64,000 nt of DNA from positions 33,035 through 97,034 of the forward strand of contig JAMCQI010000035.1 in assembly GCA_023381515.1 (NCBI GenBank), in the 5' to 3' direction. The notes below the pieces were generated by a model. That model made no database searches. It saw nothing but the letters and a program-made list of their open reading frames with translations, and was not told where the DNA came from. Shown one piece after another: positions 1 to 64,000 of this stretch (the stretch's first letter is position 1; each line of letters opens with the position of its first letter). This stretch comes from Chloroflexota bacterium. GTDB taxonomy: Bacteria > Chloroflexota > Anaerolineae > UBA4142. A program made the position numbers and the translations under genes.

Positions 1-21
1 CCATGCAAGTTTGTTAGCGCA
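1..21 (-). repeat. 21-bp repeat, inverted copy of 709-729
   Basis: The first 21 bases are the exact reverse complement of positions 709-729. That distant copy is part of a 29-bp tandem repeat (672-750). The copy here lies over the 3' end of the truncated minus-strand gene and supplies its TAA stop (14-16). Confidence 0.8.
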
Positions 22-595
22 CCCATTCCTCTTCGGACGCATCCACCGCGGCAAAGGCCTCTGTGCGAACGATGAGCTCGCCCGCACGACTAGTCGTCGC
101 GACAATGGGCAAGCTCTCGACCAGAGACTGGGTCACGTGTTCATCCGGCAAACGAGAGGGCGCGTACAAACGGCCGTCCACTTGGAGCCAAGTATCCAAC
201 GACCAGCCGTCGAACCACGGAGTCACTAACCCGCGCGGATCGACAATGGCCTCGCGTGCCGAATCAAGGTTTCCGATCATCGTCCAGTCGCGGTGCGTTT
301 GGTTGAACGTGTAGAGATTGAATCCGCTCGGAGGAATAAAGGCGGGGTCGTTCGGGTCAAACTGCCGCTCCGCCCAATAGGGGAGAATCCAGTCCCGGTT
401 CGCCGGAAAGAACCGGCCGTTCAGCCAGCCGCGCAGTACGAGGCGAGCGCCGATCGGAACGAGTTCGGCTGGAAAAGGGAGCGTCGTCTCGCCGGCTCGG
501 GCCATCCGAGTGCTGGCAAAGTAATAGTCCAGCGCATCGCCGGGGACATGGACGAGTGCTGCGATGGACTTGAAGATGCGTTGGGTGAAAGACAT
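14..595 (-). CDS. Truncated hypothetical protein, 193 aa
   Basis: I do not recognise a characterised function. The start is ATG at 595, preceded by GAGG seven bases upstream; longer starts would have no ribosome binding site. The N-terminal half reads like a cytosolic beta-rich protein, with motifs such as GWLNGRFFPANRDW and PRGLVTPWFDGWSLD. There is no signal peptide or membrane segment. The product stops abruptly at EEEWVR, in the middle of what looks like a beta-sandwich strand. The last codons and the stop come from the 21-bp repeat at 1-21, so the gene was probably longer and was cut by the repeat. The remainder, if any, lies outside the window. Confidence 0.55.
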   Translation of the reverse strand: MSFTQRIFKSIAALVHVPGDALDYYFASTRMARAGETTLPFPAELVPIGARLVLRGWLNGRFFPANRDWILPYWAERQFDPNDPAFIPPSGFNLYTFNQTHRDWTMIGNLDSAREAIVDPRGLVTPWFDGWSLDTWLQVDGRLYAPSRLPDEHVTQSLVESLPIVATTSRAGELIVRTEAFAAVDASEEEWVR

Positions 596-671
596 GCTAA
601 CCTCGGCCGGTCCGCGTCGACACGGAGCGGACGGGTGCATTTTACACGAGAATGGAGGGGCCAACAAATAA

Positions 672-750
672 CGTTGGCGTGCGCCAACAAACTTGCACGG
701 CGTTGGCGTGCGCTAACAAACTTGCATGGCGTTGGCGTGCGCCAGCAGAC
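672..750. repeat. 29-bp tandem repeat, about 2.7 copies
   Basis: Two full 29-bp units (672-700 and 701-729) are followed by a partial third (730-750). Each unit begins with the near-palindrome TTGGCGTGCGCCAA and ends ACAAACTTGCA(C/T)GG. A fragment of a further unit precedes them (about 659-670). The second unit contains the sequence that recurs inverted at 1-21. Confidence 0.8.
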
Positions 751-848
751 GTACCGCGCGCAGTTACGACGATGGGGGAGATTGCTTCGGCTTCGCCGAC
801 CGAGATGCCGGTCGGACGAAGCCTCGCAATGACGGCCGGGGCTGGCGT

Positions 849-877
849 TTGTGCGAAAAATAAAAGTGCGCTATAAT
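849..877 (+). promoter_or_regulatory. Sigma70-type promoter for the 973 gene
   Basis: TTGTGC (849-854), a 17-bp spacer and TATAAT (872-877). It lies about 95 bases ahead of the start codon of the 522-aa gene. Confidence 0.65.
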
Positions 878-901
878 GGGAGTGACTCACTAGCACGTTC
901 C

Positions 902-955
902 GACGTATCGTCACACCATCGTTTGGCGCTGCAATCACTCCTGTGACGATACGTC
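902..955 (+). promoter_or_regulatory. Perfect 13-bp inverted repeat in 5' leader
   Basis: GACGTATCGTCAC (902-914) is repeated exactly as its reverse complement at 943-955. It lies between the promoter and the start codon at 973. In the transcript it would form a 13-bp stem with a 28-base loop, ending 17 bases before the start codon and just ahead of the ribosome binding site. It could equally be a two-half-site operator. Confidence 0.6.
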
Positions 956-972
956 ATCTTTTGAAGGAATCG

Positions 973-2541
973 ATGGTCGGTCAGCCAACAGACTTTTGGA
1001 ATCAACTCGGTAGCAACGACGCGGATGTCGAGCATCTGTATGGCTTTCTTTTGGAACGAGGCACGCCGGCTAACAGCCGCGATCTGGCCGTCAATCTCAT
1101 CGAATGGCGTGTGCACGAAGAAGAGAGACGTCTTGCCGAGATTGCCGCACGTCGCGCCCCCGTTTATCAACCCAAAGAAACCTACTCTGTCGGACAGAGC
1201 ATCCTGTTTACCGCTTTAGGCAATCGTGAGGGGTTTGTGAGGCGAGTACGCGATGCCGACAACCCCCGCCTGGGCCTCTTTCAGGTCATCGGCGTCCAGT
1301 TCGACGATGAACCGAACCTCCTGGAATTCGCCTCCAGCTATGCCGCGCCTCATCCGCTCAATCAAGAGATTGCGCCCACAGCCATCACTCTGGACCTGAC
1401 GGCGGAGCAAGCGGTCGAGACTTTTGCAGACAAGGTGCGCGGGAACCTGGTCCAGCGTCTCGGCGCGGACAAGGAATTCGTCCATCTCGGCGATCAATGG
1501 TATCTCAAAGGCCTTCTTCCCGAGATCAATCCCGGCTATCTCAACCTGGCCGAAGCGGCGGTCGAGCAGACCGGCGACGCGATGACGACCGGCGAGCTGC
1601 TCAAGATCCTAGACCTCCCTGAAACGGAAAAAAGATCGGCGATGCGCTTTGGCCTCAATCTGGCGCTCTCCCATGACGCGCGCTTTGAGGACGTCGGCCC
1701 GATGAACGAGACGCGCTGGTTTCTTGTCCGCCTGGAACCGCCCGAGGCGCATGAGCGTCCTGGGATTCTGGATGCGAACCAAGTGCGCACGGTTCCACTC
1801 TCGTCGGAGCTAGAGACGATCGCGGACGAGCTGGTCGACAAGGCCGATTCCGTTGGCAACGGCCACCAATCGGTCGCGCCGCGCGACGAAGTCACTTTGA
1901 TTCTCACCTATCCTCACCGTCGCGCGGGGACACTCCCGCTGACCCCTCTCGTTCGTGCGCTCCTCCCAGACTTTTCTCACCCGCGTTTGCGCTTTACGTT
2001 CGTCGACGGGACGACGGAAGAGAAAGTGGCAGGCTATGCCGTCACCGAAGGGAACTATCTGGCAGGCCTAACGAACTGGTTCGCTTCGCGCCGTCTTTCT
2101 CCGGGGGCGTATATCACGCTGCGACGCGGGCCCAGACCGCTGACACTCATCATCGAATACCAATCGCAGCGAGAGCGCAGTCTCTGGGTGCGGGTGGCAC
2201 GCGGCATTAACGGCCGCCTGCTCTTTTCTCAGGAAAAGAGGCCGCTCTCGCACAAGTACGACGAAGAGATGCTGATCGTCGTCGCCGACCCGGTGGGCCT
2301 GGATGCTTTGGCCCGTGCTCAGGCGGAACAGCGCAATCTCCAGCCGCTGCTTGACGAAGTCTTCCCCGAATTGGCCAAGCTGAGCAGCTCGGGGCACGTA
2401 CACGCCAAGACCATTTTCAGCGCCGTCAATCTCGTGCGGCGCACAGGACCGCGGGCAGTCTTCAGCGCGCTCGCGGAAAGCCGCTCCTTTGCTTCCGTCG
2501 GCGGGGGATATTTCATGTTGAATGAAGAGGCTCGGCGCTGA
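973..2541 (+). CDS. Hypothetical Chloroflexota-type protein, 522 aa
   Basis: Function unknown. The start chosen is ATG 973, with AAGGAA five bases upstream; an in-frame GTG at 943 falls inside the hairpin and has no ribosome binding site. There is no signal peptide or membrane segment, so the product is predicted cytosolic. Residues of roughly 50-120 contain a small beta-barrel-like stretch (VGQSILF, GLFQVIGVQFDDE). A middle segment around ELLKILDLPETEKRS resembles a winged helix. A second helix-turn-helix-like stretch lies near the C-terminus (AKTIFSAVNLVRRTG). The next gene follows after 54 bases on the same strand and also ends in a helix-turn-helix-like segment, so the pair may form a DNA-associated unit; this is inference. 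Confidence 0.75.
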   Translation: MVGQPTDFWNQLGSNDADVEHLYGFLLERGTPANSRDLAVNLIEWRVHEEERRLAEIAARRAPVYQPKETYSVGQSILFTALGNREGFVRRVRDADNPRLGLFQVIGVQFDDEPNLLEFASSYAAPHPLNQEIAPTAITLDLTAEQAVETFADKVRGNLVQRLGADKEFVHLGDQWYLKGLLPEINPGYLNLAEAAVEQTGDAMTTGELLKILDLPETEKRSAMRFGLNLALSHDARFEDVGPMNETRWFLVRLEPPEAHERPGILDANQVRTVPLSSELETIADELVDKADSVGNGHQSVAPRDEVTLILTYPHRRAGTLPLTPLVRALLPDFSHPRLRFTFVDGTTEEKVAGYAVTEGNYLAGLTNWFASRRLSPGAYITLRRGPRPLTLIIEYQSQRERSLWVRVARGINGRLLFSQEKRPLSHKYDEEMLIVVADPVGLDALARAQAEQRNLQPLLDEVFPELAKLSSSGHVHAKTIFSAVNLVRRTGPRAVFSALAESRSFASVGGGYFMLNEEARR

Positions 2542-2595
2542 CGAGCTACTCGTACTGCGCATGTCGACGTACGCAGCACTTTGCGAGCTGGAGAT

Positions 2596-3033
2596 ATGGC
2601 TCCTATTGTCAGACCGGACATCCACACTCCTTTTCATATCGATTTCGGGTGGTTTGAACAAAACGGGCGCGATCTGCGCGAAGAGATGTACGATGCGCTC
2701 TGCGAGGAATGCCGGGCCCTGTACCCCTCTCCCGCCGAGAAACGGCTGGTAGACCGCGTCGACCCTGAGACGGCCCAGGTGATGCGCGTGGATGCACTCT
2801 GGGAATGCCTCGCGGACCACTGCGGTCAAAAGCCCGGTTTCATCACTCCGGCCACGCCGCTCACCACCGCCATCTTCCGGGCGCTCCTCGCGAACGAAAA
2901 TCGGCCGTTGACGCCGGAGCAGCTGCACCGACGGATCGGCAAAAGCAATCCAAACTCGATCCTGCGCGTGCTGATGGGCGCGCAAATCGAAAACGGCATC
3001 GTGCCGGCAGAGGGAGATGGGAAACAAGTTTGA
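2596..3033 (+). CDS. Small hypothetical protein, 145 aa
   Basis: Function unknown. The start is ATG 2596, behind GGAG. It is acidic at the N-terminus, with the signature FHIDFGWFEQNGRDLREEM and one paired CEEC motif that could bind a metal. It ends with a winged-helix-like segment (TTAIFRALLANENRPLT). It probably shares a transcript with the 973 gene. Its TGA stop (3031-3033) lies within the -35 box of the tRNA-Leu promoter. Confidence 0.7.
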   Translation: MAPIVRPDIHTPFHIDFGWFEQNGRDLREEMYDALCEECRALYPSPAEKRLVDRVDPETAQVMRVDALWECLADHCGQKPGFITPATPLTTAIFRALLANENRPLTPEQLHRRIGKSNPNSILRVLMGAQIENGIVPAEGDGKQV

Positions 3034-3058
3034 CACACGAGTTAATCGCGTCTATAAT
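3030..3058 (+). promoter_or_regulatory. Consensus promoter of tRNA-Leu
   Basis: TTGACA (3030-3035), a 17-bp spacer and TATAAT (3053-3058): both hexamers match consensus with ideal spacing. The -35 overlaps the stop codon of the upstream gene. Transcription would begin a few bases before the tRNA at 3072. Confidence 0.9.
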
Positions 3059-3071
3059 TATTGACGATCGA

Positions 3072-3154
3072 GCCCCCGTGGCGGAATTGGCATACGCGGC
3101 AGGTTGAGGGCCTGTGTCCGTAAGGACGTGGAGGTTCAAGTCCTCTCGGGGGCA
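3072..3154 (+). tRNA. tRNA-Leu (anticodon GAG)
   Basis: A 7-bp acceptor stem pairs GCCCCCG (3072-3078) with CGGGGGC (3147-3153), with discriminator A3154. The anticodon stem CAGG/CCTG encloses the loop TTGAGGG, giving anticodon GAG. A long class-II variable arm (TGTCCGTAAGGACG) and the T loop TTCAAGT are both as expected for tRNA-Leu. CCA is not encoded. Confidence 0.95.
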
Positions 3155-3163
3155 CACAAGACA

Positions 3164-3191
3164 AACACTCGGTTCAAGCCGAGTGTTTTTT
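3164..3191 (+). terminator. Intrinsic terminator of tRNA-Leu
   Basis: A 9-bp stem AACACTCGG (3164-3172) / CCGAGTGTT (3179-3187) with a 6-base loop, running into six T residues (3186-3191). Confidence 0.9.
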
Positions 3192-3260
3192 GTTACGCAT
3201 CGCGCGGAATCCAAGGGCGTGTATACGTTCCCAGCCCTTTTGCCTGAATGATCACAGCAT

Positions 3261-4583
3261 CTATCTCCGGACGAAGGGCAAATAAAGCCAGTTGTATTCC
3301 GCCTCGAACGCGCCGCTGTCGCAGCCGCTGCCTGTGGGACGCGGGACCCCGCGTTGATCCGTAACGACGGTCAACCCGCAGCCGTTCGATCCGGGAGGAA
3401 TCAGGTTCAATGCGGGACTGGCGAGCCCAAGCGCCATTGTTTGAGTCGGGCCGCCATAATCACCCAATGGCAGAAGCATGGGGTCCTTGGTCGGGATCGA
3501 CGCGCCGCACGAGTTATCTGTTCCGCCGCCGAATTGCAGATTGAACCCACCGTCGGTGACGCGCGCTCCAAGCGAGCAGTTCCCGCCCGCGTTGTTCGCG
3601 AGAATTGAATTCTGGATGGTTACGGGGCCGGCATCATTGCGGATGCCTCCACCTGAACCAGGGGCGAACAAGCTTGTATTTCCCGAAAATGTCGTATGAG
3701 TCACGACCGACGTGCTATTCCAGTTGACCAGCCCGCCTCCCGCGGCGCCGGAGTTATCCACCAGGGTTGTGTTCGTCATCGCGAGCGTCGCATGAAAGAT
3801 CACGATGGCGCCGCCGCCGCTCGACATGCTGTATCCAGTCGTGTTGCTGTAGAAAGTGCTGCTGTCGATCGAGAGTGCCGCCCCTGGATAGGTATAGATC
3901 GCGCCGCCTTGAAACGGCGCGTGGTTGTAAGCAAAGGTGCTGGTCGCGATCACTGCCGGGCCGGTGAACACATAGACTGCGCCTCCAGATGCGACACTCT
4001 GGAGGTTCGGATCATTCGGGTCAACATGGCTGGCCGCATTGCTGATGAAATTCGTGTGCGTGATAGAGAGATTGGACTGGGAATAGATGGCTCCCCCGCC
4101 TGCCTCCGTCGAGTTATTGGAAAAGGTGCTGTCCGCGATAACCAGTGTGCCATTGTTATGAAAGGCTGCCCCCTCCTGAATGTCTTTATAGCCCCTTGTA
4201 AACGTCATGTTTCTCACTGTGACGGTGATCCCGGGGGCGATCACAAACCCGCTGCGGTAAAGACCGTCCCCGTCGACCGTGATACCACCCGCGGGTCCGA
4301 CGAGGGTCAATGTGGAGGTGGGGTTTGGCAGGTCATGGGTGAGGAGTATCGTCCCGGTTACTCCAAACGTGATGCTATCCCCGGGCCCCGCGGCGGAGAT
4401 CGCGTCGCGCAGCGAGCACTCTGAGGCGCACGCCCCATGGGATGTGTCCGACAATGTTGTCACCGTGAGTGTGGCTGCCTTGGCGGCGGGCATGGCGATT
4501 GCCGAGACGGCGAGCAGGAAGCAGAGTGTAACCCCGCCAATGAGCAGCCGCACGCCCGTGGAATCTGATTGAGCGATCCTCAT
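3261..4583 (-). CDS. CSLREA / choice-of-anchor-Q secreted beta-helix protein
   Basis: A 440-aa secreted protein. An N-terminal signal peptide (hydrophobic stretch about residues 12-35, cleavage near AKAA) is followed by a CSLREA-type motif (CASECSLRDAIS). Next comes a long series of short beta-strand turns rich in NNS, GGGA and TFSNN, typical of a right-handed parallel beta helix. The last residues are WLYLPFVRR, a tail motif shared with other secreted proteins here. Such proteins are surface or extracellular; binding or enzymatic activity cannot be told from sequence. GGAGC precedes the ATG at 4583. A broken paralogue lies directly upstream (4768-5763), so the pair arose by tandem duplication. 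Confidence 0.85.
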   Translation of the reverse strand: MRIAQSDSTGVRLLIGGVTLCFLLAVSAIAMPAAKAATLTVTTLSDTSHGACASECSLRDAISAAGPGDSITFGVTGTILLTHDLPNPTSTLTLVGPAGGITVDGDGLYRSGFVIAPGITVTVRNMTFTRGYKDIQEGAAFHNNGTLVIADSTFSNNSTEAGGGAIYSQSNLSITHTNFISNAASHVDPNDPNLQSVASGGAVYVFTGPAVIATSTFAYNHAPFQGGAIYTYPGAALSIDSSTFYSNTTGYSMSSGGGAIVIFHATLAMTNTTLVDNSGAAGGGLVNWNSTSVVTHTTFSGNTSLFAPGSGGGIRNDAGPVTIQNSILANNAGGNCSLGARVTDGGFNLQFGGGTDNSCGASIPTKDPMLLPLGDYGGPTQTMALGLASPALNLIPPGSNGCGLTVVTDQRGVPRPTGSGCDSGAFEAEYNWLYLPFVRR

Positions 4584-4767
4584 GAGTTGCTCCTAAATGT
4601 CTGTTGGATGGCAAGACCCCGTAGCTGGCGAGATGGCAAAGGCAGATATCGTGTTGTCAACTTGTCCTCCTCGGGTCGTGTGCGACACTATGTGGCACAC
4701 AGGCGCGGACGCACTCGTCCTCGTTTTGTCGCCGGAGGAGCGGGAGATAGATAGTATAGCCTGACTG

Positions 4768-5763
4768 CTATCGCAATGGTTCGGACTGCCGAAGGCCGCG
4801 AGCGTATTCTTGAGCTTGATCTTGACGCTCGGTGCGGTCCCCCGGTGAATGTTGCCCCCCGTGCCCGCCGGCGGTGTTATTTGCAAGCGTACTGTTCAGC
4901 AGACTGACGTCGAGCGCCGGGTCGTCGACGATCTCCAGGGCGCCGCCGTCGTTTGTGGCTGAATTGCCCGAAAGCGTGCTGTTGGTTATGTCCAAGTCAC
5001 CGCTATTGCGGACCCCTCCGCCGACCGCCTTGGCGGTGTTGCCCGAGAGCGTGCTCGCCTGGACGGTCGCCGTTCCCCCATCATTCACCAGCCCGCCGCC
5101 GTATCCGTTGGACACGTTGCCGATGAGGCTGCTGCGGGTGAGGGTCAGTGTTCCCAAATAGTTGTTGATCGCGCCGCCGCGGATCCCGGCCGTGTTCCCG
5201 CTGAGCTTGCTACCGCTCAGAGTGAACTAGGCATAGTTACCAATGGCTCCGCCGAAGGACGTGGCTGTGTTCGTCATAAAGGTGCTATGTACAATCCCTG
5301 CCGTGCCGTAATTCACAATCCCTGCGCCAATGCGTGCCTGGCTGCTCGTAAACAACGTGTTCTGGATATCCGCTCGGCCATTGGCTTGCACACACACGGC
5401 TCCGCCCGTGTACCCGGATGCCTTGTCGTCGAGCAAGCGCGCGCCATCAAGCGTCAACCACGCGCCTCTACGGACGGTGATCGATCCGCCGCATCCGCTC
5501 GCGTTGCTCCCATTGACAAGTGAGACCTGACCTGGGTGAGGGGAGGAGGCTCATTCTCGCCGCGCACGAGCTGCCAGCCGTGCGCGTTTAGACTGCCGCG
5601 AAAACCAGGCGGCAGATTCAGAGTGCCGTCAGAAGCGAAGGTTTGCAGGCGCTTGGGCAGGTGCTCCGGGCTGGTAAACCCGCTTGGCAGCTTGGGCGCC
5701 CGCAGGTCCAAGAGCCGCTGCTAGACAAACGACGAGCAAGTTCAGAATCGCCCTGACACTCAT
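4768..5763 (-). pseudogene. Dead paralogue of the CSLREA/beta-helix gene
   Basis: Reading from ATG 5763 (GAGGACGG upstream), a signal peptide (MSVRAILNLLVVCLAAALG) is seen. The reading frame then shifts near 5711 into PKLPSGFTSPEHLPKRLQTF, and again near 5457 into LDGARLLDDKASGYTGG. A TAG at 5227-5229 interrupts that frame. The same frame resumes through GNVSNGYGGGLVNDGG to about 4855, where another shift is needed to continue as GTAPSVKIKLKNTLAAFG. At least three frameshifts and one nonsense codon mean it cannot make the full protein. The beta-helix repeats match the style of the intact neighbour, so this is a decayed sister copy. Confidence 0.85.
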
Positions 5764-5807
5764 TATCCGTCCTCGAATCCGCAGGTGGCCCATTCCCCTT
5801 GCCGGCA

Positions 5808-6074
5808 TCAGTCATCTCGCCGGTTCCCCTTGACCTCGCCTCCATCTGACCCCTCGGCGTCCGGTTGCGTCTGCCCATCTCCTTCCTCTGATCTCGCCAT
5901 ACCCTCGGCTTGCTGGCTCAGAAAAGCAAACATTCCTTCGACGCCTGCAAAGCCGGTCCGTTCATGCGTTTCCGCATCTTCGATCGAAGCTCGGCAGACG
6001 CCTTCCTTCCTCTCGCCTACCCACCACAGGCGCACCAAGAACGCCTTGTACAAGCCTTTTCGAGGTGACATCAT
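5808..6074 (-). CDS. Small protein, LRLW/LED/GF family, 88 aa
   Basis: Unknown function. The core is YKAFLVRLWWVGERK, then ASIEDAETHERTGF, then MFAFLSQQ, with a hydrophilic, low-complexity tail. A second member lies at 10814-11015 with the aligned blocks YYAFLLRLW, VTLEDPHTGEQKGF and LFNFLHQM. Two tandem ATGs (6074 and 6071) follow GAGGAG; the upstream one is used here. It sits 44 bases ahead of the secreted-protein pseudogene on the same strand, as its relative sits ahead of another secreted-protein gene. The recurrent pairing suggests a role linked to export or expression of the partner, but no known domain supports this. Confidence 0.6.
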   Translation of the reverse strand: MMSPRKGLYKAFLVRLWWVGERKEGVCRASIEDAETHERTGFAGVEGMFAFLSQQAEGMARSEEGDGQTQPDAEGSDGGEVKGNRRDD

Positions 6075-6095
6075 CTCCTCACCATTCGCCGGCCG

Positions 6096-6659
6096 TTACG
6101 ACCCGCTCGCCGTGATGAATGGCAAATAGATATGAACCGGGGGTGGCGCCGGGGACACGGCGGCCTGGGCGGCTTCGAGCGTGGCGACCAGCCGCTCAGC
6201 AAAGCTTCCCCTGGCGGAGCGGTAGGCCTCGGCCATAGCCGGCCAGACACGGGCGTTGAGCATCATGTTGGCCTGGACAGAAAAGCCCTCGCCGGTGATG
6301 TGGCCGGCCTCGGCGATGCAGCGCGCGCCGGTGACGGCGGCGACCCGGCCTTGCGCGTCGACCATGGCCACCTGGCGCAGCTCTTTTTCGGGGTCGGCGG
6401 CGGTTAACGCGTCCAGCGCCTGCGAGGCGGACTGTCCTGCGCATAGCCGGTCGAGCCCAAGCGGGCCATAGCTGATTTGCACCATGGCCTGGGTGGCCAC
6501 AGCGCCGACGCCGGCTTCGACCCAGGCCACCACCGAGCCGACCGAGAACCAATGAGACTGCACCGCCACGCCAAAACAGCCGGTTTCAGGGTCGCGCGCG
6601 GCGATCGAATACGTGTGGGTCAGAGGGGTTGTTTTCGTGGCTTCTCCGTAAACCTCCAT
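6096..6659 (-). CDS. DUF1028 (Ntn-hydrolase-like) protein, truncated chimera
   Basis: Residues of about 12-155 match the DUF1028 family: THTYSIAARDPETGCFGVAV, then QSHWFSVGSVVAWVEAGVGA, then an ATQAM stretch and GAMQ-like strands. In the family the protein usually continues past LVATLEAAQAA with a further conserved block. Here that point is followed at once by VSPAPPPVHIYLPFITASGS, i.e. a Pro-rich linker plus the YLPF tail motif seen on secreted neighbours. No signal peptide precedes the domain from ATG 6659. The protein (187 aa) is shorter than typical family members and may be a fusion or relic. It overlaps an aldo/keto-reductase fragment region on the other strand just upstream. Confidence 0.65.
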   Translation of the reverse strand: MEVYGEATKTTPLTHTYSIAARDPETGCFGVAVQSHWFSVGSVVAWVEAGVGAVATQAMVQISYGPLGLDRLCAGQSASQALDALTAADPEKELRQVAMVDAQGRVAAVTGARCIAEAGHITGEGFSVQANMMLNARVWPAMAEAYRSARGSFAERLVATLEAAQAAVSPAPPPVHIYLPFITASGS

Positions 6660-6703
6660 TCGATAAATGATGCCGTCCTGATCAGTATACCCATAAAAGT
6701 GGC

Positions 6704-7042
6704 ATGGTGGGTAATGGTGCAACAGCTTTTGAGCAGCGGCTATTAGCGATCATTCGAAAGAGGTCCATGCAGGCGCATACCAAAGCGCGGTATGCGCAGG
6801 AGGATAATGTCGACATCGTCCAACGGGTCAGTGCGGTAGCCGAAGCGCGGGGACTCCCGATGGCCCAGGCGGCTCTCGCCTGGGCCACCGCCAAACCGGT
6901 TGTCACCGCCCCGATCATTGGCGCTACTAAACCGCACCACCTGGAAGATGCTATTGCCGCCCTTCCGGTCAAGCTCACCCCAGACGATATCCAGCAGCTG
7001 GAAGAGGCCTACCATCCCCACCTTGTGATTGGCTTTTCGTAA
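6704..7042 (+). pseudogene. Aldo/keto reductase C-terminal fragment
   Basis: From about 6780 the frame encodes the last third of an aldo/keto reductase: VDIVQRVSAVAEARGLPMAQ, then ALAWATAKPVVTAPIIGATK, then HLEDAIAALPVKLTPDDIQQ and the terminal HPHLVIGF. The catalytic Tyr/Lys region and most of the TIM barrel are absent. Upstream sequence of the frame is unrelated and runs into the DUF1028 gene on the other strand. This is a gene remnant. Confidence 0.8.
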
Positions 7043-7073
7043 TCGTATGGCGTGACCGCCGAAGGCCGGGCGG

Positions 7074-10000
7074 CTATTTTCTCAAGAAGGGCAGAAAGAT
7101 TCTGGGCTGGAAGTTCAGCGCTTCTTCGGTCACTTTGATCGTCAGCGGGGCTTGCGTTGTGCCCGGAGCGGAAATAGTGATCTGCCCGGTACGGTAGCGG
7201 CTGGTCCAAGGCCCATCCATTCGCACCGAAACCGTAAGGTTTGCCGGGGCAGTGCCTGAAGAGGCGCTCAGGGTGATCCAACCGGCGCTGGTGCTCGCCG
7301 TCCAGTTGATGGCGCCGCTGCCAGGATTACGGATGGCTAAGAGCTGAGCCGCCGGGCTCTGGCTTCCCAGAGTGCCTGAAAAGAACAGGTTGGATGGACT
7401 CACGTCGAGGGAGGGCGCAGGCGGCGTTGCAACGGCCCCGACCGTAATCGTGACCGTGGCGGACCCGGTTTGCCCGTTAGAATCGGTAGCGGTGAGGGTG
7501 ATATGGTGGACTCCTACCGACAGCAAAGCAGCGGTTACCAGGTGCCCTGTCCCCAGGTTTCCATCCCGGTCGGAAACCCAGGTTAAGTGACTCCCTGCCA
7601 GGGTGCCATCTTCGAAATCTTGCCCATAACCTTCCAGCGTAACGTTTTGACCATAGACATAGCTGCTGCCACCCGCCGGGTTGGAGAGCGTCGCAACGGG
7701 TGCTTTGCCAGCCACACTGAAGGCATCGCTGTCCGCAATCGCTGTGAGCACGCCATCATTGGCAATGACCCGCAAGGTTCCTGTGCTCACTCCAGCGGTC
7801 CCTTCCAGCTGGGATGAATCCAGGGTGATGCTACTGGCGGTTAAACCATCCAGCAAAGTGCGCCAGGATTTGCCGCCGTTAAAACTATATTGGACGGCGT
7901 AACTCAACGCATCGCCATCTGCGTCGGAGGCATTCCAGGCCAGGGTGACCGGGCCGCTGGACGGCAGACTCGCGCCGCCGCTGCGCGAGGAGATGCTCAC
8001 TACGGGCGGATGTGCGCTGACCGCGGCAGAGGCGATCTCGCGCTTGGCGCTGTCCGAATAGATGGCAATCCGCTGAGTGCCAGCCACGAAGTTGACTACC
8101 TGGTAGAAAGTGGCAGTTTGATCCTGGTCAGGATTGACCTGGGGGGTGAAGTCATAATCGGCCAATGTTTTGTTGGCGCCATCGAGCAAGCGGATGTGGT
8201 AACCGCCAGGTGTTATAGGGATATAACCAGAAGTTGCCTGCTTGGCCAGCTTGGTAAAGCCAGCTACCTGGTGCTGCAGGTCGAGAATGCCGGCAACGAT
8301 GAGAAAATTTCCCTGGGATGCTACGGTGCTTTCCCCCAAACCGGCTGGCGCCTTCACAGGCGCACCCGGCAGCCCGGTCTCAATAAAATGGCGTAAACCG
8401 TTATAGGTGATATCCGAAGTCCACTGGTTGCCGCAATAGCTCATGATATCATGCCAGGAAGAGCCCGGCATGACCCGCATGGGGACGTTCAAAGCGCTGT
8501 CGCCGGCATCAAACCCGGCGAACTGGGCGCCCAGGGTGGCATTTGGATAGGGGTAGTTTTGATAAGGGGCCGGCTCGTCAAAACAAAGAGTATGGTGCCG
8601 CCACAGGGTATGCGCAATTTCGTGAGCGCCGTACCAGTCGCCATAGGAGCCATCCGTGTCCCAACCCCAGGATGCCGGGCCGTTCGGCCCGACGGCAACT
8701 CCAAGGACAGGCAAGCCCATGCCCCGTATGAACCCGGTGCCGGGGTTATCTCCTTGATCTCCCCGGTCATACACCATGGCGTAATAGCTTGGATAAATCT
8801 CGGGAAATTTATCGTTTTCAAGCTCGGTGAAGACAGCCAGGGTGTTCGGCGTATCCAGCATGCAAATCCAGGGGAAGTGGGGACAGATACTGAGATACCT
8901 GCCATAGTGGGTATAGGTGCGCTCCCCATATTTTAACGTGTTGATCGGGTACATGCGCCGGATTTCCGATTTGAGCATATCCAGATCGCGCGCCGGATTG
9001 GTAACCCAATCGCCATTGCGGCGCTGGTATTGGTAATTTTCCAGGACCAGGTCGAGCTCAGTGGCGGTCTCAAAAATCAAGGGGCGATTGGCGCTGATTG
9101 CATTGTTTGTGTAATTGTATTCAGGGATGGCATGGGAGGGGTTGATGTCCGCGGTAAGATTCAAGCTGTCAGGGCTGTTGATAATCCAACTGGCAGGCAG
9201 TTCGAAGAGAAAACTGTCGTTGATCGAATCCCGGCTGGGTGTCGTGGTCACATTAATCACACCCCCCGGATTGATCGGTATGAGGGGACCTCCAAGGCTG
9301 ATTCCATTGCGGTACCCGTAAAGGCGGGCAGTCACACCGGTGGTATCGATCGTCGCGGCAACGTAAACGCGGACAAATGTGCGCTTGTCTTCAATCAGAA
9401 CGACGTCGTTATTGAGATCCTGGATCGATTGGGTCACTTCCATCCCGGTCGTATATATATCTGTCTTTGTCACCGCCGCTGCGGATGACAGATGTGCGAC
9501 GGCCCATGTATTGGGGAGGAGAGGACTATAAACCTGGGGCCAGCCCCGATCAACGCCTGGTCCGGTGATCGATTGGGAGGCAACGGCAATATTGATATTC
9601 CGGTTCCAGCCGCCGCCCAGGGTGGCGGCGCTGATTCGGAATTCCGCCGACCACTGGAGAAGCTCACCGCCAACATACTGCCGGGCGACAGTATATCCCC
9701 CCGGGTCGGGGCCATCAAAGCCAAAGGCGCCGCCCCGGTGAGCGCTTACCGCTCCACCGACGGTAATATTGAACTCGATATCACCCGAGCCGGGGGAATC
9801 TCCGCCGGTACCCAGCTGGTTGATAAACACCGCGGCATTGGTCGGATCCCCCCAAAAAGCGTAGTACAGGTTATCTAAACAGACATACAGGTCGGTGGCA
9901 GTGTGTTTCAGGTAGGCCTTGACTGGATTACCGAATGCACCCATCGGATAATTAACCACGACGGCGTCCGCGTATTCCGAATTAGGCCCAGTTCCACATA

Positions 10001-10724
10001 AACCATCGACTGTCGGAGTCACGCTGCTCTGGTCGATCTGGATATTGCCGGTGTACAACGCCGCATTCCCATAAAGGTCAGGGTTTGCCCAGATGTATCT
10101 GGCGGGCCAGGAGTAATCGTCGCCGACGAAACGGTACCAATGGTAAAAGAGCGCCATTCCGACCGTGTGCTGCCACCCGCCAAGCAACTTGCGGGAGATG
10201 CGGAAGTAGGCGGAGGCCCATTCGCAGCCTGACAGGCACTTCTCGCTGCTGGCCGACCAATCGCCGGAGATCGCAGCGTCAAACGTCCCGGAGGAAGGGT
10301 TCCAGTATCCGCTGACGGGAGTGCCATCGGGATGGATGCCCACAAAATAGTCATCCGGGTCGTTTGCGCCCCCATCGTTATCCCGGTCTATGTAGATGCC
10401 TACGAAACCGCTATTCCCGGTCTTGGGCAGCGGCATCAAGCTGAAACAGACATACAGGTAGCTGGAATCAAACACCAGGTACACTTTAAAGTTTGGGTAG
10501 TTTGGATCGGGGATGGCAATTTGAACGTTGGTCGCATCCGCCCAACTGGCAGTAGTGCAGGGTCCCCCAACAGGCGCAAGGGTGGTCGTGGGAACCGTGA
10601 TCGTGGCTCCAGTTCCAGCCTGGACAGGCTGTGGGCGTGCGGCGGGGCTGCCGGGCCCGATTTCCAAAAAGACGAGGGCGACCAACAGGGTCACGAAGAA
10701 AATACGCTTGAGTACTTGGTTCAC
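7074..10724 (-). CDS. Secreted metzincin-like metalloprotease, multidomain, 1216 aa
   Basis: The start is GTG 10724, because AAAGGAGG lies six bases upstream; an ATG at 10778 has no such site. A signal peptide (about residues 1-35) is followed by two similar beta-sandwich domains (about 40-210 and 230-410) of the DOMON/CBM9-like type (LYVCFSLMPL and LYVCLDNLYY). A CARDB-like domain follows (about 430-550). The protease core has HEIAHTLWRHH: H701, E702, H705 and H711 form a metzincin zinc site, with the Met-turn DIMSYC near residue 761. After it come an Ig/PKD-like stretch, a BACON-like domain (SAGWITLSASSG) and the tail FQPRIFLPFLRK. The catalytic set is complete, so activity is plausible. 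The codon usage looks more AT-rich than the flanking core genes, fitting an accessory origin. Confidence 0.85.
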   Translation of the reverse strand: MNQVLKRIFFVTLLVALVFLEIGPGSPAARPQPVQAGTGATITVPTTTLAPVGGPCTTASWADATNVQIAIPDPNYPNFKVYLVFDSSYLYVCFSLMPLPKTGNSGFVGIYIDRDNDGGANDPDDYFVGIHPDGTPVSGYWNPSSGTFDAAISGDWSASSEKCLSGCEWASAYFRISRKLLGGWQHTVGMALFYHWYRFVGDDYSWPARYIWANPDLYGNAALYTGNIQIDQSSVTPTVDGLCGTGPNSEYADAVVVNYPMGAFGNPVKAYLKHTATDLYVCLDNLYYAFWGDPTNAAVFINQLGTGGDSPGSGDIEFNITVGGAVSAHRGGAFGFDGPDPGGYTVARQYVGGELLQWSAEFRISAATLGGGWNRNINIAVASQSITGPGVDRGWPQVYSPLLPNTWAVAHLSSAAAVTKTDIYTTGMEVTQSIQDLNNDVVLIEDKRTFVRVYVAATIDTTGVTARLYGYRNGISLGGPLIPINPGGVINVTTTPSRDSINDSFLFELPASWIINSPDSLNLTADINPSHAIPEYNYTNNAISANRPLIFETATELDLVLENYQYQRRNGDWVTNPARDLDMLKSEIRRMYPINTLKYGERTYTHYGRYLSICPHFPWICMLDTPNTLAVFTELENDKFPEIYPSYYAMVYDRGDQGDNPGTGFIRGMGLPVLGVAVGPNGPASWGWDTDGSYGDWYGAHEIAHTLWRHHTLCFDEPAPYQNYPYPNATLGAQFAGFDAGDSALNVPMRVMPGSSWHDIMSYCGNQWTSDITYNGLRHFIETGLPGAPVKAPAGLGESTVASQGNFLIVAGILDLQHQVAGFTKLAKQATSGYIPITPGGYHIRLLDGANKTLADYDFTPQVNPDQDQTATFYQVVNFVAGTQRIAIYSDSAKREIASAAVSAHPPVVSISSRSGGASLPSSGPVTLAWNASDADGDALSYAVQYSFNGGKSWRTLLDGLTASSITLDSSQLEGTAGVSTGTLRVIANDGVLTAIADSDAFSVAGKAPVATLSNPAGGSSYVYGQNVTLEGYGQDFEDGTLAGSHLTWVSDRDGNLGTGHLVTAALLSVGVHHITLTATDSNGQTGSATVTITVGAVATPPAPSLDVSPSNLFFSGTLGSQSPAAQLLAIRNPGSGAINWTASTSAGWITLSASSGTAPANLTVSVRMDGPWTSRYRTGQITISAPGTTQAPLTIKVTEEALNFQPRIFLPFLRK

Positions 10725-10813
10725 TTTGACCTCCTTTGGGTGAGAAACGCGTTCTCGATCATGCTGAGGGTAATCCATCGTGTCAGGCCATTGGCGATTT
10801 CTGGTTGCATTTT

Positions 10814-11015
10814 TCAGGAAGCCTTTTTTGGATCGGTTGGGTTGGCAGGACTTGTCATCTGATGTAAAAAGTTGAACAGCTCTTCAAGCTCAGAGAATCC
10901 CTTTTGTTCGCCGGTATGGGGATCTTCGAGCGTAACGCGCCAGGCATCTTTGCCCTCTTTTTTCTCTTTTCCAGAGGCGCAATAAGAACGCGTAGTAAGC
11001 AGTATCATTGACCAT
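10814..11015 (-). pseudogene. Frameshifted LRLW/LED/GF small protein
   Basis: ATG 11015 overlaps the end of the upstream protease gene by 11 bases and reads MVNDTAYYAFLLRLWKREK. The continuation that matches the relative at 5808-6074 (KEGKDAWRVTLEDPHTGEQ, LEELFNFLHQM) is in the +1 frame. The switch point lies in a run of six A residues (about 10963-10970). Removing one A restores a single 66-aa frame. This may be a real lesion, polymerase slippage, or a base-calling error. The downstream gene (10724) follows after about 90 bases. Confidence 0.6.
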
Positions 11016-13377
11016 TGGCACTCGCTGGTATCGGGGCGCTGAAACTCCAGCTGACGCTGGCGCTGCCGGCGCTGCCATCCGTCATGATGCCGGAAACGAA
11101 ATAATTATCCACACCCGAGCCCGGGAAGTATGCATTCCCCGGGTTCAAATAGCCCCAACTGAGCGAGTGGGCGGGAAAATTCCCGCTGCCGCTCAACGTC
11201 GTGGCTGGCGTAGTGACGACCAGTGGGTAGTCGTCACGGAAAACTGTGCCAACACGCTCCTGAACCGCCGTAGTCACACCATTGGAGTCCGTCTCAGTCA
11301 TGTCCAGGTAGATGGTCGCGTCAAAGTTAAACGTGCATTTGTCCAAATTGACGTTCAGGTTCGCCATGGGTGAGTCGAGGTAGGCAGGCTTGATCGCCGG
11401 CCCGTCCCCATCCACTTTGGTGACACTTGGCGGGCCATAGCTATTATAAATGGTGTCCACATCGTGGATGCTACCTGTGCCGCTCGTGGCGTCGCCCCAA
11501 AAATCAACGCCGCCCGGCCCGCTGGACCCTTGCGGCATGGTGAACTGGGCAGAGCCCTTCTGATCCAGTTGGTAACTGTGCGTCGAGCTGCTGCCCGAGT
11601 GCTGGTAGCTAAAAGTGACCGTCCCGCTGACCGACGGCACGTTAAGGAGCTCGGAGCAGTCGCAGGGTGTATCCGACGCGTGGATGTTGAAAGCAAACTG
11701 CCGAGGATTGCCTCCCGCCGGCTCGCTGAGTTCGCTGTTGGAGGCCACCACGTACAGCTCTGCCACGTTGCACAGCTTCACTGAGGTTACGCCTGCCAAG
11801 TCCCGCAGGGACCACGACCCGCCGCGGGCTTTAAGCAGCACCTCCAGCCGGTTCGGGCTGCTCACATTGGTCGGGTAGATTTTCACCTGCTTTACATCGG
11901 GCGGTACAACAAACCAATAGTACACCGCCATAAGCGCCGGCAGGTTGTAGCTGAACGTCTCGCCCGGGTCCGTCGATGACGTCGCCGGTAGGTTTTCGTT
12001 GTCCATGTTCAGGTTTGGTGGCTGGACGTCGTCGGGGAATTTCGGGTCCTGGGCGACGAAGCGCGGGTTGATCGGGTTGCCCGGCTCCAGGTCAAGATTC
12101 AGGTTACGGAGGGCAAACCGGTGAAAATTATCCTTCAACGGCAGGGCGTTGTCGACCAGCTTATCCGCGTCGGACCAAAAGGTCGGATGGGTGTCCAAGG
12201 CCTTCCAGATATTCGCGACCGCGTTTGCGCCCCGCTCCTGCGCGATGAAATACGGCCAGATAAACGCCATATACGTGTGCGCCCACGCGTCCGTGCCGGC
12301 ACGGCCCGTCGCGTTCATCGAAAGCGTCGAGTGCTGGTAATCGTAGTTTTCCGGAGCGCCGCTGTAAAACGGATAGTCGGTGTCTGAGGTTGCCGGGACA
12401 AAGTACGCCCCGGCCCACTTCGCTGACGCCTCGACGAACCACCACTCCTCGCCATTCATAACTAAAATCTGCTGGTCATGCGCCATCTGCAGCACGTGGA
12501 AAAACTCGTGCGCGATTATATCCTTGGTATCTTTACTGTAGACCAGGTCCCTAGGCACGAGGATATACGCACTGGACGTGGCGTTGACGTAAGGGGGCGC
12601 ATCAATGGTGACCCCTAAAAGGCCGCCAGGGATAAAAGCCTGGCGCCCCCCCGGCGTCGTGTCGAGCGGGTTGAGCAGGTAAATGTCGATCTCAGGCCCG
12701 CCCCCGCCCGCCGCACCACCCTCATCCGGAATCGGTTGGCCCATCAACGCAGTTTCCGGCCCCCACAGGTCATTGATATATCCAAGAATGGTCCCTATAT
12801 CGGCTGCGTACGTACCGGTGCAGGTGGCCCACACCTTTGCCTTCACCCCAGGCGCCGTGCTTACCTCTGCCGCCCAGTTACTATTCGGGATGCAGCTGAC
12901 CGTCTGCGGGCTGGCGTTCGCCCCCCGTGTGCTGGCTGCGTTCGCCGCCGCAAACACACTCCAGGCACTACTTGGGCTGTCCGGGCGGACCATGAAGGGA
13001 GCCAGCAGTGTCTTTATATTCGCCGGGAGAGTGGGGGAGGCCACTGTATATTCCCGGAACAGGCTGCTGTCCTCCTGCACCATGTTGCCGCGGTAAGCCG
13101 AAGGGAGCCGCGCGTCATCGAACTGCGTGTACGCCCGGTACAGCAGCGATGTCGGGTAATCGATTTGCCCGGCCTCGAGCGCCTTCTCGATCAGAGCCAA
13201 GCCAGACACAGGGGGGACCGAATTGGAGACGAATGGAAGATAAAGATGTCGCGTGCTAACCTGACCGGACGCCGGAACGGCGCCTTTTACCCATCCGCCA
13301 CCCAAAAAGACCGCCACGGCAATCAGCACCCCCGCACGCAGCCCTGCCGGTAACAAGGCGTGTAGAGCTTTCTTCAT
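11005..13377 (-). CDS. Secreted gluzincin-like metalloprotease, 790 aa
   Basis: The start is ATG 13377, with GAGGAGG seven bases upstream. A signal peptide (residues 1-37, hydrophobic core GVLIAVAVFLGGG) is followed directly by the motif RHLYLPFVSN (44-53). In the other secreted proteins here this motif is C-terminal. The zinc site is HEFFH (H290, E291, H294), with a likely third ligand E316 in WWFVEASAKW, the gluzincin arrangement. Upstream ILVPRDLVYSKDTKD is a typical lead-in. The C-terminal half has a jelly-roll-like segment with paired cysteines (CDCSE). An extracellular protease is the likely role. It is the first gene of a minus-strand group with the frameshifted small ORF and the 1216-aa protease. 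Confidence 0.8.
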   Translation of the reverse strand: MKKALHALLPAGLRAGVLIAVAVFLGGGWVKGAVPASGQVSTRHLYLPFVSNSVPPVSGLALIEKALEAGQIDYPTSLLYRAYTQFDDARLPSAYRGNMVQEDSSLFREYTVASPTLPANIKTLLAPFMVRPDSPSSAWSVFAAANAASTRGANASPQTVSCIPNSNWAAEVSTAPGVKAKVWATCTGTYAADIGTILGYINDLWGPETALMGQPIPDEGGAAGGGGPEIDIYLLNPLDTTPGGRQAFIPGGLLGVTIDAPPYVNATSSAYILVPRDLVYSKDTKDIIAHEFFHVLQMAHDQQILVMNGEEWWFVEASAKWAGAYFVPATSDTDYPFYSGAPENYDYQHSTLSMNATGRAGTDAWAHTYMAFIWPYFIAQERGANAVANIWKALDTHPTFWSDADKLVDNALPLKDNFHRFALRNLNLDLEPGNPINPRFVAQDPKFPDDVQPPNLNMDNENLPATSSTDPGETFSYNLPALMAVYYWFVVPPDVKQVKIYPTNVSSPNRLEVLLKARGGSWSLRDLAGVTSVKLCNVAELYVVASNSELSEPAGGNPRQFAFNIHASDTPCDCSELLNVPSVSGTVTFSYQHSGSSSTHSYQLDQKGSAQFTMPQGSSGPGGVDFWGDATSGTGSIHDVDTIYNSYGPPSVTKVDGDGPAIKPAYLDSPMANLNVNLDKCTFNFDATIYLDMTETDSNGVTTAVQERVGTVFRDDYPLVVTTPATTLSGSGNFPAHSLSWGYLNPGNAYFPGSGVDNYFVSGIMTDGSAGSASVSWSFSAPIPASANGQ

Positions 13378-13711
13378 GGTTTTGCCTCCTCGTCTTCTGG
13401 TCGGATTGCGCACCGACCGATTTGGTCCCAAAACATCGTCTGATCACCTGATCCACGGGATGCCTTGCGCCTCGGCGTCTTTGGCCTTTGCCCGGTCAAG
13501 CGATATCTGCAAGTCCCGTAAGGCTATGACCGCCTGTGGTCGACCGGCTGGCAGGCACACCCGCTGTACAGGTGCAACAGAATACCAAGTTCTTGATCCC
13601 AGTGTACCAGAGCATCGCAAGGAAATCGCAAGCTGGGCAAAATGGGTGTATAATTGGACTGGAATAAGGTGCACGATGAGGAGCCCTTTCATCTTTCGGG
13701 GCTGACCAAGG
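13378..13711. other. Intergenic spacer between protease and SARP fragment
   Basis: 334 bases without a supported gene. It contains a TATAAT (13649-13654) ahead of the plus-strand SARP fragment, with a poor -35. No terminator or repeat is evident. Confidence 0.4.
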
Positions 13712-14134
13712 ATGACTAAACTGTCTCTTACCGTCTTGGGCGCTCTGACCGTGACCCTCGACGGCGCACCGGTGACCACCGACTTTGAATCCAGCAAAGC
13801 CCGGGCTCTCCTCGTCTATCTAGCCGTGGAAGCCCGTTCTGGCCACAGTCGAAATTCGCTCGCGGGCCTGCTCTGGCCCGACGTCCCGTACGAAGCCGCA
13901 CGGAACAACCTTCGCCAAACTCTCGCCAGCCTGCGCCAGACCCTGCGCGACCGCCAGGCCCCGAACCAACCCCTTCTCCACATCACGCGCGACACGATCC
14001 AACTCAACCCGGCCGCAGATTGCTGGATAGATATTGCCCAATTCCGCGTCCACCTTGCCCGTTGCTCTGCGCACGCCCATCGCTCCCCAGGCAGGACGAA
14101 AGAGATGCGCAGGCGATGCGGGCGACTGGCATAG
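13712..14134 (+). pseudogene. SARP-type (BTAD) regulator, N-terminal fragment
   Basis: The first 110 residues carry the winged-helix domain of a large SARP/BTAD regulator: LSLTVLGALTVTLDGAPVT, then ESSKARALLVYLAVEA, then LAGLLWPDVPYEAARNNLRQ and TLASLRQTLRD, followed by DTIQLNPAADCWIDIAQF. Intact proteins of this type continue with a bacterial-transcriptional-activator helical domain and often an NTPase of 600-1000 aa. Here the frame decays to HRSPGRTKEMRRRCGRLA and stops. It is a truncated remnant at the far edge of the accessory block. Confidence 0.75.
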
Positions 14135-14256
14135 GACTCCGATCTCGACCACAAGCAGGGATGCATGGTTTGTATCATTACCACATGAGGCCTATGAAAC
14201 CGGGGGGGGTTACGGCTCGCGTCTTGCGGGAGGGTAAGTCGTCTCATGTGGGTTGG

Positions 14257-14273
14257 AGTCCTCTCGGGGGCAC
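14257..14273 (+). repeat. 17-bp copy of tRNA-Leu 3' end (possible att site)
   Basis: AGTCCTCTCGGGGGCAC is identical to 3139-3155, the T-arm/acceptor end of tRNA-Leu(GAG) plus one base. The four bases GGTT two positions upstream also match. The rest of the tRNA is not recognisable. A terminator follows directly, as at a real tRNA gene. It is either the far attachment site of an island or a tRNA relic. Confidence 0.6.
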
Positions 14274-14287
14274 TAAAGATGAGCTAG

Positions 14288-14326
14288 CGCGCTAGTCTTG
14301 AAAGAGCGAGACTAGCGCGTTCTGTT
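14288..14326 (+). terminator. Intrinsic terminator after the tRNA-like end
   Basis: An 11-bp stem CGCGCTAGTCT (14288-14298) / AGACTAGCGCG (14309-14319) with a 10-base loop and the tail TTCTGTT. It is placed after the tRNA 3'-end copy as the terminator at 3164-3191 is placed after the intact tRNA. Confidence 0.75.
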
Positions 14327-14390
14327 AAGTCAGCCCCTGACGAAACTTGCCGCATAAACACGTGCCGTTCCTCACCGGGGCGTACCGCGA

Positions 14391-14663
14391 TCAACTGCTC
14401 AGTCTGGGGAAGGAGTAGATTCGCGGCGCGTTGGTGGGGGTTGCCTCCTGCGGCGGCGCGACAGTTGCCATGACGGATGGAGAAAGCCGCGGGCTCGCCG
14501 GAGCGTTCGTGGGTTCAGCGGCGGTTGGCACCATCGTGGCCACCAGGCTTGTCGATGTCACGCCGTCGTTCGGCACAGGAGTTGCCACCGGAGCGGGCTG
14601 GTTCACTACCGTACACGCGACGATCATCCAGAAGAGCTGGAAGCTCAACACCAGTGTCCTCAT
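14391..14663 (-). CDS. Small Thr/Pro-rich putative lipoprotein, 90 aa
   Basis: ATG 14663 follows GGGGAGG. A short signal sequence (MRTLVLSFQLFWMIVAC) ends in a lipobox-like IVAC. The remainder is low-complexity (Pro, Thr, Ala, Val) with no folded domain, like the linker region that follows the lipid anchor in other lipoproteins of this window. It may be a truncated lipoprotein that has lost its C-terminal domain, or a small anchored peptide. Confidence 0.5.
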   Translation of the reverse strand: MRTLVLSFQLFWMIVACTVVNQPAPVATPVPNDGVTSTSLVATMVPTAAEPTNAPASPRLSPSVMATVAPPQEATPTNAPRIYSFPRLSS

Positions 14664-14863
14664 GGTACCTCCCCGCGCATGATATGGCATAACACGGCGG
14701 GCGGGTCAACTTGCCTACAAGCTGTTGAACGCAGGCCTACAGCGCGGAAAGCGGGATCGCATTGGCGACAGGTATGGGAATGGTGTTGGACGGCGAGAGG
14801 CGTGTCGGCGTTCGCGCGGGCGAACGCCGATGACCTAAGGGTAATACAGGGCGTCCGGCGGGA

Positions 14864-15943
14864 CTAGGGCAAGCTGTTGCCCTTGCCTCGCCAAATCGGG
14901 TCACGGAGGATGAGCAGAACGACGATAGCCAGCGTTACAATCCCGTAGATGCCGATGCCGAAGGAGAAGGCGCTGTCGAACGGCTTGTAGCCCAGCGCCG
15001 CGATCAAGTTGACGACTTCATTATTAATCCCGTGCAGGTAGGCGGCCAGCAGGACGCTTCCCGATTTTAGCACGGCGTATGCCAGGACGAATGCATTCCC
15101 GGTCGTGTAGAGCGTCATCAACAACACACCCAGCAACGGGTGGCCCGGATAATTATAGCCCATGAGGATGAGCGGCCAGTGCCAGGCCGCCCAGATCACA
15201 CCCAACAGCAGGACGCCGGGTACCCGGCCCATTTTGAATAGCTCGGTTTGTAGATATCCCCGCCAACCGTACTCCTCGCCGAAGATGATCACGATACCGA
15301 GGATTGGTACGAGCAGCACCGACTGCACCGCCGCGAGGATGACAAAGGTGTCGAGACTCAAGCCCGGGGGGATTACATTCGGCGCCAGGCTGGCCCCGCC
15401 CAGGCGAAAATAGGCGTTGAGCGCCGCCTGCACCACGTAATAGGCAATCACTGCCAGACCAAAGACCAGCCAGTAACGCAAGTGGCCCCAGGCCAGCCAG
15501 ACCCGAGCCATGGCTTCGCGGCCTGCGGCAACCCGCAGCACGACGAGCACGAGTACACCTAGGAAGCCCAGAAGCAGGGGGATGACCGTCGCCAACTGCT
15601 CGATGCTCCCCGGCGCAGGAGCCAGCCACACGGCCAGAGCGCCGAGGGCATAGATCACCGTGAGAAATAGAAAGTAGTAGTAGAACCAACGCCCCCGCCC
15701 GGCGGGACGGCTGTGGTGGATGGGGCTCTCACGAAAGAAGAGCAGGCCCAGCAGGATGGCGCTGAACGCGGGCAACAGCCCCTGCGGCTGCAGGACGCTG
15801 AGCATCCCCGGGGCGTGGAGGCCGCCGCGCAGGTAGACAGCCAGATCGAGCAGCCACGTCAGACCGAAGGTGAGCCCCAGGAAAGCACCCACGTGGCGCC
15901 AGTTGGGCGTGAGATTGGTATCCGTACCGGTATCAGTTTTCAT
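14864..15943 (-). CDS. CPBP family intramembrane metalloprotease
   Basis: 359 aa with about eight to ten membrane helices. The CPBP (Abi/CAAX-like) motifs are all present: EEYGWRGYL (EExxxR), WAAWHWPLILMG carrying the second-motif His, and LHGINNEVVN (HxxxN). It is therefore likely an active membrane glutamic/metallo-type protease; substrate unknown. The start is ATG 15943 with no strong ribosome binding site. It stands alone on the minus strand. Confidence 0.9.
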   Translation of the reverse strand: MKTDTGTDTNLTPNWRHVGAFLGLTFGLTWLLDLAVYLRGGLHAPGMLSVLQPQGLLPAFSAILLGLLFFRESPIHHSRPAGRGRWFYYYFLFLTVIYALGALAVWLAPAPGSIEQLATVIPLLLGFLGVLVLVVLRVAAGREAMARVWLAWGHLRYWLVFGLAVIAYYVVQAALNAYFRLGGASLAPNVIPPGLSLDTFVILAAVQSVLLVPILGIVIIFGEEYGWRGYLQTELFKMGRVPGVLLLGVIWAAWHWPLILMGYNYPGHPLLGVLLMTLYTTGNAFVLAYAVLKSGSVLLAAYLHGINNEVVNLIAALGYKPFDSAFSFGIGIYGIVTLAIVVLLILRDPIWRGKGNSLP

Positions 15944-15994
15944 ACTTTAAGATCCAAGCAAAAGCCAATTCAGCCACCTACGGCCCATCGTAAC

Positions 15995-16273
15995 CGAGAT
16001 AGGATGAGCCGTGGGTTCAAGAGTTTGCCCTCGCGACCATCAAGAGCCGGATGGATGTGAGCAAGAGCCAGAAGACACACCAGGACCATGAACGCCCGCT
16101 GACCCATCCCGCCGACCGGCAGCCGGATGCTGTTGACGACCGCATGGCCCGTCTGATTGGATCGACCTCGGGACTCGCCACGTGCAGAGCGGATACGAAT
16201 GCAAAGCAAGCACGATTCCACAGGCCGCGAAAAGCGCAAGGTGCATGATGTAGTCTGCTTGCTCAGCGGGCAC
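15995..16273 (-). pseudogene. Possible remnant of a small VanZ-like membrane protein
   Basis: One frame encodes ADYIMHLALFAACGIVLALH, which resembles the first helix of a VanZ-like protein. A second frame continues with GQRAFMVLVCLLALAHIH, another hydrophobic helix. No single frame joins them, which suggests a frameshifted remnant. The similarity is short and low complexity, so this is tentative. The remnant starts inside the 3' end of ywbE. Confidence 0.25.
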
Positions 16274-16478
16274 TCGTTTCTACCTCGCGGATAATCGCCT
16301 GTACGCGCCCGACCTTGCCATCTTCGAGCATCACCTTGATCCCGTGCGGGTGCGAGGGACTGCTCGTCAAAATCCGGGCCACAACACCCTCGGTCAGCTT
16401 ACCTGTCCGTTGGTTCTGTTTCTCGACGATCTGAACGCGCATGCCGGGCTTGATCTCACTGCGTTTTGGCGTATCCAT
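16263..16478 (-). CDS. ywbE: YwbE family protein
   Basis: 71 aa, the usual length of the YwbE (DUF2196) family. Hallmarks are IKPGMRVQIVEKQNQRTGKL, then TEGVVARILTSSPSHPHGIK and VMLEDGKVGRVQ. It folds as a small beta barrel; the biochemical role is unknown. GGGAG precedes ATG 16478. Confidence 0.92.
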   Translation of the reverse strand: MDTPKRSEIKPGMRVQIVEKQNQRTGKLTEGVVARILTSSPSHPHGIKVMLEDGKVGRVQAIIREVETSAR

Positions 16479-16581
16479 GCCACTCCCTTCCTCGCTCTAT
16501 GTCACTACTTGTACGCCGGATCTCACGCGCCGTCAAGCGGGGGACGAAAAAGACGTTACGCACCTTCTTGTCCAGGTCGAC

Positions 16582-16610
16582 TTGGCCCATTCAGAGTGAC
16601 AGGATATAAT
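16582..16610 (+). promoter_or_regulatory. Promoter of the 16634 gene
   Basis: TTGGCC (16582-16587), a 17-bp spacer and TATAAT (16605-16610), 23 bases before the ATG at 16634. Confidence 0.65.
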
Positions 16611-16633
16611 GACGACGCAAAGGGGGCAGCTCG

Positions 16634-17581
16634 ATGTCAAAGCTATCTCTCAATATCGCCTGCTGGGACTATGATCGGACCAGACCACTCATGGATGGAC
16701 GAATCCAGCCCGAAGGCATTGACCTCCATTTCACGTGCCTGCGGCCTCAAGAAACCTTTAGCCGCCAAGTCCAGCTTCACCAATTCGACGTTTCCGAATT
16801 CAGCCTCTCCTATCTCGTCTTTTTGCGCTCGCGCGGCGCTTTTCCTTACATCGGGATACCGGTCTTTCTCTCCAGGTTCTTTCGACATTCCTGCATATAT
16901 GTCAACACTAAAGCGGAGATCAAGACTCCTCGGGACCTTGCGGGCAAGACAGTTGGAGTCCCCTGGTATCCGATGACCGCCGCCGTTTGGATGCGCGCTT
17001 TTCTCCAACACGATTACGGGCTCGCGCCTGAAGAGATACGCTGGGTTTATTCAGAAGATGTCTTTCCCTGGACTCCGCCTCCGGGGCTCAACCTTGCCCG
17101 CCTTTCGTCCGACCAATCCCTTGACCGCATGCTCGAGTCCGGCGAAATCGCCGCTCTGCTCACGGCTCGTCAGCCCGAGCCCTTTCGCAATGGCTCGGAT
17201 CAAGTCGGCCGCCTCTTTCCCAACTATCGTGCTGCCGAGGAAGACTATTTTCGGCGCACCCATCTCTTTCCGATCATGCATACGGTAATAATTCGAACGG
17301 AGATACTGGCCAAGTATCCGTGGGCAGCCGCGAGTCTCTTTCGAGCATTCGACCAAGCCAAGCAATTGTGCTACCAAGACCTGCATGAAGGCGATGCCTT
17401 GAAATTCGCCCTTCCCTGGCTCATCGCCGAAGCGGAGAGAACGGAACAAATCATGGGAAAGGATTTCTGGCCCTATGGTCTTGCCGCTAACCGGCACGTG
17501 GTCGAGACCCTGGTCAAATACTCCCACGAGCAGGGTCTCGCCGTGCGCGAGCTTCCGATTGACGAAATCTACGCCGCTTGA
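16634..17581 (+). CDS. 4,5-dihydroxyphthalate decarboxylase-like / substrate-binding fold protein
   Basis: 315 aa without a signal peptide. It has the periplasmic-binding-protein type II fold found in the 4,5-dihydroxyphthalate decarboxylase (Pht5)-like family: LSLNIACWDYDRTRPLMDG, EGIDLHF, DVSEFSLSYLV, FRHSCIYVN, and TPRDLAGKTVGVPWYPMTA. The late stretch FPIMHTVIIRTEILAKYPWA is also typical. Members have been proposed as decarboxylases or as cytosolic or lipid-anchored binding proteins; the substrate cannot be read here. Monocistronic, with its own promoter; its stop overlaps the next promoter. Confidence 0.75.
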   Translation: MSKLSLNIACWDYDRTRPLMDGRIQPEGIDLHFTCLRPQETFSRQVQLHQFDVSEFSLSYLVFLRSRGAFPYIGIPVFLSRFFRHSCIYVNTKAEIKTPRDLAGKTVGVPWYPMTAAVWMRAFLQHDYGLAPEEIRWVYSEDVFPWTPPPGLNLARLSSDQSLDRMLESGEIAALLTARQPEPFRNGSDQVGRLFPNYRAAEEDYFRRTHLFPIMHTVIIRTEILAKYPWAAASLFRAFDQAKQLCYQDLHEGDALKFALPWLIAEAERTEQIMGKDFWPYGLAANRHVVETLVKYSHEQGLAVRELPIDEIYAA

Positions 17582-17606
17582 CCCTCGTATCGCGAGGTGA
17601 TATACT
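17578..17606 (+). promoter_or_regulatory. Promoter of the sugar-ABC operon leader
   Basis: TTGACC (17578-17583, overlapping the TGA of the preceding gene), a 17-bp spacer and TATACT (17601-17606). Transcription would start near 17613, giving a leader of about 330 nt before the first ABC gene. Confidence 0.65.
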
Positions 17607-17641
17607 AGAGAAAAGAATCTGAACTGACAAGGTGACGAATG

Positions 17642-17680
17642 CCTTCAGGGGCAGCATATCCCTGAAGGTTTGATTATTTC
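17642..17680 (+). terminator. Hairpin with T-rich tail downstream of 16634 gene
   Basis: A 9-bp perfect stem (17642-17650 / 17660-17668) with a 9-base loop, followed by TTTGATTATTT. It could terminate the 16634 transcript, or be the first element of the ABC leader. Confidence 0.5.
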
Positions 17681-17784
17681 TGGTTGTGTCCTTTATAGCT
17701 TGACCACTCCGGAAGGAGCGGAAATGCGAGCTGCGTTTTCGAGGCGCTTGTACAGCAGGCCAGTTGGCCGCACCAAACAAGCAG

Positions 17785-17849
17785 GCACCTTCCCTACGCC
17801 GCAGACGCCTTCATCGGGCGTCGCGGCTCTGGAAGGTGCTTTTTCTTTT
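17785..17849 (+). terminator. Branched intrinsic terminator in ABC leader
   Basis: GCACCTTCC (17785-17793) pairs with GGAAGGTGC (17831-17839) and encloses a second hairpin GACGCC/GGCGTC (17804-17809 / 17817-17822). It is followed by TTTTTCTTTT. It lies about 95 bases before the first ABC gene, so it would attenuate the operon. Confidence 0.75.
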
Positions 17850-17942
17850 ACCCAAAGGAGGTAAGCTCATTCTCGTTCACACCGACGAGGCAGGCTGCTA
17901 GAAATCAATCGTTTCTGGTCCGAACCTAAAGAGGAGCAAGAA

Positions 17943-18995
17943 ATGCAAAGCCGCAAGACGATCGTTTCACTGCTCTTGATCGCGTTCGCGCTCATCGCGT
18001 TGGCCGGCTGCGCCAGCCCACCCCCTGCCCCCCCACCGGTGGCCACCCAGCCTCAGGCGGCAACCGCGGCCTCTACGACTGCAGCCGCGGCGACGAACAC
18101 AGTCCCCGCGCAGGTCACGCAAGCCAACCTCACCATCGGTCTCGCCGTCCATGCGGACCCCGCGACCGATCAGTTCTGGAGCGTCGTGGTCAAGGGCGCC
18201 AAGGACGCGTCGGCCACCTATGGAATTACGCTAAAATCCGGGGGAAACAGCGACCCCAAGCAGCAGTCCCAGTTGATCGATAACTATGTCGCCGCGAAGG
18301 TGGACGGCATCATCGTCTCAATGGCGAACCCGGATGCCCTTAAAGACTCGATCACCAAGGCGGTCGCCGCCGGGATTCCGGTGATCACCATCAACTCCGG
18401 GGCTAGTAGGTCCAAAGAGTTTGGTGCCCTGGCTCATGTCGGCCAGACCGAGCGCGTGGCGGGCCAAGGGGCCGGTGACAGGCTCAACAGCGCCGGGGTC
18501 AAGAACGTCTTGTGCGTGATTCACGAAGAAGCCAATGTTGGTCTTGAAGACCGCTGCGCCGGCCTCAAAGACACCTTCAAGGGCACCGTCCAGAACTTTA
18601 GCGTTGCCTCCACGGGGACAAAGGACGTCAAAGGCACCTTGACGGCTCTCCAGAACAAGCTGACCGCGGACAAGACCATCGACGCCATTCTGACGCTGAA
18701 CCCGACCATCGCGATCGCCGCGCGCGACGCGATCAAGGCAACCGGGGGCAGCCAGAAACTCGCGACCTTTGATCTCAGTCCGGATGTGATCGATGCCATC
18801 AACAATGGCGAAATTCTGTTCGCGATCGACCAACAGCAGTACCTGCAAGGCTACTTGCCGATTGTGATGATCTACCTCTACAAGACGAACTTGAACACAG
18901 TCGGCGGTGGACAGCCGGTCCTGACCGGACCCGGCTTTGTGGACAAGAGCAACGCCTCGCAGGTCAAGGCCCTTGCTGCCAAGGGTACCCGCTAG
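17943..18995 (+). CDS. Sugar ABC transporter substrate-binding lipoprotein
   Basis: 350 aa. A signal peptide with lipobox LIALAGC is followed by a Pro/Ala/Thr linker (about residues 25-55). The rest is a type I periplasmic binding domain of the ribose/galactose class: LTIGLAVHADPATDQFWSV, IDNYVAAKVDGIIVSMAN, then AVAAGIPVITINSG. It would capture a monosaccharide or polyol outside the membrane and deliver it to the permease encoded next. First gene of the operon; controlled through the leader attenuator. The exact sugar is not readable. Confidence 0.9.
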   Translation: MQSRKTIVSLLLIAFALIALAGCASPPPAPPPVATQPQAATAASTTAAAATNTVPAQVTQANLTIGLAVHADPATDQFWSVVVKGAKDASATYGITLKSGGNSDPKQQSQLIDNYVAAKVDGIIVSMANPDALKDSITKAVAAGIPVITINSGASRSKEFGALAHVGQTERVAGQGAGDRLNSAGVKNVLCVIHEEANVGLEDRCAGLKDTFKGTVQNFSVASTGTKDVKGTLTALQNKLTADKTIDAILTLNPTIAIAARDAIKATGGSQKLATFDLSPDVIDAINNGEILFAIDQQQYLQGYLPIVMIYLYKTNLNTVGGGQPVLTGPGFVDKSNASQVKALAAKGTR

Positions 18996-19013
18996 ACCCT
19001 GATCGAAATCAGC

Positions 19014-19048
19014 CGGGGGTGAAGTGGGTGAGCTCCACTCCACCCCCG
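19014..19048 (+). other. Intercistronic hairpin after binding-protein gene
   Basis: CGGGGGTG (19014-19021) pairs with CACCCCCG (19041-19048), with a further AGTGG/CCACT stem inside. There is no T run. A stable hairpin directly after a binding-protein gene commonly protects the upstream mRNA and lets that protein exceed the permease. Confidence 0.6.
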
Positions 19049-19090
19049 TGTGATTCCAGAACCCAGCACCAGACCGGCGGAGAGCAAGAT

Positions 19091-20185
19091 ATGGCAACCA
19101 ACACATCGATGCCCGTCCAATCCGACGAGCGCGTGGCACGCGGAGGGCTGATCCGTGGATTCTTCCGGCGCGTTGAGGTTGGTGCTTTCATCGGCGCGGC
19201 GGCGATCTGGGTCATGTTCGCCGTCATTGCGCCGGAGAACTGGGTCAGCATTACGGGCATCTCTCGCATCTTGGACGAGGCGACGACATTGGGAATCATG
19301 GGCGTGGCGGTCGCGCTCCTCATGATTGGAGGCGAGTTCGACCTGTCGGCGGGCGTGATGACAGGCACGACCGGCCTGCTGACCGGTATGCTTGCCGTTC
19401 GTGCGGGCTGGGATATGTTCCCTGCCATGCTCGCCGCTCTGGTTTTTGCCGCTCTCATTGGATTTCTCAACGGTTGGATGGTCGTCAAGACGCGCTTACC
19501 CAGCTTTATCGTGACCCTCGCGACCTTTTTCATCCTGCGCGGCGCCAACGTGGGTGTCACCCGGATCGTCACCGATCGCATCGTCGTCGAGGGGATTGAT
19601 CATGCCGCAAACTTTTACACGGCGCGGCTCTTCCTCGATCACGCGTTCGACGTCCTCGGCGCGACCTTTTACACCTCCACGGTTTGGTGGTTGGCGCTAA
19701 CCCTCGTGGCGGCCCGGATTCTTCAGCGCACCCGCTTTGGCAATTGGATTTTCGCCGTCGGCGGCGATCCGCAGGCCGCGCGGAATGTCGGCGTCCCTTC
19801 CGACCGAGTCAAAATCGCGCTTTTCATGACGACGGCGACCGCGGGGTGGCTGGTCGGGATGATGAACGTCGTGCGTCTGCGCTCAGCCGTGGCCAGTCAG
19901 GGAATCGGCGAGGAGTTCGTCTACATTATTTGCGCGGTGATCGGCGGATGCCTGCTAACCGGCGGATTTGGCTCCGCCATCGGCGCCGCCATTGGTGCAA
20001 TCATCTTTGGGATGGCGCGTGTCGGCATTGTCTTTGCCGGTTGGGACACCGACTGGTTCTACACATTCCTGGGCATCATGCTTCTCGCCGCTGTTCTCGT
20101 GAACGACAACACCCGCCGCCGCGCCGAAGCCATGCGCAGCGCCGCCGCCAAAGCGCGTACCGAAGAGGACAAGGAAAATGGCTGA
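19091..20185 (+). CDS. Sugar ABC transporter permease
   Basis: 364 aa. The start is ATG 19091 behind GGAGAG; the frame is open further upstream into the hairpin. About ten membrane helices are present, with the BPD_transp_2 signature of ribose/xylose-type permeases: [20 protein letters not shown], then [17 protein letters not shown] and [20 protein letters not shown]. The EAA-like loop [20 protein letters not shown] contacts the ATPase. It overlaps the ATPase gene by 8 bases, so translation is coupled. Confidence 0.92.
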
Positions 20186-20999
20186 GCCCCTGCTCGAGGT
20201 CCGCAACATGACCAAGCTGTTCGGCAGCGTGATCGCCCTGAACCGCGTCTCTGCCACCGTGAATCGCGGAGAGGTCACGTGTCTGCTTGGAGACAATGGC
20301 GCGGGCAAGTCCACGCTGATCAAGATCCTTTCCGGGGTCTACCCTCCCACCGAAGGCGAATACTACTTTGAGGGCCATGCGGTGACCTTGCGTTCGCCGC
20401 GCGAGGCACGGGCCATGGGGATTGCCACCGTCTATCAGGACCTTTCCCTCTTGCCGCTGATGCCCATCTGGCGAAACTTTTTCCTAGGGGCCGAACCGGA
20501 AACGGGCTCTCTATTCCTCCGCCACTTTGACGACAAGTTCGCCAAGCTGACTGTGCGCGAAGAACTGTTGAAGATGGGCATTGACATTCGCGACCCCGAC
20601 CAACCGGTCGGGACCATGTCGGGCGGCGAGCGCCAATCCATCGCGATCGCTCGGGCCGTGTACTTTGGGGCCAAGGTGCTGATTCTGGACGAGCCCACCG
20701 CCGCACTAGGCGTCAAGCAAGCTGCCATCGTGCTACGCTATATCGCCCAAGCCAGGGCCCGCAACCTGGGGGTCATCTTTATCACTCACAATCCCCAGCA
20801 TGCTTACCCGGTCGGCGATCGGTTCATTATCTTAAAGCGGGGGCGGGCCTTGGGGAATTGGACCAAGGCTGAACTCAGCCAGGAAGCGATGGTTCAGCAT
20901 ATGTCCGGCGCGGAGGAGCTAGAGATTCTGACCAGCGAGCTGCAGCAAATCACGCGCCCGGACGCCGAGAGCCAAGTTGCGGCGACCACCAACGGCTAG
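20178..20999 (+). CDS. Sugar ABC transporter ATP-binding protein
   Basis: 273 aa, one ABC domain. Walker A is GDNGAGKST, the Q loop lies in [11 protein letters not shown], the signature is [14 protein letters not shown], Walker B is [11 protein letters not shown], and the switch His is in [10 protein letters not shown]. Many sugar ABC ATPases of this class carry two tandem domains. This is the single-domain (FrcA-like) form, probably acting as a homodimer. Confidence 0.92.
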
Positions 21000-21012
21000 G
21001 GGCTTGGTCTCG

Positions 21013-21609
21013 ATGCGTTCGACGCTGGTCTCGCTTTCCGCTGCATTAATGAGTCTCAGTCTGCTGCTGGCTGGCTGTGGACAACCACCCTCCCGCACAT
21101 CGCAACCCTTGCCCCGTCTCCTCGTTGACGATTCCGTTGCCGGCGATTTCGATGTCCTCGCTCAGGCGACCTGGCACCAATTCCTCGCCGTCTTCCGCGC
21201 CCGCGCCGGCTGCTTCGGAGACGTCCATCTGCATGCCACGCAGCAACTGGCAAACCGCGCAATGTACGAGCCAAAAACGGCAACGGTGACCGTTCGCGTC
21301 CCCGGCACGCCCGCAATGCTTCAAAGCGCTCTGATTCACGAGTGGGCGCACCATATCGAGTTCTCATGCCCTGCGCAAAAGGAAATGCGTCCCGCCTTTC
21401 TTGCGGCCCAGGGATTACGACCCGATACTTTGTGGCGTCCCGACGACACCCCCGCCAATACACCTGAAAGCGCATGGGCCAACATCCCATCGGAGCAATA
21501 TGCGGAAGCGACCATCGAGGTCGTGCTCGGCAGCCGCCCGATCCCCACGACCGCACAGGTGAGTCCTGAGGCAGTGCGGGTCATCGCGCAGTGGGCCGCC
21601 GGCCATTGA
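21013..21609 (+). CDS. Putative HExxH lipoprotein
   Basis: 198 aa. A signal peptide with lipobox LLLAGC is followed by a compact domain with ALIHEWAHHIEFSC, an HExxH zinc-binding motif (HEWAH), and the later EQYAEATIEVVLG, which could supply a third ligand. This is consistent with a small membrane-anchored metallopeptidase of unknown specificity. It lies 13 bases after the ABC ATPase gene and may be cotranscribed. It is not a standard transporter component, so its role with sugar uptake is unclear. Confidence 0.7.
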   Translation: MRSTLVSLSAALMSLSLLLAGCGQPPSRTSQPLPRLLVDDSVAGDFDVLAQATWHQFLAVFRARAGCFGDVHLHATQQLANRAMYEPKTATVTVRVPGTPAMLQSALIHEWAHHIEFSCPAQKEMRPAFLAAQGLRPDTLWRPDDTPANTPESAWANIPSEQYAEATIEVVLGSRPIPTTAQVSPEAVRVIAQWAAGH

Positions 21610-21877
21610 GGGTAGGTGCTCTGAGCCATTATCTTCGACGTATGTGGGTCGTCGCGTATCTGCACCTCCGCTGGCGCGCTGCCCGACACCCTGCCGCCGT
21701 CCATGGCGAAAGGCTTCGATGGGCATCGAGCGGAAAAACTCGGGCTGAGGGAGGCAGTCGCTCAACGGCCGGCCTACTCGTCTGGGTGTCGTTTCTTGTC
21801 TAGAATGGCGACCAAAGGAATTGATCTTATGGAACCAGGCTTGCTCAAGCGGCGGGAGCGCCGCCCCGGAGACACAC

Positions 21878-23515
21878 ATGCAAAATACCACCGATGAATC
21901 GGACCTTTTGAACGAGGATAAGCATCTCTTGGAGCAAGGTCGCCGGCGCCTGGCGCTGCCTGAGGCCGTCAGCCAAGTGTCCACATCGCTGCGCGCTGCC
22001 CGGAGCCTCAAAGACATGCTTCGGATTCTCGCGGACGAGACCTCGATCATGCTCGACGCGGCCGCGGTAACCGTCTGGCTCTACAACTCCTCAAAAGACG
22101 AACTGTACCAGGCCGCGGCGAGTGGTTTTCCCAATATGGCTCTGCGCCTCAAGCCCGGCGAGGGCATCGCCGGTCAGGTATTCTTGTCCGGCGAAGCGCA
22201 CATCTCGCGCGATTTCAAGAACGACCCGCGCACTCACGAATCCGCGCGCGTTCAGGTCCGCGCCGGCCTCGCGGGCGCCGCCGTGCCGATCCGCACCGAC
22301 AAGCAAACGGTTGGCGTCTTTTTTGCGTCGGTCGTCTCACCCCGTGAATTGACGGACGATCAAGTCCGTCTTCTCAATATCCTGGCCGATCTGGCCGGCG
22401 TCGCCATCCACCGCATGCAGCAGCATGAGATGACCGAGCTGCGCCTCCAGCGTCTCGCCACGCTCCGGTTGGTCGATGCGGCCATGAACGCCAGCCTTGA
22501 TCTGGAAACTGTTTTGGAGATTTTGCTTGACCAAGTCGTTTCGCAGCTCAACGTGGACGCGGCCGCCGTCTTTTTGATCAGCCCCACGACCCATCTGCTC
22601 GAGTTCGCGGCCGGCCAAGGTCTGACCACCACGGCACCTGACCTGGGAGAGCTCTCTCAGCCCAATAGCCTGGCCGACCGCGCGGTCCAGTCCCGCCAGA
22701 TTGTCCATGTATCCGACCTTTCCACCGAACCCCAAATGCATCCCTTGACCGAGCAAGATCTCTTCGTGTCCGGATTGGCTGTCCCTCTGATTACTGGTAC
22801 CCGCATCCTCGGCGTGCTCGATGTCTTTCAGCGGATGCGCTTCGACCCCGATCGCGAATGGTTAGACTGGCTCGACATGCTCGCCCATCAAGCGGGATTG
22901 GCCATCGACCACGCACTCCAATTCCAAGACTTGCAGCATGCCAACGCCGAATTAACCTCGAGCGTCGATGCGATCGTCGGCACGTGGGGCCGCGCCCTCG
23001 ACATCCTCGAGAATGAGCCTGAAGGTCACTTGGACCGGCTGGCCGACATCACCGTTCAGCTCGCCCGCGCCATGGGCCTCCACGACGAAGAACTGTTGCA
23101 CGTCCGTCGCGGGGCTCTCCTTCACGACGTCGGCATGCTTCTCATCCCTGGCCGCGTGCAGTTCAAGCGCGAGCCTCTTACGGACCTAGACCTGCAAGTC
23201 TTGCGTCGTCACCCGTTCTTTGCCTTGAACCTATTCCAATCAGTACCCGACCTCCGCCCCGCCCTCGAAATACCTTATGGCCACCACGAAAAATGGGACG
23301 GTACCGGTTATCCGAATCGGCTCAAAGAGTCGAGCATCCCGATCGCCGCACGCGTTTTTGCGGTCGTGGACGTCTGGGACGCTCTTCAATCCAGCCGGGT
23401 CTACCGCGCTGCCTACCCCGAGGCCAAGGCGCGCGAAATGATCGGCCAGCTCTCGGGCACGCATTTTGATCCGAAAGTGGTCGCAACTTTTTTGGGAATG
23501 GAGGTCCTAACCTAG
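21878..23515 (+). CDS. GAF-GAF-HD-GYP cyclic-di-GMP phosphodiesterase
   Basis: 545 aa from ATG 21878 (GGAG upstream). Two GAF sensor domains (about residues 45-190 and 195-355; LKPGEGIAGQVFLSGEAHIS is typical) precede an HD-GYP domain (about 370-540). That domain carries GALLHDVGMLLIPGRV (HD metal ligands), the following DLQVLRRHPFFA, and HHEKWDGTGYP with the diagnostic HHE and GYP. It would hydrolyse cyclic di-GMP in response to a GAF ligand. There is no membrane segment. It converges with dus, sharing 4 bases at the stops. Confidence 0.9.
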   Translation: MQNTTDESDLLNEDKHLLEQGRRRLALPEAVSQVSTSLRAARSLKDMLRILADETSIMLDAAAVTVWLYNSSKDELYQAAASGFPNMALRLKPGEGIAGQVFLSGEAHISRDFKNDPRTHESARVQVRAGLAGAAVPIRTDKQTVGVFFASVVSPRELTDDQVRLLNILADLAGVAIHRMQQHEMTELRLQRLATLRLVDAAMNASLDLETVLEILLDQVVSQLNVDAAAVFLISPTTHLLEFAAGQGLTTTAPDLGELSQPNSLADRAVQSRQIVHVSDLSTEPQMHPLTEQDLFVSGLAVPLITGTRILGVLDVFQRMRFDPDREWLDWLDMLAHQAGLAIDHALQFQDLQHANAELTSSVDAIVGTWGRALDILENEPEGHLDRLADITVQLARAMGLHDEELLHVRRGALLHDVGMLLIPGRVQFKREPLTDLDLQVLRRHPFFALNLFQSVPDLRPALEIPYGHHEKWDGTGYPNRLKESSIPIAARVFAVVDVWDALQSSRVYRAAYPEAKAREMIGQLSGTHFDPKVVATFLGMEVLT

Positions 23516-24576
23516 GAGAGCTGGGGCGGCGCTTGCCACTTGCGGTCTCCCGCGGATGGATGCACGGTGTGAGTAGGGGCGTTCGCCTCTGCGAGGACGG
23601 TGACCCAACGATCGAACTCGTCAAGCGTTTCACACGTTAGGATGTGCATGCGCAGCGAGGCCGCTTCACGTAGATCGTTGATATAGCGGATGGCGTGCTT
23701 GCGAAAGAGAATGAGCCCCAGGCGCGGTCCGTAAAAATCCAGGTTAAGGGCGAGGTGCCGCCGCATGAGAGCAATCTTGTCATCAACGCCGATCGCGTGC
23801 CGGTCTTTGCGAGAAAAAATCCAGGGATTGCCCATCGCGCCTCGGCCGATCATCACCCCATCACAGCCCGTCTGAGCTTTGATCCGCTCAATGTCCGCGA
23901 CCGTCTTCACATCGCCGTTGCCAAGGACGGGAATGCTCACCGCTTGCTTGACCTCGGCAATCGCATCCCAGTCGGCGTTCCCGGTGTATCCCTGAGCTTT
24001 CGTTCGCCCATGGACGGCAATCAGGCTCGCTCCGCTCTCCTCGAGAATCTTGGCCACCGTCACATAGTTGCGCGTATTTTCGTCCCATCCCAGCCGTATC
24101 TTGCCCGTTACCGGGATCTGCAAAGCGCGCGAGAGCCGCAGAAAGAGCCGCCTTATCTTTTCTGGGTCGCGGAGCATCCCCGATCCGGCCCCTTTCGCAG
24201 CAATGTCGCGAACATAGCAACCCATATTGATGTCGATGATACTCGGTCCAAGTTCCTGAAGCCGCAGCGCCGTTTCGACGACGCGGGTCTCCTCGTACCC
24301 ATAGATTTGAAAAGTGATGGGTCGTTCGCTCGGGTCGTAGGTGAGCTTTCTCCTGATAATGTCGCCCGCCTTGTTACACGATAGGCTGTCCACATTCACG
24401 AACTCGGTGTAGGACATGGCGGAGCCCAGTTCACGGCACAAGAGACGAAACGGCATGTCCGAATAGCCATCCATCGGCGCGAGGATGAGATCGCCGTAGA
24501 TCGGTATCGGCCCGACAGAAAAGTGAGGCCGCTGGTGCACCGGCGGCCGGGTGAGATCCATTCCTTTATCGCTCAT
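23512..24576 (-). CDS. dusB: tRNA-dihydrouridine synthase
   Basis: 354 aa FMN enzyme that reduces uridine in the tRNA D-loop using NADPH. Motifs: LILAPMDGYSDMPFRLLCRE, ITFQIYGYE, the catalytic Cys in IDINMGCYVRDIAAKG, VTGKIRLGW, LIAVHGRTKAQGYTG, IPVLGNGDVKT, and VMIGRGAMGNPWIF. The residue after the active Cys is Y, where many homologues have P. The C-terminal helical tRNA-binding domain is present. Assignment to DusB over other Dus subfamilies is by general resemblance. Confidence 0.88.
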   Translation of the reverse strand: MSDKGMDLTRPPVHQRPHFSVGPIPIYGDLILAPMDGYSDMPFRLLCRELGSAMSYTEFVNVDSLSCNKAGDIIRRKLTYDPSERPITFQIYGYEETRVVETALRLQELGPSIIDINMGCYVRDIAAKGAGSGMLRDPEKIRRLFLRLSRALQIPVTGKIRLGWDENTRNYVTVAKILEESGASLIAVHGRTKAQGYTGNADWDAIAEVKQAVSIPVLGNGDVKTVADIERIKAQTGCDGVMIGRGAMGNPWIFSRKDRHAIGVDDKIALMRRHLALNLDFYGPRLGLILFRKHAIRYINDLREAASLRMHILTCETLDEFDRWVTVLAEANAPTHTVHPSAGDRKWQAPPQLS

Positions 24577-24593
24577 GGCATGACTTTTTGTCT

Positions 24594-27221
24594 CTAGATC
24601 GGCTCATCGGCCGATCCCGCAGACCGCGCGGGATCCGTGCTCCCACCGTCCCCAACGGGCCCCGTGCTCCCGCCGTCCCCAGCGGGTTCCGTGCTCCCGC
24701 CGTCCCCAGCGGGTTCCGTGCTCTCGCGGTTTACAGCGGGGTCCAGGCTCTCACCGTCCCCAGCGGGATACGTGCTCTCGCGGTCTCCAGCGGGGTCCAG
24801 GCTCTCACGGTTTCCAGCGGGTTCCGTGCTCTCTCGGTCGCCAGCGGAATCCGTGCTCTCGCGGGTTGCAGCGGGATCCGAGATCCCGCGGTCTCCAGCG
24901 GGACCTTGGCGCGGTTGGCCGATTGGCTCATTGAGGATCGTCTCCATCACCCGGAAGCCGATGTTGTAATCTCGACTGTCCGGGCTGAGCCCATCCCGGC
25001 TGGTGCAGCGCGTTTCACTTGCTCCATCATCCCAGGATCCACCTCGAACGACCTTGGTGTCCTTGTCCAGATTATTGTCCATCCACTCCCATACATTTCC
25101 AACCATGTCGAGCGCACCACAGGTGCTCGCGCCCCCCGGGAATACACCTACCGGACTGGTCCCCCCGATGCCGCTTTCGCGAGCGTTCGCCTTGCCCGGG
25201 TCGAACTCACCCTCCCAAGGATAATTTCGTCCGTCGGTCGCTCGTGCGGCGCGTTCCCATTCCTGCTCCGTCGGGAGGCAATAGTCCTTGCCGGAACTCG
25301 AACTCAGCCACTTACAGTACTCTTGCGCATCTTCCCAGTTCACCAATACGACCGGATGGTTCCCCTTTCCTTCCGGATACGTATGATTCTCCTGGTCCCA
25401 GTTGTAGGCCTGTGCCCAATCATTATCCACAAAAGGCACCGGATGGCCCGTGGCGTCCACAAATTTCTTGTACGCAAGATTTGTCACGAGGTACTTGCCA
25501 ATACGAAAAGGCCGTGGAAAGCGAACCCGCTCCTTTGCCTCTCCATATAGGAAATCTCCCTCGGACACCACCACGGTCTCGGTCAGGTCGCGTGGATCTC
25601 CCAGATGGGCCAATGCGTTTCCTGCGGAAACGCGCATGGGGGCCCGATAGGTCTTGGCATCGCCGATCACCTGCAGCAATCGCTTGACGTATCCTTTCGA
25701 ATCGCTCGCCTCTATCTTTTCGAGCGCCGCGCGCAACCGCGTCGCGTCATTGCTCAACAGATCCTCCCAAATCTTTTGATCAATGGCCGGTTCTGGAGTG
25801 AAATCTCCCTGGGGGTTTGCCGTACGCGTCAGAAAGATATAAGGCCGAATATCGGTGTCTCGAAAGCGGACTTTGCCTGCCAAGAGGAGCGCTTTGAGCG
25901 CCTTTTCGCGCACGTACTTGCCCACCAGCGTCCCTTCCTCGGCATGCAGTGCCAAATGTGATGCCGACGGCGCATGGGGAATTGGCGCCACGCCCGAGGC
26001 CGCATCTTCGCTCTCTCCTCTCGCGGTCTCCTCTTTGGCGGCCGCCGCTTCGCGCTCGAAATAGTCTTCCAGGTCTCCTAACAGGTTGGTATAGTTGCCA
26101 ATGTCGTTGTAGAGCTTGGGATAGCGCATCTGGATGACCACGATCTTGGCGAGGAGCCCAGGGACGATGCTCCGCTTGAGGCCGGGGCGTTCTTCTGCGA
26201 GCGTCCAGAGCAGCCGGTAGACATTCATCGTCTGCTTGATCTGACGCGGGTTAGGCTCGAGCCCGGCGGCAAAGATAGGCGCCAGGTTCCGAGGAAAACT
26301 TGCACGAATCTCCGCTTCGATGAACTTTTGGATATCTGTCCTTTCCAAAGGAGGCAGATTGAAGGGGACCTGGACGATAGTCTTCAGATAGTCATCACCG
26401 CTCACGAGGGCGTTGTACGTCTTTCCCGCGTATTTTGTCTCGATCCCCTTTTCCACGACCGAGCGGTCGACGCCCAAAATGAACACGCATCCCGGGACGT
26501 CCATGAACAACTTGATGCTTTCCAGCACCTGGACAGCGTTTTCAGGCAAACAGTGATCGAGGTCGTCGATAAAGATGGCCACAAAAGGTCTGCCCGTCTT
26601 TTCCAAGAAGCGTTGGATTGCTCGCCCGAACCGTTCCTGAAACTGTTCGAGCGTCCTCGCCGCCTCTTCGCGCATGCGCACTCTTTCGTGCTGCAGGGCC
26701 GCGAGAATCGCGTTCGGGTCTCCTCCGTCCGCCCAAGGTCCTGTCGACACCCTCTTCAGGAACAGAATGCTCGGGATAAAAGAAAGGGATAGCTTGACAA
26801 CCCCTTTGGCCGTCGCCTTGGTCAATTGGCTCCAATCAATCTCTGCTCCACCCAGTGTCTCGTGGTCCGTGGTTTGATAGAGCTGGACCTGCAGCTCGTC
26901 TAGTTCCTTGCGCGCTTCCTCTTCTTCTTCGGGCAAGCGGTCCCGCAGTTCGCGCAGCACGGCGACCAGGAGAGACCGCCACAGTGCTTCTTCTTTGTCA
27001 TATTTCCACGCATCAAACCACACGGTCTGCGCCTTTGCCTGGTCCAAGTCTTGGCGCATCATCATCATGAGACTGGTCTTGCCGCTGCCCCACCTACCAA
27101 AGATGCCGACCACAATGGGAGTGTCGGCGCCTTGAATCACACGGACGAGCGTACGCCGATAGTCGTCAAAACCGAGGCGGTCCTGAGTGGTAGCCTTGTC
27201 GGTCCAGATAAGAGAGGTCAT
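24594..27221 (-). CDS. KAP NTPase fused to FGE/sulfatase-modifying-factor-like domain
   Basis: 875 aa. Walker A GIFGRWGSGKTSL (39-51) and Walker B VAIFIDDLDHC (214-224) define a KAP P-loop NTPase. A hydrophobic stretch near 140-157 is a possible membrane segment or insertion. A helical, HEAT-like stretch (490-545) precedes an FGE-sulfatase (C-type-lectin fold) domain (548-758): LVTNLAYKKFVDAT, NHPVVLVNWEDAQEYCKWLS, CLPTEQEWERAARATDG, GNVWEWM, VVRGGSW and NIGFRVM. A tail of nine-residue repeats (RESTEPAGD type, about 787-867) ends the protein. KAP-plus-lectin-fold proteins occur in predicted bacterial conflict systems, and this domain is often the variable target of diversity-generating retroelements. 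No reverse transcriptase is seen here. A TTGACA promoter lies upstream. Confidence 0.85.
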   Translation of the reverse strand: MTSLIWTDKATTQDRLGFDDYRRTLVRVIQGADTPIVVGIFGRWGSGKTSLMMMMRQDLDQAKAQTVWFDAWKYDKEEALWRSLLVAVLRELRDRLPEEEEEARKELDELQVQLYQTTDHETLGGAEIDWSQLTKATAKGVVKLSLSFIPSILFLKRVSTGPWADGGDPNAILAALQHERVRMREEAARTLEQFQERFGRAIQRFLEKTGRPFVAIFIDDLDHCLPENAVQVLESIKLFMDVPGCVFILGVDRSVVEKGIETKYAGKTYNALVSGDDYLKTIVQVPFNLPPLERTDIQKFIEAEIRASFPRNLAPIFAAGLEPNPRQIKQTMNVYRLLWTLAEERPGLKRSIVPGLLAKIVVIQMRYPKLYNDIGNYTNLLGDLEDYFEREAAAAKEETARGESEDAASGVAPIPHAPSASHLALHAEEGTLVGKYVREKALKALLLAGKVRFRDTDIRPYIFLTRTANPQGDFTPEPAIDQKIWEDLLSNDATRLRAALEKIEASDSKGYVKRLLQVIGDAKTYRAPMRVSAGNALAHLGDPRDLTETVVVSEGDFLYGEAKERVRFPRPFRIGKYLVTNLAYKKFVDATGHPVPFVDNDWAQAYNWDQENHTYPEGKGNHPVVLVNWEDAQEYCKWLSSSSGKDYCLPTEQEWERAARATDGRNYPWEGEFDPGKANARESGIGGTSPVGVFPGGASTCGALDMVGNVWEWMDNNLDKDTKVVRGGSWDDGASETRCTSRDGLSPDSRDYNIGFRVMETILNEPIGQPRQGPAGDRGISDPAATRESTDSAGDRESTEPAGNRESLDPAGDRESTYPAGDGESLDPAVNRESTEPAGDGGSTEPAGDGGSTGPVGDGGSTDPARSAGSADEPI
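24628..24905. repeat. 27-bp tandem repeat inside KAP-FGE gene (about 10 units)
   Basis: Ten 27-bp units (24628-24897) plus a partial one, typically GCGGG(T/A)TCC-GTGCTC-(C/T)CGC-CGTCCCCA. Because 27 is a multiple of 3 they encode in-frame nine-residue repeats and could vary in number without breaking the gene. Units differ at several positions, so the array is not newly expanded. Confidence 0.9.
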
Positions 27222-27259
27222 ACAACCTCGCTTGAGGGAATTTCCGTCGCGCTCTTCAC

Positions 27260-27288
27260 ATTGTACTCTGGCTCTCGACCGCTGTCAA
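27260..27288 (-). promoter_or_regulatory. Promoter of the KAP-FGE gene
   Basis: On the minus strand TTGACA (27288-27283), a 17-bp spacer and TACAAT (27265-27260). Transcription would begin about 30 bases before ATG 27221. Confidence 0.75.
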
Positions 27289-27332
27289 AGTAAAATTGCC
27301 ACTCTGATAAATGAGTAAATTTTCATTTTTCG

Positions 27333-27346
27333 CGCCAAATTTGGCG
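27333..27346. promoter_or_regulatory. Perfect 14-bp palindrome, possible operator
   Basis: CGCCAAATTTGGCG is fully self-complementary and lies 45 bp upstream of the KAP -35 box. Short AT-centred palindromes like this are typical dimeric repressor or activator sites. The regulator is unknown. Confidence 0.5.
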
Positions 27347-27542
27347 GCAAATGTAAAGGCCTGCGATCTCGATAGAACGAAATGGGCACTAGACCTAACG
27401 AAAGGTAGGGCAAACCCCCATAGACATTTCCTTCCAGCCCCGTATAATGATCTTGTCGCACCGTTCTGGGCAGCCTCGCTTTCCGGGTCCTCGGGATTTC
27501 GAGCCTTCGTTGCATCTGTAACGAATTCTTAACCTCGATTCC

Positions 27543-27573
27543 TTGACGCCTATTCTCGTTTGTGCTATATAAT
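27543..27573 (+). promoter_or_regulatory. Promoter of the ECF sigma gene at 27670
   Basis: TTGACG (27543-27548), with TATATA (27566-27571, 17-bp spacer) or TATAAT (27568-27573, 19-bp spacer) as the -10. The leader is about 90 nt and carries a hairpin. Confidence 0.6.
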
Positions 27574-27669
27574 TTTAGAGGGTTACGAGCATCCTTATGT
27601 TCACCTTCATGGACGCCCGTCCGAACGACAGCGAAGGTGTGCTCTTCATAGAAAGAAGGTTGTGACACA

Positions 27670-28326
27670 ATGGATAACTCTTCGTTGTATACAGGTAACA
27701 GAGGCGGTGAACGCCGAACGAATGATACAGGGCTCTACTCCGGTCGAGAGCGCCGCGCGGCTTTGATGCGCGTCACCTCCAGAAGCGACGAGCGACGTCT
27801 GGTCGAGCGGGCATCGGCCCGGGACCGCCAAGCATTTGCGCAACTGTACGACCGGTTCGTCGACAAGATTTACAAATACATCTACTATAAAGTGGGCTCT
27901 TCGTCAGAAGCCGAAGACCTGACCGCGCAGACCTTTCTCAAAGCCTGGGAAGCCATCGGGGGCTACCAGTGGACCGAGCGGCCCTTCTCCGCCTGGCTCT
28001 ACCGGATTGCCCACAACCTGGTGGTCGACTACTTTCGAACCAGGCGAGAGACGACCAACCTGGACGACCTGCCTTCGCTGGAGGAGCGGGGAGCGAGCCT
28101 GGAAGAAGTGACGGAGCTGCATCTGACGGCCCAAGTCTTGCAGCGAGCCATCCGGCATCTGACGGCCGACCAGCAGCAAGTGATTCTCCTCCGCTTCCTG
28201 GAGGGGTATTCGACCGAGCAGGTGGCCCAGTTGATGGGCAGGCAGCCGGGGGCAGTCCGCACCCTTCAGCATCGCGCCCTCGTGGGTCTCTCGTCTGTCT
28301 TCCGCAAAGGCGCAGAAAGACTATGA
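27670..28326 (+). CDS. ECF-type RNA polymerase sigma factor
   Basis: 218 aa. An unusual N-terminal extension of about 45 residues rich in Arg, Gly and Asn precedes region 2 (DRQAFAQLYDRFVDKIYKYI, AEDLTAQTFLKAWEAI, RPFSAWLYRIAHNLVVDYFR). Region 4 follows (TADQQQVILLRFLEGYSTEQ, VAQLMGRQPGAVRTLQHRAL). Its stop overlaps the start of the next gene (ATGA), so the two are translationally coupled; the partner is the likely regulator. A later ATG at 27766 would remove most of the extension but lacks a clear ribosome binding site. Confidence 0.9.
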   Translation: MDNSSLYTGNRGGERRTNDTGLYSGRERRAALMRVTSRSDERRLVERASARDRQAFAQLYDRFVDKIYKYIYYKVGSSSEAEDLTAQTFLKAWEAIGGYQWTERPFSAWLYRIAHNLVVDYFRTRRETTNLDDLPSLEERGASLEEVTELHLTAQVLQRAIRHLTADQQQVILLRFLEGYSTEQVAQLMGRQPGAVRTLQHRALVGLSSVFRKGAERL

Positions 28327-28679
28327 TCCAAATCGTCTTGGACGCTTGTTTGGACGACATCGAGCTCCACAATGCGTCGATCGCCGACTGTCTGGCGAAA
28401 TATCCAGAGTATGCAGAGGAGCTAAAACCACTCCTTCAGGCGGCAATAGCCGTACGCTCGGCTCCCGATGTGCATCCTTCACCCGAGTTCAAGCAAGCCT
28501 TGCGGAATCGTATCCTGCATTTGCCCGATCCCCCCGATCAGGGAACGTCGGCGGCAGAGCAGGAGGGCGATGGCACCGACTCGCGGCAGCGCGATGAGCG
28601 GGATGGCAATCTTAGAGTCGAGCCGGATCGAACATTGCCCCCGCAGTTGACCTCGGATCTTCGGCCCGTCCAAGATTGA
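28323..28679 (+). CDS. ECF sigma-factor partner protein, 118 aa
   Basis: Starts in the ATGA overlap with the sigma gene. Its N-terminal helices (DACLDDIELHNASIADCLAK, YAEELKPLLQAAIAVR, SPEFKQALRNRILHLPD) resemble the N-terminal domain of proteins found next to ECF factors in Chloroflexota and Actinobacteria (DUF5667-like). Such proteins normally continue into a membrane anchor; here the C-terminal 45 residues are hydrophilic with no membrane segment. An anti-sigma or sensory role is inferred from position only. Confidence 0.65.
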   Translation: MIQIVLDACLDDIELHNASIADCLAKYPEYAEELKPLLQAAIAVRSAPDVHPSPEFKQALRNRILHLPDPPDQGTSAAEQEGDGTDSRQRDERDGNLRVEPDRTLPPQLTSDLRPVQD

Positions 28680-28695
28680 GCTAGGTCCTAGACGA

Positions 28696-28728
28696 AACAC
28701 CCGGACAAACGCCGGGTGTTCTTCTTTT
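28696..28728 (+). terminator. Intrinsic terminator after sigma/partner operon
   Basis: AACACCCGG (28696-28704) / CCGGGTGTT (28712-28720), a 9-bp stem with a 7-base loop, followed by CTTCTTTT. Confidence 0.85.
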
Positions 28729-28742
28729 GGTCGCCTTGTCAT

Positions 28743-28771
28743 TTGTAGTCCCTTGTTCTTTGTGCTAGAAT
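28743..28771 (+). promoter_or_regulatory. Promoter of radC
   Basis: TTGTAG (28743-28748), a 17-bp spacer and TAGAAT (28766-28771), 28 bases before ATG 28800. Confidence 0.55.
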
Positions 28772-28799
28772 CGGGTCATCCAATTTGGAGAATGCCCTG

Positions 28800-29516
28800 A
28801 TGCTTCCGCCGACTGCGCCGCCGCCGCACCCCGAGTATCTGCTCCAAACCATTTCCAAGAACGAACTGCCGCGTGAACGCCTGCGCGAGTTTGGCCCCAC
28901 CATTCTCAAGACAGAGGAGCTGGTTGCGATTATTCTTCGCACGGGCACGCAAGGCGAAAACGTGCTCCACCTCGCCGAGCGCTTGCTGAGAGATTGCGGT
29001 GGTCTGGGGAATCTAGCCCGTATGCCCTTTTCCGAGCTCACCCGGGTCAAGGGCCTCGGCGCCGCCAAGGCCACCGAGCTTCAGGCCACGTTCGAACTCG
29101 CTCGCCGCTTGCAGCTCGAGTCCCCCGGTGAGCGCGTTGTCGTCAAGTCGCCGGCCGATGCCGCGAATCTGCTCTCGGATATGAGCACACTGGAGCAAGA
29201 GACAATGCGCACACTCCTCCTCGACACCAAGAATCGCGTGCTCGGGAAACCCGACGTGTACCGTGGGTCGCTCCACACCACCGTGATTCGCGTCGCCGAC
29301 CTCTTCCGAGAAGCCATTCGCCAAAACTCGGCCGCCATCATTGTCGCGCACAACCATCCCTCGGGTGACCCGACACCATCGCCTGAAGACGTCGCGGTGA
29401 CCCGCGAGCTTGTGCAGGCGGGCAAGATTCTCGATATCGACGTGCTGGATCATCTCGTGATCGGCGCGGGGCATCAATTCGTCAGCCTCAAGGAGAGAGG
29501 ATTGGGGTTTAGTTAG
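28800..29516 (+). CDS. radC: RadC family (JAMM-domain) protein
   Basis: 238 aa. The N-terminal UPF0758 helix-hairpin-helix region (LPRERLREFGP, LKTEELVAIILRTGTQGENV, LTRVKGLGAAKATELQATFE) is followed by the JAMM metal-binding domain with HNHPSGDPTPSPED and an upstream Glu (LEQETMRTLLLDTKN). GGAG lies nine bases before ATG 28800; a TTG at 28785 is less likely. The family name comes from an old DNA-repair assignment that has been withdrawn; its biochemical role is uncertain. Confidence 0.93.
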   Translation: MLPPTAPPPHPEYLLQTISKNELPRERLREFGPTILKTEELVAIILRTGTQGENVLHLAERLLRDCGGLGNLARMPFSELTRVKGLGAAKATELQATFELARRLQLESPGERVVVKSPADAANLLSDMSTLEQETMRTLLLDTKNRVLGKPDVYRGSLHTTVIRVADLFREAIRQNSAAIIVAHNHPSGDPTPSPEDVAVTRELVQAGKILDIDVLDHLVIGAGHQFVSLKERGLGFS

Positions 29517-29636
29517 TTGGCAAGCCGGGGGGTTCGATCGTTGCGTGCTCAGCCCGTCAGTCAGCACTTGCGGTCACATTCCAATCACACAAGCGACAAT
29601 CGGGCCAACCCATTACGGAACTATCGAACCAGAAAA

Positions 29637-30845
29637 CTATTCGACGATTAATCGGACACTGGTGACATACGAGTCATAGTCCCAGCCCGAGGCATAGATC
29701 TGAAGCGAGGTGATGTAAAAGGGAGGGGGATCGAGAACGTCCTTTAGGTTCTCTGTCTCAAACGGGTACCACACATCCTGCGGGATCATTTCGCCGTTAT
29801 TTGTCGGGTTCTTGGCGTCGTTCTGGTAATAAAAGCCGTGCACCCATTCGGCATCATTGCCGGCGGCATCACGGTATCGAAGGCGGAGTATGACCGGATA
29901 CTCTGAACTCAGGTAGCCGCCCCCCGAGAGGCTCTGAAAATGCAGTCGGATATCTGCTGCTAGACGGACCGTCTGATAGTCCGAAACCTCTCGATTGATC
30001 TGACTAATCATGCCGACAATCGCGCTTGTCTGGATCGAGCCCGACCGCTGAATGTGCATCGCATGAATATCCCCCAGGGCGACGATTTCCGCGCTTCCCG
30101 GCACGATCCCTGGAGGATTCTGGTTATCAAGGACCGTCCAGCCGCGCGGGAGCGGGTCTTTAAAATCGCCATTGACCATCAGGTCCACGGGTGCGGGCAT
30201 CGCGGCTAGAGGCGCGTCGCCCTTCCATACGACGGTCCGCTGCCCCCGGCCCACAGTCACCGAACTGCCCTTCGCCGTAACCGTCGCGGTGCCATCCCGC
30301 ACAGAGATCTGAGACGAGTCCCCGAGGGCTTCGACCGCGTAGCTACCTTCCGTTAAGGAAGCGAGCATATCCCGTGTGGTGATCTCGAAAACGCGTCCCG
30401 TCCTGCTCTGCGGCGTCGATTCATACAAGGGGGCGGGCGCGACCCGGACTTGGCCGCGCGCTTCGTCAATCGCCAAATAGATTGGCTGCACCCCCCAACT
30501 GAATGCGGCCGTCCGCATATTGCGCAGTGTGATCTGAGTTCCGGGAAAGAGCGTAACCGTACTGCCGTCAAAAAGAGTTACGATTCCGCGCGAGTTCTCA
30601 TCCACTTCGACCGTGCTTCCCTCGGAGAGCTGTTGGGACTTGCTCACGGCGATGGGCGCGGCGGCGCCTGCTTCCGTGACGCTCGCGGTGCCGCCGACGA
30701 CCTCCAACGTCGCCTGCTGGGGGGTTTGAGAATACAAGAGATACGAGCGCGCGGTGACAGGGACGGTGGTGAGCAGTGTGAGGAAAACGCCGAACGCGCC
30801 AAAGAGGACTATCCAGGCTATGCGTTCGGGATTCTTGCGCATCAT
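29637..30845 (-). CDS. FecR-domain membrane-anchored protein
   Basis: 402 aa. One N-terminal membrane segment (about 9-32) precedes a FecR domain (about 45-215): LSEGSTVEVDENSRGIVTLF, FPGTQITLRNM, ARGQVRVAP, FEITTRDMLASL and TVGRGQRTVVW. The C-terminal 170 residues form a beta-sandwich, CBM-like domain (LMVNGDFKDPLPRGWTVLD; QIYASGWDYDSYVTSVRLIV). The location is extracytoplasmic. There is no adjacent TonB receptor or sigma factor, so this is the Chloroflexota type of free-standing FecR-fold protein. ATG 30845 and 30842 are tandem. Confidence 0.82.
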   Translation of the reverse strand: MMRKNPERIAWIVLFGAFGVFLTLLTTVPVTARSYLLYSQTPQQATLEVVGGTASVTEAGAAAPIAVSKSQQLSEGSTVEVDENSRGIVTLFDGSTVTLFPGTQITLRNMRTAAFSWGVQPIYLAIDEARGQVRVAPAPLYESTPQSRTGRVFEITTRDMLASLTEGSYAVEALGDSSQISVRDGTATVTAKGSSVTVGRGQRTVVWKGDAPLAAMPAPVDLMVNGDFKDPLPRGWTVLDNQNPPGIVPGSAEIVALGDIHAMHIQRSGSIQTSAIVGMISQINREVSDYQTVRLAADIRLHFQSLSGGGYLSSEYPVILRLRYRDAAGNDAEWVHGFYYQNDAKNPTNNGEMIPQDVWYPFETENLKDVLDPPPFYITSLQIYASGWDYDSYVTSVRLIVE

Positions 30846-30899
30846 AGGGGAATTGTGTTTGGCCTTTCCCAGCCCGTCTTCCAGGCCCAGAAATGCATT

Positions 30900-31181
30900 T
30901 TAGAACCGAATTTCAAATCGTTGGAATTCACCGGTCGGCACGCCCCACTCCGCCTGTACGTTCTCGACGGCAGCAGAGGAAGGTCCCATGCGCGCGGCAT
31001 CCAGCAACCGCTCCAGCCTGTCACGCGACCCTTCGGCGCAAAAGGACACCGAACCATCTGACTGGTTGCGCACAAAACCCACCAACCCCAATTCTGTGCC
31101 GCGCCGTTGCAGAAACCAGCGATAGCTCACTCCTTGGACCAAGCCTGTAACAGTTGCACACAGACGAGCGGTTGCAGTCAA
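30900..31181 (-). CDS. acyP: Acylphosphatase
   Basis: 93 aa, the standard size. Motif: TGLVQGVSYRWFLQRRGTEL with the catalytic Arg in GVSYRWF, and GFVRNQSDGSVSF with the catalytic Asn. It hydrolyses acyl phosphates. No ATG is available in frame near the start. TTG 31181 (AGGA nine bases upstream) fits the family N-terminus; the frame stays open further upstream but that part is unlike the family. Confidence 0.85.
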   Translation of the reverse strand: MTATARLCATVTGLVQGVSYRWFLQRRGTELGLVGFVRNQSDGSVSFCAEGSRDRLERLLDAARMGPSSAAVENVQAEWGVPTGEFQRFEIRF

Positions 31182-31252
31182 GACATAAATCCTGAGACGG
31201 TGATCGCTCTTATTATACTCTTTCTCTAACACGGGACAAATCAAGAGGACGG

Positions 31253-31882
31253 ATGATAACGGTACAAGAGGCACGGGAGTTCTACCAAGGGGCAGAGAGC
31301 GCCCACGACTTTGACCACGTCTTGCGCGTGGTGGCGTTGGCCGAGCGCCTTGCCGAGGCTGAGAAGGCGGACCAGGAGATCGTGCGCACCGCCGCTCTCT
31401 TGCACGACATCGCCCGAGCGGACGAGGACCAGATGCCCGGAAGCGATCATGCCCAGATGGCCGCCGAGCGTGCCCGCGCCATTCTGCTCCAGCGGGGTGT
31501 ACTCCCCGAACGGGCGGATGCGGTCGCCCAGGCCATTGCCGCGCACCGCTTCCGAGGCGCAGTAGCTCCTCAGACGCTCGAAGCCAAAATCCTGTTCGAT
31601 GCTGACAAACTGGATTCGATTGGGGCCATCGGGGTCGCCCGTGCATTCGCCGTCTCCGGCGCTCTGAGCCAGCGTCTCTGGACAGACGTCGCTAGCGATG
31701 CCACGGCAACCCGCGACCAACGCAATTCAGAGCACTCGGCAGTGGCCGAATTCATAGTGAAACTGAGCAAGGTGCGCGACCGGGTCTATACTCCCTCGGC
31801 CCGTCGCATCGCGGATGAACGTCACTTTTACATGGCCTCCTTTTTTACCCGCTTGGGCCAAGAGATTCGAGGAGAGCTGTGA
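31253..31882 (+). CDS. HD-domain phosphohydrolase
   Basis: 209 aa. HD superfamily ligands: HDFDHVLRV (first His), TAALLHDIARADED (HD pair), HAQMAAERARAILL, and FDADKLDSIGAIGVARAF (last Asp). It is similar to uncharacterised YedJ/YpgQ-type phosphohydrolases that act on nucleotides or related phosphoesters. Divergent from acyP with 71 bases between the starts. Confidence 0.87.
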   Translation: MITVQEAREFYQGAESAHDFDHVLRVVALAERLAEAEKADQEIVRTAALLHDIARADEDQMPGSDHAQMAAERARAILLQRGVLPERADAVAQAIAAHRFRGAVAPQTLEAKILFDADKLDSIGAIGVARAFAVSGALSQRLWTDVASDATATRDQRNSEHSAVAEFIVKLSKVRDRVYTPSARRIADERHFYMASFFTRLGQEIRGEL

Positions 31883-31941
31883 GATGTCTTTGCCAGGCCT
31901 GAAACCTTTTGATTGCGGCCCGCATCCAAAGGATGGGATGC

Positions 31942-32520
31942 GTGTCAACCGATAGAGACCTTGTTCGGGCAGCACAGGAAGGCGATCAGCAGGCTTTCCG
32001 GGAGCTCGTCCTCCGGTATGAGAACCGCATCTATCATCTTGCGCTCAGGATGCTTCATGATCCGCAAGATGCCGAAGATGTCTTGCAGGAAACGTTCATA
32101 AGTGTCTATCGTCACCTAGAGTCATTTCGCGGGGACGCCGAGTTCTCGACCTGGATCTACAGGATCGCCACGAACGCCAGCTTGATGAAACTGCGGTCCA
32201 AGCCCACGACGACGTCTCTGGACGAACAACTCGCCGACGCAGAGGAGGACTTGCCTCCGCGCGAACTGGTCGATTGGTCGGCGGCGCCCGAGCAATCCCT
32301 GCTCACAACGGAGGTGCGCTCCGAAATGGACCATGCTCTGACGCAACTCCCTGAGACATTGCGCGCGGTGTTTGTGCTGAGAGATATGGAAGGCCTTTCC
32401 ATCGAAGAGACGGCAAGCGTGCTCGACATCAGTGTTCCAAATGTCAAGACGCGTCTTCATAGAGCCAGGCTGGCCCTCCGTGCCGCTCTCTCGGACTATT
32501 TCGCCGAGAGACAGCGCTGA
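31942..32520 (+). CDS. ECF-type RNA polymerase sigma factor (SigW-like)
   Basis: 192 aa from GTG 31942, chosen because AAAGGA lies eight bases upstream; ATG 31933 overlaps that site. Region 2: GDQQAFRELVLRYENRIYHL, DAEDVLQETFISVYRHLESF, FSTWIYRIATNASLMKLRSK. Region 4: LPETLRAVFVLRDMEGLSIE, ETASVLDISVPNVKTRLHRA. It is followed after 26 bases by a zinc-finger anti-sigma gene, forming a typical sigma/anti-sigma pair. Confidence 0.9.
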   Translation: MSTDRDLVRAAQEGDQQAFRELVLRYENRIYHLALRMLHDPQDAEDVLQETFISVYRHLESFRGDAEFSTWIYRIATNASLMKLRSKPTTTSLDEQLADAEEDLPPRELVDWSAAPEQSLLTTEVRSEMDHALTQLPETLRAVFVLRDMEGLSIEETASVLDISVPNVKTRLHRARLALRAALSDYFAERQR

Positions 32521-32546
32521 GCACGCCCACGAAGGAGAGCTGTGAA

Positions 32547-32816
32547 ATGAACGAAATAGGCCAAAGCTGCCATGACCTCAAGGCTCAGTTATCCGATTTT
32601 ATCGACGGGGAACTGGACGAGGCCATGTGTCACGAAATCCAACGGCATCTCGAGGGCTGCGAGAACTGTCGCGTCATGGTGGACACCCTCAAAAAGACAA
32701 TCATGCTTTACCGCAACGAACCGCCCGGAACAGTGCCCACAGAAACTCATGAGCGCCTGTGGAAGGTGCTTCGCCTCGAAGAGCTCAAGGAATCCGGCCG
32801 GGAGGACAGGGCGTGA
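32547..32816 (+). CDS. Zinc-finger (zf-HC2) anti-sigma factor
   Basis: 89 aa. The ZAS-type motif CHDLKAQLSDFIDGEL, then HLEGCENCRVMVDTL, gives HxxxCxxC zinc ligands (His, Cys, Cys), with the upstream Cys-8/His-9. It would bind the sigma factor encoded before it. Unlike many anti-sigma factors it has no membrane segment and little beyond the zinc domain, so release is probably cytosolic, for example redox-driven. Confidence 0.88.
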   Translation: MNEIGQSCHDLKAQLSDFIDGELDEAMCHEIQRHLEGCENCRVMVDTLKKTIMLYRNEPPGTVPTETHERLWKVLRLEELKESGREDRA

Positions 32817-32882
32817 ATTCTCGCTCAGATTCTACCCTTGCTTGATAGTCCCTGCCTCACTTTTGGCAATGAGGACCTACCT

Positions 32883-32927
32883 ACGACTCGGCCCAGCCTG
32901 TTCAGCTGCGCCGAGTCGTTTTCTTTC
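32883..32927 (+). terminator. Intrinsic terminator after sigma/anti-sigma operon
   Basis: ACGACTCGG (32883-32891) / CCGAGTCGT (32911-32919) with a 19-base loop, followed by TTTCTTTCC. Confidence 0.75.
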
Positions 32928-33006
32928 CTGTATCCTTTACACTCTCGCCGCATCTAAAGAGTAAACGGCGGTACACCATTATCTCAAACCTGACCGGAGC
33001 AAGCCC

Positions 33007-33186
33007 ATGTCTGCAAAAGAGGAAATCACGTCACTTGAGAAAGAGCTGGAGCAGCTTCAATCCCAGCTCCCGCGCCATTCGATTTCTCCATCAATCCAAG
33101 CGCGGATCGACGAATTGGAAGAAACCATAGCCGAGCTCAAAGAAAAGGCAAACGCCCCCCAGCGCGGCAACAGCCTTGATTCATAG
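33007..33186 (+). CDS. Small coiled-coil protein, 59 aa
   Basis: The ATG at 33007 is preceded by GGAG, and the frame ends at TAG 33184-33186. The sequence begins MSAKEEITSLEKELEQLQSQ, then LPRHSISPS, then a second helix IQARIDELEETIAELKEK. Two amphipathic helices with a Pro/Ser hinge suggest a short coiled-coil hairpin. Proteins of this style are common but uncharacterised. It lies between a terminator and a promoter, so it is probably a short independent transcript. Confidence 0.65.
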   Translation: MSAKEEITSLEKELEQLQSQLPRHSISPSIQARIDELEETIAELKEKANAPQRGNSLDS

Positions 33187-33197
33187 GGCACATCTTG

Positions 33198-33225
33198 TTG
33201 ACGCGCGCCGCTTAGACGCTATAAT
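33198..33225 (+). promoter_or_regulatory. Strong promoter upstream of 33347 gene
   Basis: TTGACG (33198-33203), a 16-bp spacer and TATAAT (33220-33225). Transcription would start near 33233, leaving a leader of about 115 nt before the ATG at 33347. Confidence 0.7.
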
Positions 33226-33279
33226 TGCATTGACTCGTCCGCGCTCTTGAGCAGTCGCGCGCGGGCAGCCAAAAAGCCT

Positions 33280-33335
33280 CTGTTGGGCAGCCTCACGTCA
33301 TGGGCTTGCGCTGCGAGAGGCTTGTTTCATTTTCG
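33280..33335 (+). other. Leader stem-loop, possible attenuator or small RNA end
   Basis: AAGCCTCT (33284-33291) pairs with AGAGGCTT (33317-33324) and inner GGGCAGCC/GGGCTTGC arms extend the hairpin. It is followed by GTTTCATTTT. It may end a short transcript of about 100 nt from the 33198 promoter, or gate the small membrane-protein gene. Confidence 0.4.
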
Positions 33336-33346
33336 GACAGAGTATC

Positions 33347-33571
33347 ATGGACAAAGTAGAGAACAGATCGTCCTGCCTGCTTGCTCCCTTCGCCGTCCTC
33401 TGGCGCTTCACGGCCTGGATCATTGGGGCCGTAGGCCGCATCGTCGCCCTCGTCATCGGCTTCATCTTCATCCTCATAGGGGTCCTCGTAAGCATGACCA
33501 TCATTGGACTGCCTTTCGGAATTGCGCTCCTCATTTTGGGCAGCATGTTGATCTGGCGTGGCTTGTTCTAG
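33347..33571 (+). CDS. Small two-helix membrane protein, 74 aa
   Basis: Two hydrophobic helices, about residues 9-30 and 33-72 (the latter long enough to break at the IGLPFG loop): LWRFTAWIIGAVGRIVALVI and LVSMTIIGLPFGIALLILGS. No motif of known function. ATG 33347 is the first in frame after the structured leader. It probably resides in the cytoplasmic membrane. Confidence 0.6.
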   Translation: MDKVENRSSCLLAPFAVLWRFTAWIIGAVGRIVALVIGFIFILIGVLVSMTIIGLPFGIALLILGSMLIWRGLF

Positions 33572-33602
33572 AAACTCGACCTTCCATCGGACCGAGAAAA
33601 AG

Positions 33603-33639
33603 AAGGGCGCAAAGAGCCAGAGTAAACTGCTCTTTGCGC
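33603..33639 (-). terminator. Terminator of the UroD-like gene (minus strand)
   Basis: GGGCGCAAAGAGC / GCTCTTTGCGCCC, a perfect 13-bp stem with an 11-base loop. On the minus strand it is followed by TTCTTTTTCTC, giving a good U tract. On the plus strand the tail is weak, so it mainly serves the 33666 gene. Confidence 0.8.
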
Positions 33640-33665
33640 CCCTGCCTTACTGCATAACCCGCACG

Positions 33666-34667
33666 CTATTTGGCAGCCCCTGCCGTCTCCAGGACCGTCC
33701 GGATATTCTGCTCCGGCGTATCAATGGGGATCACGCACCCACCCGCCAGAATGAGCCCCCGGCCGTTCACCTGCTCGATGGCATTTCGCACCTGCTGCAC
33801 GATCGCATTGTTCGCCTCCCGATCAGCAGGGTTTCCTTGAAGCGTCCCCCACTCGTCGATCCCGCCCACCAACAACCCTCGATACTGGGCGCGTGCTTCC
33901 GCTAGGGAGGGTTCCGTCCGGCGGTCGTGCCAATTGATCGCTTGCACCGGCCACTGGCTCAGCGGCTCAAAGTAGATGTTCAGCCCGTGGATGTGGAGGA
34001 GGATGAACTCGGCTTGGGCGGCCGTGAGAGCCTCGACGACCTCCAGATCGTACGGCTCGCCAAACCGTTGGAATTCTTCCAACGTAAGATACTTGGGCGT
34101 TGCCATTTGCGTCGCAAAAAAGATCGCCGATGCCCCCGCCCGCAAGCTCTCGGTCGCGAAGCGGATGGTCGTTTCCGTTAGCGCTCTCAGGACGCGGTGT
34201 AAGAGGACCGGTTCGGCGCGCAGGTCCTCCATCAGGCGCTCACCCGCGAGGTTATGTGCCGTGTTGAGCGGGGCGAAGACAGTCTGCAAGATGGGCACCT
34301 CCGCCCCCAATGCTTGGCGGATAAGCTTGATCGCGGCGGCCTCGCGCTGGAATACCGGGTTGGACGCGTCGAGCGCGCCGATCCTGTTCCAGTCAGAAAT
34401 CGAGTTCACCGGCCGTGACACATAGGTGCGTGTTCCCTCGCGATTCTGTCCGTCGCGAAAAGTCGCCCCGTACATCTCGGCTGGATAGCCTGACGCGGGC
34501 GTTACCTTGACCAAGTCGAATTCATACTTGTTTTGGAACTCGACCACGCGGCGGGCGAGCCCTTCCGCGCTCAGGTCGTCGTTTGGAAAATGTCGCCATA
34601 GGGCGACCGGCGTGTGGTCGACCGGCTCGCCGCGCATGGCGGCGCTGATGCGTTCGCGATGATTCAT
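33666..34667 (-). CDS. Uroporphyrinogen decarboxylase (URO-D) family protein
   Basis: 333 aa from ATG 34667 (GAGGA upstream). URO-D superfamily barrel: MNHRERISAAMRGEPVDHTP, LWRHFPNDDLS, YEFDLVKVTPASGYPAEMYG, ILQTVFAPLNTAHNL, LAGASAIFFATQ-like strand, and LLHIHGLN. Family members include haem-pathway HemE and corrinoid methyltransferases. This one lacks the haem-enzyme N-terminal signature and is not with haem genes, so a methyltransferase-like or other role is more likely. Last gene of a three-gene operon; its start lies inside the preceding gene. Confidence 0.8.
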   Translation of the reverse strand: MNHRERISAAMRGEPVDHTPVALWRHFPNDDLSAEGLARRVVEFQNKYEFDLVKVTPASGYPAEMYGATFRDGQNREGTRTYVSRPVNSISDWNRIGALDASNPVFQREAAAIKLIRQALGAEVPILQTVFAPLNTAHNLAGERLMEDLRAEPVLLHRVLRALTETTIRFATESLRAGASAIFFATQMATPKYLTLEEFQRFGEPYDLEVVEALTAAQAEFILLHIHGLNIYFEPLSQWPVQAINWHDRRTEPSLAEARAQYRGLLVGGIDEWGTLQGNPADREANNAIVQQVRNAIEQVNGRGLILAGGCVIPIDTPEQNIRTVLETAGAAK

Positions 34668-35070
34668 CTTTATCCTCAATCTCGATCGTTACTTCCTCAA
34701 CCTCTCCCTCTGCAATCCGGAATCCTCTGACCGTGGCTTGGGCCGGGTCCATGAGGGAGATCAACAGATAGAAAGCGTCGGGATAGAACGCTCGGGCAAT
34801 GTCGATTGGCGACGGATACGCGGGGCTGGCTGGATGCGAGTGATAGATCGCGAGCATATCCCATGCGTGCTCGTCCATATCCTGCAAAGCGTGCAATTGT
34901 TCATGCGGATCGGCAAGATAGCGGACGTTGGCTTCGCTCTCCACATTCTTGAGCGGATAGACCATCAGCGCGCGTCCATCCTTGCCCGCAATAATCCCGC
35001 AAGTTTCGCGCGGCGCCTCCCGCCGCGCCTGCTCAATCAGTTGCTCCAACTGCTCCCGCGTCAATTGCAT
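34522..35070 (-). CDS. M67 family (JAMM) metallopeptidase with out-of-family tail
   Basis: Residues 1-135 form the JAMM/MPN core: ETCGIIAGKDGRA (catalytic Glu), YHSHPASPAYPSPID (metal-binding HxHx7Sx2D), and MDPAQATVRGFRIAEGEVEE. Homologues usually stop soon after this (EIEI). Here the frame runs on for about 45 Arg/Pro-rich residues (RTHQRRHARRAGRPHAGRP), overlapping the start of the UroD-like gene by 146 bases. The tail may be a readthrough after a lost stop. Such peptidases process small sulfur-carrier or ubiquitin-like proteins; none is seen nearby. GAGGTGG precedes ATG 35070. Confidence 0.82.
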   Translation of the reverse strand: MQLTREQLEQLIEQARREAPRETCGIIAGKDGRALMVYPLKNVESEANVRYLADPHEQLHALQDMDEHAWDMLAIYHSHPASPAYPSPIDIARAFYPDAFYLLISLMDPAQATVRGFRIAEGEVEEVTIEIEDKDESSRTHQRRHARRAGRPHAGRPMATFSKRRPERGRARPPRGRVPKQV

Positions 35071-35082
35071 CGCCGTGCCACC

Positions 35083-36636
35083 TCATGCGGCGTACACAAC
35101 CTGCCCGCCGGCGATCGTGTACTCTATCTTGGTTTCCAGAATCTCGCGCGGCGGAATGGAAAAGATGTCCTGCGACAACACGACGCAGTCGCCCGGGGCG
35201 CCATTCTCTCCCTGCCCGGAGCCGGCTCGAAGGGGGCGCGTGTAAGCTCCCACTGCTTCCTCCACCGAGACACGCTCTTCGGGAAACCAGCCGCCCGCCG
35301 GGTCGCCGTCTACTCGCTGGCGAGTCACCGCCGCATGAATGCCGGCCAGCGGGTCAAGAGTTTCCACCGGGCAGTCGCTCCCGAATATCAGCTTCGCCCC
35401 GGCGCCGAGCAGGCTCCGGAATGCATAGGAATAGCGAGCCCGTTTTCCCAGCAGTCTTTCTGCCATCCGGTAATCGCTGGGCGCGTGGATTGGCTGCATG
35501 GAGGCAGTTACGTTCAGTTCCTTGAAACGGGGCAAATCTGCCGGATCGATGTGCTGGACATGCTCAATTCGTAACACCGCCGTGTGCATTTCGCGACGCA
35601 ACTTTTCGTACGCGTCCAGCACATCCCGGATCGCTCTATCCCCGATCGCATGCGTCGCCACCATGAGGCCGGCATTCGCGGCGGTGACCGCAAGCCGCTC
35701 GATCTCCTCCGGGGGTGTCACGGCGACTCCACAATTCCCCGGCTGACCCTCAAACGGTTCCAGCAGATGAGCTGTCTGAGAACCGAGCGAACCGTCCGCG
35801 AAAATCTTGACTCCCCCGATCCGCAGCCATTCATCCCCCAGACCCGTTTGCAGACCCAACGCGACCGCGTGTTCCAAGTTTTCCACAGGAATCATGTGCA
35901 GGACGCGCAAATTCAAAAGGCCTTTGCTGTGCAGGCTTTGAAAAGCCTTGAGTGCATTCGCTCCTTCAACATTATGAATCCCCGTCAACCCAAGCCGGTG
36001 CGCTCTCCGAATCGCGTCCAGCAGGGGCTTTTCTGAAACCTTGTCCGCGTCAAAGCCGATGGGGCCAGACACGAGCTTCATCGCGTTTTCTCGCAACAAC
36101 CCGGTAGGCTCGCCCTCTGCGTCTCGCTCGACGACGCCTCCGGCCGGATCCGCGGTCTCGCGGCTGATGTGTGCCATCTTCAGAGCTGCGCTGTTCAGCC
36201 AGACCGAATGGCCGTCCTTACGGTCAAGGACAACCGGATTCCGCGGTGCTGCACGGTCGAGCGGGGCCTTGGTGGGGAAGCGAGGATCTGTCCAATCTTG
36301 GTGATTCCAGCCTGATCCCAAAATCAATTCGCCCGGCTCTGCCCTGCGAACGCGTGCCTCCACTCGCGCGACCGCTTCCTCCAGAGAGCGCGCGCCTTCG
36401 AGTTGGACACGCGCCATCCCCATCGCATACCCTGTGAAATGAATGTGCGAATCCACCAAGCCCGGAATGACCGTACGCTCCCGTAAGTCGATCACCTCTG
36501 TCCGCGGCCCGCGCTGCGCGATGGCGTCTTCGCCCAAAGCCAGCACGCGCCCATTTGAAAACGCGATCGCGCGGGTCAGCGGTTGTGCCGCGTCCATCGT
36601 GTGGATCTTGCCATTTAAGAGGAGAAGGTCTGCCAC
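35083..36636 (-). CDS. Amidohydrolase family 3 (YtcJ-like) protein
   Basis: 517 aa. LLLLNGKIHTMDAAQPLTRA opens the composite barrel. GLVDSHIHFTGYAMG carries the first metal-binding His pair, and LGSGWNHQDW, VATHAIGDRAIRDVL, RIEHVQHIDPADL and GSDCPVETLDP complete the amidohydrolase-3 signature. The likely substrate is an amide, carbamate or cyclic compound, unknown. GTG 36636 is chosen because a TATAAT lies only seven bases upstream, so the mRNA is probably leaderless; an in-frame extension further upstream would overlap that promoter. It heads the operon with M67 and UroD. Confidence 0.88.
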   Translation of the reverse strand: MADLLLLNGKIHTMDAAQPLTRAIAFSNGRVLALGEDAIAQRGPRTEVIDLRERTVIPGLVDSHIHFTGYAMGMARVQLEGARSLEEAVARVEARVRRAEPGELILGSGWNHQDWTDPRFPTKAPLDRAAPRNPVVLDRKDGHSVWLNSAALKMAHISRETADPAGGVVERDAEGEPTGLLRENAMKLVSGPIGFDADKVSEKPLLDAIRRAHRLGLTGIHNVEGANALKAFQSLHSKGLLNLRVLHMIPVENLEHAVALGLQTGLGDEWLRIGGVKIFADGSLGSQTAHLLEPFEGQPGNCGVAVTPPEEIERLAVTAANAGLMVATHAIGDRAIRDVLDAYEKLRREMHTAVLRIEHVQHIDPADLPRFKELNVTASMQPIHAPSDYRMAERLLGKRARYSYAFRSLLGAGAKLIFGSDCPVETLDPLAGIHAAVTRQRVDGDPAGGWFPEERVSVEEAVGAYTRPLRAGSGQGENGAPGDCVVLSQDIFSIPPREILETKIEYTIAGGQVVYAA

Positions 36637-36643
36637 GGGTCTG

Positions 36644-36671
36644 ATTATACGCGCGGCCTGATAGAATGCAA
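36644..36671 (-). promoter_or_regulatory. Promoter of amidohydrolase operon (leaderless)
   Basis: On the minus strand TTGCAT (36671-36666), a 16-bp spacer and TATAAT (36649-36644). The GTG start at 36636 lies where transcription is expected to begin. Confidence 0.65.
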
Positions 36672-36782
36672 GGGCTCCCAAAAACAAGAGCGAGCCACTC
36701 TCCATCTAGAGTGCGGCCCGCTCTCCTCCGAAATCCAGAGCCAAGCTCTAATTCAGCGTTGCGCAGTCTGCAATTTGCAGTC

Positions 36783-37304
36783 CTAGGCTCCTTCGAACTG
36801 CACCATCGTGTATATGTCATAACCCTTGAGCCGGTCTCTGCCGTGGAGATCTGTCAGCTCAATCAAAAAGGCCAGCCCGGCGATCTTCCCGCCCAGCTTC
36901 TCAAGGAGGGTAATCGCCGCCTTTGCCGAACCGCCGGTTGCCAGCAAGTCATCGACGATGAGGACCTTTTCTCCCGACGAGATCGCGTCCTTATGGACCT
37001 CAAGTGTGTTTGAGCCGTATTCAAGTGAATAGGAGAGAGAAAGCTTTTCCGCCGGCAACTTGCTCGGCTTACGGATCGGCACAAAACCCGCACCCAACTC
37101 GTAGGCCAGAGGGGCGCCAAAGATCCATCCTCTCGCCTCGACCGCCGCGACGACGTCAATCTCCGTGTCTTGATAGTGTTCCACCATCGTATCGATGGCT
37201 TCCTGAAAAGCCTCCCCATCTCGGATCAGAGTGGTGATGTCTCGGAAGAGGATACCTTCGACGGGGAAATCGGGGATTGTGCGGATGAGGCGTGCCAAAT
37301 CCAT
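36783..37304 (-). CDS. apt: Adenine phosphoribosyltransferase
   Basis: 173 aa, the usual size. Type I PRTase: LARLIRTIPDFPVEGILFRD, ITTLIRDGEAFQEAID, EARGWIFGAPLAYELGAGFV, IRKPSKLPAE, SLEYGSNTLEVHKDAI, and the PRPP loop KVLIVDDLLATGGSA. It converts adenine and PRPP to AMP (purine salvage). AGGAGG lies seven bases before ATG 37304. Divergent from the solute-binding lipoprotein operon. Confidence 0.96.
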   Translation of the reverse strand: MDLARLIRTIPDFPVEGILFRDITTLIRDGEAFQEAIDTMVEHYQDTEIDVVAAVEARGWIFGAPLAYELGAGFVPIRKPSKLPAEKLSLSYSLEYGSNTLEVHKDAISSGEKVLIVDDLLATGGSAKAAITLLEKLGGKIAGLAFLIELTDLHGRDRLKGYDIYTMVQFEGA

Positions 37305-37455
37305 GGAGAGCCTCCTACGCGCTCGGGGAATTTTGGGAGGGGCATTACGCTTCGTGTCACCACTCCCGTGCGATTCTACGCGAAAAGGCAGAAAAATGCA
37401 AATCCCCCCGGGATGTGTTATAATAACCTTGTATTCAGCGCGCCGCCGGAGGCTT

Positions 37456-38769
37456 GTGGCAAAGGTTTACCCCTCGATCATCTGCTCTGCGATTCTCACC
37501 GTGTTGACCACGGCCTGCGCAGTCTCGGGCCTGCCTCAGATAGAGCCTACGGCGACGGTGCCCGGCCCCACGAGCGTCAAGCCAACGCAGATCGCGAACT
37601 TGCCAACCACAATGACCGCGCCCTCGCCGACCCGTGCGCCGACTACATCCGATGGCATCATTACTCTGAGCGTATGGATGGTCGAAGATGTCGCTCCGAG
37701 TGACACTCCGGCCGGCAAGGTTCTGCTCAATCAGATAAACGCTTTTTCTGCCCAGAGCCCGTCTATCCGCCTCGAGTTGGCGACAAAACTGGCATCCGGC
37801 AAAGGCGGCCTGCTTGACTTTCTGGAGACGACCCGAGCGGTTGTACCGGCCCGCCTGCCCGATGTCATCGCGCTGGAAATGGCCCAGGTGCCGTTGGCGG
37901 CGGGTGAGGGCATCTTGCAGCCTTTAGACAGCTGGCTTCCGGCCGATGTCACCGGCGATTGGTTTCCTTTTGCCGTCCAAGCGGCCCGCTACCAAAATCA
38001 CTGGATGGCCGTCCCTTTCGCGGCAGATATCCAGCACTTGGTTTATAACAAAGCGGCTGTCCGCCGGGTGCCCCAAACCTGGAATGATTTTCTCAGCCAA
38101 AAGGGCACCCTGCTCCTTCCGTTAGGCGGAGATGACGCGTTTCTTTTGCAATATTTGGCCCAGGGCGTCCCATTTTTGGACACGAATAACCAGGTGGCTC
38201 TCGATGGAAATGCCACAGCCCAGGTGTTGAGTTTCCTGAAACGCGCTCATGACCAGGGACTGATACCGGAAAGCGCACTGTCTCTCAAGAGTGTCGATCA
38301 AGTCTGGCCCGGCTTTGCTGCCGGCCAGGTTTCCATGGCGCAGGTCTCGGCTTCCCGGTACTTGATGGAGCGTTCCAAATCGTCGAATTATCTCTACGCG
38401 CCTATGCCAACTCGCGAGGGGAAGGTGGCTACTCTGTCGACCGGCTGGGCCTTTGCGGTGGTCACCAGCGACCCGGCTCGGCAGGCCGCCAGCATGCAAT
38501 TCATCCGCTGGATCACCCAGGGAGAACATCTCGCGCCATGGTTGCGTGCAGATCATCTCTTGCCCGCCAGCCGCTCGGCCGTGCCGCTCGCCGTGGACCC
38601 GCCCGACTATGCCGGGTTCATCTCGGACGAACTGGAGCATGCCTCGTCTTTGCCTTCCGCTTCCAGCTACGCGACGCAAGCCGAGGCTTGGCGCTCAGCC
38701 ATCGCGGCCGTCTGGAAAGGGCAAATGACTCCGGAGCAAGCGGCCCGCACCGCCGTGGCGGCCAAATAA
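37456..38769 (+). CDS. ABC transporter solute-binding lipoprotein (family 1)
   Basis: 437 aa from GTG 37456. A signal peptide with lipobox (LTVLTTAC) and a Pro/Thr linker are followed by a type II extracellular solute-binding domain: IITLSVWMVEDVAPSD, LVYNKAAVRRVPQTWNDFLS, VATLSTGWAFAVVTSDPARQ. Sugars are the commonest ligands for this family. No permease or ATPase genes follow; the next genes are a glycosyltransferase and cytochrome-biogenesis-like genes, so the transporter partner is elsewhere. The ribosome binding site (GGAGG) is close to the GTG (3 bases). Confidence 0.82.
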   Translation: MAKVYPSIICSAILTVLTTACAVSGLPQIEPTATVPGPTSVKPTQIANLPTTMTAPSPTRAPTTSDGIITLSVWMVEDVAPSDTPAGKVLLNQINAFSAQSPSIRLELATKLASGKGGLLDFLETTRAVVPARLPDVIALEMAQVPLAAGEGILQPLDSWLPADVTGDWFPFAVQAARYQNHWMAVPFAADIQHLVYNKAAVRRVPQTWNDFLSQKGTLLLPLGGDDAFLLQYLAQGVPFLDTNNQVALDGNATAQVLSFLKRAHDQGLIPESALSLKSVDQVWPGFAAGQVSMAQVSASRYLMERSKSSNYLYAPMPTREGKVATLSTGWAFAVVTSDPARQAASMQFIRWITQGEHLAPWLRADHLLPASRSAVPLAVDPPDYAGFISDELEHASSLPSASSYATQAEAWRSAIAAVWKGQMTPEQAARTAVAAK

Positions 38770-38792
38770 GTAAAGCGTGGAAGGATTGATAG

Positions 38793-40058
38793 ATGTTTGA
38801 GACCTCCCTCCGCAACGAAGGACAACGTCGCCTGTCGGAGATTGGAGTTGCAGACCTGCTGGTTGGGATCCCTAGTTACAAGAACGCTGAAACCATTGGC
38901 CACGTCGTCGAGACCGCCGGCGACGGAATGTTGGTGCACTTTCCCAAATTACGACCCGCCATCGCCGTCGTCGACGGAGGATCGTCCGACGAGACTGTCC
39001 ATGTCGCGGCCAATCGTCCGCTCCCTCCAACCGTTCGGCGCATCGTCACGACCTATCAGGGCATTCAAGGCAAGGGAAGCGCCGTGCGAGCTATTCTCGA
39101 AATTGCCCGCGCCCTGGGCGTCAAGGCCTGCATCATCCTCGAAGCCGACCTCACGAGCTTGACACGCGATTGGATCCAGCGGCTCGCGGCTCCCATCCTC
39201 AATCGCGAGTTCGACCTCGCCATCCCGTGGTATGCCCGTCCACTCGTCGAAGGCGGCGTCAACGATCTCCTGGGTTACCCACTCACACGGATGCTCTACG
39301 GCTCCGACCTGCGTCAGCCTATGGCCGGCGATTTTGCGGTTTCGGGAGAGCTCGCCGCGCGGATCCATGACCGCGATGTGTGGGAGACCGATGTCGCCCG
39401 CCAGGGAATTGGCATATGGCTAGCCACGATCGGCATCAACGAGAACATGAAAATGTGCCAGGTCCGGCTTGGCCCCAAGATAGAGCACAAGAAGGAAGCG
39501 CCGATCCTGATTGATCCGACCTTCGTCCAGACGGTGGGTACCCAGTTCCGCATGATGGATATCTACAAGAAACGCTGGCCCCTCCCGCACGAAACGCGCT
39601 CGGTACCCATCTATGGAGAATCGGACAAGTTGCCCGAGCCGGCCAAACTCACCGGGACCATCACGATGGACATGCTGAACGACGCCTTTCATTCGGGCGC
39701 GCGGCGCACCCGCCGCCTGTGGCGAACCGTTCTTGCGCCCAGCAATCTGGAGCAGGTCTTTGATCTTGCCAATCGACCGCGTGGGGGATTGCGGTTTCCA
39801 CCCGACTTGTGGGCACGGGTGGTCTTTGATTCTGCCGTCGTCTACAATAAAGGGGAAAACGACCCGGATAAGGTAGCGCTCGGCCTGCTGCCGATGTACT
39901 ATGCCCGCGCGGCAACCGTGCTCAGAGAGACTGGGGCCAAGCTCGACGCGGTTGAACAGGCCATTCAAGAACAAGCACGCGTTTTCGCAGAGCAGAAACC
40001 CTATCTTCTCTACCGCTGGGATACTTTTGTACCTTGGGCGGTGGACGGAGTGCGATAA
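38793..40058 (+). CDS. Glycosyltransferase family 2 (GpgS-like)
   Basis: 421 aa GT-A enzyme. LLVGIPSYKNAETIGHVVET, IAVVDGGSSDETVHVAANRP (nucleotide-sugar binding), ACIILEADLTSLTRDW (metal-binding motif) and the extended C-terminal domain resemble glucosyl-3-phosphoglycerate or mannosyl-type synthases that make compatible solutes. The acceptor is not known. It is cytosolic. Second gene of a four-gene operon. Confidence 0.78.
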   Translation: MFETSLRNEGQRRLSEIGVADLLVGIPSYKNAETIGHVVETAGDGMLVHFPKLRPAIAVVDGGSSDETVHVAANRPLPPTVRRIVTTYQGIQGKGSAVRAILEIARALGVKACIILEADLTSLTRDWIQRLAAPILNREFDLAIPWYARPLVEGGVNDLLGYPLTRMLYGSDLRQPMAGDFAVSGELAARIHDRDVWETDVARQGIGIWLATIGINENMKMCQVRLGPKIEHKKEAPILIDPTFVQTVGTQFRMMDIYKKRWPLPHETRSVPIYGESDKLPEPAKLTGTITMDMLNDAFHSGARRTRRLWRTVLAPSNLEQVFDLANRPRGGLRFPPDLWARVVFDSAVVYNKGENDPDKVALGLLPMYYARAATVLRETGAKLDAVEQAIQEQARVFAEQKPYLLYRWDTFVPWAVDGVR

Positions 40059-40068
40059 GAGGAAGAAG

Positions 40069-40566
40069 ATGAAATTAGAACGCAAGCTTTTCTGGCTGGG
40101 ACTGGTCGTGGCATTCGCCATGGGTCTGACGGCTCTGGCATCGCTGACGGCCGCCCCGGCGCACGCCCAAGGGCCAAATATCGACGACGAAGTGAACCGG
40201 ATAGCCAAGAATCTCTACTGCCCCGTCTGCCCGAACACTCCCCTCGACGTTTGTTCGACGCAGGCGTGTGCCCAGTGGCGCGCCCTGATCAAAGAAAAAC
40301 TGCAACAGGGCCAAACGGAGCAACAGATACGCGATTACTTTGTGGCTCAATACGGTCAGGTGGTCTTGGGGGCCCCTCCCCCACAAGGATTTAACTGGCT
40401 GGCCTACATCCTGCCTGTCATTGGCATAGTGATCGGGGCGGCCGTTGCATGGTTCACCGTGCGGCAGTGGCTGGTCGGCCGCAGTTCACGCGCGGCGCCC
40501 GCCGACGCCCCGGCGATTCCGGAGGAATACGCCGAGCGCATCGAGAAAGATTTGAAGGAGTACTAG
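40069..40566 (+). CDS. ccmH: CcmH-type cytochrome c maturation protein
   Basis: 165 aa. A signal peptide, a CcmH domain with LYCPVCPNTPLDVCSTQAC, and a membrane anchor (about 112-135). In CcmH/CycL a conserved LRCxxC pair reduces apocytochrome c haem-binding cysteines; here the motif is LYCPVC, with further Cys at CSTQAC. GAGGAAG precedes ATG 40069. The next gene is a thioredoxin-like partner only one base away, as expected for a reducing pair. No CcmF, CcmE or Ccs gene is in the window. Confidence 0.88.
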   Translation: MKLERKLFWLGLVVAFAMGLTALASLTAAPAHAQGPNIDDEVNRIAKNLYCPVCPNTPLDVCSTQACAQWRALIKEKLQQGQTEQQIRDYFVAQYGQVVLGAPPPQGFNWLAYILPVIGIVIGAAVAWFTVRQWLVGRSSRAAPADAPAIPEEYAERIEKDLKEY

Positions 40567-40567
40567 T

Positions 40568-41104
40568 TTGCCGCGTTGGCTACAAACAACCGTTTTTGTG
40601 TTGGTCATTGTTGTGATCGGTTTCTTTGCGTTTGGTCTCAAGGCCCGTGGGGAGATCCAACCGTCCGCAGGGCCGGCCCCTGATTTCACACTCAAGACGT
40701 TTGATAACCAGACTGTCCACCTGGCCGACTTGCGGGGCAAGGTCGTGGTCGTCAACTTTTGGGCCTCCTGGTGCGGTCCTTGTCGCGATGAGGCGCCTTT
40801 CCTCGAAAGCGCCTACCAGCAGTACAAGGACCGCGGCGTCGTCTTCATCGGCGTCGATTGGGTGGACCCTGAGCCGGACGCCCGAGCCTACATCAAACAA
40901 TTCAACATCACTTATTTGAATGGCCCCGACCTTGGCACAGCCATCGCTCCCCTCTACCGCATCCGCGGCGTGCCCGAGACTTATTTTGTCGCCAAGGACG
41001 GCACCCTGGCAGGCAATTCCCTCGGCCCCATCGCGCCTGACAGCTCCTATATGACCGACCAGCAATTCACCCAAAAACTGGACGAACTCCTCGCGCAAAA
41101 ATAG
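40568..41104 (+). CDS. TlpA/ResA-type membrane thioredoxin
   Basis: 178 aa. An N-terminal membrane anchor (residues 7-27) precedes an extracytoplasmic thioredoxin fold: APDFTLKTFDNQTVHLADLR, VVVVNFWASWCGPCRDEAPF (active site WCGPC), and the cis-Pro loop IRGVPETYFVAKDG. It would supply reducing power for cytochrome c maturation with CcmH. The start is TTG 40568, one base after the ccmH stop, with AAGGAG nine bases upstream. Confidence 0.9.
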   Translation: MPRWLQTTVFVLVIVVIGFFAFGLKARGEIQPSAGPAPDFTLKTFDNQTVHLADLRGKVVVVNFWASWCGPCRDEAPFLESAYQQYKDRGVVFIGVDWVDPEPDARAYIKQFNITYLNGPDLGTAIAPLYRIRGVPETYFVAKDGTLAGNSLGPIAPDSSYMTDQQFTQKLDELLAQK

Positions 41105-41120
41105 AGGGTGTGAGCATAGC

Positions 41121-41156
41121 AGGGGGCTCGGCATCGCCGGCGATGCCGAGCCCCCT
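41121..41156. terminator. 36-bp perfect palindrome between convergent genes
   Basis: AGGGGGCTCGGCATCGCC (41121-41138) is followed at once by its exact reverse complement (41139-41156). It forms an 18-bp hairpin in either transcript, without a T run. It sits between the convergent TlpA and YfhO genes and probably ends both messages. Confidence 0.75.
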
Positions 41157-41184
41157 CTACATCCATGCGCCATCTTCACTGGAG

Positions 41185-43761
41185 CTATCTCCGCTTGCTC
41201 CACACTCCCCAGCCGATCAGCCCCAGAACCGTTATCGCTAGTAATGCCTCGCCCATCTTGAACGAGCCGGGATCGTAGACAAACCGCACGTGATGCGTCC
41301 CCGCCGGGACCGCTACTCCCCGGAACAAGAAATCCGTCCGGAGGACGCTGACCTCCTGATCGTCCACCCATGCCCTCCAGCCCGGGTAGAACACTTCGCT
41401 CAAGACAAGTATGCCCGCCTGCTCCGCGCTTGTTTCGACCACAATCTCATTCGGTCCGTAGCCCACAATTCTCGCGTGGCCTCCGGTTCCCCGCCCGGTC
41501 CCGACCGCCGTTGGACTTGAGCTATCCAGCGGGTTCTTGCCCTCTACGACGGCCGTCTGCGCGGGATCAAAGCCATTGGCGTGGATCGCGTCCAAGGCCT
41601 GGCCCTGCCCCACCGCGACCACCTTGGAGACGAGCGAGGCGCGCGGCAGCGCCTGCACATTTTCGAAAATGTCGAACGACGGGTCGCCCCCATACGCGAG
41701 CTGGAACTTGGTCCGGTCGAGCGGCACTCCCTTGCGCCCGATCAGATACCGTATGTTAAGCAAGTCATACAGCGCGGTCGAGCGGCTACCCAGCGACTGC
41801 CAATAGCGATCAAAATCGGCCAAGACGAGTGGGTTATCGCCGTTGATATCGTACAGGCCGTGCAGGATGGAGGCGTCCGCGGGCCAAGCGCTGTCCACCC
41901 CGGTCCCGCGCGCGTCGATTCGAGATAGGCCGGCATTGCCCTGGAGAAACGCGACCGCCTCCGGATGGCTGTAGGCGCGCGTGGGATCTTCCGTGCTGAC
42001 ATCCACATTCGCCCCGAGCGAATAAAGATCAAAAAAGACGAGCGCGAGCGCGAGAATCGCCCATGTCCGGCGATGGAAATATCGCGTCGCCCGCGCGAGG
42101 ATCAAAGCGACCGACAGAGCCAAGAGCAAAATGAACAACGCCATCCCGTTCGCGGCATTCGCCATCCGCTCAAACAAGACCGGGTCCTGTCCCTGCCCCA
42201 AGATCAATATGACATACGTGGTCGCTCCCGCCGTCGCCGCAATAATCCCAAACGCCCACGGCGCCGCGCGCACAAACCGCTTGAACCGAATTTCGCTGGC
42301 CCTCGGGAGGGTATGCAGCATTTCCTCAAACCCAAAAGCCGCGAGGACGGCCAGCGCAAAGTCAAACAGATAGATAAAGCGGGCCGGGGCGCGCAGCTGT
42401 CCAAACCCCGGGACGAACTGGTAGAGCCAGCCGTGCAAAATGCCATATCCGCCCAACGCCAAGCCCAGTCCGATCAATGCCAGCAAACCGAACGCTCGCG
42501 TTGGACGATCACGGCGCAGGATGAGCGCGAGGAGGACAAGAAGGAGCGGGAGAATGCCCAGGTAGCCAACCTCGACGCGCGGCCAGGGCGCCCATGCATT
42601 CTGCGGCCCCCGCCCAAAAAAGCTGGGGACCACGAGGCCGATCAATTCAGCGGGGGGTAGAGAATAATCCGCCGCTTGCTCATAGCTGAATTCTGCGCGC
42701 ACTGTGTGCTGCGACATCTCGATGCCCGGCAGCAACGTCGGCGCGCTCAGTCCAAAGGCGACCACGCCCAGGAGGACGAGCAACAGGAGAGGATAGGCAG
42801 CTGATTGCGCCCAATCCACGGCATTGGAACGATTGCTCCCCGCCAAGTGCCCGGGGTCTCCGCTTCGCTCCGAGATTGCAGCTTGCAGATTGGACCTGGC
42901 GGTGTCGCTCCTCTGCTCCTCCGCCCCCTTGCCCTTTGGCTTCTTGCGCTCTGTCATCTCCCATATCGCAAGCAAGACCAGTGTCATCACGATAAACAGA
43001 AACGCTTGCGGATGACCGGCGAAGAATGCGAATGCGAGGAACACTCCTCCCACCGCTGCCAGGCTGGGCCGCCGGTCCGTCACCCCCCTGCGATAAAAGA
43101 GCAAGACGAGCGGCATCCAAGCCGCCACAGCAATCAAATTCAAATTTCCAAAATGCGTCACGAACAAGTCGCTGAACTCGAACGCCACAGCACCAAAGAG
43201 CGCTGCGGCCATCGACAGCTGCTCGCCAGCAATGCCCCCAGTCTCAGATTCTGTCTTGCCTCCTCTGGGCTCCCCGAACTCCTCGCGGTTTCCAGCGAGG
43301 TGGTCCCCTTCTCCCTTGCACTCTCTCCATCTACCCCATCGCAAGAACGCGTACATCCCTGCTCCCGCAATGAAGAAATGTAGGATCGAGAGCAGTTCCA
43401 AGTCGCGGAAAGTCAGCGGGGAGGAAAGGAAAAAAGTGAGGAGGTTCAGAGGATAGAAAATGCCGGACTGCGCGTCCCCCACAAACGGGGCTCCGGCAAA
43501 CAAATAGGGATTCCAGAGTGGCATGACGCCGCGGCGCCACCACGCCGCCGCGAACGAGTAGGTCGGGTAGAGGAATTGAGCGAGGTCGCCGCCGCCCGCC
43601 GGCATCCACACGTTCGTCGTGAACACGAGCCGCCAGAAAAAGCCGGCGGTTCCCGCCCCGATTAGCCCGATCACGAACCAATCACGCCAGAGAGGCCGCC
43701 GCCAAATCAGCGTGGCTGTCAAAACGATGAACCAAAAAATGGCGGCGAGAACCAAGATCAT
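41185..43761 (-). CDS. YfhO family membrane protein
   Basis: 858 aa from ATG 43761; an in-frame TTG at 43806 would add 15 residues. About a dozen membrane helices, with the family-typical loop RDLELLSILHFFIAGAGMY and a long extracellular insertion. C-terminal YfhO signature: LVLSEVFYPGWRAWVDD, LFRGVAVPAGTHHVRFVYDP, followed by a last helix. B. subtilis YfhO has been linked to lipoteichoic acid glycosylation; a glycosyltransferase-type role with a polyprenyl-phosphate sugar is likely. Last gene of the glycan operon. Confidence 0.85.
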   Translation of the reverse strand: MILVLAAIFWFIVLTATLIWRRPLWRDWFVIGLIGAGTAGFFWRLVFTTNVWMPAGGGDLAQFLYPTYSFAAAWWRRGVMPLWNPYLFAGAPFVGDAQSGIFYPLNLLTFFLSSPLTFRDLELLSILHFFIAGAGMYAFLRWGRWRECKGEGDHLAGNREEFGEPRGGKTESETGGIAGEQLSMAAALFGAVAFEFSDLFVTHFGNLNLIAVAAWMPLVLLFYRRGVTDRRPSLAAVGGVFLAFAFFAGHPQAFLFIVMTLVLLAIWEMTERKKPKGKGAEEQRSDTARSNLQAAISERSGDPGHLAGSNRSNAVDWAQSAAYPLLLLVLLGVVAFGLSAPTLLPGIEMSQHTVRAEFSYEQAADYSLPPAELIGLVVPSFFGRGPQNAWAPWPRVEVGYLGILPLLLVLLALILRRDRPTRAFGLLALIGLGLALGGYGILHGWLYQFVPGFGQLRAPARFIYLFDFALAVLAAFGFEEMLHTLPRASEIRFKRFVRAAPWAFGIIAATAGATTYVILILGQGQDPVLFERMANAANGMALFILLLALSVALILARATRYFHRRTWAILALALVFFDLYSLGANVDVSTEDPTRAYSHPEAVAFLQGNAGLSRIDARGTGVDSAWPADASILHGLYDINGDNPLVLADFDRYWQSLGSRSTALYDLLNIRYLIGRKGVPLDRTKFQLAYGGDPSFDIFENVQALPRASLVSKVVAVGQGQALDAIHANGFDPAQTAVVEGKNPLDSSSPTAVGTGRGTGGHARIVGYGPNEIVVETSAEQAGILVLSEVFYPGWRAWVDDQEVSVLRTDFLFRGVAVPAGTHHVRFVYDPGSFKMGEALLAITVLGLIGWGVWSKRR

Positions 43762-43835
43762 GAGTAAAGCTCGAGTACGAGCTTGGGCTCTAGCATGGGC
43801 TTGCAATCAATCATGCGCTTGCGCTCGACGATGAG

Positions 43836-44453
43836 CTACGGCTCGAGGATGAACGCACGCGTGCTGCTGCCTGTCTTCCAGTACAGCATCAAACCCGAAT
43901 CGTCCTGCGCGATCTGGAAAATCAGATCGCGGTTCAGACTCTTGCCGGGTGCCACCGCGTCTTTGGGCGTCAATAGAGTGTCGATCGTGACCGTGGGAGG
44001 ATTGGCGTCATAGGTCAGGCCGCCATCTCCCTTGACCTTGAAATCGGCCGGATTAAGCGAGATCGGCTCCCCGGATGTCTTCGTGTTGCGGGCCGTGATG
44101 GAGACAAGAATAAACTGTTGATTAACCGGCATATTGGCCAACCCTTCGACGCGCAAGGGACGCTCCAGGCCGACGACTTGCATTTCCAGCCCGCTCTCCG
44201 CCCGCACCCTCACCTTCAGCGGCACTGGCGCGTTCTGGTCGAGCGTGGGTGTCGGGCCGGCTTGAGCGGCGGACGGCATGAGATTCGGCAAAGAATTGCC
44301 CAGGAATTCAAAGGCCACTACGGCTCCTCCACAGACACAGCAAATCAGAACGATGCCGATGACTGCGGGCAGGAGATAGGGCGGGGGCTTTGGTCGACGT
44401 GTTGGTTTGACGGCTCCCAGGTTACGGTATCGCGATTCCTTCGAAAAGTACAC
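43836..44453 (-). CDS. DUF4352-like membrane-anchored protein
   Basis: 205 aa from GTG 44453 (GGAG eight bases upstream), overlapping the preceding GT39 gene by 32 bases. A cytosolic basic N-terminus precedes one membrane segment (YLLPAVIGIVLICCVCGGAV), a short linker, and a beta-sandwich resembling DUF4352/immunoglobulin-like domains (QQFILVSITARNTKTSGEPI; SLNPADFKVKGDGG). The function is unknown; an accessory role in the glycan operon is possible. Confidence 0.7.
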   Translation of the reverse strand: MYFSKESRYRNLGAVKPTRRPKPPPYLLPAVIGIVLICCVCGGAVVAFEFLGNSLPNLMPSAAQAGPTPTLDQNAPVPLKVRVRAESGLEMQVVGLERPLRVEGLANMPVNQQFILVSITARNTKTSGEPISLNPADFKVKGDGGLTYDANPPTVTIDTLLTPKDAVAPGKSLNRDLIFQIAQDDSGLMLYWKTGSSTRAFILEP

Positions 44454-46434
44454 GATTCGACTCCACTGGCGCGCCCTGAGCATCAAAGACAGGAACCCGC
44501 GCGCCTGTTCCTAGAGTGTACATTCCTGCTTCGATCTGGTACTCGCCCCGCGGCGCGTCCGCCGGTACGGCGAGCTGATACTCGTCGATCACTACCTCGC
44601 CCGCCTGCCATCGGGAGGTGGGGTACGATCCCTGCCCGGGCTGCCCATCCATCTGTGCCCAAACGGGAGAGTTTGTGGCGGGGTTCTGTGGGCCGAGCAG
44701 GTGGACGAAAACCGTATAGTCCGCGCGGCTCTCGGCAATGCTTCCCCAGTACAACCGGACGTCAATCGTCCGGCCCGCCGGCCCATTTTCTTGCGCGACG
44801 TCATACCCGATGAGCTCAATCGTATCCCCCAGCCGAGCATGTACGAGCTTTTCCGGCGCCACCTGGGCGGGTCCCGCTGCTTGAAAGAGGAGGGCGTAAG
44901 GATGGCCGGTGAAATCAAACAGCGTATTGACGATGCTGCCCATCGGAAAGAGCTTTGCGAGCCGCGCGGCCGAGCTGGGATCCTCCCGCGTGATGATCGC
45001 GTAAGATGCCTCCTGGCCCGCCGGCGGAAGCACAGTGACGTGTCTTCCGTCAAAACTTTGCACATCCCGCCCGTTCAGCCCGAACCGGAGCGTGTAGTGT
45101 TCTGCGCTCTCCGGTGAGATGTAGACCAGTTCTTTGGCCGGAAGGTCGCGCACATCTCGGGCCAACGCGAGCAGGCCCACGTCGAATGAATCGAAAAGCC
45201 CTGTCCGCGTGCCCCACGTGTCAAAATAGTCATGGAAGGTCGAGTACGCGCTCGCGGCCAGTCCCAAGACGAGCACCAAAGCAAGCACCGGGCGCGGCAC
45301 ATGCACCCAATGCCAGAGCGACACGAATCCAAAGGCAGTGATCAGCGCGACGACGGGCGGGAGACCAATCGTGCGGCCGAAATGCGGCGCAAAATCCGTG
45401 AGCACGCTCGGCAGCGCCATGACGCCGAGCCAGATGAGCATAAAGCGCGCTTCTGCCCGGCGGATCCGCAGAACGCACGCGCCCAGTCCGGCGACAAACC
45501 CGATGGCGAGGAAGGGATCGAGCACCGGTCGCCCCGGAAGGTTGCTCCGCGGGTTCTTATCGCCGTGCACGAAGAACATGCCCGCGACCTGTGCAACATT
45601 ATTGAGCAGCGCCTGCGGCCCTGACGAAGTGACCATCACTTCGTTCGGGCGCTCGACGAATTCGCCGGGATGCGTCGCAAAGTATAACCCAAGCGGGGAA
45701 AAAACCAAAACTGACACCACCGCGAGAACGACTAGCCCCCGAAGGTACTTGCTCCAAAATCCCCGCTGCACGACTAACTCAACTCCGATGACGAGAACGA
45801 AAACGCCGGGCACGAACAGCGCCGACTTGTAGGTGTATTCCGTCCCCGCGCCAAACAGGCCGGCGAGCGCAAAATCCAATATCCGCCCGGTCCGAAAGCC
45901 TCGCCACAAAAAGACGAGGGAGAGGGTCAACATCAGAGGCAAGAGAACAGGTTCCATGCCCAGGCGGCTAAAGTTCAGGTGCCAGTAGAGAATCGCCAGA
46001 ATGAATGCGGCCAGCGCAGCGGCGTAGACCTCCTCGCTCCTTGATGCGCTGGTCCTTCCCGCCGCCGCGTCCACCGGCTCTCCCCTGTCCAACAGCCGCC
46101 TGAACATCTCCCGCCCCAGCACATACAGTGCTGCCACGGTAACAATTCCTGCGATCGCCGAGACGAGCCGCAGCGCCCACGGACTCACACCCAGTAGGCC
46201 AAACGAGACCGCCGCCAAGTACATGTGCATTGGCTCTTCCGCCATGTTGCCGCTGAAAAAGATAGGGCGCTCTGTTCCCGCCAGCACCCTCTGCGCTTCC
46301 ACGGCGTCGAAGGCTTCATCGTAGTGGAGACCCGGCGGCAGTTGGTCCAGTCGGTAGACGCGCAGAAACGCCGCCACCAGAAGGATCGCCGCAACTAGAC
46401 CCAATTCCACCCATCGCGTTCTCGTCAAGATCAC
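44422..46434 (-). CDS. GT39-type membrane glycosyltransferase
   Basis: 670 aa from GTG 46434 (AGGAGA upstream). About ten to eleven helices; the first loop motif LPPGLHYDEAFDAVEAQRVL (Asp-Glu) matches the catalytic loop of PMT/ArnT-type (GT39) enzymes that use polyprenyl-phosphate sugars. After the membrane part there is an extracytoplasmic domain (about 530-668) with repeated beta strands (TIELIGYDVAQENGPAGRTI, GYTVFVHLLG-like, VWAQMDGQPGQG). The same domain ends the other GT39 protein of this operon. Confidence 0.85.
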   Translation of the reverse strand: MILTRTRWVELGLVAAILLVAAFLRVYRLDQLPPGLHYDEAFDAVEAQRVLAGTERPIFFSGNMAEEPMHMYLAAVSFGLLGVSPWALRLVSAIAGIVTVAALYVLGREMFRRLLDRGEPVDAAAGRTSASRSEEVYAAALAAFILAILYWHLNFSRLGMEPVLLPLMLTLSLVFLWRGFRTGRILDFALAGLFGAGTEYTYKSALFVPGVFVLVIGVELVVQRGFWSKYLRGLVVLAVVSVLVFSPLGLYFATHPGEFVERPNEVMVTSSGPQALLNNVAQVAGMFFVHGDKNPRSNLPGRPVLDPFLAIGFVAGLGACVLRIRRAEARFMLIWLGVMALPSVLTDFAPHFGRTIGLPPVVALITAFGFVSLWHWVHVPRPVLALVLVLGLAASAYSTFHDYFDTWGTRTGLFDSFDVGLLALARDVRDLPAKELVYISPESAEHYTLRFGLNGRDVQSFDGRHVTVLPPAGQEASYAIITREDPSSAARLAKLFPMGSIVNTLFDFTGHPYALLFQAAGPAQVAPEKLVHARLGDTIELIGYDVAQENGPAGRTIDVRLYWGSIAESRADYTVFVHLLGPQNPATNSPVWAQMDGQPGQGSYPTSRWQAGEVVIDEYQLAVPADAPRGEYQIEAGMYTLGTGARVPVFDAQGAPVESNRVLFEGIAIP

Positions 46435-46476
46435 GCTCTCCTAAAACAGAACCTGGAGCCCCATTTGCTCATTTGT

Positions 46477-48417
46477 TCATTTGTCTTTCACACTTATTCT
46501 TTCCAACAGCACCCGGTCCTGCTTCAGCCGCTGTCCGTTCGCATCGAATGCTTGCAACCGCTGGAGCGTCACCGGGTCGTACATTCCAACCTCAAGTTCG
46601 TAAACCCCGGGAGGAATATTCCCAGGCAATTCCAACCCATAAAAGTCGTCGATCGCTTCGCCTGCTTTCCATCCTGTAGTGGGCCGCGCTCCCCCCACCG
46701 GCTCGCTGTCCATCTGCGCCCAGACGGTCGAACCGGTCTCCGGGTTGAGCGGTCCCGTCTCAGGGTCCGCGATCAAGTGCGTGAAAACCGTATAGCGCCG
46801 GTCGATGGTCGAATCCGTCTGCCAATGGAGGGCCAGCCGAATCGTCTCCCCCGGCTTGAAATCCGTCCGGTCGAGACTATACCCGACCAGTCGAATGTGG
46901 TCGCCCAGGGTCACGTCCGTCGAGTGCGTCACCTCCGCCGATGAGCTGCTTGGCATGACGTACAGGCTCAGACTCGCGTCTACATAGCCGCGGAACAAGC
47001 TCTTGTACGCGTTCGCGCCCAACCAACGCTCGAGATACCCGGTGGGATCATATTCGGCTGGATTCCCATACATCACAAGCCATAGCCGGTCGTGGGTGTG
47101 TGCAATCTCCGCCAGTTGCTGGCGCGTGCTCGGATCCTCGAGCGGGGCGCCATCGGGCAGGAAGAAAGCCGGCACCCCATGCGGAGCATAGTACTTGAAA
47201 AGCGGCTTTTGGAGCGGATTGTTCAGAATCAACGCGTCCCCGTTCTGCGCATGGCTCGTCACAAAAGCCATCATTTGGCCATATTTGCCTTTCGCGTACG
47301 CATCGTTCCAATAGTAATTGGAGAGAGAATACGCGTTCAAGGCGACCGCGATCACCACGGCGCCGGCGGCGAACGGTAGAGCACGAGAGCCAAGATCATC
47401 TAAACCTAGCGCGGCGACGAGATAAAAGCCGGGAAGGGCCAGGAGAACGTACCGCTCATAAAAAAAGGGCAGGATGGGATTGACGAGCCAGGCGATAAAC
47501 ACGGGCACGACCATGTACGTCGGGGCGAGCCACAGCGCCGATCTCTTGCCGCGGACGGTCGCAAGAATCCCAAGGGCGATGATGACAAAAAATGCCGCTC
47601 CGGCTATTTGCGCGATTGGAAAATCCGTCGTGAGGCCGTTGCTGAACGCCAGGAGCGTCTTGCCGAAAATCAGTTCGATGCCCTGCCACCCCCACTCTTC
47701 GAAACGTGTGCTGGCTTTGCTGCCGAGAAAGGAGGACTGGACGACGATCCAAGGGACGTAGGCAGCGATGAGGAGCAACTGCAGCAAGGCCCACCGGGCC
47801 AACCCTTTGCGGTCCTTGCGGAGCCTCGCCAGGACAAAAAGGTTCTCCGCCGCGAGGACAAAAAAGGCATAATAGTGCGTGTAGAGCGCCGCCGCGGTGG
47901 AGAACCAATAGGCGATGGCCGTCCCTCTTCCCATCCGATTCCGCGTCCCGGCCGGAATGAGCCGGAGCGTGAAATAGACGGACACGAGCGCGAGCGCGGT
48001 GACCAGCTCATACATCCGAGTCTCTTGGCTGTAATAGATCAGGAGCGGGGATACGGTCGCCAGGATTGCTGCCACCCATGGCAGCCGCGGGCGCTTCGGG
48101 TCGAGCCGCCGCGCCAATGCCCAGAGGAGTGGAACGACGAGGGTGCCGACCAGGGCAGAGAGGAGCCGCGTCGAAAAGGCGCTTGTGCCCGCCAGTCGAA
48201 GCCAGAAAAAGAGAAGGAGGGGATAAAAGGGAGGGTGCGTGTCTGCTGCGCCCGCGACCACCTGAGGCAGCGGTCTCAGACTGAGATCTATGCTAAAGGC
48301 CTCATCCCCCCAGATGTCCTGCGTTCCGATTCCGTGCAAGCGCAGGGCCAGCGCCAGGAGGAGAACGATCAGGAGGAAGAGGGACGCGCGCCACGAGACC
48401 TTTCGCTTTTCGTCCAA
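46477..48417 (-). CDS. GT39-type membrane glycosyltransferase
   Basis: 646 aa from TTG 48417 (no ATG or GTG in frame nearby). First loop DIWGDEAFSIDLSLRPLPQV with Asp-Glu, then helices including PLLIYYSQETRMYELVTALA (a family signature). The C-terminal extracytoplasmic domain (about 510-640) is the same as in the neighbouring protein: GDHIRLVGYSLDRTDFKPGE, STVWAQMDSEP and PGVYELEVGMYDPVTLQRLQ. It probably transfers a sugar from a lipid carrier to an envelope acceptor. Confidence 0.85.
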   Translation of the reverse strand: MDEKRKVSWRASLFLLIVLLLALALRLHGIGTQDIWGDEAFSIDLSLRPLPQVVAGAADTHPPFYPLLLFFWLRLAGTSAFSTRLLSALVGTLVVPLLWALARRLDPKRPRLPWVAAILATVSPLLIYYSQETRMYELVTALALVSVYFTLRLIPAGTRNRMGRGTAIAYWFSTAAALYTHYYAFFVLAAENLFVLARLRKDRKGLARWALLQLLLIAAYVPWIVVQSSFLGSKASTRFEEWGWQGIELIFGKTLLAFSNGLTTDFPIAQIAGAAFFVIIALGILATVRGKRSALWLAPTYMVVPVFIAWLVNPILPFFYERYVLLALPGFYLVAALGLDDLGSRALPFAAGAVVIAVALNAYSLSNYYWNDAYAKGKYGQMMAFVTSHAQNGDALILNNPLQKPLFKYYAPHGVPAFFLPDGAPLEDPSTRQQLAEIAHTHDRLWLVMYGNPAEYDPTGYLERWLGANAYKSLFRGYVDASLSLYVMPSSSSAEVTHSTDVTLGDHIRLVGYSLDRTDFKPGETIRLALHWQTDSTIDRRYTVFTHLIADPETGPLNPETGSTVWAQMDSEPVGGARPTTGWKAGEAIDDFYGLELPGNIPPGVYELEVGMYDPVTLQRLQAFDANGQRLKQDRVLLERISVKDK

Positions 48418-48436
48418 AGGGGAAGAGCTGCCTCCG

Positions 48437-50059
48437 TCAGGTGCCGGGATAAGGATTGCCCGATGCCAGAAGCTGCGCGAACAGTTGGTCTATGGCATAC
48501 GCATCGCTTCCCGCAATATGCCGCACTGCACATCCGACGGCAATCAGGGCCTGCTCGTCGGCCCCTCCAATCGCGTTCGCGCCGACAATCGTGACATTCG
48601 CGGCGCCCTTGGCCTCCGCGACGCTAAAGCCCACCGTCGGCGCAAAGCGGCCAATATAGTCTAGCGCCAGGATCAAGTTCGTTCGAGTCGCCAACTGCTC
48701 GGGAGACCCGAAAAGCAAATAGTGGACGAGAGGCTTGTCGGCAGCGGGCGCAGCCGCGGGCTCAAACGCAAAAGCCTGAGCGCCCACCGTGCGGCTTGCG
48801 TCGAAGGTTCCTTTGCCGTTCCCGTTGCCATTCCCATTTCTTCCGTTTGAGCTCGGGCCGGACTGCACAACGTGTGCGTCCGCGCTCGCGCGTTTGGCGG
48901 GCGCGGTTGGAGCCGGCTGGCGCGGCGACGCGCCTTGGGCAACTCTCCCAGAGTTGTCTTCCCGGTGGCCGGGCGCTGTTCGGAAAGTATAATCCACGCG
49001 GGTGGTGCTGTTTCCAGTGCCGTCGAGCACGATGTTCGACGCAATAACCCCGCCGCCAGTCACCGAGACGCTGTACGCGCCAGCGGCGAGGTGATTGAAC
49101 GCATATTTTCCATCCCTGTCCACCATCGTCGTCTGTGTTTCCGCTTCTGACGCGAGCGTGACGTGCACCCCCGGCGCTGCGTTCGCGATCGTTCCGACGA
49201 TGGAACTGAAAGCCGTGTTTTCATCCGAGATCACTTTGGCCCACGTCACGAGGAAGCTGACATACCGGTTCATCGGCAGGCCGACGCCGACGATCTTGTC
49301 GCTCGGGATGCCGGTGCGGTTTCTTCCCCGCACATCCGGGTCGCCAACCCAGGCGCTGTAGGGACCGGGCCCCAATCTCGGATTCCACGGCGCCGTGCCG
49401 GAATACAGCCCATTGCTCGCCATCCCATCCCCATCCGTGTAAGCCTGCGGAGGAATGTCATATGGCGCACGGCCCTGAAAATCCAACTGGATGGGCACGC
49501 CCGGCATCGGCTTGCCGCTCTGATCGACGACTCGATAATGCAGACTGTGAGTTCCGCCCGCCTGGGTCTCATCCTGGTACTCGGCAGCCACGACCTTCCA
49601 GTAAGGCTGGCCGGGCGCGATGCCTGTCACGGGAGCCACCGTTATGTTCATGGCGGATAGCCGCGGGTCCCACTGTAGCGTGGGTACTTTGATTTCCGGC
49701 CCACCTGTCTCGGAGGCTTGGATCGTTCCCATGGTCCAGATCGTACTCCCTTTGGGAAAATGAAACTGGATCGGATCACTCTGCAGCGTTCCGTCTTTGC
49801 CGACGAGTTGCATCCAATAGTCTCGGTCTTCGGGCATCGGGCCGACGAGTACAAAGTATTCCAGCATCCCCGATGCGTTCGTCATACGAAAGGGGAAATC
49901 GTCAGTAAACGAAGGAGGAGCGCCATCCGGCGGAGGTCCGGCCCAGACCTTGACGTGGGCATTGGCGACCGACAAACCATTCTCATCCCGCACAAAAAGA
50001 CGGATCAAGTTTTCGGGATGCGTTTCAACTGTCGGGGGAGCCGTCAATTGATACCACAT
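48437..50059 (-). CDS. Hypothetical Ig-like/carboxypeptidase-regulatory-domain protein
   Basis: 540 aa from ATG 50059 (GGAGG upstream). There is no signal peptide. It begins with Ig-like beta domains (NLIRLFVRDENGLSVANAHV), a middle domain (HSLHYRVVDQSGKPMPGVPI), and a carboxypeptidase-regulatory-like domain (GKYAFNHLAAGAYSVSVTGG). A Gly/Asn-rich linker (GNGNGNGNGK) leads to a C-terminal helical domain (PLVHYLLFGSPEQLATRTNL). The last part looks cytosolic, so the protein's location is uncertain. First gene of the minus-strand envelope operon; divergent from NAD kinase. Confidence 0.65.
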   Translation of the reverse strand: MWYQLTAPPTVETHPENLIRLFVRDENGLSVANAHVKVWAGPPPDGAPPSFTDDFPFRMTNASGMLEYFVLVGPMPEDRDYWMQLVGKDGTLQSDPIQFHFPKGSTIWTMGTIQASETGGPEIKVPTLQWDPRLSAMNITVAPVTGIAPGQPYWKVVAAEYQDETQAGGTHSLHYRVVDQSGKPMPGVPIQLDFQGRAPYDIPPQAYTDGDGMASNGLYSGTAPWNPRLGPGPYSAWVGDPDVRGRNRTGIPSDKIVGVGLPMNRYVSFLVTWAKVISDENTAFSSIVGTIANAAPGVHVTLASEAETQTTMVDRDGKYAFNHLAAGAYSVSVTGGGVIASNIVLDGTGNSTTRVDYTFRTAPGHREDNSGRVAQGASPRQPAPTAPAKRASADAHVVQSGPSSNGRNGNGNGNGKGTFDASRTVGAQAFAFEPAAAPAADKPLVHYLLFGSPEQLATRTNLILALDYIGRFAPTVGFSVAEAKGAANVTIVGANAIGGADEQALIAVGCAVRHIAGSDAYAIDQLFAQLLASGNPYPGT

Positions 50060-50157
50060 TGCATCCTCCGCATGCGGAGATCTCACACGTGGTGCGTGCA
50101 TATTATAGCATACATTCCTCTTTGTGATATAATTCAAGAAAAGGTTCGCAAGGGAAA

Positions 50158-51003
50158 ATGGCCAAGTCTTTTCTTCTCATGCACCATCCCAAGGTGACGC
50201 GCTCGCGTCTTCTCGCAGAGGAATGGGCCGCCCAACTCGTCGAACTCGGCGCCCGCGTCCTGGTGGTCTCCGCCTGGGAGGATTCGGAGGTCGCCCGCTC
50301 CGTGCAACAGATTGATCTCGCCATTACCCTGGGCGGGGATGGCACCATTCTGCGTGCCGCGCGTCAATGCGCCACTTCGCACGTCCCCATCTTGGGTGTC
50401 AAGATGGGACGCGTCGGTTTTCTCTCCGAGATCGAGCCCCAGCAATTCAGCGCCCGCGCCCTCGTCGAAGGCAACTATTGGATCGAAGAGCGGATGATGC
50501 TCCATGCGATTTCGCGGCGCGACGGCAAAGAGATGGGCACCTTCGACGCGCTCAATGATGTCGTCGTCGGACGCGGCAGTCTCGCCCGCGTGATCCGCTT
50601 GAACACCTATATCGACGGCGACTTTTTAACCAATTTTGTTGCCGACGGCGCGATCGTCGCCACCGCGACCGGTTCGACCGCCTATGTCTTTGCCGCCGGG
50701 GGTCCCATTCTGGCCCCGGAGGTCAAAACCCTCGTGCTTGTCCCGGTGGCGCCCTACCTGAGCCAAATCAAATCGCTTGTCCTTCCCGAAGGCTCGCGTG
50801 TCATGTTTCGGCTGGAGACCGACCATGGCGGCATCCTGACCATCGATGGGCAAATCGATATCGAGCTTCTGGACGGAGACGAGGTCACCGTCGCGGCCAG
50901 CCCCAATGTCGCTCTCTTTGCCCGGTTGCGGCCCCGCACCTATTTCTACAGCACACTGGTCCACCGTTTGCGTGAGCGGAGTGTGGAAGAAGAAAAAGAA
51001 TAG
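50158..51003 (+). CDS. nadK: NAD kinase
   Basis: 281 aa. The diagnostic GGDGT motif is in ITLGGDGTILRAARQ. Conserved strands: GVKMGRVGFLSEIE, ALNDVVVGRGSLARVI, VADGAIVATATGSTAY and PVAPYLS, with the final GGILTIDGQIDI. It phosphorylates NAD to NADP. It shares a transcript with the downstream AOR gene (12-base gap). AAGGG lies a few bases ahead of ATG 50158. Confidence 0.95.
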   Translation: MAKSFLLMHHPKVTRSRLLAEEWAAQLVELGARVLVVSAWEDSEVARSVQQIDLAITLGGDGTILRAARQCATSHVPILGVKMGRVGFLSEIEPQQFSARALVEGNYWIEERMMLHAISRRDGKEMGTFDALNDVVVGRGSLARVIRLNTYIDGDFLTNFVADGAIVATATGSTAYVFAAGGPILAPEVKTLVLVPVAPYLSQIKSLVLPEGSRVMFRLETDHGGILTIDGQIDIELLDGDEVTVAASPNVALFARLRPRTYFYSTLVHRLRERSVEEEKE

Positions 51004-51015
51004 AGGAGTAACTAT

Positions 51016-52872
51016 ATGTCGTTCGTCAATGCGGGCCGGTTGGCGCGCGTGGACCTGTCCACACGCGAGACGCTCATCGAACCAATCCCAGACGCATGGG
51101 TGGAACAGTACCTGCTCGGATCCGGTCTCGCGGCCAAAATCTTTTATTCTGAGATGGACCCCTCTCTTGATGCCCTCGACCCGGCCAGCCCGCTATTAAT
51201 CATGAACGGCTTGCTGAGCGGCACATTCTCACCCACCGGCTGTCGTTCCTCCTGGTGCGGTCGCTCTCCTCTGACCGGCATCTGGAACGAAGCCAATATG
51301 GGCGGCCATTTCGGCGCCGAACTACGGTTTGCCGGCTATGACGGTCTGATTCTCACCGGCCGTGCGAGCGAGCCGACTTATCTGTGGATCGACGGCGACC
51401 GGGGCACAATCGAGTTTCGTCCGGCCTCGCATGTCTGGGGCGCCGATCATTTCGAGACTTTTGATCGACTGCGCGCCGAAACAGACCCCAAGTCGCAGAT
51501 TGCCTGCATCGGGCCCGCCGGCGAAAATCTCGTCCGCATCGCCTGCATCCTGCAGGGAGGTCACACCCACACGCGGACGGCCGGCCGCGGCGGCATGGGT
51601 GCTCTCCTCGGATCGAAAAACGTCAAGGCGATCGCCGTGCGCGGCAAAGCGAAACCCTCCTATCCCGACCCGAAAGCCTTTAACGCGCTCGTGCGCGACC
51701 AGAATGATTTCATCAAGGATAATTCGATCGCCATGAGTAAATTCGGGACCGCCGGGGGCGTCCCGACGACGGAAGCGAATGGCGATCTTCCGATTAACCA
51801 CTGGCGGGACGGCAATTTACCGAACGTGATGGATATCAGCGGCCAACGCATCGGCGAGACGATCTGGGTCCGACACACCTTCTGCCACGCCTGTCCCATC
51901 GGCTGCGGCAAGCAAGTGGAGATCAAGGAGGGCCCGTACGCGGGCATTTGTGGCGAGGGGCCCGAGTATGAGACACTCGCCCTCCTCGGCGCAAACTTGA
52001 AAATCACGGATCTGAACGCCGTCGTCAAGATGAACGACCTGTGCAACAGGTATGGGATGGATACCATCTCCACCGGCGGCAGCATCGCCTTTGCTTTTGA
52101 AGCGCATGAGAAAGGGCTGCTCACGCGCGAGCAGGCGAACGGGCTAGACCTGACCTGGGGAAACACCGACACCGCCATCGCGCTCGTCGAAGCGATGGCA
52201 TTTCGTCGCGGGCTTGGGGACTTGCTCGCCGATGGCGTGAATCGAGCAGCCAAAAAGCTCGGACCTGCGGCTCAAGAATTGAACCTGACGGTCAAAGGGC
52301 TCGAGATGCCTGCCCACGATCCGCGTGCATTTGTCTCCATGGGCATCAATTATGCCACGGCGAACCGCGGTGCTTGTCACCTCGAATCGCTTTCGTTCTA
52401 CAACGGGAATGGGGTCAAGCATCCAGATCTGGGCTATTCGACTGTAATCGACCCACATGACTCATCCCTGGGCGCCAAGCTTGCCGTAGACTATCAGAAC
52501 TATATGCAGGTCTACAACCCCCTCGGCCTCTGCAAATTCCTCATCAAAGCCACGTACGGGCCGGACATGGTCGCCGATCTCGTCAATGCGAGTCTCGGCT
52601 GGCATTGGACTCGCGACGATGTCGTCAAGACAGGTGAACGCCTCTTCACCCTAAAGCGGCTGATCAATCGCCGTTATGGCATCTCCCGCCGCGACGACAC
52701 ACTGCCGCAGCGCTTCCTCACCCGCCCGCGGCCCACCGGCAAGGCGGCCGGGGTTCTCCCCGACCTCGAGCGGATGCTAGCCGACTATTATCGCTTGCGC
52801 GATTGGGATTCCGAAGGAGCACCGCGCCCATCCAAGCTGGAGGAACTCGGATTACGAGTTATAGGCAAGTAG
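51016..52872 (+). CDS. Aldehyde ferredoxin oxidoreductase family protein
   Basis: 618 aa. N-terminal tungstopterin-binding domain (MSFVNAGRLARVDLSTRETL, TGIWNEANMGGHFGAELRF, AGYDGLILTGRA, RTAGRGGMGALLGSKNVKAI) and the [4Fe-4S] cluster ligands CHACPIGC plus a later Cys at GLCKFLI. Further family stretches are EGPEYETLALLGANLKI and NRYGMDTISTGGSIAFAFE. It probably oxidises an aldehyde to the acid with ferredoxin; the substrate is unknown. A W-cofactor and anaerobic or microoxic metabolism are implied. Confidence 0.93.
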   Translation: MSFVNAGRLARVDLSTRETLIEPIPDAWVEQYLLGSGLAAKIFYSEMDPSLDALDPASPLLIMNGLLSGTFSPTGCRSSWCGRSPLTGIWNEANMGGHFGAELRFAGYDGLILTGRASEPTYLWIDGDRGTIEFRPASHVWGADHFETFDRLRAETDPKSQIACIGPAGENLVRIACILQGGHTHTRTAGRGGMGALLGSKNVKAIAVRGKAKPSYPDPKAFNALVRDQNDFIKDNSIAMSKFGTAGGVPTTEANGDLPINHWRDGNLPNVMDISGQRIGETIWVRHTFCHACPIGCGKQVEIKEGPYAGICGEGPEYETLALLGANLKITDLNAVVKMNDLCNRYGMDTISTGGSIAFAFEAHEKGLLTREQANGLDLTWGNTDTAIALVEAMAFRRGLGDLLADGVNRAAKKLGPAAQELNLTVKGLEMPAHDPRAFVSMGINYATANRGACHLESLSFYNGNGVKHPDLGYSTVIDPHDSSLGAKLAVDYQNYMQVYNPLGLCKFLIKATYGPDMVADLVNASLGWHWTRDDVVKTGERLFTLKRLINRRYGISRRDDTLPQRFLTRPRPTGKAAGVLPDLERMLADYYRLRDWDSEGAPRPSKLEELGLRVIGK

Positions 52873-52916
52873 CGATATAATCCCACGCGACTCTTGCTCG
52901 GGGAGCTAACAGTGTA

Positions 52917-54362
52917 ATGACAAAGGTGTCGCTCGTCGCCATCCGGCCGGTCCTCGCGCTTGCGATCCTCCTCGGATTCGCCATCGGCTGCCAGACTCGC
53001 ATCGAGTCCCAATCTCAATCCAATCCATCCACCCCGACCTCGCCTCCGCCAATTCCAACTCTCACCGAGACGACGACACCGCCCCCAGATCCTGCGCCAT
53101 GGGCCGCAGCTGCCCAGCTGTCCTTTCCCTCGGCGACGGCGACAGCTGTACCTACTTTCACGCCACAGCCCACCCGCACCCCGGCGCCGACTCTCGTGTC
53201 TGAACAGGCTTCCTTACGAGATATGGGGACGGAGACAACGCTGTTTGACGCCCTCATGGCTCCTCTGGCTGAAGAAGCTAGGCGTCGCCGGGCCGACCTG
53301 GCGCGCACGGACCCCGAGTATGCCAAACGCGTGGATGCCGAACTGAACCAAGGCCGCGTGAATTTCCTCCTCTTTGGTTATGGCGAGAGCCACGAGCCGC
53401 CGGTGACGGAACGAGCGATCATCGGCTCGCACAGCATCATTTCCTATGATCTGCGGACCCGGCAGGCGGCCATTATCTCGCTCACCCACGATATCCGCGC
53501 TCCGGAGATCGAACGTGCGTTGACGCGCCAGGGGCAAAAGCTGCTGGCATTTCGCATGGATCAGGCATATAATGTCGGCGGGTTCAAGCTCATGCGGACG
53601 ATGATCGAAGACGCGACCGGTCTCTCGGTGGACTTTCAAGTCACATTCAAAGACAGCGTGATCCAGGATTTGGTGGACGGGGTCTTTGGCGGCGTTCAGG
53701 TCGACGTGCCGATGGCGTTCGACGTCCAACCTTTCTACTTGGAGGGGATCAAGTATGACCGAGGCCATTTCAACAAGGGGCCGCAGAGGCTGACGGGTCG
53801 GCAAGCGATCCAGTTCATCAAGACCGTTCCCATCGCCGAAGGCGCCTACGACAAATCGCTCGAGCATAACGTGCGCAAGGCACTCATCTTTGATGCCCTG
53901 CTCAGGTCAGTGGACGACAACTATGCGGATCAGGGCTTTTGGCTGCGCGGGTCCGCCTTTCTCACCGGAGAACTCCTCACCGGGGCGATCAAGTACGATT
54001 TCGATCCCGTCGGTCTGGTCGTCAACAATATCGGAGTAACGGCGACGAGCCTCCACAAGTATGTCGGCCGGGGTAAAGCGGGCAAAATGAGCCTGCCTCG
54101 GTTCACCGTGTCCAAATACATCGTGGATCCCGCTGAGGGAGATGGTGGTGTGCAATGGGTCAACGCGAATGCTGCCGTGAACCCACTGACAAAAAAAGAC
54201 ATTGAAGCAGGCGTCTACCCTTCGCTCGACATGGAGGTACCGATCGGGGCCAATCCTTACGGGGATTTGCCGACCGAATACTGGATATCGGTAAGAAAAT
54301 TGGTGAAGGAGAGCCTGTCGGGTGCTGGACCGGCGCAGCGGTCCGGGGAACAAGTCCAATGA
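52917..54362 (+). CDS. Divergent LytR-CpsA-Psr-like lipoprotein
   Basis: 481 aa. A lipobox (LLGFAIGC) and a long Pro/Thr linker precede a domain with LCP-like order: VNFLLFGYGESHEPPVTERA, GSHSIISYDLRTRQAAIISL, THDIRAPEIERAL, LTGRQAIQFIKTVPIAEGAY and EHNVRKALIFDALL. Standard LCP enzymes have GxDxR, RSDT and RD motifs that bind the polyprenyl phosphate. Here these read GYGES, GSHS and HD, so the usual catalytic residues are replaced. It is anchored by lipid, not by the usual N-terminal helix. Its stop overlaps the next start (ATGA). Confidence 0.7.
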   Translation: MTKVSLVAIRPVLALAILLGFAIGCQTRIESQSQSNPSTPTSPPPIPTLTETTTPPPDPAPWAAAAQLSFPSATATAVPTFTPQPTRTPAPTLVSEQASLRDMGTETTLFDALMAPLAEEARRRRADLARTDPEYAKRVDAELNQGRVNFLLFGYGESHEPPVTERAIIGSHSIISYDLRTRQAAIISLTHDIRAPEIERALTRQGQKLLAFRMDQAYNVGGFKLMRTMIEDATGLSVDFQVTFKDSVIQDLVDGVFGGVQVDVPMAFDVQPFYLEGIKYDRGHFNKGPQRLTGRQAIQFIKTVPIAEGAYDKSLEHNVRKALIFDALLRSVDDNYADQGFWLRGSAFLTGELLTGAIKYDFDPVGLVVNNIGVTATSLHKYVGRGKAGKMSLPRFTVSKYIVDPAEGDGGVQWVNANAAVNPLTKKDIEAGVYPSLDMEVPIGANPYGDLPTEYWISVRKLVKESLSGAGPAQRSGEQVQ

Positions 54363-55231
54363 TCACAGGCTTGGATCACTATATCATTCTCGTCAATGAC
54401 CTCGAGGCCGCCATGGAGAGCTTTCGCGGTCTCGGCTTCAATGTTGAACTCGGAGGAGTGCATTCCGCGTTCGGCAGCCGCAACGCACTCGTTCCTTTCG
54501 TGGACGGGACGTACGTCGAGTTGCTCAACTTTCAGGACGCCAATTTGGCGGCCCAGACCTTTTGGGCAGACTCGGTCAAGAAACTCCAGGTGCGCGAGGG
54601 CTTTGACGGCTTTGCGGTCCAGTCGAACGATATCGCCTCCGACGTGGAACGGATCCGCCACCGCGGGCTCAAGATGGACGAGCCTCAGCCGGGTTCACGC
54701 AATCGGCCGGATGGCGAACGAGTGGCCTGGCGCACGGCACGCTCTCCGGAGCCTTTTGCGCCAATCCTTCCGTTTCTGATCCAGGATGAGACCTCCCATT
54801 CTTTGCGGATTGAATCGGCCCGCGAGGGACTGGGCAGCCATGTACGTCCCAAGGAGCTGGTGATCGCGGTCAACAATGCCGAAGTTGCCCGTCAAGCCTA
54901 TCGTGAACTCTTTGACATCGAACCCAAACCGGTCCAGAATGCGGCCCGCGATGTCCAGGGCTATCGCGTCACGGCCCCCTGGGGCTCTATCGTCCTCGCG
55001 CGCCCAGAGCGCCGCGGCAATGCCCTCTCTGAACAGCTGAGCCAGCGGGGCGAAGGTCTGTACGCGATCACCTTCGGCGCAGACGACATTAACCAGGTGC
55101 GGAATCTTGTGCGGCTGAGCAACGTCTCTGTAGAAGACGAGACGTATGGATTCATGATTGCACCCAGCGCGGTGCACGGTGCCCGGTTGCGGTTTCTGCA
55201 GGGAGAATCGAAAGAGCAGAGTCAAATGTAA
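54359..55231 (+). CDS. VOC-superfamily glyoxalase-like protein
   Basis: 290 aa with two VOC modules: GLDHYIILVNDLEAAMESFR and LGFNVELGGVHSAFGSRNAL in the first, ELVIAVNNAEVARQAYRELF in the second. The first half matches the glyoxalase-like family (PF13468 type). A metal-dependent isomerase, lyase or dioxygenase role is possible; the substrate is unknown. Last gene of the nadK-AOR-LCP-VOC operon, coupled by a 4-base overlap. Converges with coaBC, one base apart. Confidence 0.8.
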   Translation: MITGLDHYIILVNDLEAAMESFRGLGFNVELGGVHSAFGSRNALVPFVDGTYVELLNFQDANLAAQTFWADSVKKLQVREGFDGFAVQSNDIASDVERIRHRGLKMDEPQPGSRNRPDGERVAWRTARSPEPFAPILPFLIQDETSHSLRIESAREGLGSHVRPKELVIAVNNAEVARQAYRELFDIEPKPVQNAARDVQGYRVTAPWGSIVLARPERRGNALSEQLSQRGEGLYAITFGADDINQVRNLVRLSNVSVEDETYGFMIAPSAVHGARLRFLQGESKEQSQM

Positions 55232-55232
55232 G

Positions 55233-56453
55233 CTACAAATGCGGCGTCTGCAGTCTCTTGGCGATAAAGCCGAGAATCTCTTCCGCCAACTCCTCCTTTG
55301 TCAGCGGCGGCATCTCTCTCACCGGTCCCCCGCGTTCAATCAGAATGGCTTGCTCCTTGTCGCTCCCAAAGCTCTGCGGAACCGGATTGGCTACGATCAA
55401 ATCCAACTGCTTGGCCTGCAGTTTCGCCTGTGCGTTCGCCACCAGGTCCTGTGTTTCGGCTGCAAACCCCACCACAATCATCGCGTGATGCGTCTGCTCC
55501 CGCCAAGCCTTCACTTGCCGCAGTATGTCCGGGTTCTTGACCAGCTGCAAGGTCAGCGTGTCAGTATCCCCTTTTTTGATCTTTTGCTCCTCCGCGCGCG
55601 CCGGCCGAAAGTCGGCGACGGCCGCGGCCATGATCAAGGCATCGGTGTCCGTGATCGAACCGAGCACCGCGTCTTGCATCTCACATGCCTGCGTCGCCGT
55701 CATGAACTCCATGCCGCGCGGTGTCCGCAGAGCCGTCGTACCCGCAATGAGAGTGACCCGTGCACCCCGGTCGCGTGCACACTCGGCCAAGGCAAAACCC
55801 ATCTTGCCCGAAGAGTGATTCGCGATCACCCGGACCGGATCCATCGGCTCCTGCGTTCCTCCCGCCGTAACGACGATCTTGCGGCCGGCCAGGTCTCCGT
55901 CGCGCCCCAGGGTTGCTCGCACGACGTCGATAATGTCGTCCAACTCCGCCAGGCGTCCTAGGCCGCTCGCGCCCGATGCGAGATGACCGACGTCCGGTTC
56001 GACCACGACCGCCCCCCGCGCGGCCAGCTTTTGCACATTCTCTCTCGTCGCCGCATGTTCCCACATCCCCGTTTCCATCGCCGGGGCAATCACGAGTGGG
56101 GCGCGCGTGTCGAGAGCCGTGGCGCTCACCGCATCATCCGCCAGGCCGAGCGCGAGTTTGGCGATCGTGTGCGCCGTGGCCGGTGCGACGAGTAACAGAT
56201 CTGCGCCCCGGCCGAGGGCGACGTGTCCAATCTCCGAATTTGCCAGGAGCGCCATCACATCGGTAACCACCGGCCGGTGTGTAAGGCTTTCCAGGGTCAG
56301 TGGGGTAATGAACTGCGCGGCCTCACGCGTCATGACGACGTCCACGTTCGCTCCGGCTTGCGTAAGCTGGCTCGCCAGCCCCGCCGCCTTGAACGCGGCA
56401 ATGCTTCCCGTAACGCCGAGCACAATATGCTTGTCCTTCAAAACACGAATCAT
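55233..56453 (-). CDS. coaBC: Bifunctional phosphopantothenoylcysteine decarboxylase / synthase
   Basis: 406 aa from ATG 56453. The N-terminal CoaC flavoprotein (HIVLGVTGSIAAFKAAGLAS, LLVAPATAHTIAKLALGLAD, VIAPAMETGMWEHAATRENV) decarboxylates. The C-terminal CoaB (KIVVTAGGTQEPMDPVRVIA, NHSSGKMGFALAECA, AAVADFRPA, KNPDIL, IVVGFAAET) joins cysteine to phosphopantothenate. It lies 28 bases after coaX on the same strand, giving two sequential CoA-pathway steps. Confidence 0.96.
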   Translation of the reverse strand: MIRVLKDKHIVLGVTGSIAAFKAAGLASQLTQAGANVDVVMTREAAQFITPLTLESLTHRPVVTDVMALLANSEIGHVALGRGADLLLVAPATAHTIAKLALGLADDAVSATALDTRAPLVIAPAMETGMWEHAATRENVQKLAARGAVVVEPDVGHLASGASGLGRLAELDDIIDVVRATLGRDGDLAGRKIVVTAGGTQEPMDPVRVIANHSSGKMGFALAECARDRGARVTLIAGTTALRTPRGMEFMTATQACEMQDAVLGSITDTDALIMAAAVADFRPARAEEQKIKKGDTDTLTLQLVKNPDILRQVKAWREQTHHAMIVVGFAAETQDLVANAQAKLQAKQLDLIVANPVPQSFGSDKEQAILIERGGPVREMPPLTKEELAEEILGFIAKRLQTPHL

Positions 56454-56481
56454 CTCAACCCCACACTCGCAAAACGGAAAA

Positions 56482-57261
56482 CTAGCTTGCTTCTCCCACA
56501 TTCATCTCAAATAGAATTCGCAGGCCGTGCATAATCAAATCGGGCTCGACATGATCCAGGATACGCGTGTGGGGCGCAATCAGACGCGCCAATCCGCCCG
56601 TCGCGACCACGCGCGCATTCGGCTCATGCATTTCCTCACGTAGGCGCCGCACCATGCCCTCGATGAGCCCGAGGTAACCAAAGAGGATGCCTGACTGCAT
56701 CCCCTCGATCGTATTCGTCGCGATCGCCCGCGGGGGGACCGTCAGGTCAATCCGTGGCAACTGAGCCGTCGATTCATACAGGGCATCCGCGGCCAGAACG
56801 AGGCCGGGCGCGATCGCTCCTCCGACGAACTCCCCTGCCCGATTCACTACATTGAACGTCGTCGCCGTCCCAAAGTCGATCACGATCAGCGGCGCACCGT
56901 ACCGCACCTTGGCCGCGACCGCCGCCACCAGCCGGTCGGCGCCCAGGGACCGTGGGTCTTGATAGCGGATGGGCATGCCGGTTCTCAGTTTGGGCCCGGC
57001 GATCAGCGGCTCGACCTCGATGTACCGGCGGCACAGTTCCTGAAAAGTATCCGTCAGAGGGGGAACGACGGACACAATGATCGCGCCGCGCCAGCCATCG
57101 CGGAGCCCCGCTTGACTCAGCCAATCGTTGAGCACGAGCGCATATTCGTCGGCCGTCTGATCGATTTCGGTATGAATTCGCCAATGCGCCAGGAGATCCG
57201 CGCCTTCGAACACCCCGACGTTGACGTTCGAGTTGCCAATCTTGATCGCAAGCAGTCGCAT
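56482..57261 (-). CDS. coaX: Type III pantothenate kinase
   Basis: 259 aa from ATG 57261. Family motifs: LLAIKIGNSNVNVGVFEGAD (phosphate loop), SVVPPLT, GADRLVAAVAAK, LIVIDFGTATTFNVV and GGAIAPGLVLAADALYESTA. It phosphorylates pantothenate, the first committed CoA step, using ATP and a monovalent cation. A promoter (TTGAAG-17-TATAAT) lies so close that the leader is only about five nucleotides. Confidence 0.94.
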   Translation of the reverse strand: MRLLAIKIGNSNVNVGVFEGADLLAHWRIHTEIDQTADEYALVLNDWLSQAGLRDGWRGAIIVSVVPPLTDTFQELCRRYIEVEPLIAGPKLRTGMPIRYQDPRSLGADRLVAAVAAKVRYGAPLIVIDFGTATTFNVVNRAGEFVGGAIAPGLVLAADALYESTAQLPRIDLTVPPRAIATNTIEGMQSGILFGYLGLIEGMVRRLREEMHEPNARVVATGGLARLIAPHTRILDHVEPDLIMHGLRILFEMNVGEAS

Positions 57262-57273
57262 GGACACCGCGTC

Positions 57274-57302
57274 ATTATACACGGGGTGCGGGCGATCTTC
57301 AA
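57274..57302 (-). promoter_or_regulatory. Promoter of coaX-coaBC
   Basis: On the minus strand TTGAAG (57302-57297), a 17-bp spacer and TATAAT (57279-57274). ATG 57261 is 12 bases after the -10, so the mRNA is near-leaderless. Confidence 0.7.
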
Positions 57303-57308
57303 CTTGTG

Positions 57309-58484
57309 CTAGGGGCCGACGCTCATCGACTCCCAGCCCCACAGGTTCGGGTCCACAAAAGCGTCGGAGATGATCCGACGCGGGTTCGAACCATCGGCGT
57401 TCATGACATAGATGGCCCACGCGGTCCCGTTCTGGTCACTCCGCCAGAAGATGGAACCGCCGTCACGCGACCAGGTCGGCTGGCCGTCGTGGCTATTGCC
57501 GTTCGTCAGTTGTTTCCTCCCCGTTCCATCCGCGTTTACGACAGACACCTGATGGTGCCCCGCGCCATCCGCCACCTGATAAACGATCCTGTTTCCCACC
57601 GGCGACCAGCGCGCATTCCCACCATTGTCGTTCGTGACCTGGCGAATAAAGCCACTCCCATCCGTCCGCGTGACCAGCACGCCGCACGAGTGGGTATTGG
57701 GCATGCAACCCGAAAAGACGAGCTGGCTGCCATCCGGCGAGAACGAAGGATCATTCCCTTGCACTTTCAGGTCTACAAAGGTCTTGTAATAGCCATCCAC
57801 TTTTACCATCGATATGGGGCCGGTGGGCTGACTGGGCCTCGGCGAGTTCACGTAGACGAGCCACTTTCCATCCCGCGACCAGTCGATGCAACACACGCCG
57901 GACCCCAGAAAAACCGGAGCAGGATTTCCGCCGTCGGAATTGGCAATGTACAGCCCTGGATTGGTTACGGCGATCGACATCTGGTAGAACGCGAGACGCC
58001 TTCCGTCCGGAGAAAAAGCGGGCCACATGGCGCTCATCAGCACTTGGTGGGCATTTGTCCCGTTGACATTCGCGATCCAGATTGTATGCTCATTCGGCGT
58101 GGCCCCGACAACCCGGGAGTAGGCAATCCTCCCCCCCGAAACGGCCGGGCGTGAAGTCGGAGAACGGACCGGCACCGGCCTGCTTGTCGCTGCCCCGGTA
58201 GCCTGTCCCGGGGGTACGGTCGTCGTCACCGCCGGCGTTGGTCCAAGGACGGCAAGTGTGGAGGTCGGCAAGGGAACCCCCGTGGGCAGCGCAGTAAATT
58301 CGGCGGTGGGGAGACCAAGTGGCACTGTTGGCAGGGGAGCACCGGTTGTGGCGGTTTGAGTAGCCGCCGGCCGCGTCGGAGTCGCCGAACCACTGCAGCC
58401 CACAATACCAAATAGGGGAACCAGTGCCAGCGCAGTCAGCGCAAAACGGACCAAGACCAAAATGGATCGTCGAGTACTAGGCAT
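57309..58484 (-). CDS. TolB-like beta-propeller lipoprotein
   Basis: 391 aa from ATG 58484 (GAGGGG upstream). A lipobox (LFGIVGC) and a long Thr/Pro linker (about 28-125) precede PD40/TolB-type propeller blades: MWPAFSPDGRRLAFYQMS, CIDWSRDGKWLVYVN, PSFSPDGSQLVFSGC, ARWSPVGNRIVYQVADG, PTWSRDGGSIFWRSDQNG. It is probably an extracytoplasmic scaffold or binding protein. A paralogue is next upstream (58554-59831). Confidence 0.85.
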   Translation of the reverse strand: MPSTRRSILVLVRFALTALALVPLFGIVGCSGSATPTRPAATQTATTGAPLPTVPLGLPTAEFTALPTGVPLPTSTLAVLGPTPAVTTTVPPGQATGAATSRPVPVRSPTSRPAVSGGRIAYSRVVGATPNEHTIWIANVNGTNAHQVLMSAMWPAFSPDGRRLAFYQMSIAVTNPGLYIANSDGGNPAPVFLGSGVCCIDWSRDGKWLVYVNSPRPSQPTGPISMVKVDGYYKTFVDLKVQGNDPSFSPDGSQLVFSGCMPNTHSCGVLVTRTDGSGFIRQVTNDNGGNARWSPVGNRIVYQVADGAGHHQVSVVNADGTGRKQLTNGNSHDGQPTWSRDGGSIFWRSDQNGTAWAIYVMNADGSNPRRIISDAFVDPNLWGWESMSVGP

Positions 58485-58520
58485 GGTTCTTCCCCTCCTC
58501 ATAAGACTGTGAAGCGACAA

Positions 58521-58544
58521 GGGCCCGCCGTTGACGGCGAGCCC
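58521..58544 (-). terminator. Hairpin downstream of the 58554-59831 gene
   Basis: GGGCCCGCCG / CGGCGAGCCC with a TTGA loop (one bulge). It lies directly after the minus-strand propeller gene. The tail on that strand (TTGTCGCTTC) is only partly T-rich. Confidence 0.45.
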
Positions 58545-58553
58545 GTGAGTTCC

Positions 58554-59831
58554 CTACCTGCTAACGGCGATGCGTTCATAGGGCCAGACGAGACCGTGCG
58601 GGGGAAGATTGTCGGCCAACTTGGTCGGGTTGCTCCCATCCGCATTCATTCTCCAAATGCCCCAGTTTCCACCCTGCGGCGAGCGGTAGTAGATATAGAG
58701 GCCATCCTTTGACCATCCTGCGTCCACGTGGAGTGCGGATCCGGACGTCAGTTGCCTTTTCCCTGTCCCGTCTACGTCAATGACAAACAGCTGCTTTTGT
58801 CCATCTGCGTCCTTCTGATAGACAATCTTGGCTCCATCGGGCGACCATGCGGGGTCACCACCATCATCACCCACTACAGGGGTGACGTCTCCGCCCCCTG
58901 ATCCCCCGACAAAGATCCCGCATGTTGAACCGCGACACGTGTGGAAAGCCAGCATCGTGTCGTCGGGAGACCAAGACGCGCTCTCTCCTATCGCCACATT
59001 CCGACGCAGAGAGGGGTCTTTAAGAGCCGACCCATCCGCCGGCACCGCGTCGGTGACGATGTTCCCCCTCCCACCCGGTTGGGAGGATACCGCGATGAAG
59101 CGACCGTCGTGGGACCATTCTACGGACCACGTCTGAGCATCGCCGAGGACTTTGGTCTTTTGCCCTGTTCCGTCGGCGCTGGAAACAAAGACCCCGTCGC
59201 CCACAACGCAATAAGCCAAGCGCGATCCGTCGGGCGAGAAGCTGGGCGAGGTCGCCCTGTCGAGGAGTTTCTTGAGTCCTGTACCATCTGCATTCATTAT
59301 CCAAATGGACTGGTCCTCCGGCCGATCTCCCTGCGTCACACTGAAGGCGATCTTGCCGCTCGCCCGCGCTGGCGCTCCCGTGGCCGGCAGCGGCGTGGCT
59401 GGCACAAGTGTAGGCGGAACTTGCCCCGGCTGAGTCGGCTGCTCGAGCGTAGGCACCCCAATGATTTCCCCCGGCGCGGGGGTGGTCGTAGCGCCCCGGG
59501 TGGGGGCCGCGGTCAGGCGCATGGACGCTGGCTGGGTCGGATTGGAGGTGGGCTGAGCGGGACCGGACGTCGGGTTGCTTGAGGATAGAGTCGGCGGCAC
59601 GGCGATGGAAGTGGGCACCGGCGTGACAGAGGCCACCGGGCTGACGAGTCCAAACGCCACGGGGGTGGAGGTATTGTAGACCATGGCGCGCGTCGGCGCG
59701 CTCGGCACGAAGATGAAATAGCCGCCCACTCCGACGACGGCGAGCAAGAGACACACGACCAGACATCCCAGAATCCCCGCGACGATCCAAGGAGTGCGAT
59801 TGGGCTTGGGAGCCGCGGGCGCGGTAGTCAT
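58554..59831 (-). CDS. TolB-like beta-propeller membrane-anchored protein
   Basis: 425 aa from ATG 59831 (AGGAGGAAC upstream). Starts with a cytosolic Pro-rich segment and a membrane helix (ILGCLVVCLLLAVVGVGGYF), then a Thr/Pro linker and the same propeller blades as its neighbour: SPSFSPDGSRLAYCVVGDG, VEWSHDGRFIAVSSQ, ASWSPDDTMLAFHTC, PAWSPDGAKIVYQKDADGQ. The two are tandem paralogues with different anchors (lipid versus helix). Confidence 0.84.
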   Translation of the reverse strand: MTTAPAAPKPNRTPWIVAGILGCLVVCLLLAVVGVGGYFIFVPSAPTRAMVYNTSTPVAFGLVSPVASVTPVPTSIAVPPTLSSSNPTSGPAQPTSNPTQPASMRLTAAPTRGATTTPAPGEIIGVPTLEQPTQPGQVPPTLVPATPLPATGAPARASGKIAFSVTQGDRPEDQSIWIMNADGTGLKKLLDRATSPSFSPDGSRLAYCVVGDGVFVSSADGTGQKTKVLGDAQTWSVEWSHDGRFIAVSSQPGGRGNIVTDAVPADGSALKDPSLRRNVAIGESASWSPDDTMLAFHTCRGSTCGIFVGGSGGGDVTPVVGDDGGDPAWSPDGAKIVYQKDADGQKQLFVIDVDGTGKRQLTSGSALHVDAGWSKDGLYIYYRSPQGGNWGIWRMNADGSNPTKLADNLPPHGLVWPYERIAVSR

Positions 59832-59920
59832 GATTTGTTCCTCCTGGCACAAGATCGTCGAGCCTGCGTCTGTGGAACAAGGGAGCAAGAAATCACATCA
59901 CACGGGGTCTTGCGTTGCTT

Positions 59921-59926
59921 ATTATA
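59921..59926 (-). promoter_or_regulatory. -10 box upstream of the 59831 gene
   Basis: TATAAT on the minus strand, 90 bases before ATG 59831. No good -35 is visible (closest TTTTGC at 17 bp). Confidence 0.4.
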
Positions 59927-59974
59927 ACACGAAAAGCACTGCCGCAAAAAGAGGAAATCAATCCTATGGTTTTT

Positions 59975-60002
59975 TTGACTTGCAACTCAATCCATATATA
60001 AT
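59975..60002 (+). promoter_or_regulatory. Promoter of the 60010 small RNA
   Basis: TTGACT (59975-59980), a 16-bp spacer and TATAAT (59997-60002) in an AT-rich stretch. Transcription would start near 60009-60010. Confidence 0.75.
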
Positions 60003-60009
60003 GTGCATT

Positions 60010-60170
60010 GTAAGTAGCTCGTCCCTTAATTTGTGCTCTTCTTTGGCTTGCTCCACAATGGAAGTGGGAAGGAAGCTTTCGATGGGACGACCTCGGCTTT
60101 CGCTGACTTTCGGGCTACTGGGCACTTGCTTCGACGCGCAGACCGCGCGTGAATGTGAGTGCCTTTTTTT
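60010..60170 (+). ncRNA. Structured small RNA, unassigned (about 161 nt)
   Basis: It begins about eight bases after a near-consensus -10 and ends in an intrinsic terminator. AGTAGC (60013-60018) pairs with GCTACT (60114-60119). Directly adjacent TCGTCCC (60019-60025) pairs with GGGACGA (60084-60090). Between the two 3' arms is a hairpin TCGGC-TTTC-GCTGA (60093-60106). Inside the main stem CCAC/GTGG and GGCTT/AAGC extend the fold. No convincing protein frame is present. The size and long irregular stem recall 6S RNA, but the detailed match is not established. Confidence 0.65.
60121..60170 (+). terminator. Intrinsic terminator of the small RNA
   Basis: GGCACT (60121-60126) / AGTGCC (60158-60163) encloses a perfect inner hairpin ACGCGC/GCGCGT (60134-60139 / 60145-60150). 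Seven T residues follow (60164-60170). Confidence 0.85.
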
Positions 60171-60312
60171 GCGCTGCTCCGCCGCCCGAGCCTTCCTTCC
60201 CTGCGCCTGCAGATCTGCATCCCATACTGCTTTCGATGGAGGCGCCCGATGATATGATCTCATTTCATCTCCGTTCGCCGGTGTGGTTCATCCCCAGGAG
60301 GAGAGTACCGAA

Positions 60313-61764
60313 ATGACTAGTCATGTTAAGGTTGCGCGCGAGTCGACGTGGGTGCAGATTGCCGGAGTCGTTGTCTTCGCGGCGCTCGTCTACGTCCTCG
60401 CCAACCTCACTCACCCGCAGCTCACAGGCGCCCCCCTCATCGCCGTCGGCATCGTCCTTGCCGTCGTCCCGGCGGGACTGTGGCTGTGGCTGTTCTACGA
60501 TGAAGACCGCTTCGAGCCCGAGCCGCGCCAGCTCGTGATCGGCGTCTTTGTCCTTGGAGCCCTTCTCGCCTATGCCGTCGGCCAGCCCGCGTTGCGCAGT
60601 CTCTTTCGCGTTCAAGACTGGCTGACCACGAATGCCTTGACCGGCATACTCGGCTCCATTCTTGTCGTCGGATTCATCCAGCAGTTCCTTCTCTATGCCA
60701 CGGTTCGGTACAGCATTTTCTACTCATCAGAATTTGACCAGCGCGTCGACGGAATCATTTATGGGGCGGCCGCCGGCTTGGGCTATGCGACGATGATGAA
60801 CATTCTTTACATCGTCCAGAACAACGGCGTGGATTTGGGGATTGGCGTCATGCGCGTCACCGTCGAGGCGCTTTCCCTCGCCAGTCTGGGCGGCATCTCC
60901 GGTTACTTTCTGGCGCGAGCCAAGTTCGACAAGATGGGTCCCGTCTGGCTGCCTCTCGGCCTTGCGATGGCAGCCGCCCTGAACGGCCTCATCGAGTTCG
61001 CGTTGGACGAGGTCCCCACGCTCGGCGCAGGTTTTGGCTTCAACCCGTGGTATGGTCTGGTCCTCGCCGTCATCATCGCCGGCGTCGTTTTCACGTTGCT
61101 CATCGAGACGATTCATCGGCTGGAAACGGCCGGGGCGGGGGCGGCCTCGGCGCAGCAAGGCTCTGTTCTTGACAAGGTCTTGGTCGGCGAAGGCAAACAG
61201 GAAGAGCCGGAATGGGTCGTGTGGGCCGTCGTCGCCGTCGCTCTGATCGCCGGCTGGCTTTTTGCTTCTTACATTCAGGGACAGACCCGTACGGCGACAG
61301 CGGGCGGAATGACTCTTTCCTATCCCTCGAGCTGGACGACGACAAAAGATTCCGGTGCGGATTTTGCGGCCTATGACTTGAGCCGCGGCGGCATCTACGG
61401 AGCGCGTGTGAGCCTATGGAGCGAGGCCAAGAGCGATGTCTTTCCAGCCCAGGGCACACTCGACGATGCTGCGGCCAACTGGGGCATGATGTTACAGAGC
61501 CATCATGAGGGCTTTCGCCTCTTGAACGTCGAGCGAACCCAGGCGCAGGGGCGCGAGGCCGCCCAGGTCGAATATGCCTACCTGGCCAGTCCTCCCCAGA
61601 GCACTTCTTCCGGCACAATGCCGGCGCTCATGCACGCCGTGGACACACTTGTCGTCGGCGGCGACCGTGTGTATGTGCTCGCCTTTGCCGCTCAAAGCCA
61701 GGATTACAGTTCGCTCGCCGGTTTGCGCGACCAGTTGCTCGCGAATTGGCGTGTCCCGCAATAA
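60313..61764 (+). CDS. PrsW-like membrane protein without catalytic residues, fused to extracytoplasmic domain
   Basis: 483 aa from ATG 60313 (AGGAGGAGAG upstream). About nine helices in the order of PrsW proteases, but the motifs are changed. The usual EE pair is QQ (VVGFIQQFLLYATVRY). The usual FAxxEN is YATMMN (GLGYATMMNILYIVQN). The usual His of the HA motif is Ser (VEALSLASLGGISGYFLA). So the fold is kept and the active site is lost. A final helix leads to a C-terminal domain (GGMTLSYPSSWTTTKDSGAD, to the end) resembling PsbP/DcrB-like folds. It may bind or present a partner in the membrane. Confidence 0.8.
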   Translation: MTSHVKVARESTWVQIAGVVVFAALVYVLANLTHPQLTGAPLIAVGIVLAVVPAGLWLWLFYDEDRFEPEPRQLVIGVFVLGALLAYAVGQPALRSLFRVQDWLTTNALTGILGSILVVGFIQQFLLYATVRYSIFYSSEFDQRVDGIIYGAAAGLGYATMMNILYIVQNNGVDLGIGVMRVTVEALSLASLGGISGYFLARAKFDKMGPVWLPLGLAMAAALNGLIEFALDEVPTLGAGFGFNPWYGLVLAVIIAGVVFTLLIETIHRLETAGAGAASAQQGSVLDKVLVGEGKQEEPEWVVWAVVAVALIAGWLFASYIQGQTRTATAGGMTLSYPSSWTTTKDSGADFAAYDLSRGGIYGARVSLWSEAKSDVFPAQGTLDDAAANWGMMLQSHHEGFRLLNVERTQAQGREAAQVEYAYLASPPQSTSSGTMPALMHAVDTLVVGGDRVYVLAFAAQSQDYSSLAGLRDQLLANWRVPQ

Positions 61765-61785
61765 TCCGGACTAGGAGAGAAAAAG

Positions 61786-63366
61786 ATGAGATGGCCATTC
61801 TCACGCACGCGGACCTTGATCACACTGATTGCCTTTATTCTCCTCGCCGGTATGACGGGACATTTGCCGATTGCCTCGGCTGATCCCACTTCCGACGAGC
61901 TGGATCAAGCCATCGCGTCGACGATGAAGGTCTGGACACTCGACGCGAACATGAAAATCATCGCGAGTTGTACTGGCACAGTTGTCGACCCCACCGGCTA
62001 TGTCCTCACCAACTTTCACTGTGTCGGCCTCGTCTCCGATGAGAAGGACCAGGGCAAGCCGGGGACTCTTTACAATCCGAAGGGTCTCTTGGCCGTAGGT
62101 CCGACGCTCGACCCCAAAAAGGCGCCGGTCCCGACTTACATGGCGAAATTCATGGCCGGCAACTATGACCTGGACGTTGCCGTCCTCAAGATCTACGGCA
62201 TGGTGAGTCAGAACCAGAAACTGCCCGATCCATTGCCCGTGGTCCCGATTACGCTCGCCGATTCCGACCAAGTGAACATCGGCGATTATGTGGGGGTCAT
62301 CGGTTACCCTGGCGTGGGCGGTAACACAGTCACCGTGACGGACGGCAAGATCGCCGGTTTTGACGATGAGAACGGGGATGGCACCCTTGATTCCTTCAAG
62401 GTGACCGCGAGCATCAACCCTGGGAACAGCGGCGGCCTGGCGATTGATGGAAACGGAAAGCAGATCGGGATTCCGGCGTGGAGTCTCTACAACGAGAAAA
62501 CAGGCAGCAAGCTCGATCGGGCTATTATGGTCAATGTCGCCGTGCCTTACATCCAGAAGGCGATCGACTTGGGCTCGACGACCGCCGGCGTGATTCCTCC
62601 CACCGGTCCCTCCAACAATCCACCGAACAACCCGCCGGACAATCCGTCGTCCAATCCAGTCATCGGCGCGCTGAAATTCGGCACGGATTACAAGAGCGGG
62701 CAACTGGTCGGCGCGGCGACCAAGTTCAAGTCCGGCATCAGCAAGGTCATGGCCCTATTCGACTATGACGGAATGGACAACAGTCTGGATTGGGGTCGCA
62801 CCTGGGCCGTGGATGGACAGACGATCGCCGGCAAGTCTTCTGGTTATCAGTGGGATGGAGATGTGAACGGCAGCTACACCCTGCAGCTATACAACGACAA
62901 AGGCCCGCTCCCCGATGGCAACTACAAGGTCACAGTCTACGTAGACGGTGCTCCCGCGCAGACGGGAACCTTTAGCATAGGCTCGGGGGCCCCGCCCCCC
63001 AAGCAGACGCCTGCGCCTCCGCCTCCTTCAAGCAAGGGCGTTACTCTCAAGGGGCAAATCGTCGATGCCGACACACAGCGCGGCATCTCGGGTGCCTTGT
63101 TCCTGGTCTTCAAGCCCGGAACCACACAGGACGAAATCGTGGCCGGCATCCAGGGTGGCTCGCTCGACCCGCTTCTCGCCGCCGCGGCTAACAGCGATCA
63201 GGGTGGCAACTACCAGACTGCTCCCCCACTCGCCCGCGGTCAGACCTACTCGGTCATGATCGTCGCCGACGGGTACAAAATCCGCTTTTTCGACAACGGC
63301 CTCGAAATCAGTTCCAGCGACCCGGCCATCACCAAGATGTCCCCGATTGCCCTACAAAAGGAATAG
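61786..63366 (+). CDS. Secreted trypsin-like serine protease
   Basis: 526 aa. A signal peptide (about 1-32) precedes a trypsin-like (S1C/HtrA-type) domain with the triad His in VLTNFHCV, Asp in NYDLDVAVLKIYG, and Ser in INPGNSGGLAIDG. A Pro/Asn linker (about 268-285) is followed by an Ig-like domain (GTDYKSGQLVGAATKFKSG), a second Pro-rich linker and a carboxypeptidase-regulatory-like domain (GVTLKGQIVDADTQRGISGA). No PDZ domain is present. GGAGAG precedes ATG 61786. It starts 21 bases after the PrsW-like gene, probably cotranscribed. Confidence 0.92.
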   Translation: MRWPFSRTRTLITLIAFILLAGMTGHLPIASADPTSDELDQAIASTMKVWTLDANMKIIASCTGTVVDPTGYVLTNFHCVGLVSDEKDQGKPGTLYNPKGLLAVGPTLDPKKAPVPTYMAKFMAGNYDLDVAVLKIYGMVSQNQKLPDPLPVVPITLADSDQVNIGDYVGVIGYPGVGGNTVTVTDGKIAGFDDENGDGTLDSFKVTASINPGNSGGLAIDGNGKQIGIPAWSLYNEKTGSKLDRAIMVNVAVPYIQKAIDLGSTTAGVIPPTGPSNNPPNNPPDNPSSNPVIGALKFGTDYKSGQLVGAATKFKSGISKVMALFDYDGMDNSLDWGRTWAVDGQTIAGKSSGYQWDGDVNGSYTLQLYNDKGPLPDGNYKVTVYVDGAPAQTGTFSIGSGAPPPKQTPAPPPPSSKGVTLKGQIVDADTQRGISGALFLVFKPGTTQDEIVAGIQGGSLDPLLAAAANSDQGGNYQTAPPLARGQTYSVMIVADGYKIRFFDNGLEISSSDPAITKMSPIALQKE

Positions 63367-63386
63367 CTCCGGTTCGTTCGGGCAAA

Positions 63387-63416
63387 GAGGGGCGCGTCCA
63401 CATGGATGCGCCCCTC
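63387..63416 (+). terminator. Hairpin terminator after serine protease
   Basis: GAGGGGCGC (63387-63395) / GCGCCCCTC (63408-63416) with an inner TCCA/TGGA. There is no T run, so termination may need a factor. Confidence 0.6.
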
Positions 63417-63569
63417 TCATGTGATCGCTAATTATGGGCGCAGGAGCAAGTCATTTCTTGCTAATGTCTCAATCATCCTCCTGCTCGCCTTCCTCCTGAT
63501 TATCGCCGCCGATGCTCTCAACCCTAACCGGCTTTCGCCAAATCCTCACCGGCGGACTCGCCCTCGCCC

Positions 63570-63597
63570 GCCGAAGCCTCCTGCAGGAGGCTTCGGC
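63570..63597. repeat. Perfect 28-bp palindrome
   Basis: GCCGAAGCCTCCTG is followed directly by its reverse complement CAGGAGGCTTCGGC. It is intergenic and can form a 14-bp hairpin or cruciform. Confidence 0.85.
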
Positions 63598-63803
63598 CGC
63601 GCTCACCCGGACAAAACCGGACCCGCTCGACTTCTGCGGGATTTGCAGTCTTGACCTAGGACGGCAACTGCGGCAAGCGAGTCGCCATGATTTGGGGCAT
63701 TCTCTCTCAAACAGTTCTCAGCATTCTCTCAGGTTGCGCTAATGTTGCGATGATATTATGGTGTGGTTTGCAAGGTCCTCCTCCCTTCCGCTCCTACCTA
63801 TTC

Positions 63804-64000
63804 ATGAATGAGCGTCTTTGGAATCGCGGCTTGATAGCAACGGCGGCCTGGGTGGCTATTGTTTCTGCCATCTCGGTCTGGCTGGCATGGAACGCGTCGC
63901 CCGACCTCGCATCCCGTGTTTCGGTGGCAGCCCTCACTCCAATCGTCGCTGCGGCGATCACCAGCTATTCGTTGCGGATTCTGCGCTTTCACTATTTCCT
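63804..64000 (+). CDS. Partial multi-pass membrane protein, possibly flippase-like (YbhN-type)
   Basis: The gene runs off the window; 65 residues are visible. ATG 63804 is followed by NERLWNRGLIATAAWVAIVS, a first helix, then SRVSVAALTPIVAAAITSYS with the motif LRILRFHYFL. That last stretch resembles the second-helix motif of the lysylphosphatidylglycerol-synthase transmembrane/flippase-like (UPF0104) family. The evidence is short, so the call is tentative. Confidence 0.45.
   Translation, partial: MNERLWNRGLIATAAWVAIVSAISVWLAWNASPDLASRVSVAALTPIVAAAITSYSLRILRFHYF

What the first reader, a model, noticed from the sequence alone, without database searches (positions are those of the whole stretch)
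60010..60170. New structured small RNA with its own promoter and terminator
The sequence shows TTGACT-16-TATAAT, then a 161-nt segment that folds around AGTAGC/GCTACT and TCGTCCC/GGGACGA stems with a side hairpin, then a textbook terminator with an inner hairpin and seven T. No protein frame fits. It lies in a 480-bp gap between a propeller gene and a PrsW-like gene. It does not match tRNA, tmRNA or SRP layout as far as I can tell, so it may be an undescribed RNA class or a divergent 6S RNA.
Basis: partly seen in the sequence, partly recalled or inferred. Interest (0 to 1): 0.75.

Follow-up and report, generated by a model that had tools for sequence, protein, structure and literature searches.

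The report
Short noncoding transcript before a protease gene
Good start and stop signals for transcription bracket a roughly 160-letter stretch with no convincing protein in an uncultured Chloroflexota bacterium, but the RNA was found in only one other, near-identical genome, so it is best read as a lineage-specific leader or small RNA and not as a shown new RNA class.

Summary
In detail: TTGACT-16-TATAAT, the named stems, a side hairpin and a 43-nt terminator with seven T lie in a 481-bp gap before a PrsW-family gene. Promoter and terminator exceed chance; only two such units occur in the 64 kb, the other being tRNA-Leu. The body fold barely does (4-5.5% of shuffles as stable). No Rfam family reaches its cut-off. 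Divergent 6S is disfavoured: 14 of 20 genomes of the order carry a separate 6S gene over cut-off. A new RNA class is unsupported: blastn (60 genomes), a two-sequence covariance model (298 class and 400 phylum genomes, overlapping draws) and 19 PrsW loci give one credible homologue, a same-species-like genome (172/173 identical), so covariation cannot be tested. A relative with the same neighbours lacks the RNA; its prsW promoter, and 10 of 13 aligned columns after the -10, resemble this RNA's promoter. Best reading: a lineage-specific leader of prsW that ends at an intrinsic terminator, closely rivalled by a stand-alone sRNA. Transcription is unproven.

The parts
59975..60002 (+). sigma-70-type promoter TTGACT-16-TATAAT (11 of 12)
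   Evidence: both hexamers unchanged in G001
60010..60170 (+). predicted noncoding transcript (start inferred 8 nt after the -10; end at the U tract)
   Evidence: no Rfam match at cut-off, two weak ones at E<=10 in 59850-60350; no Pfam match above cut-off in four frames over it
60013..60119 (+). closing stem P1: AGTAGC 60013-60018 with GCTACT 60114-60119
   Evidence: pair probabilities 0.94-1.0 in the full transcript
60019..60090 (+). stem P2: TCGTCCC 60019-60025 with GGGACGA 60084-60090 (five inner pairs at 0.94-0.96; the outer two compete with an extension of P1), carrying a weakly defined 58-nt arm
60093..60106 (+). side hairpin P3 TCGGC-TTTC-GCTGA
   Evidence: pair probabilities 0.9-1.0
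60010..60129 (+). possible antiterminator: GTAAGT(A)GC at the 5' end with GCACTTGC 60122-60129, the 5' arm of the terminator; excludes P1 and the terminator
   Evidence: MFE of transcripts ending at 60130, 60135, 60138, 60140, 60150 and 60155, but P1 at 60119, 60125, 60145 and from 60160 on; weak against shuffles: 56 of 2000 as good for the specific pairing, 347 of 500 for sequestration of the arm in general
60121..60170 (+). intrinsic terminator, 43-nt hairpin of -26.1 kcal/mol, then TTTTTTT
60250..60258 (+). candidate separate promoter of the PrsW gene: extended -10 TGATATGAT ending 54 nt before the ATG; -35 only 3 of 6
60313..61764 (+). PrsW-family intramembrane protease gene (PF13367)
   Evidence: E 3.3e-15; relatives
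58554..59831 (-). divergent PD40 beta-propeller gene on the other side of the gap
   Evidence: E 2e-21

Best explanation
A short noncoding transcript of about 155-160 nt starts at the 59975-60002 promoter and ends at the intrinsic terminator 60121-60170. It most likely originated as the 5' leader of the PrsW-family protease gene: by position and sequence the promoter is the likely counterpart of the promoter that lies directly before prsW in a relative, and in this lineage a folded segment plus terminator lies between promoter and gene. As a leader it would lower prsW expression by premature termination. Whether termination is regulated, for example by the 5' end GTAAGTAGC switching between P1 and the terminator's 5' arm, is inference. 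Shown: promoter and terminator signals, their order, and the absence of a recognisable copy in the PrsW loci of relatives. Inferred: transcription, termination, cis action, regulation.
For: Promoter and terminator far above background; the only other promoter-terminator unit found in the window is tRNA-Leu. Same strand as prsW with no convincing gene between. In G012 (L032, same contig as L069), which keeps propeller, gap and PrsW (66% identical), the model finds no RNA and prsW has TTGACT-16-TATAAT ending 49 nt before its ATG, followed by GCG-ATTGCAAGT against GTGCATTGTAAGT here (10 of 13 columns; six of these window bases are transcribed if the start is G60010). That similarity, anchored at the -10, is reached by 0 of 400 random window segments and 1 of 273 segments after -10-like hexamers (the 273 were not cleared of duplicates). 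An 80-nt alignment of the G012 leader with the RNA promoter region is matched by 9 of 1000 shuffles, against 156 of 1000 for the stretch just before prsW. In G010 (L039) a PrsW-like gene has a promoter, a strongly folding segment and a terminator ending about 23 nt before the ATG. MFE structures of growing transcripts alternate between P1 and an antiterminator.
Against: prsW may have its own promoter after the terminator: TGATATGAT, 54 nt before the ATG, near the distances in orthologues (49, 68, 57 nt). Antiterminator potential is not above shuffles in the general test (347 of 500 as good). The promoter comparison was chosen after looking, part of it is promoter consensus, and an earlier local test was weaker (16 of 300 shuffles as good). 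L033 and L034 have prsW promoters without this likeness by eye. The body was found in no other species and the fold is marginal. The L039 leader does not match this RNA. No expression data.
Confidence: 0.4

Rival explanations
1. A stand-alone, lineage-specific trans-acting small RNA with its own promoter and terminator that happens to lie before prsW and pairs with mRNAs elsewhere or binds a protein.
For: Complete transcription unit, like the tRNA-Leu unit; strong terminator at the RNA's end; a separate candidate prsW promoter after it; narrow distribution is common for sRNAs (general knowledge).
Against: No excess complementarity to the six translation-start regions tested (181 to 461 of 500 shuffles as good; full-length duplexes without accessibility); promoter resembles the prsW promoter of G012; body fold marginal.
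Confidence: 0.32
2. No functional RNA: a promoter followed by a terminator that insulates prsW, giving an unstable by-product; the body sequence is neutral.
For: Body as stable as 4-5.5% of shuffles; no credible homologue outside G001 in 60 genomes by blastn, in 298 class and 400 phylum genomes by covariance model or in 19 PrsW loci.
Against: A near-consensus promoter followed by the most stable terminator-like hairpin of the window suggests a selected unit. The 1 change in 173 nt against G001 is uninformative.
Confidence: 0.2
3. A divergent 6S RNA or another universal RNA that Rfam misses.
For: Size and promoter/terminator bounds fit; no 6S match at E<=10 in G001.
Against: No 6S match at E<=10 in 59850-60350. 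6S is found elsewhere in 18 of 20 genomes of the order at E<=10, 14 over cut-off. An aspS-like frame recurs in eight of the ten 6S loci opened; G001 (70% complete) has no aspS match at E<=1e-30 and no match to the other flanking gene at E<=1e-20, so its 6S is probably unassembled. The predicted fold lacks a central bubble (that feature of 6S is recalled).
Confidence: 0.03
4. A protein-coding gene, on either strand (152-aa frame +, 99-aa frame -).
For: The 99-aa frame is in the protein collection as one cluster of 3 members, marked as a protein that the window itself encodes.
Against: No Pfam match above cut-off; no other relative for the minus-strand frame among 5.8 billion proteins (the plus-strand frames were not searched there).
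Confidence: 0.03

Closest known systems
Transcription-attenuation leaders (terminator-controlled 5' leaders, including terminator-type riboswitches)
   Same: promoter, folded segment, intrinsic terminator, then a same-strand gene; a 5' strand that could pair with either P1 or the terminator arm
   Different: no conserved aptamer or leader peptide found, no Rfam match, antiterminator not above shuffles in the general test, a second candidate promoter follows the terminator
Stand-alone bacterial sRNA genes
   Same: own sigma-70-type promoter, about 160 nt, intrinsic terminator, no convincing reading frame
   Different: no target among the six neighbouring start regions tested, no homologue found outside G001, no expression data
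6S RNA (RF00013)
   Same: length class, closing stem near both ends
   Different: no model match; no central bubble in the predicted fold; relatives carry 6S elsewhere, beside an aspS-like frame in eight of ten loci opened
Chloroflexi-1 (RF01698) and pan (RF01749) motifs, candidate RNAs listed for Chloroflexota in PMC2864571 (three passages seen)
   Same: candidate structured RNAs reported from this phylum
   Different: neither matches the window at its gathering score or 59850-60350 at E<=10

Membership tests
6S RNA | match to the RF00013 covariance model | tested here: not met
   no match at gathering in the window nor at E<=10 in 59850-60350
6S RNA | genomic place of 6S in relatives | tested here: not met
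   aspS-like frame beside 6S in eight of ten loci opened; neither flanking gene is in the window
6S RNA | large central bubble (recalled) | tested here: not met
   predicted three-way junction with P1 next to P2; a prediction only
tRNA/tmRNA | ARAGORN model | tested here: not met
   the only gene found in the window is tRNA-Leu at 3072-3155
any other Rfam family, such as SRP RNA or RNase P RNA | match at the family's gathering score | tested here: not met
   0 matches in 64 kb
attenuation leader | terminator between a promoter and a same-strand gene | tested here: met
   (sequence signals only)
attenuation leader | mutually exclusive antiterminator beyond chance | tested here: inconclusive
   alternates in MFE of growing RNA; 56 of 2000 and 347 of 500 shuffles as good
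attenuation leader | gene transcribed from the upstream promoter | tested here: inconclusive
   TGATATGAT candidate promoter after the terminator
riboswitch | aptamer conserved across species with covariation | tested here: not met
   no credible homologue outside G001 in the collections searched; a two-sequence model is insensitive
trans-acting sRNA | own promoter and terminator | tested here: met
   (sequence signals only)
trans-acting sRNA | target complementarity beyond chance | tested here: inconclusive
   none in six start regions of this window; the rest of the genome was not tested
trans-acting sRNA | discrete transcript in cells | not testable with these tools
   no RNA-seq available

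The most novel reading that the evidence does not exclude
A new, lineage-restricted switching leader (riboswitch or attenuator) whose 5' end GTAAGTAGC pairs alternatively with its own closing stem or with the terminator, controlling an intramembrane protease of the PrsW family; the unrelated terminator-bearing leader in G010 would then be a second solution to the same regulation.
Probability: 0.08. Interest if true: 0.55.

Novelty: new member of a known kind. Interest (0 to 1): 0.25.

Why it matters
If real, it adds a candidate regulatory RNA to a phylum in which, as far as I recall, few are described, and it hints that prsW genes in one Chloroflexota family have gained terminator-bearing leaders more than once (two cases seen). 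As it stands it shows that a good promoter and terminator with a plausible fold are evidence for a transcript, not for a structured RNA class.

Tried and rejected
Rfam at gathering on the whole window (0 matches) and at E<=10 on 59850-60350 (Cis52_sRNA on the opposite strand, 16.2 of 56 bits, and osmY, 12.1 of 46.9 bits) gave no family. Blastn in 60 relatives: 48 of 60 have a match at E<=1, but apart from the G001 locus these are pieces of 16-37 nt, best E 0.0022, and were dropped as chance. Covariance model R1 (two near-identical sequences): 5 of 298 class genomes at E<=1, namely G001 and four rejected: L056 (E 6.7e-4) lies in what looks by eye like a CRISPR array; L057, L058 and L059 were judged by eye from sequence and alignment only. 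5 of 20 order genomes at E<=10 under laxer filters: G001 and four inside long open frames. 1 of 400 phylum genomes at E<=0.05, G001 (its draw overlaps that). 19 PrsW loci (14, 5, several the same contigs twice): only L031 and L068, both the G001 locus. Phage and plasmid collections: no match. A 16-mer in viral contigs: 3 exact matches (not weighed against chance), none matching R1 at E<=10. The L039 leader as a homologue: no R1 match; its own DNA search in 60 relatives gives, outside its own locus, only short pieces at E 0.002-0.01. Neighbouring start regions as antisense targets: none of six beyond shuffles. Direct repeat GCTTTCGATGG: not followed. Papers: four searches, judged by listed titles and starts of abstracts; two searches listed 15 of 23 and 10 of 2,073 papers. 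None of those listed appeared to describe this RNA or an RNA leader of prsW. PMC2864571 was seen as three passages, PMC8723152 as outline and abstract, the rest as listings.

Full report
What is there. The window comes from a Chloroflexota bacterium: the nearest named record found is MAG FK_Sedi_B_Bin.16 (JAMDCU010000134.1, 'Chloroflexi bacterium'), 99.35% identical over 7,689 bp; it is the contig held as G001:C62. The window's own assembly is not held. Between a PD40 propeller gene on the minus strand (58554-59831) and a PrsW-family gene on the plus strand (60313-61764, PF13367) lies a 481-bp gap.

Is it more than chance? The promoter is one of five sites of at least 11/12 with spacer 16-18 in the window; thirty Markov simulations of the same length gave one such site in total. 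The terminator is the most stable hairpin found before a run of six or more T in the window (-26.1 kcal/mol, 21 runs examined), and 1 of 1000 shuffles folds as well. Requiring promoter and terminator in order within 40-400 nt leaves two units in 64 kb: this one and the tRNA-Leu gene at 3072-3155, a useful positive control for the architecture. The body of the RNA is different: 8 of 200 and 55 of 1000 shuffles are as stable, and 8 of 100 evenly spaced 110-nt segments of the window have a z as low. The closing stem, the inner P2 pairs and the side hairpin are predicted with high probability, but a confident prediction is not evidence of a selected structure.

Known families. No Rfam family reaches its cut-off in the 64 kb, and at E<=10 the gap gives only two weak hits. 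The divergent-6S idea was tested separately. RF00013 is found at E<=10 in 18 of 20 genomes of the order, 14 over cut-off, among them 12 of the 14 of the same family. Ten of these loci were opened: a frame alike to the aspartyl-tRNA synthetase of L048 recurs in eight (L045, L048-L054) and one alike to its metallo-beta-lactamase in seven (L045, L046, L048, L049, L050, L053, L054) (only the L048 proteins were named by Pfam). G001 is 70% complete and has no match to 6S (E<=10), to aspS (E<=1e-30) or to the lactamase-like gene (E<=1e-20), so the locus is probably missing from the assembly; the tool warns that an empty answer without a positive control shows nothing. Neither gene is in the window. 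Thus 6S is expected elsewhere in this species.

Homologues. The only credible match in 60 relatives is G001, 172 of 173 identical, the change being at 60035 in a weakly structured part. A covariance model from these two sequences gave G001 as the only credible match in 298 class genomes, 20 order genomes under laxer filters and 400 phylum genomes. A model from two near-identical sequences is insensitive, so distant relatives are not excluded. PrsW relatives were found in 14 of 20 order genomes, G001 included, and in 5 loci of named genomes, partly the same contigs. All 19 loci were searched with the model: only L031 and L068, both the G001 locus, match at E<=10. I also read the upstream DNA of 13 of the 14 loci (all but L035, where the match begins at the contig's third base); most lie beside different neighbours.

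The informative relative. G012 (L032, L069) keeps the order propeller, gap, PrsW, with PrsW 66% identical. Its gap is 215 bp by my count; the propeller's start region is recognisably alike. Its prsW promoter is TTGACT-16-TATAAT, ending 49 nt before the ATG. After the -10 it reads GCG-ATTGCAAGT, against GTGCATTGTAAGT (60003-60015) in the window, 10 of 13 columns alike; six of these bases are transcribed if the start is G60010. Anchored at the -10, 0 of 400 random segments and 1 of 273 segments behind -10-like hexamers match the window's sequence as well (duplicates among the 273 were not removed). An 80-nt alignment favours the RNA promoter region (9 of 1000 shuffles as good) over the stretch directly before prsW (156 of 1000), although shared consensus hexamers inflate the first figure, and an earlier local test was weaker (16 of 300). 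L033 and L034 do not show the likeness by eye. The simplest reading is that the RNA's promoter is the old prsW promoter and that the folded segment with terminator has come to lie between it and the gene, or was lost in G012.

How it may work. A leader ending at an intrinsic terminator reduces downstream expression by premature termination. The 5' end GTAAGTAGC can pair with GCTACT (P1) or with GCACTTGC, the terminator's 5' arm; MFE structures of growing transcripts switch between the two (antiterminator at ends 60130, 60135, 60138, 60140, 60150, 60155; P1 at 60119, 60125, 60145 and from 60160), and the complete RNA prefers P1 plus terminator. As a test of design this is weak: the specific pairing is matched by 56 of 2000 shuffles and the general sequestration of the arm by 347 of 500. 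Against the leader model, TGATATGAT ending 54 nt before the ATG could be a separate prsW promoter at the distance seen in orthologues (49, 68 and 57 nt). An independent case in G010 (L039), with TTGACA-18-TACAAT 222 nt before a PrsW-like ATG, a folded segment and a terminator ending about 23 nt before the ATG, shows the same order of signals before such a gene in the family, but that RNA does not match this one.

Coding. None of four frames over the segment has a Pfam match above cut-off (the 152-aa frame has a weak one, E 0.094). The 99-aa minus-strand frame has no relative in the protein collection other than one cluster marked as the window's own; the plus-strand frames were not searched there.

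Literature. Four searches, judged by listed titles and starts of abstracts, showed no paper that appeared to describe this RNA or an RNA leader of prsW; two of the lists were cut. PMC2864571 (three passages) lists Chloroflexi-1 and pan as RNA motifs in the phylum; neither matches here.

Verdict. Observation confirmed; a promoter-to-terminator noncoding unit is likely. New RNA class: unsupported. 6S: disfavoured. Most likely a lineage-specific terminator-ended leader derived from the prsW promoter (0.40), then a stand-alone sRNA (0.32), then an unselected by-product (0.20).

Noticed in passing
window 3031-3191: tRNA-Leu (gag) at 3072-3155 with a perfect TTGACA-17-TATAAT promoter ending at 3058 and a terminator with its T run from 3186; served as positive control.
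   Followed up: yes
L039:1246-1498 (genome G010): Unrelated promoter, strongly folding leader of about 200 nt and terminator directly before a PrsW-like gene; no Rfam match in L039 at E<=5; outside its own locus its DNA search gave only short weak matches.
   Followed up: partly
L069:3851-3940 (genome G012), approximate: Long inverted repeat built of TGGTCAATTGACT-like units in the gap between propeller and PrsW genes, reaching into the prsW promoter; raises weak miRNA-family hits in Rfam on the same stretch of L032.
   Followed up: no
window 60075-60085 and 60229-60239: 11-nt direct repeat GCTTTCGATGG, once inside the RNA and once before the PrsW gene; its only copies in the window on either strand.
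   Followed up: no
L045, L048-L054: 6S RNA next to an aspS-like frame, in six of these eight loci (L045, L048, L049, L050, L053, L054) with a metallo-beta-lactamase-like frame as well.
   Followed up: partly
L056 (genome G293): Array of a repeat containing GTTTCAGTACCCTCTATCGGGTCGATGCTATTGAAGC with varying spacers, CRISPR-like by eye; gave a false match to the covariance model.
   Followed up: no
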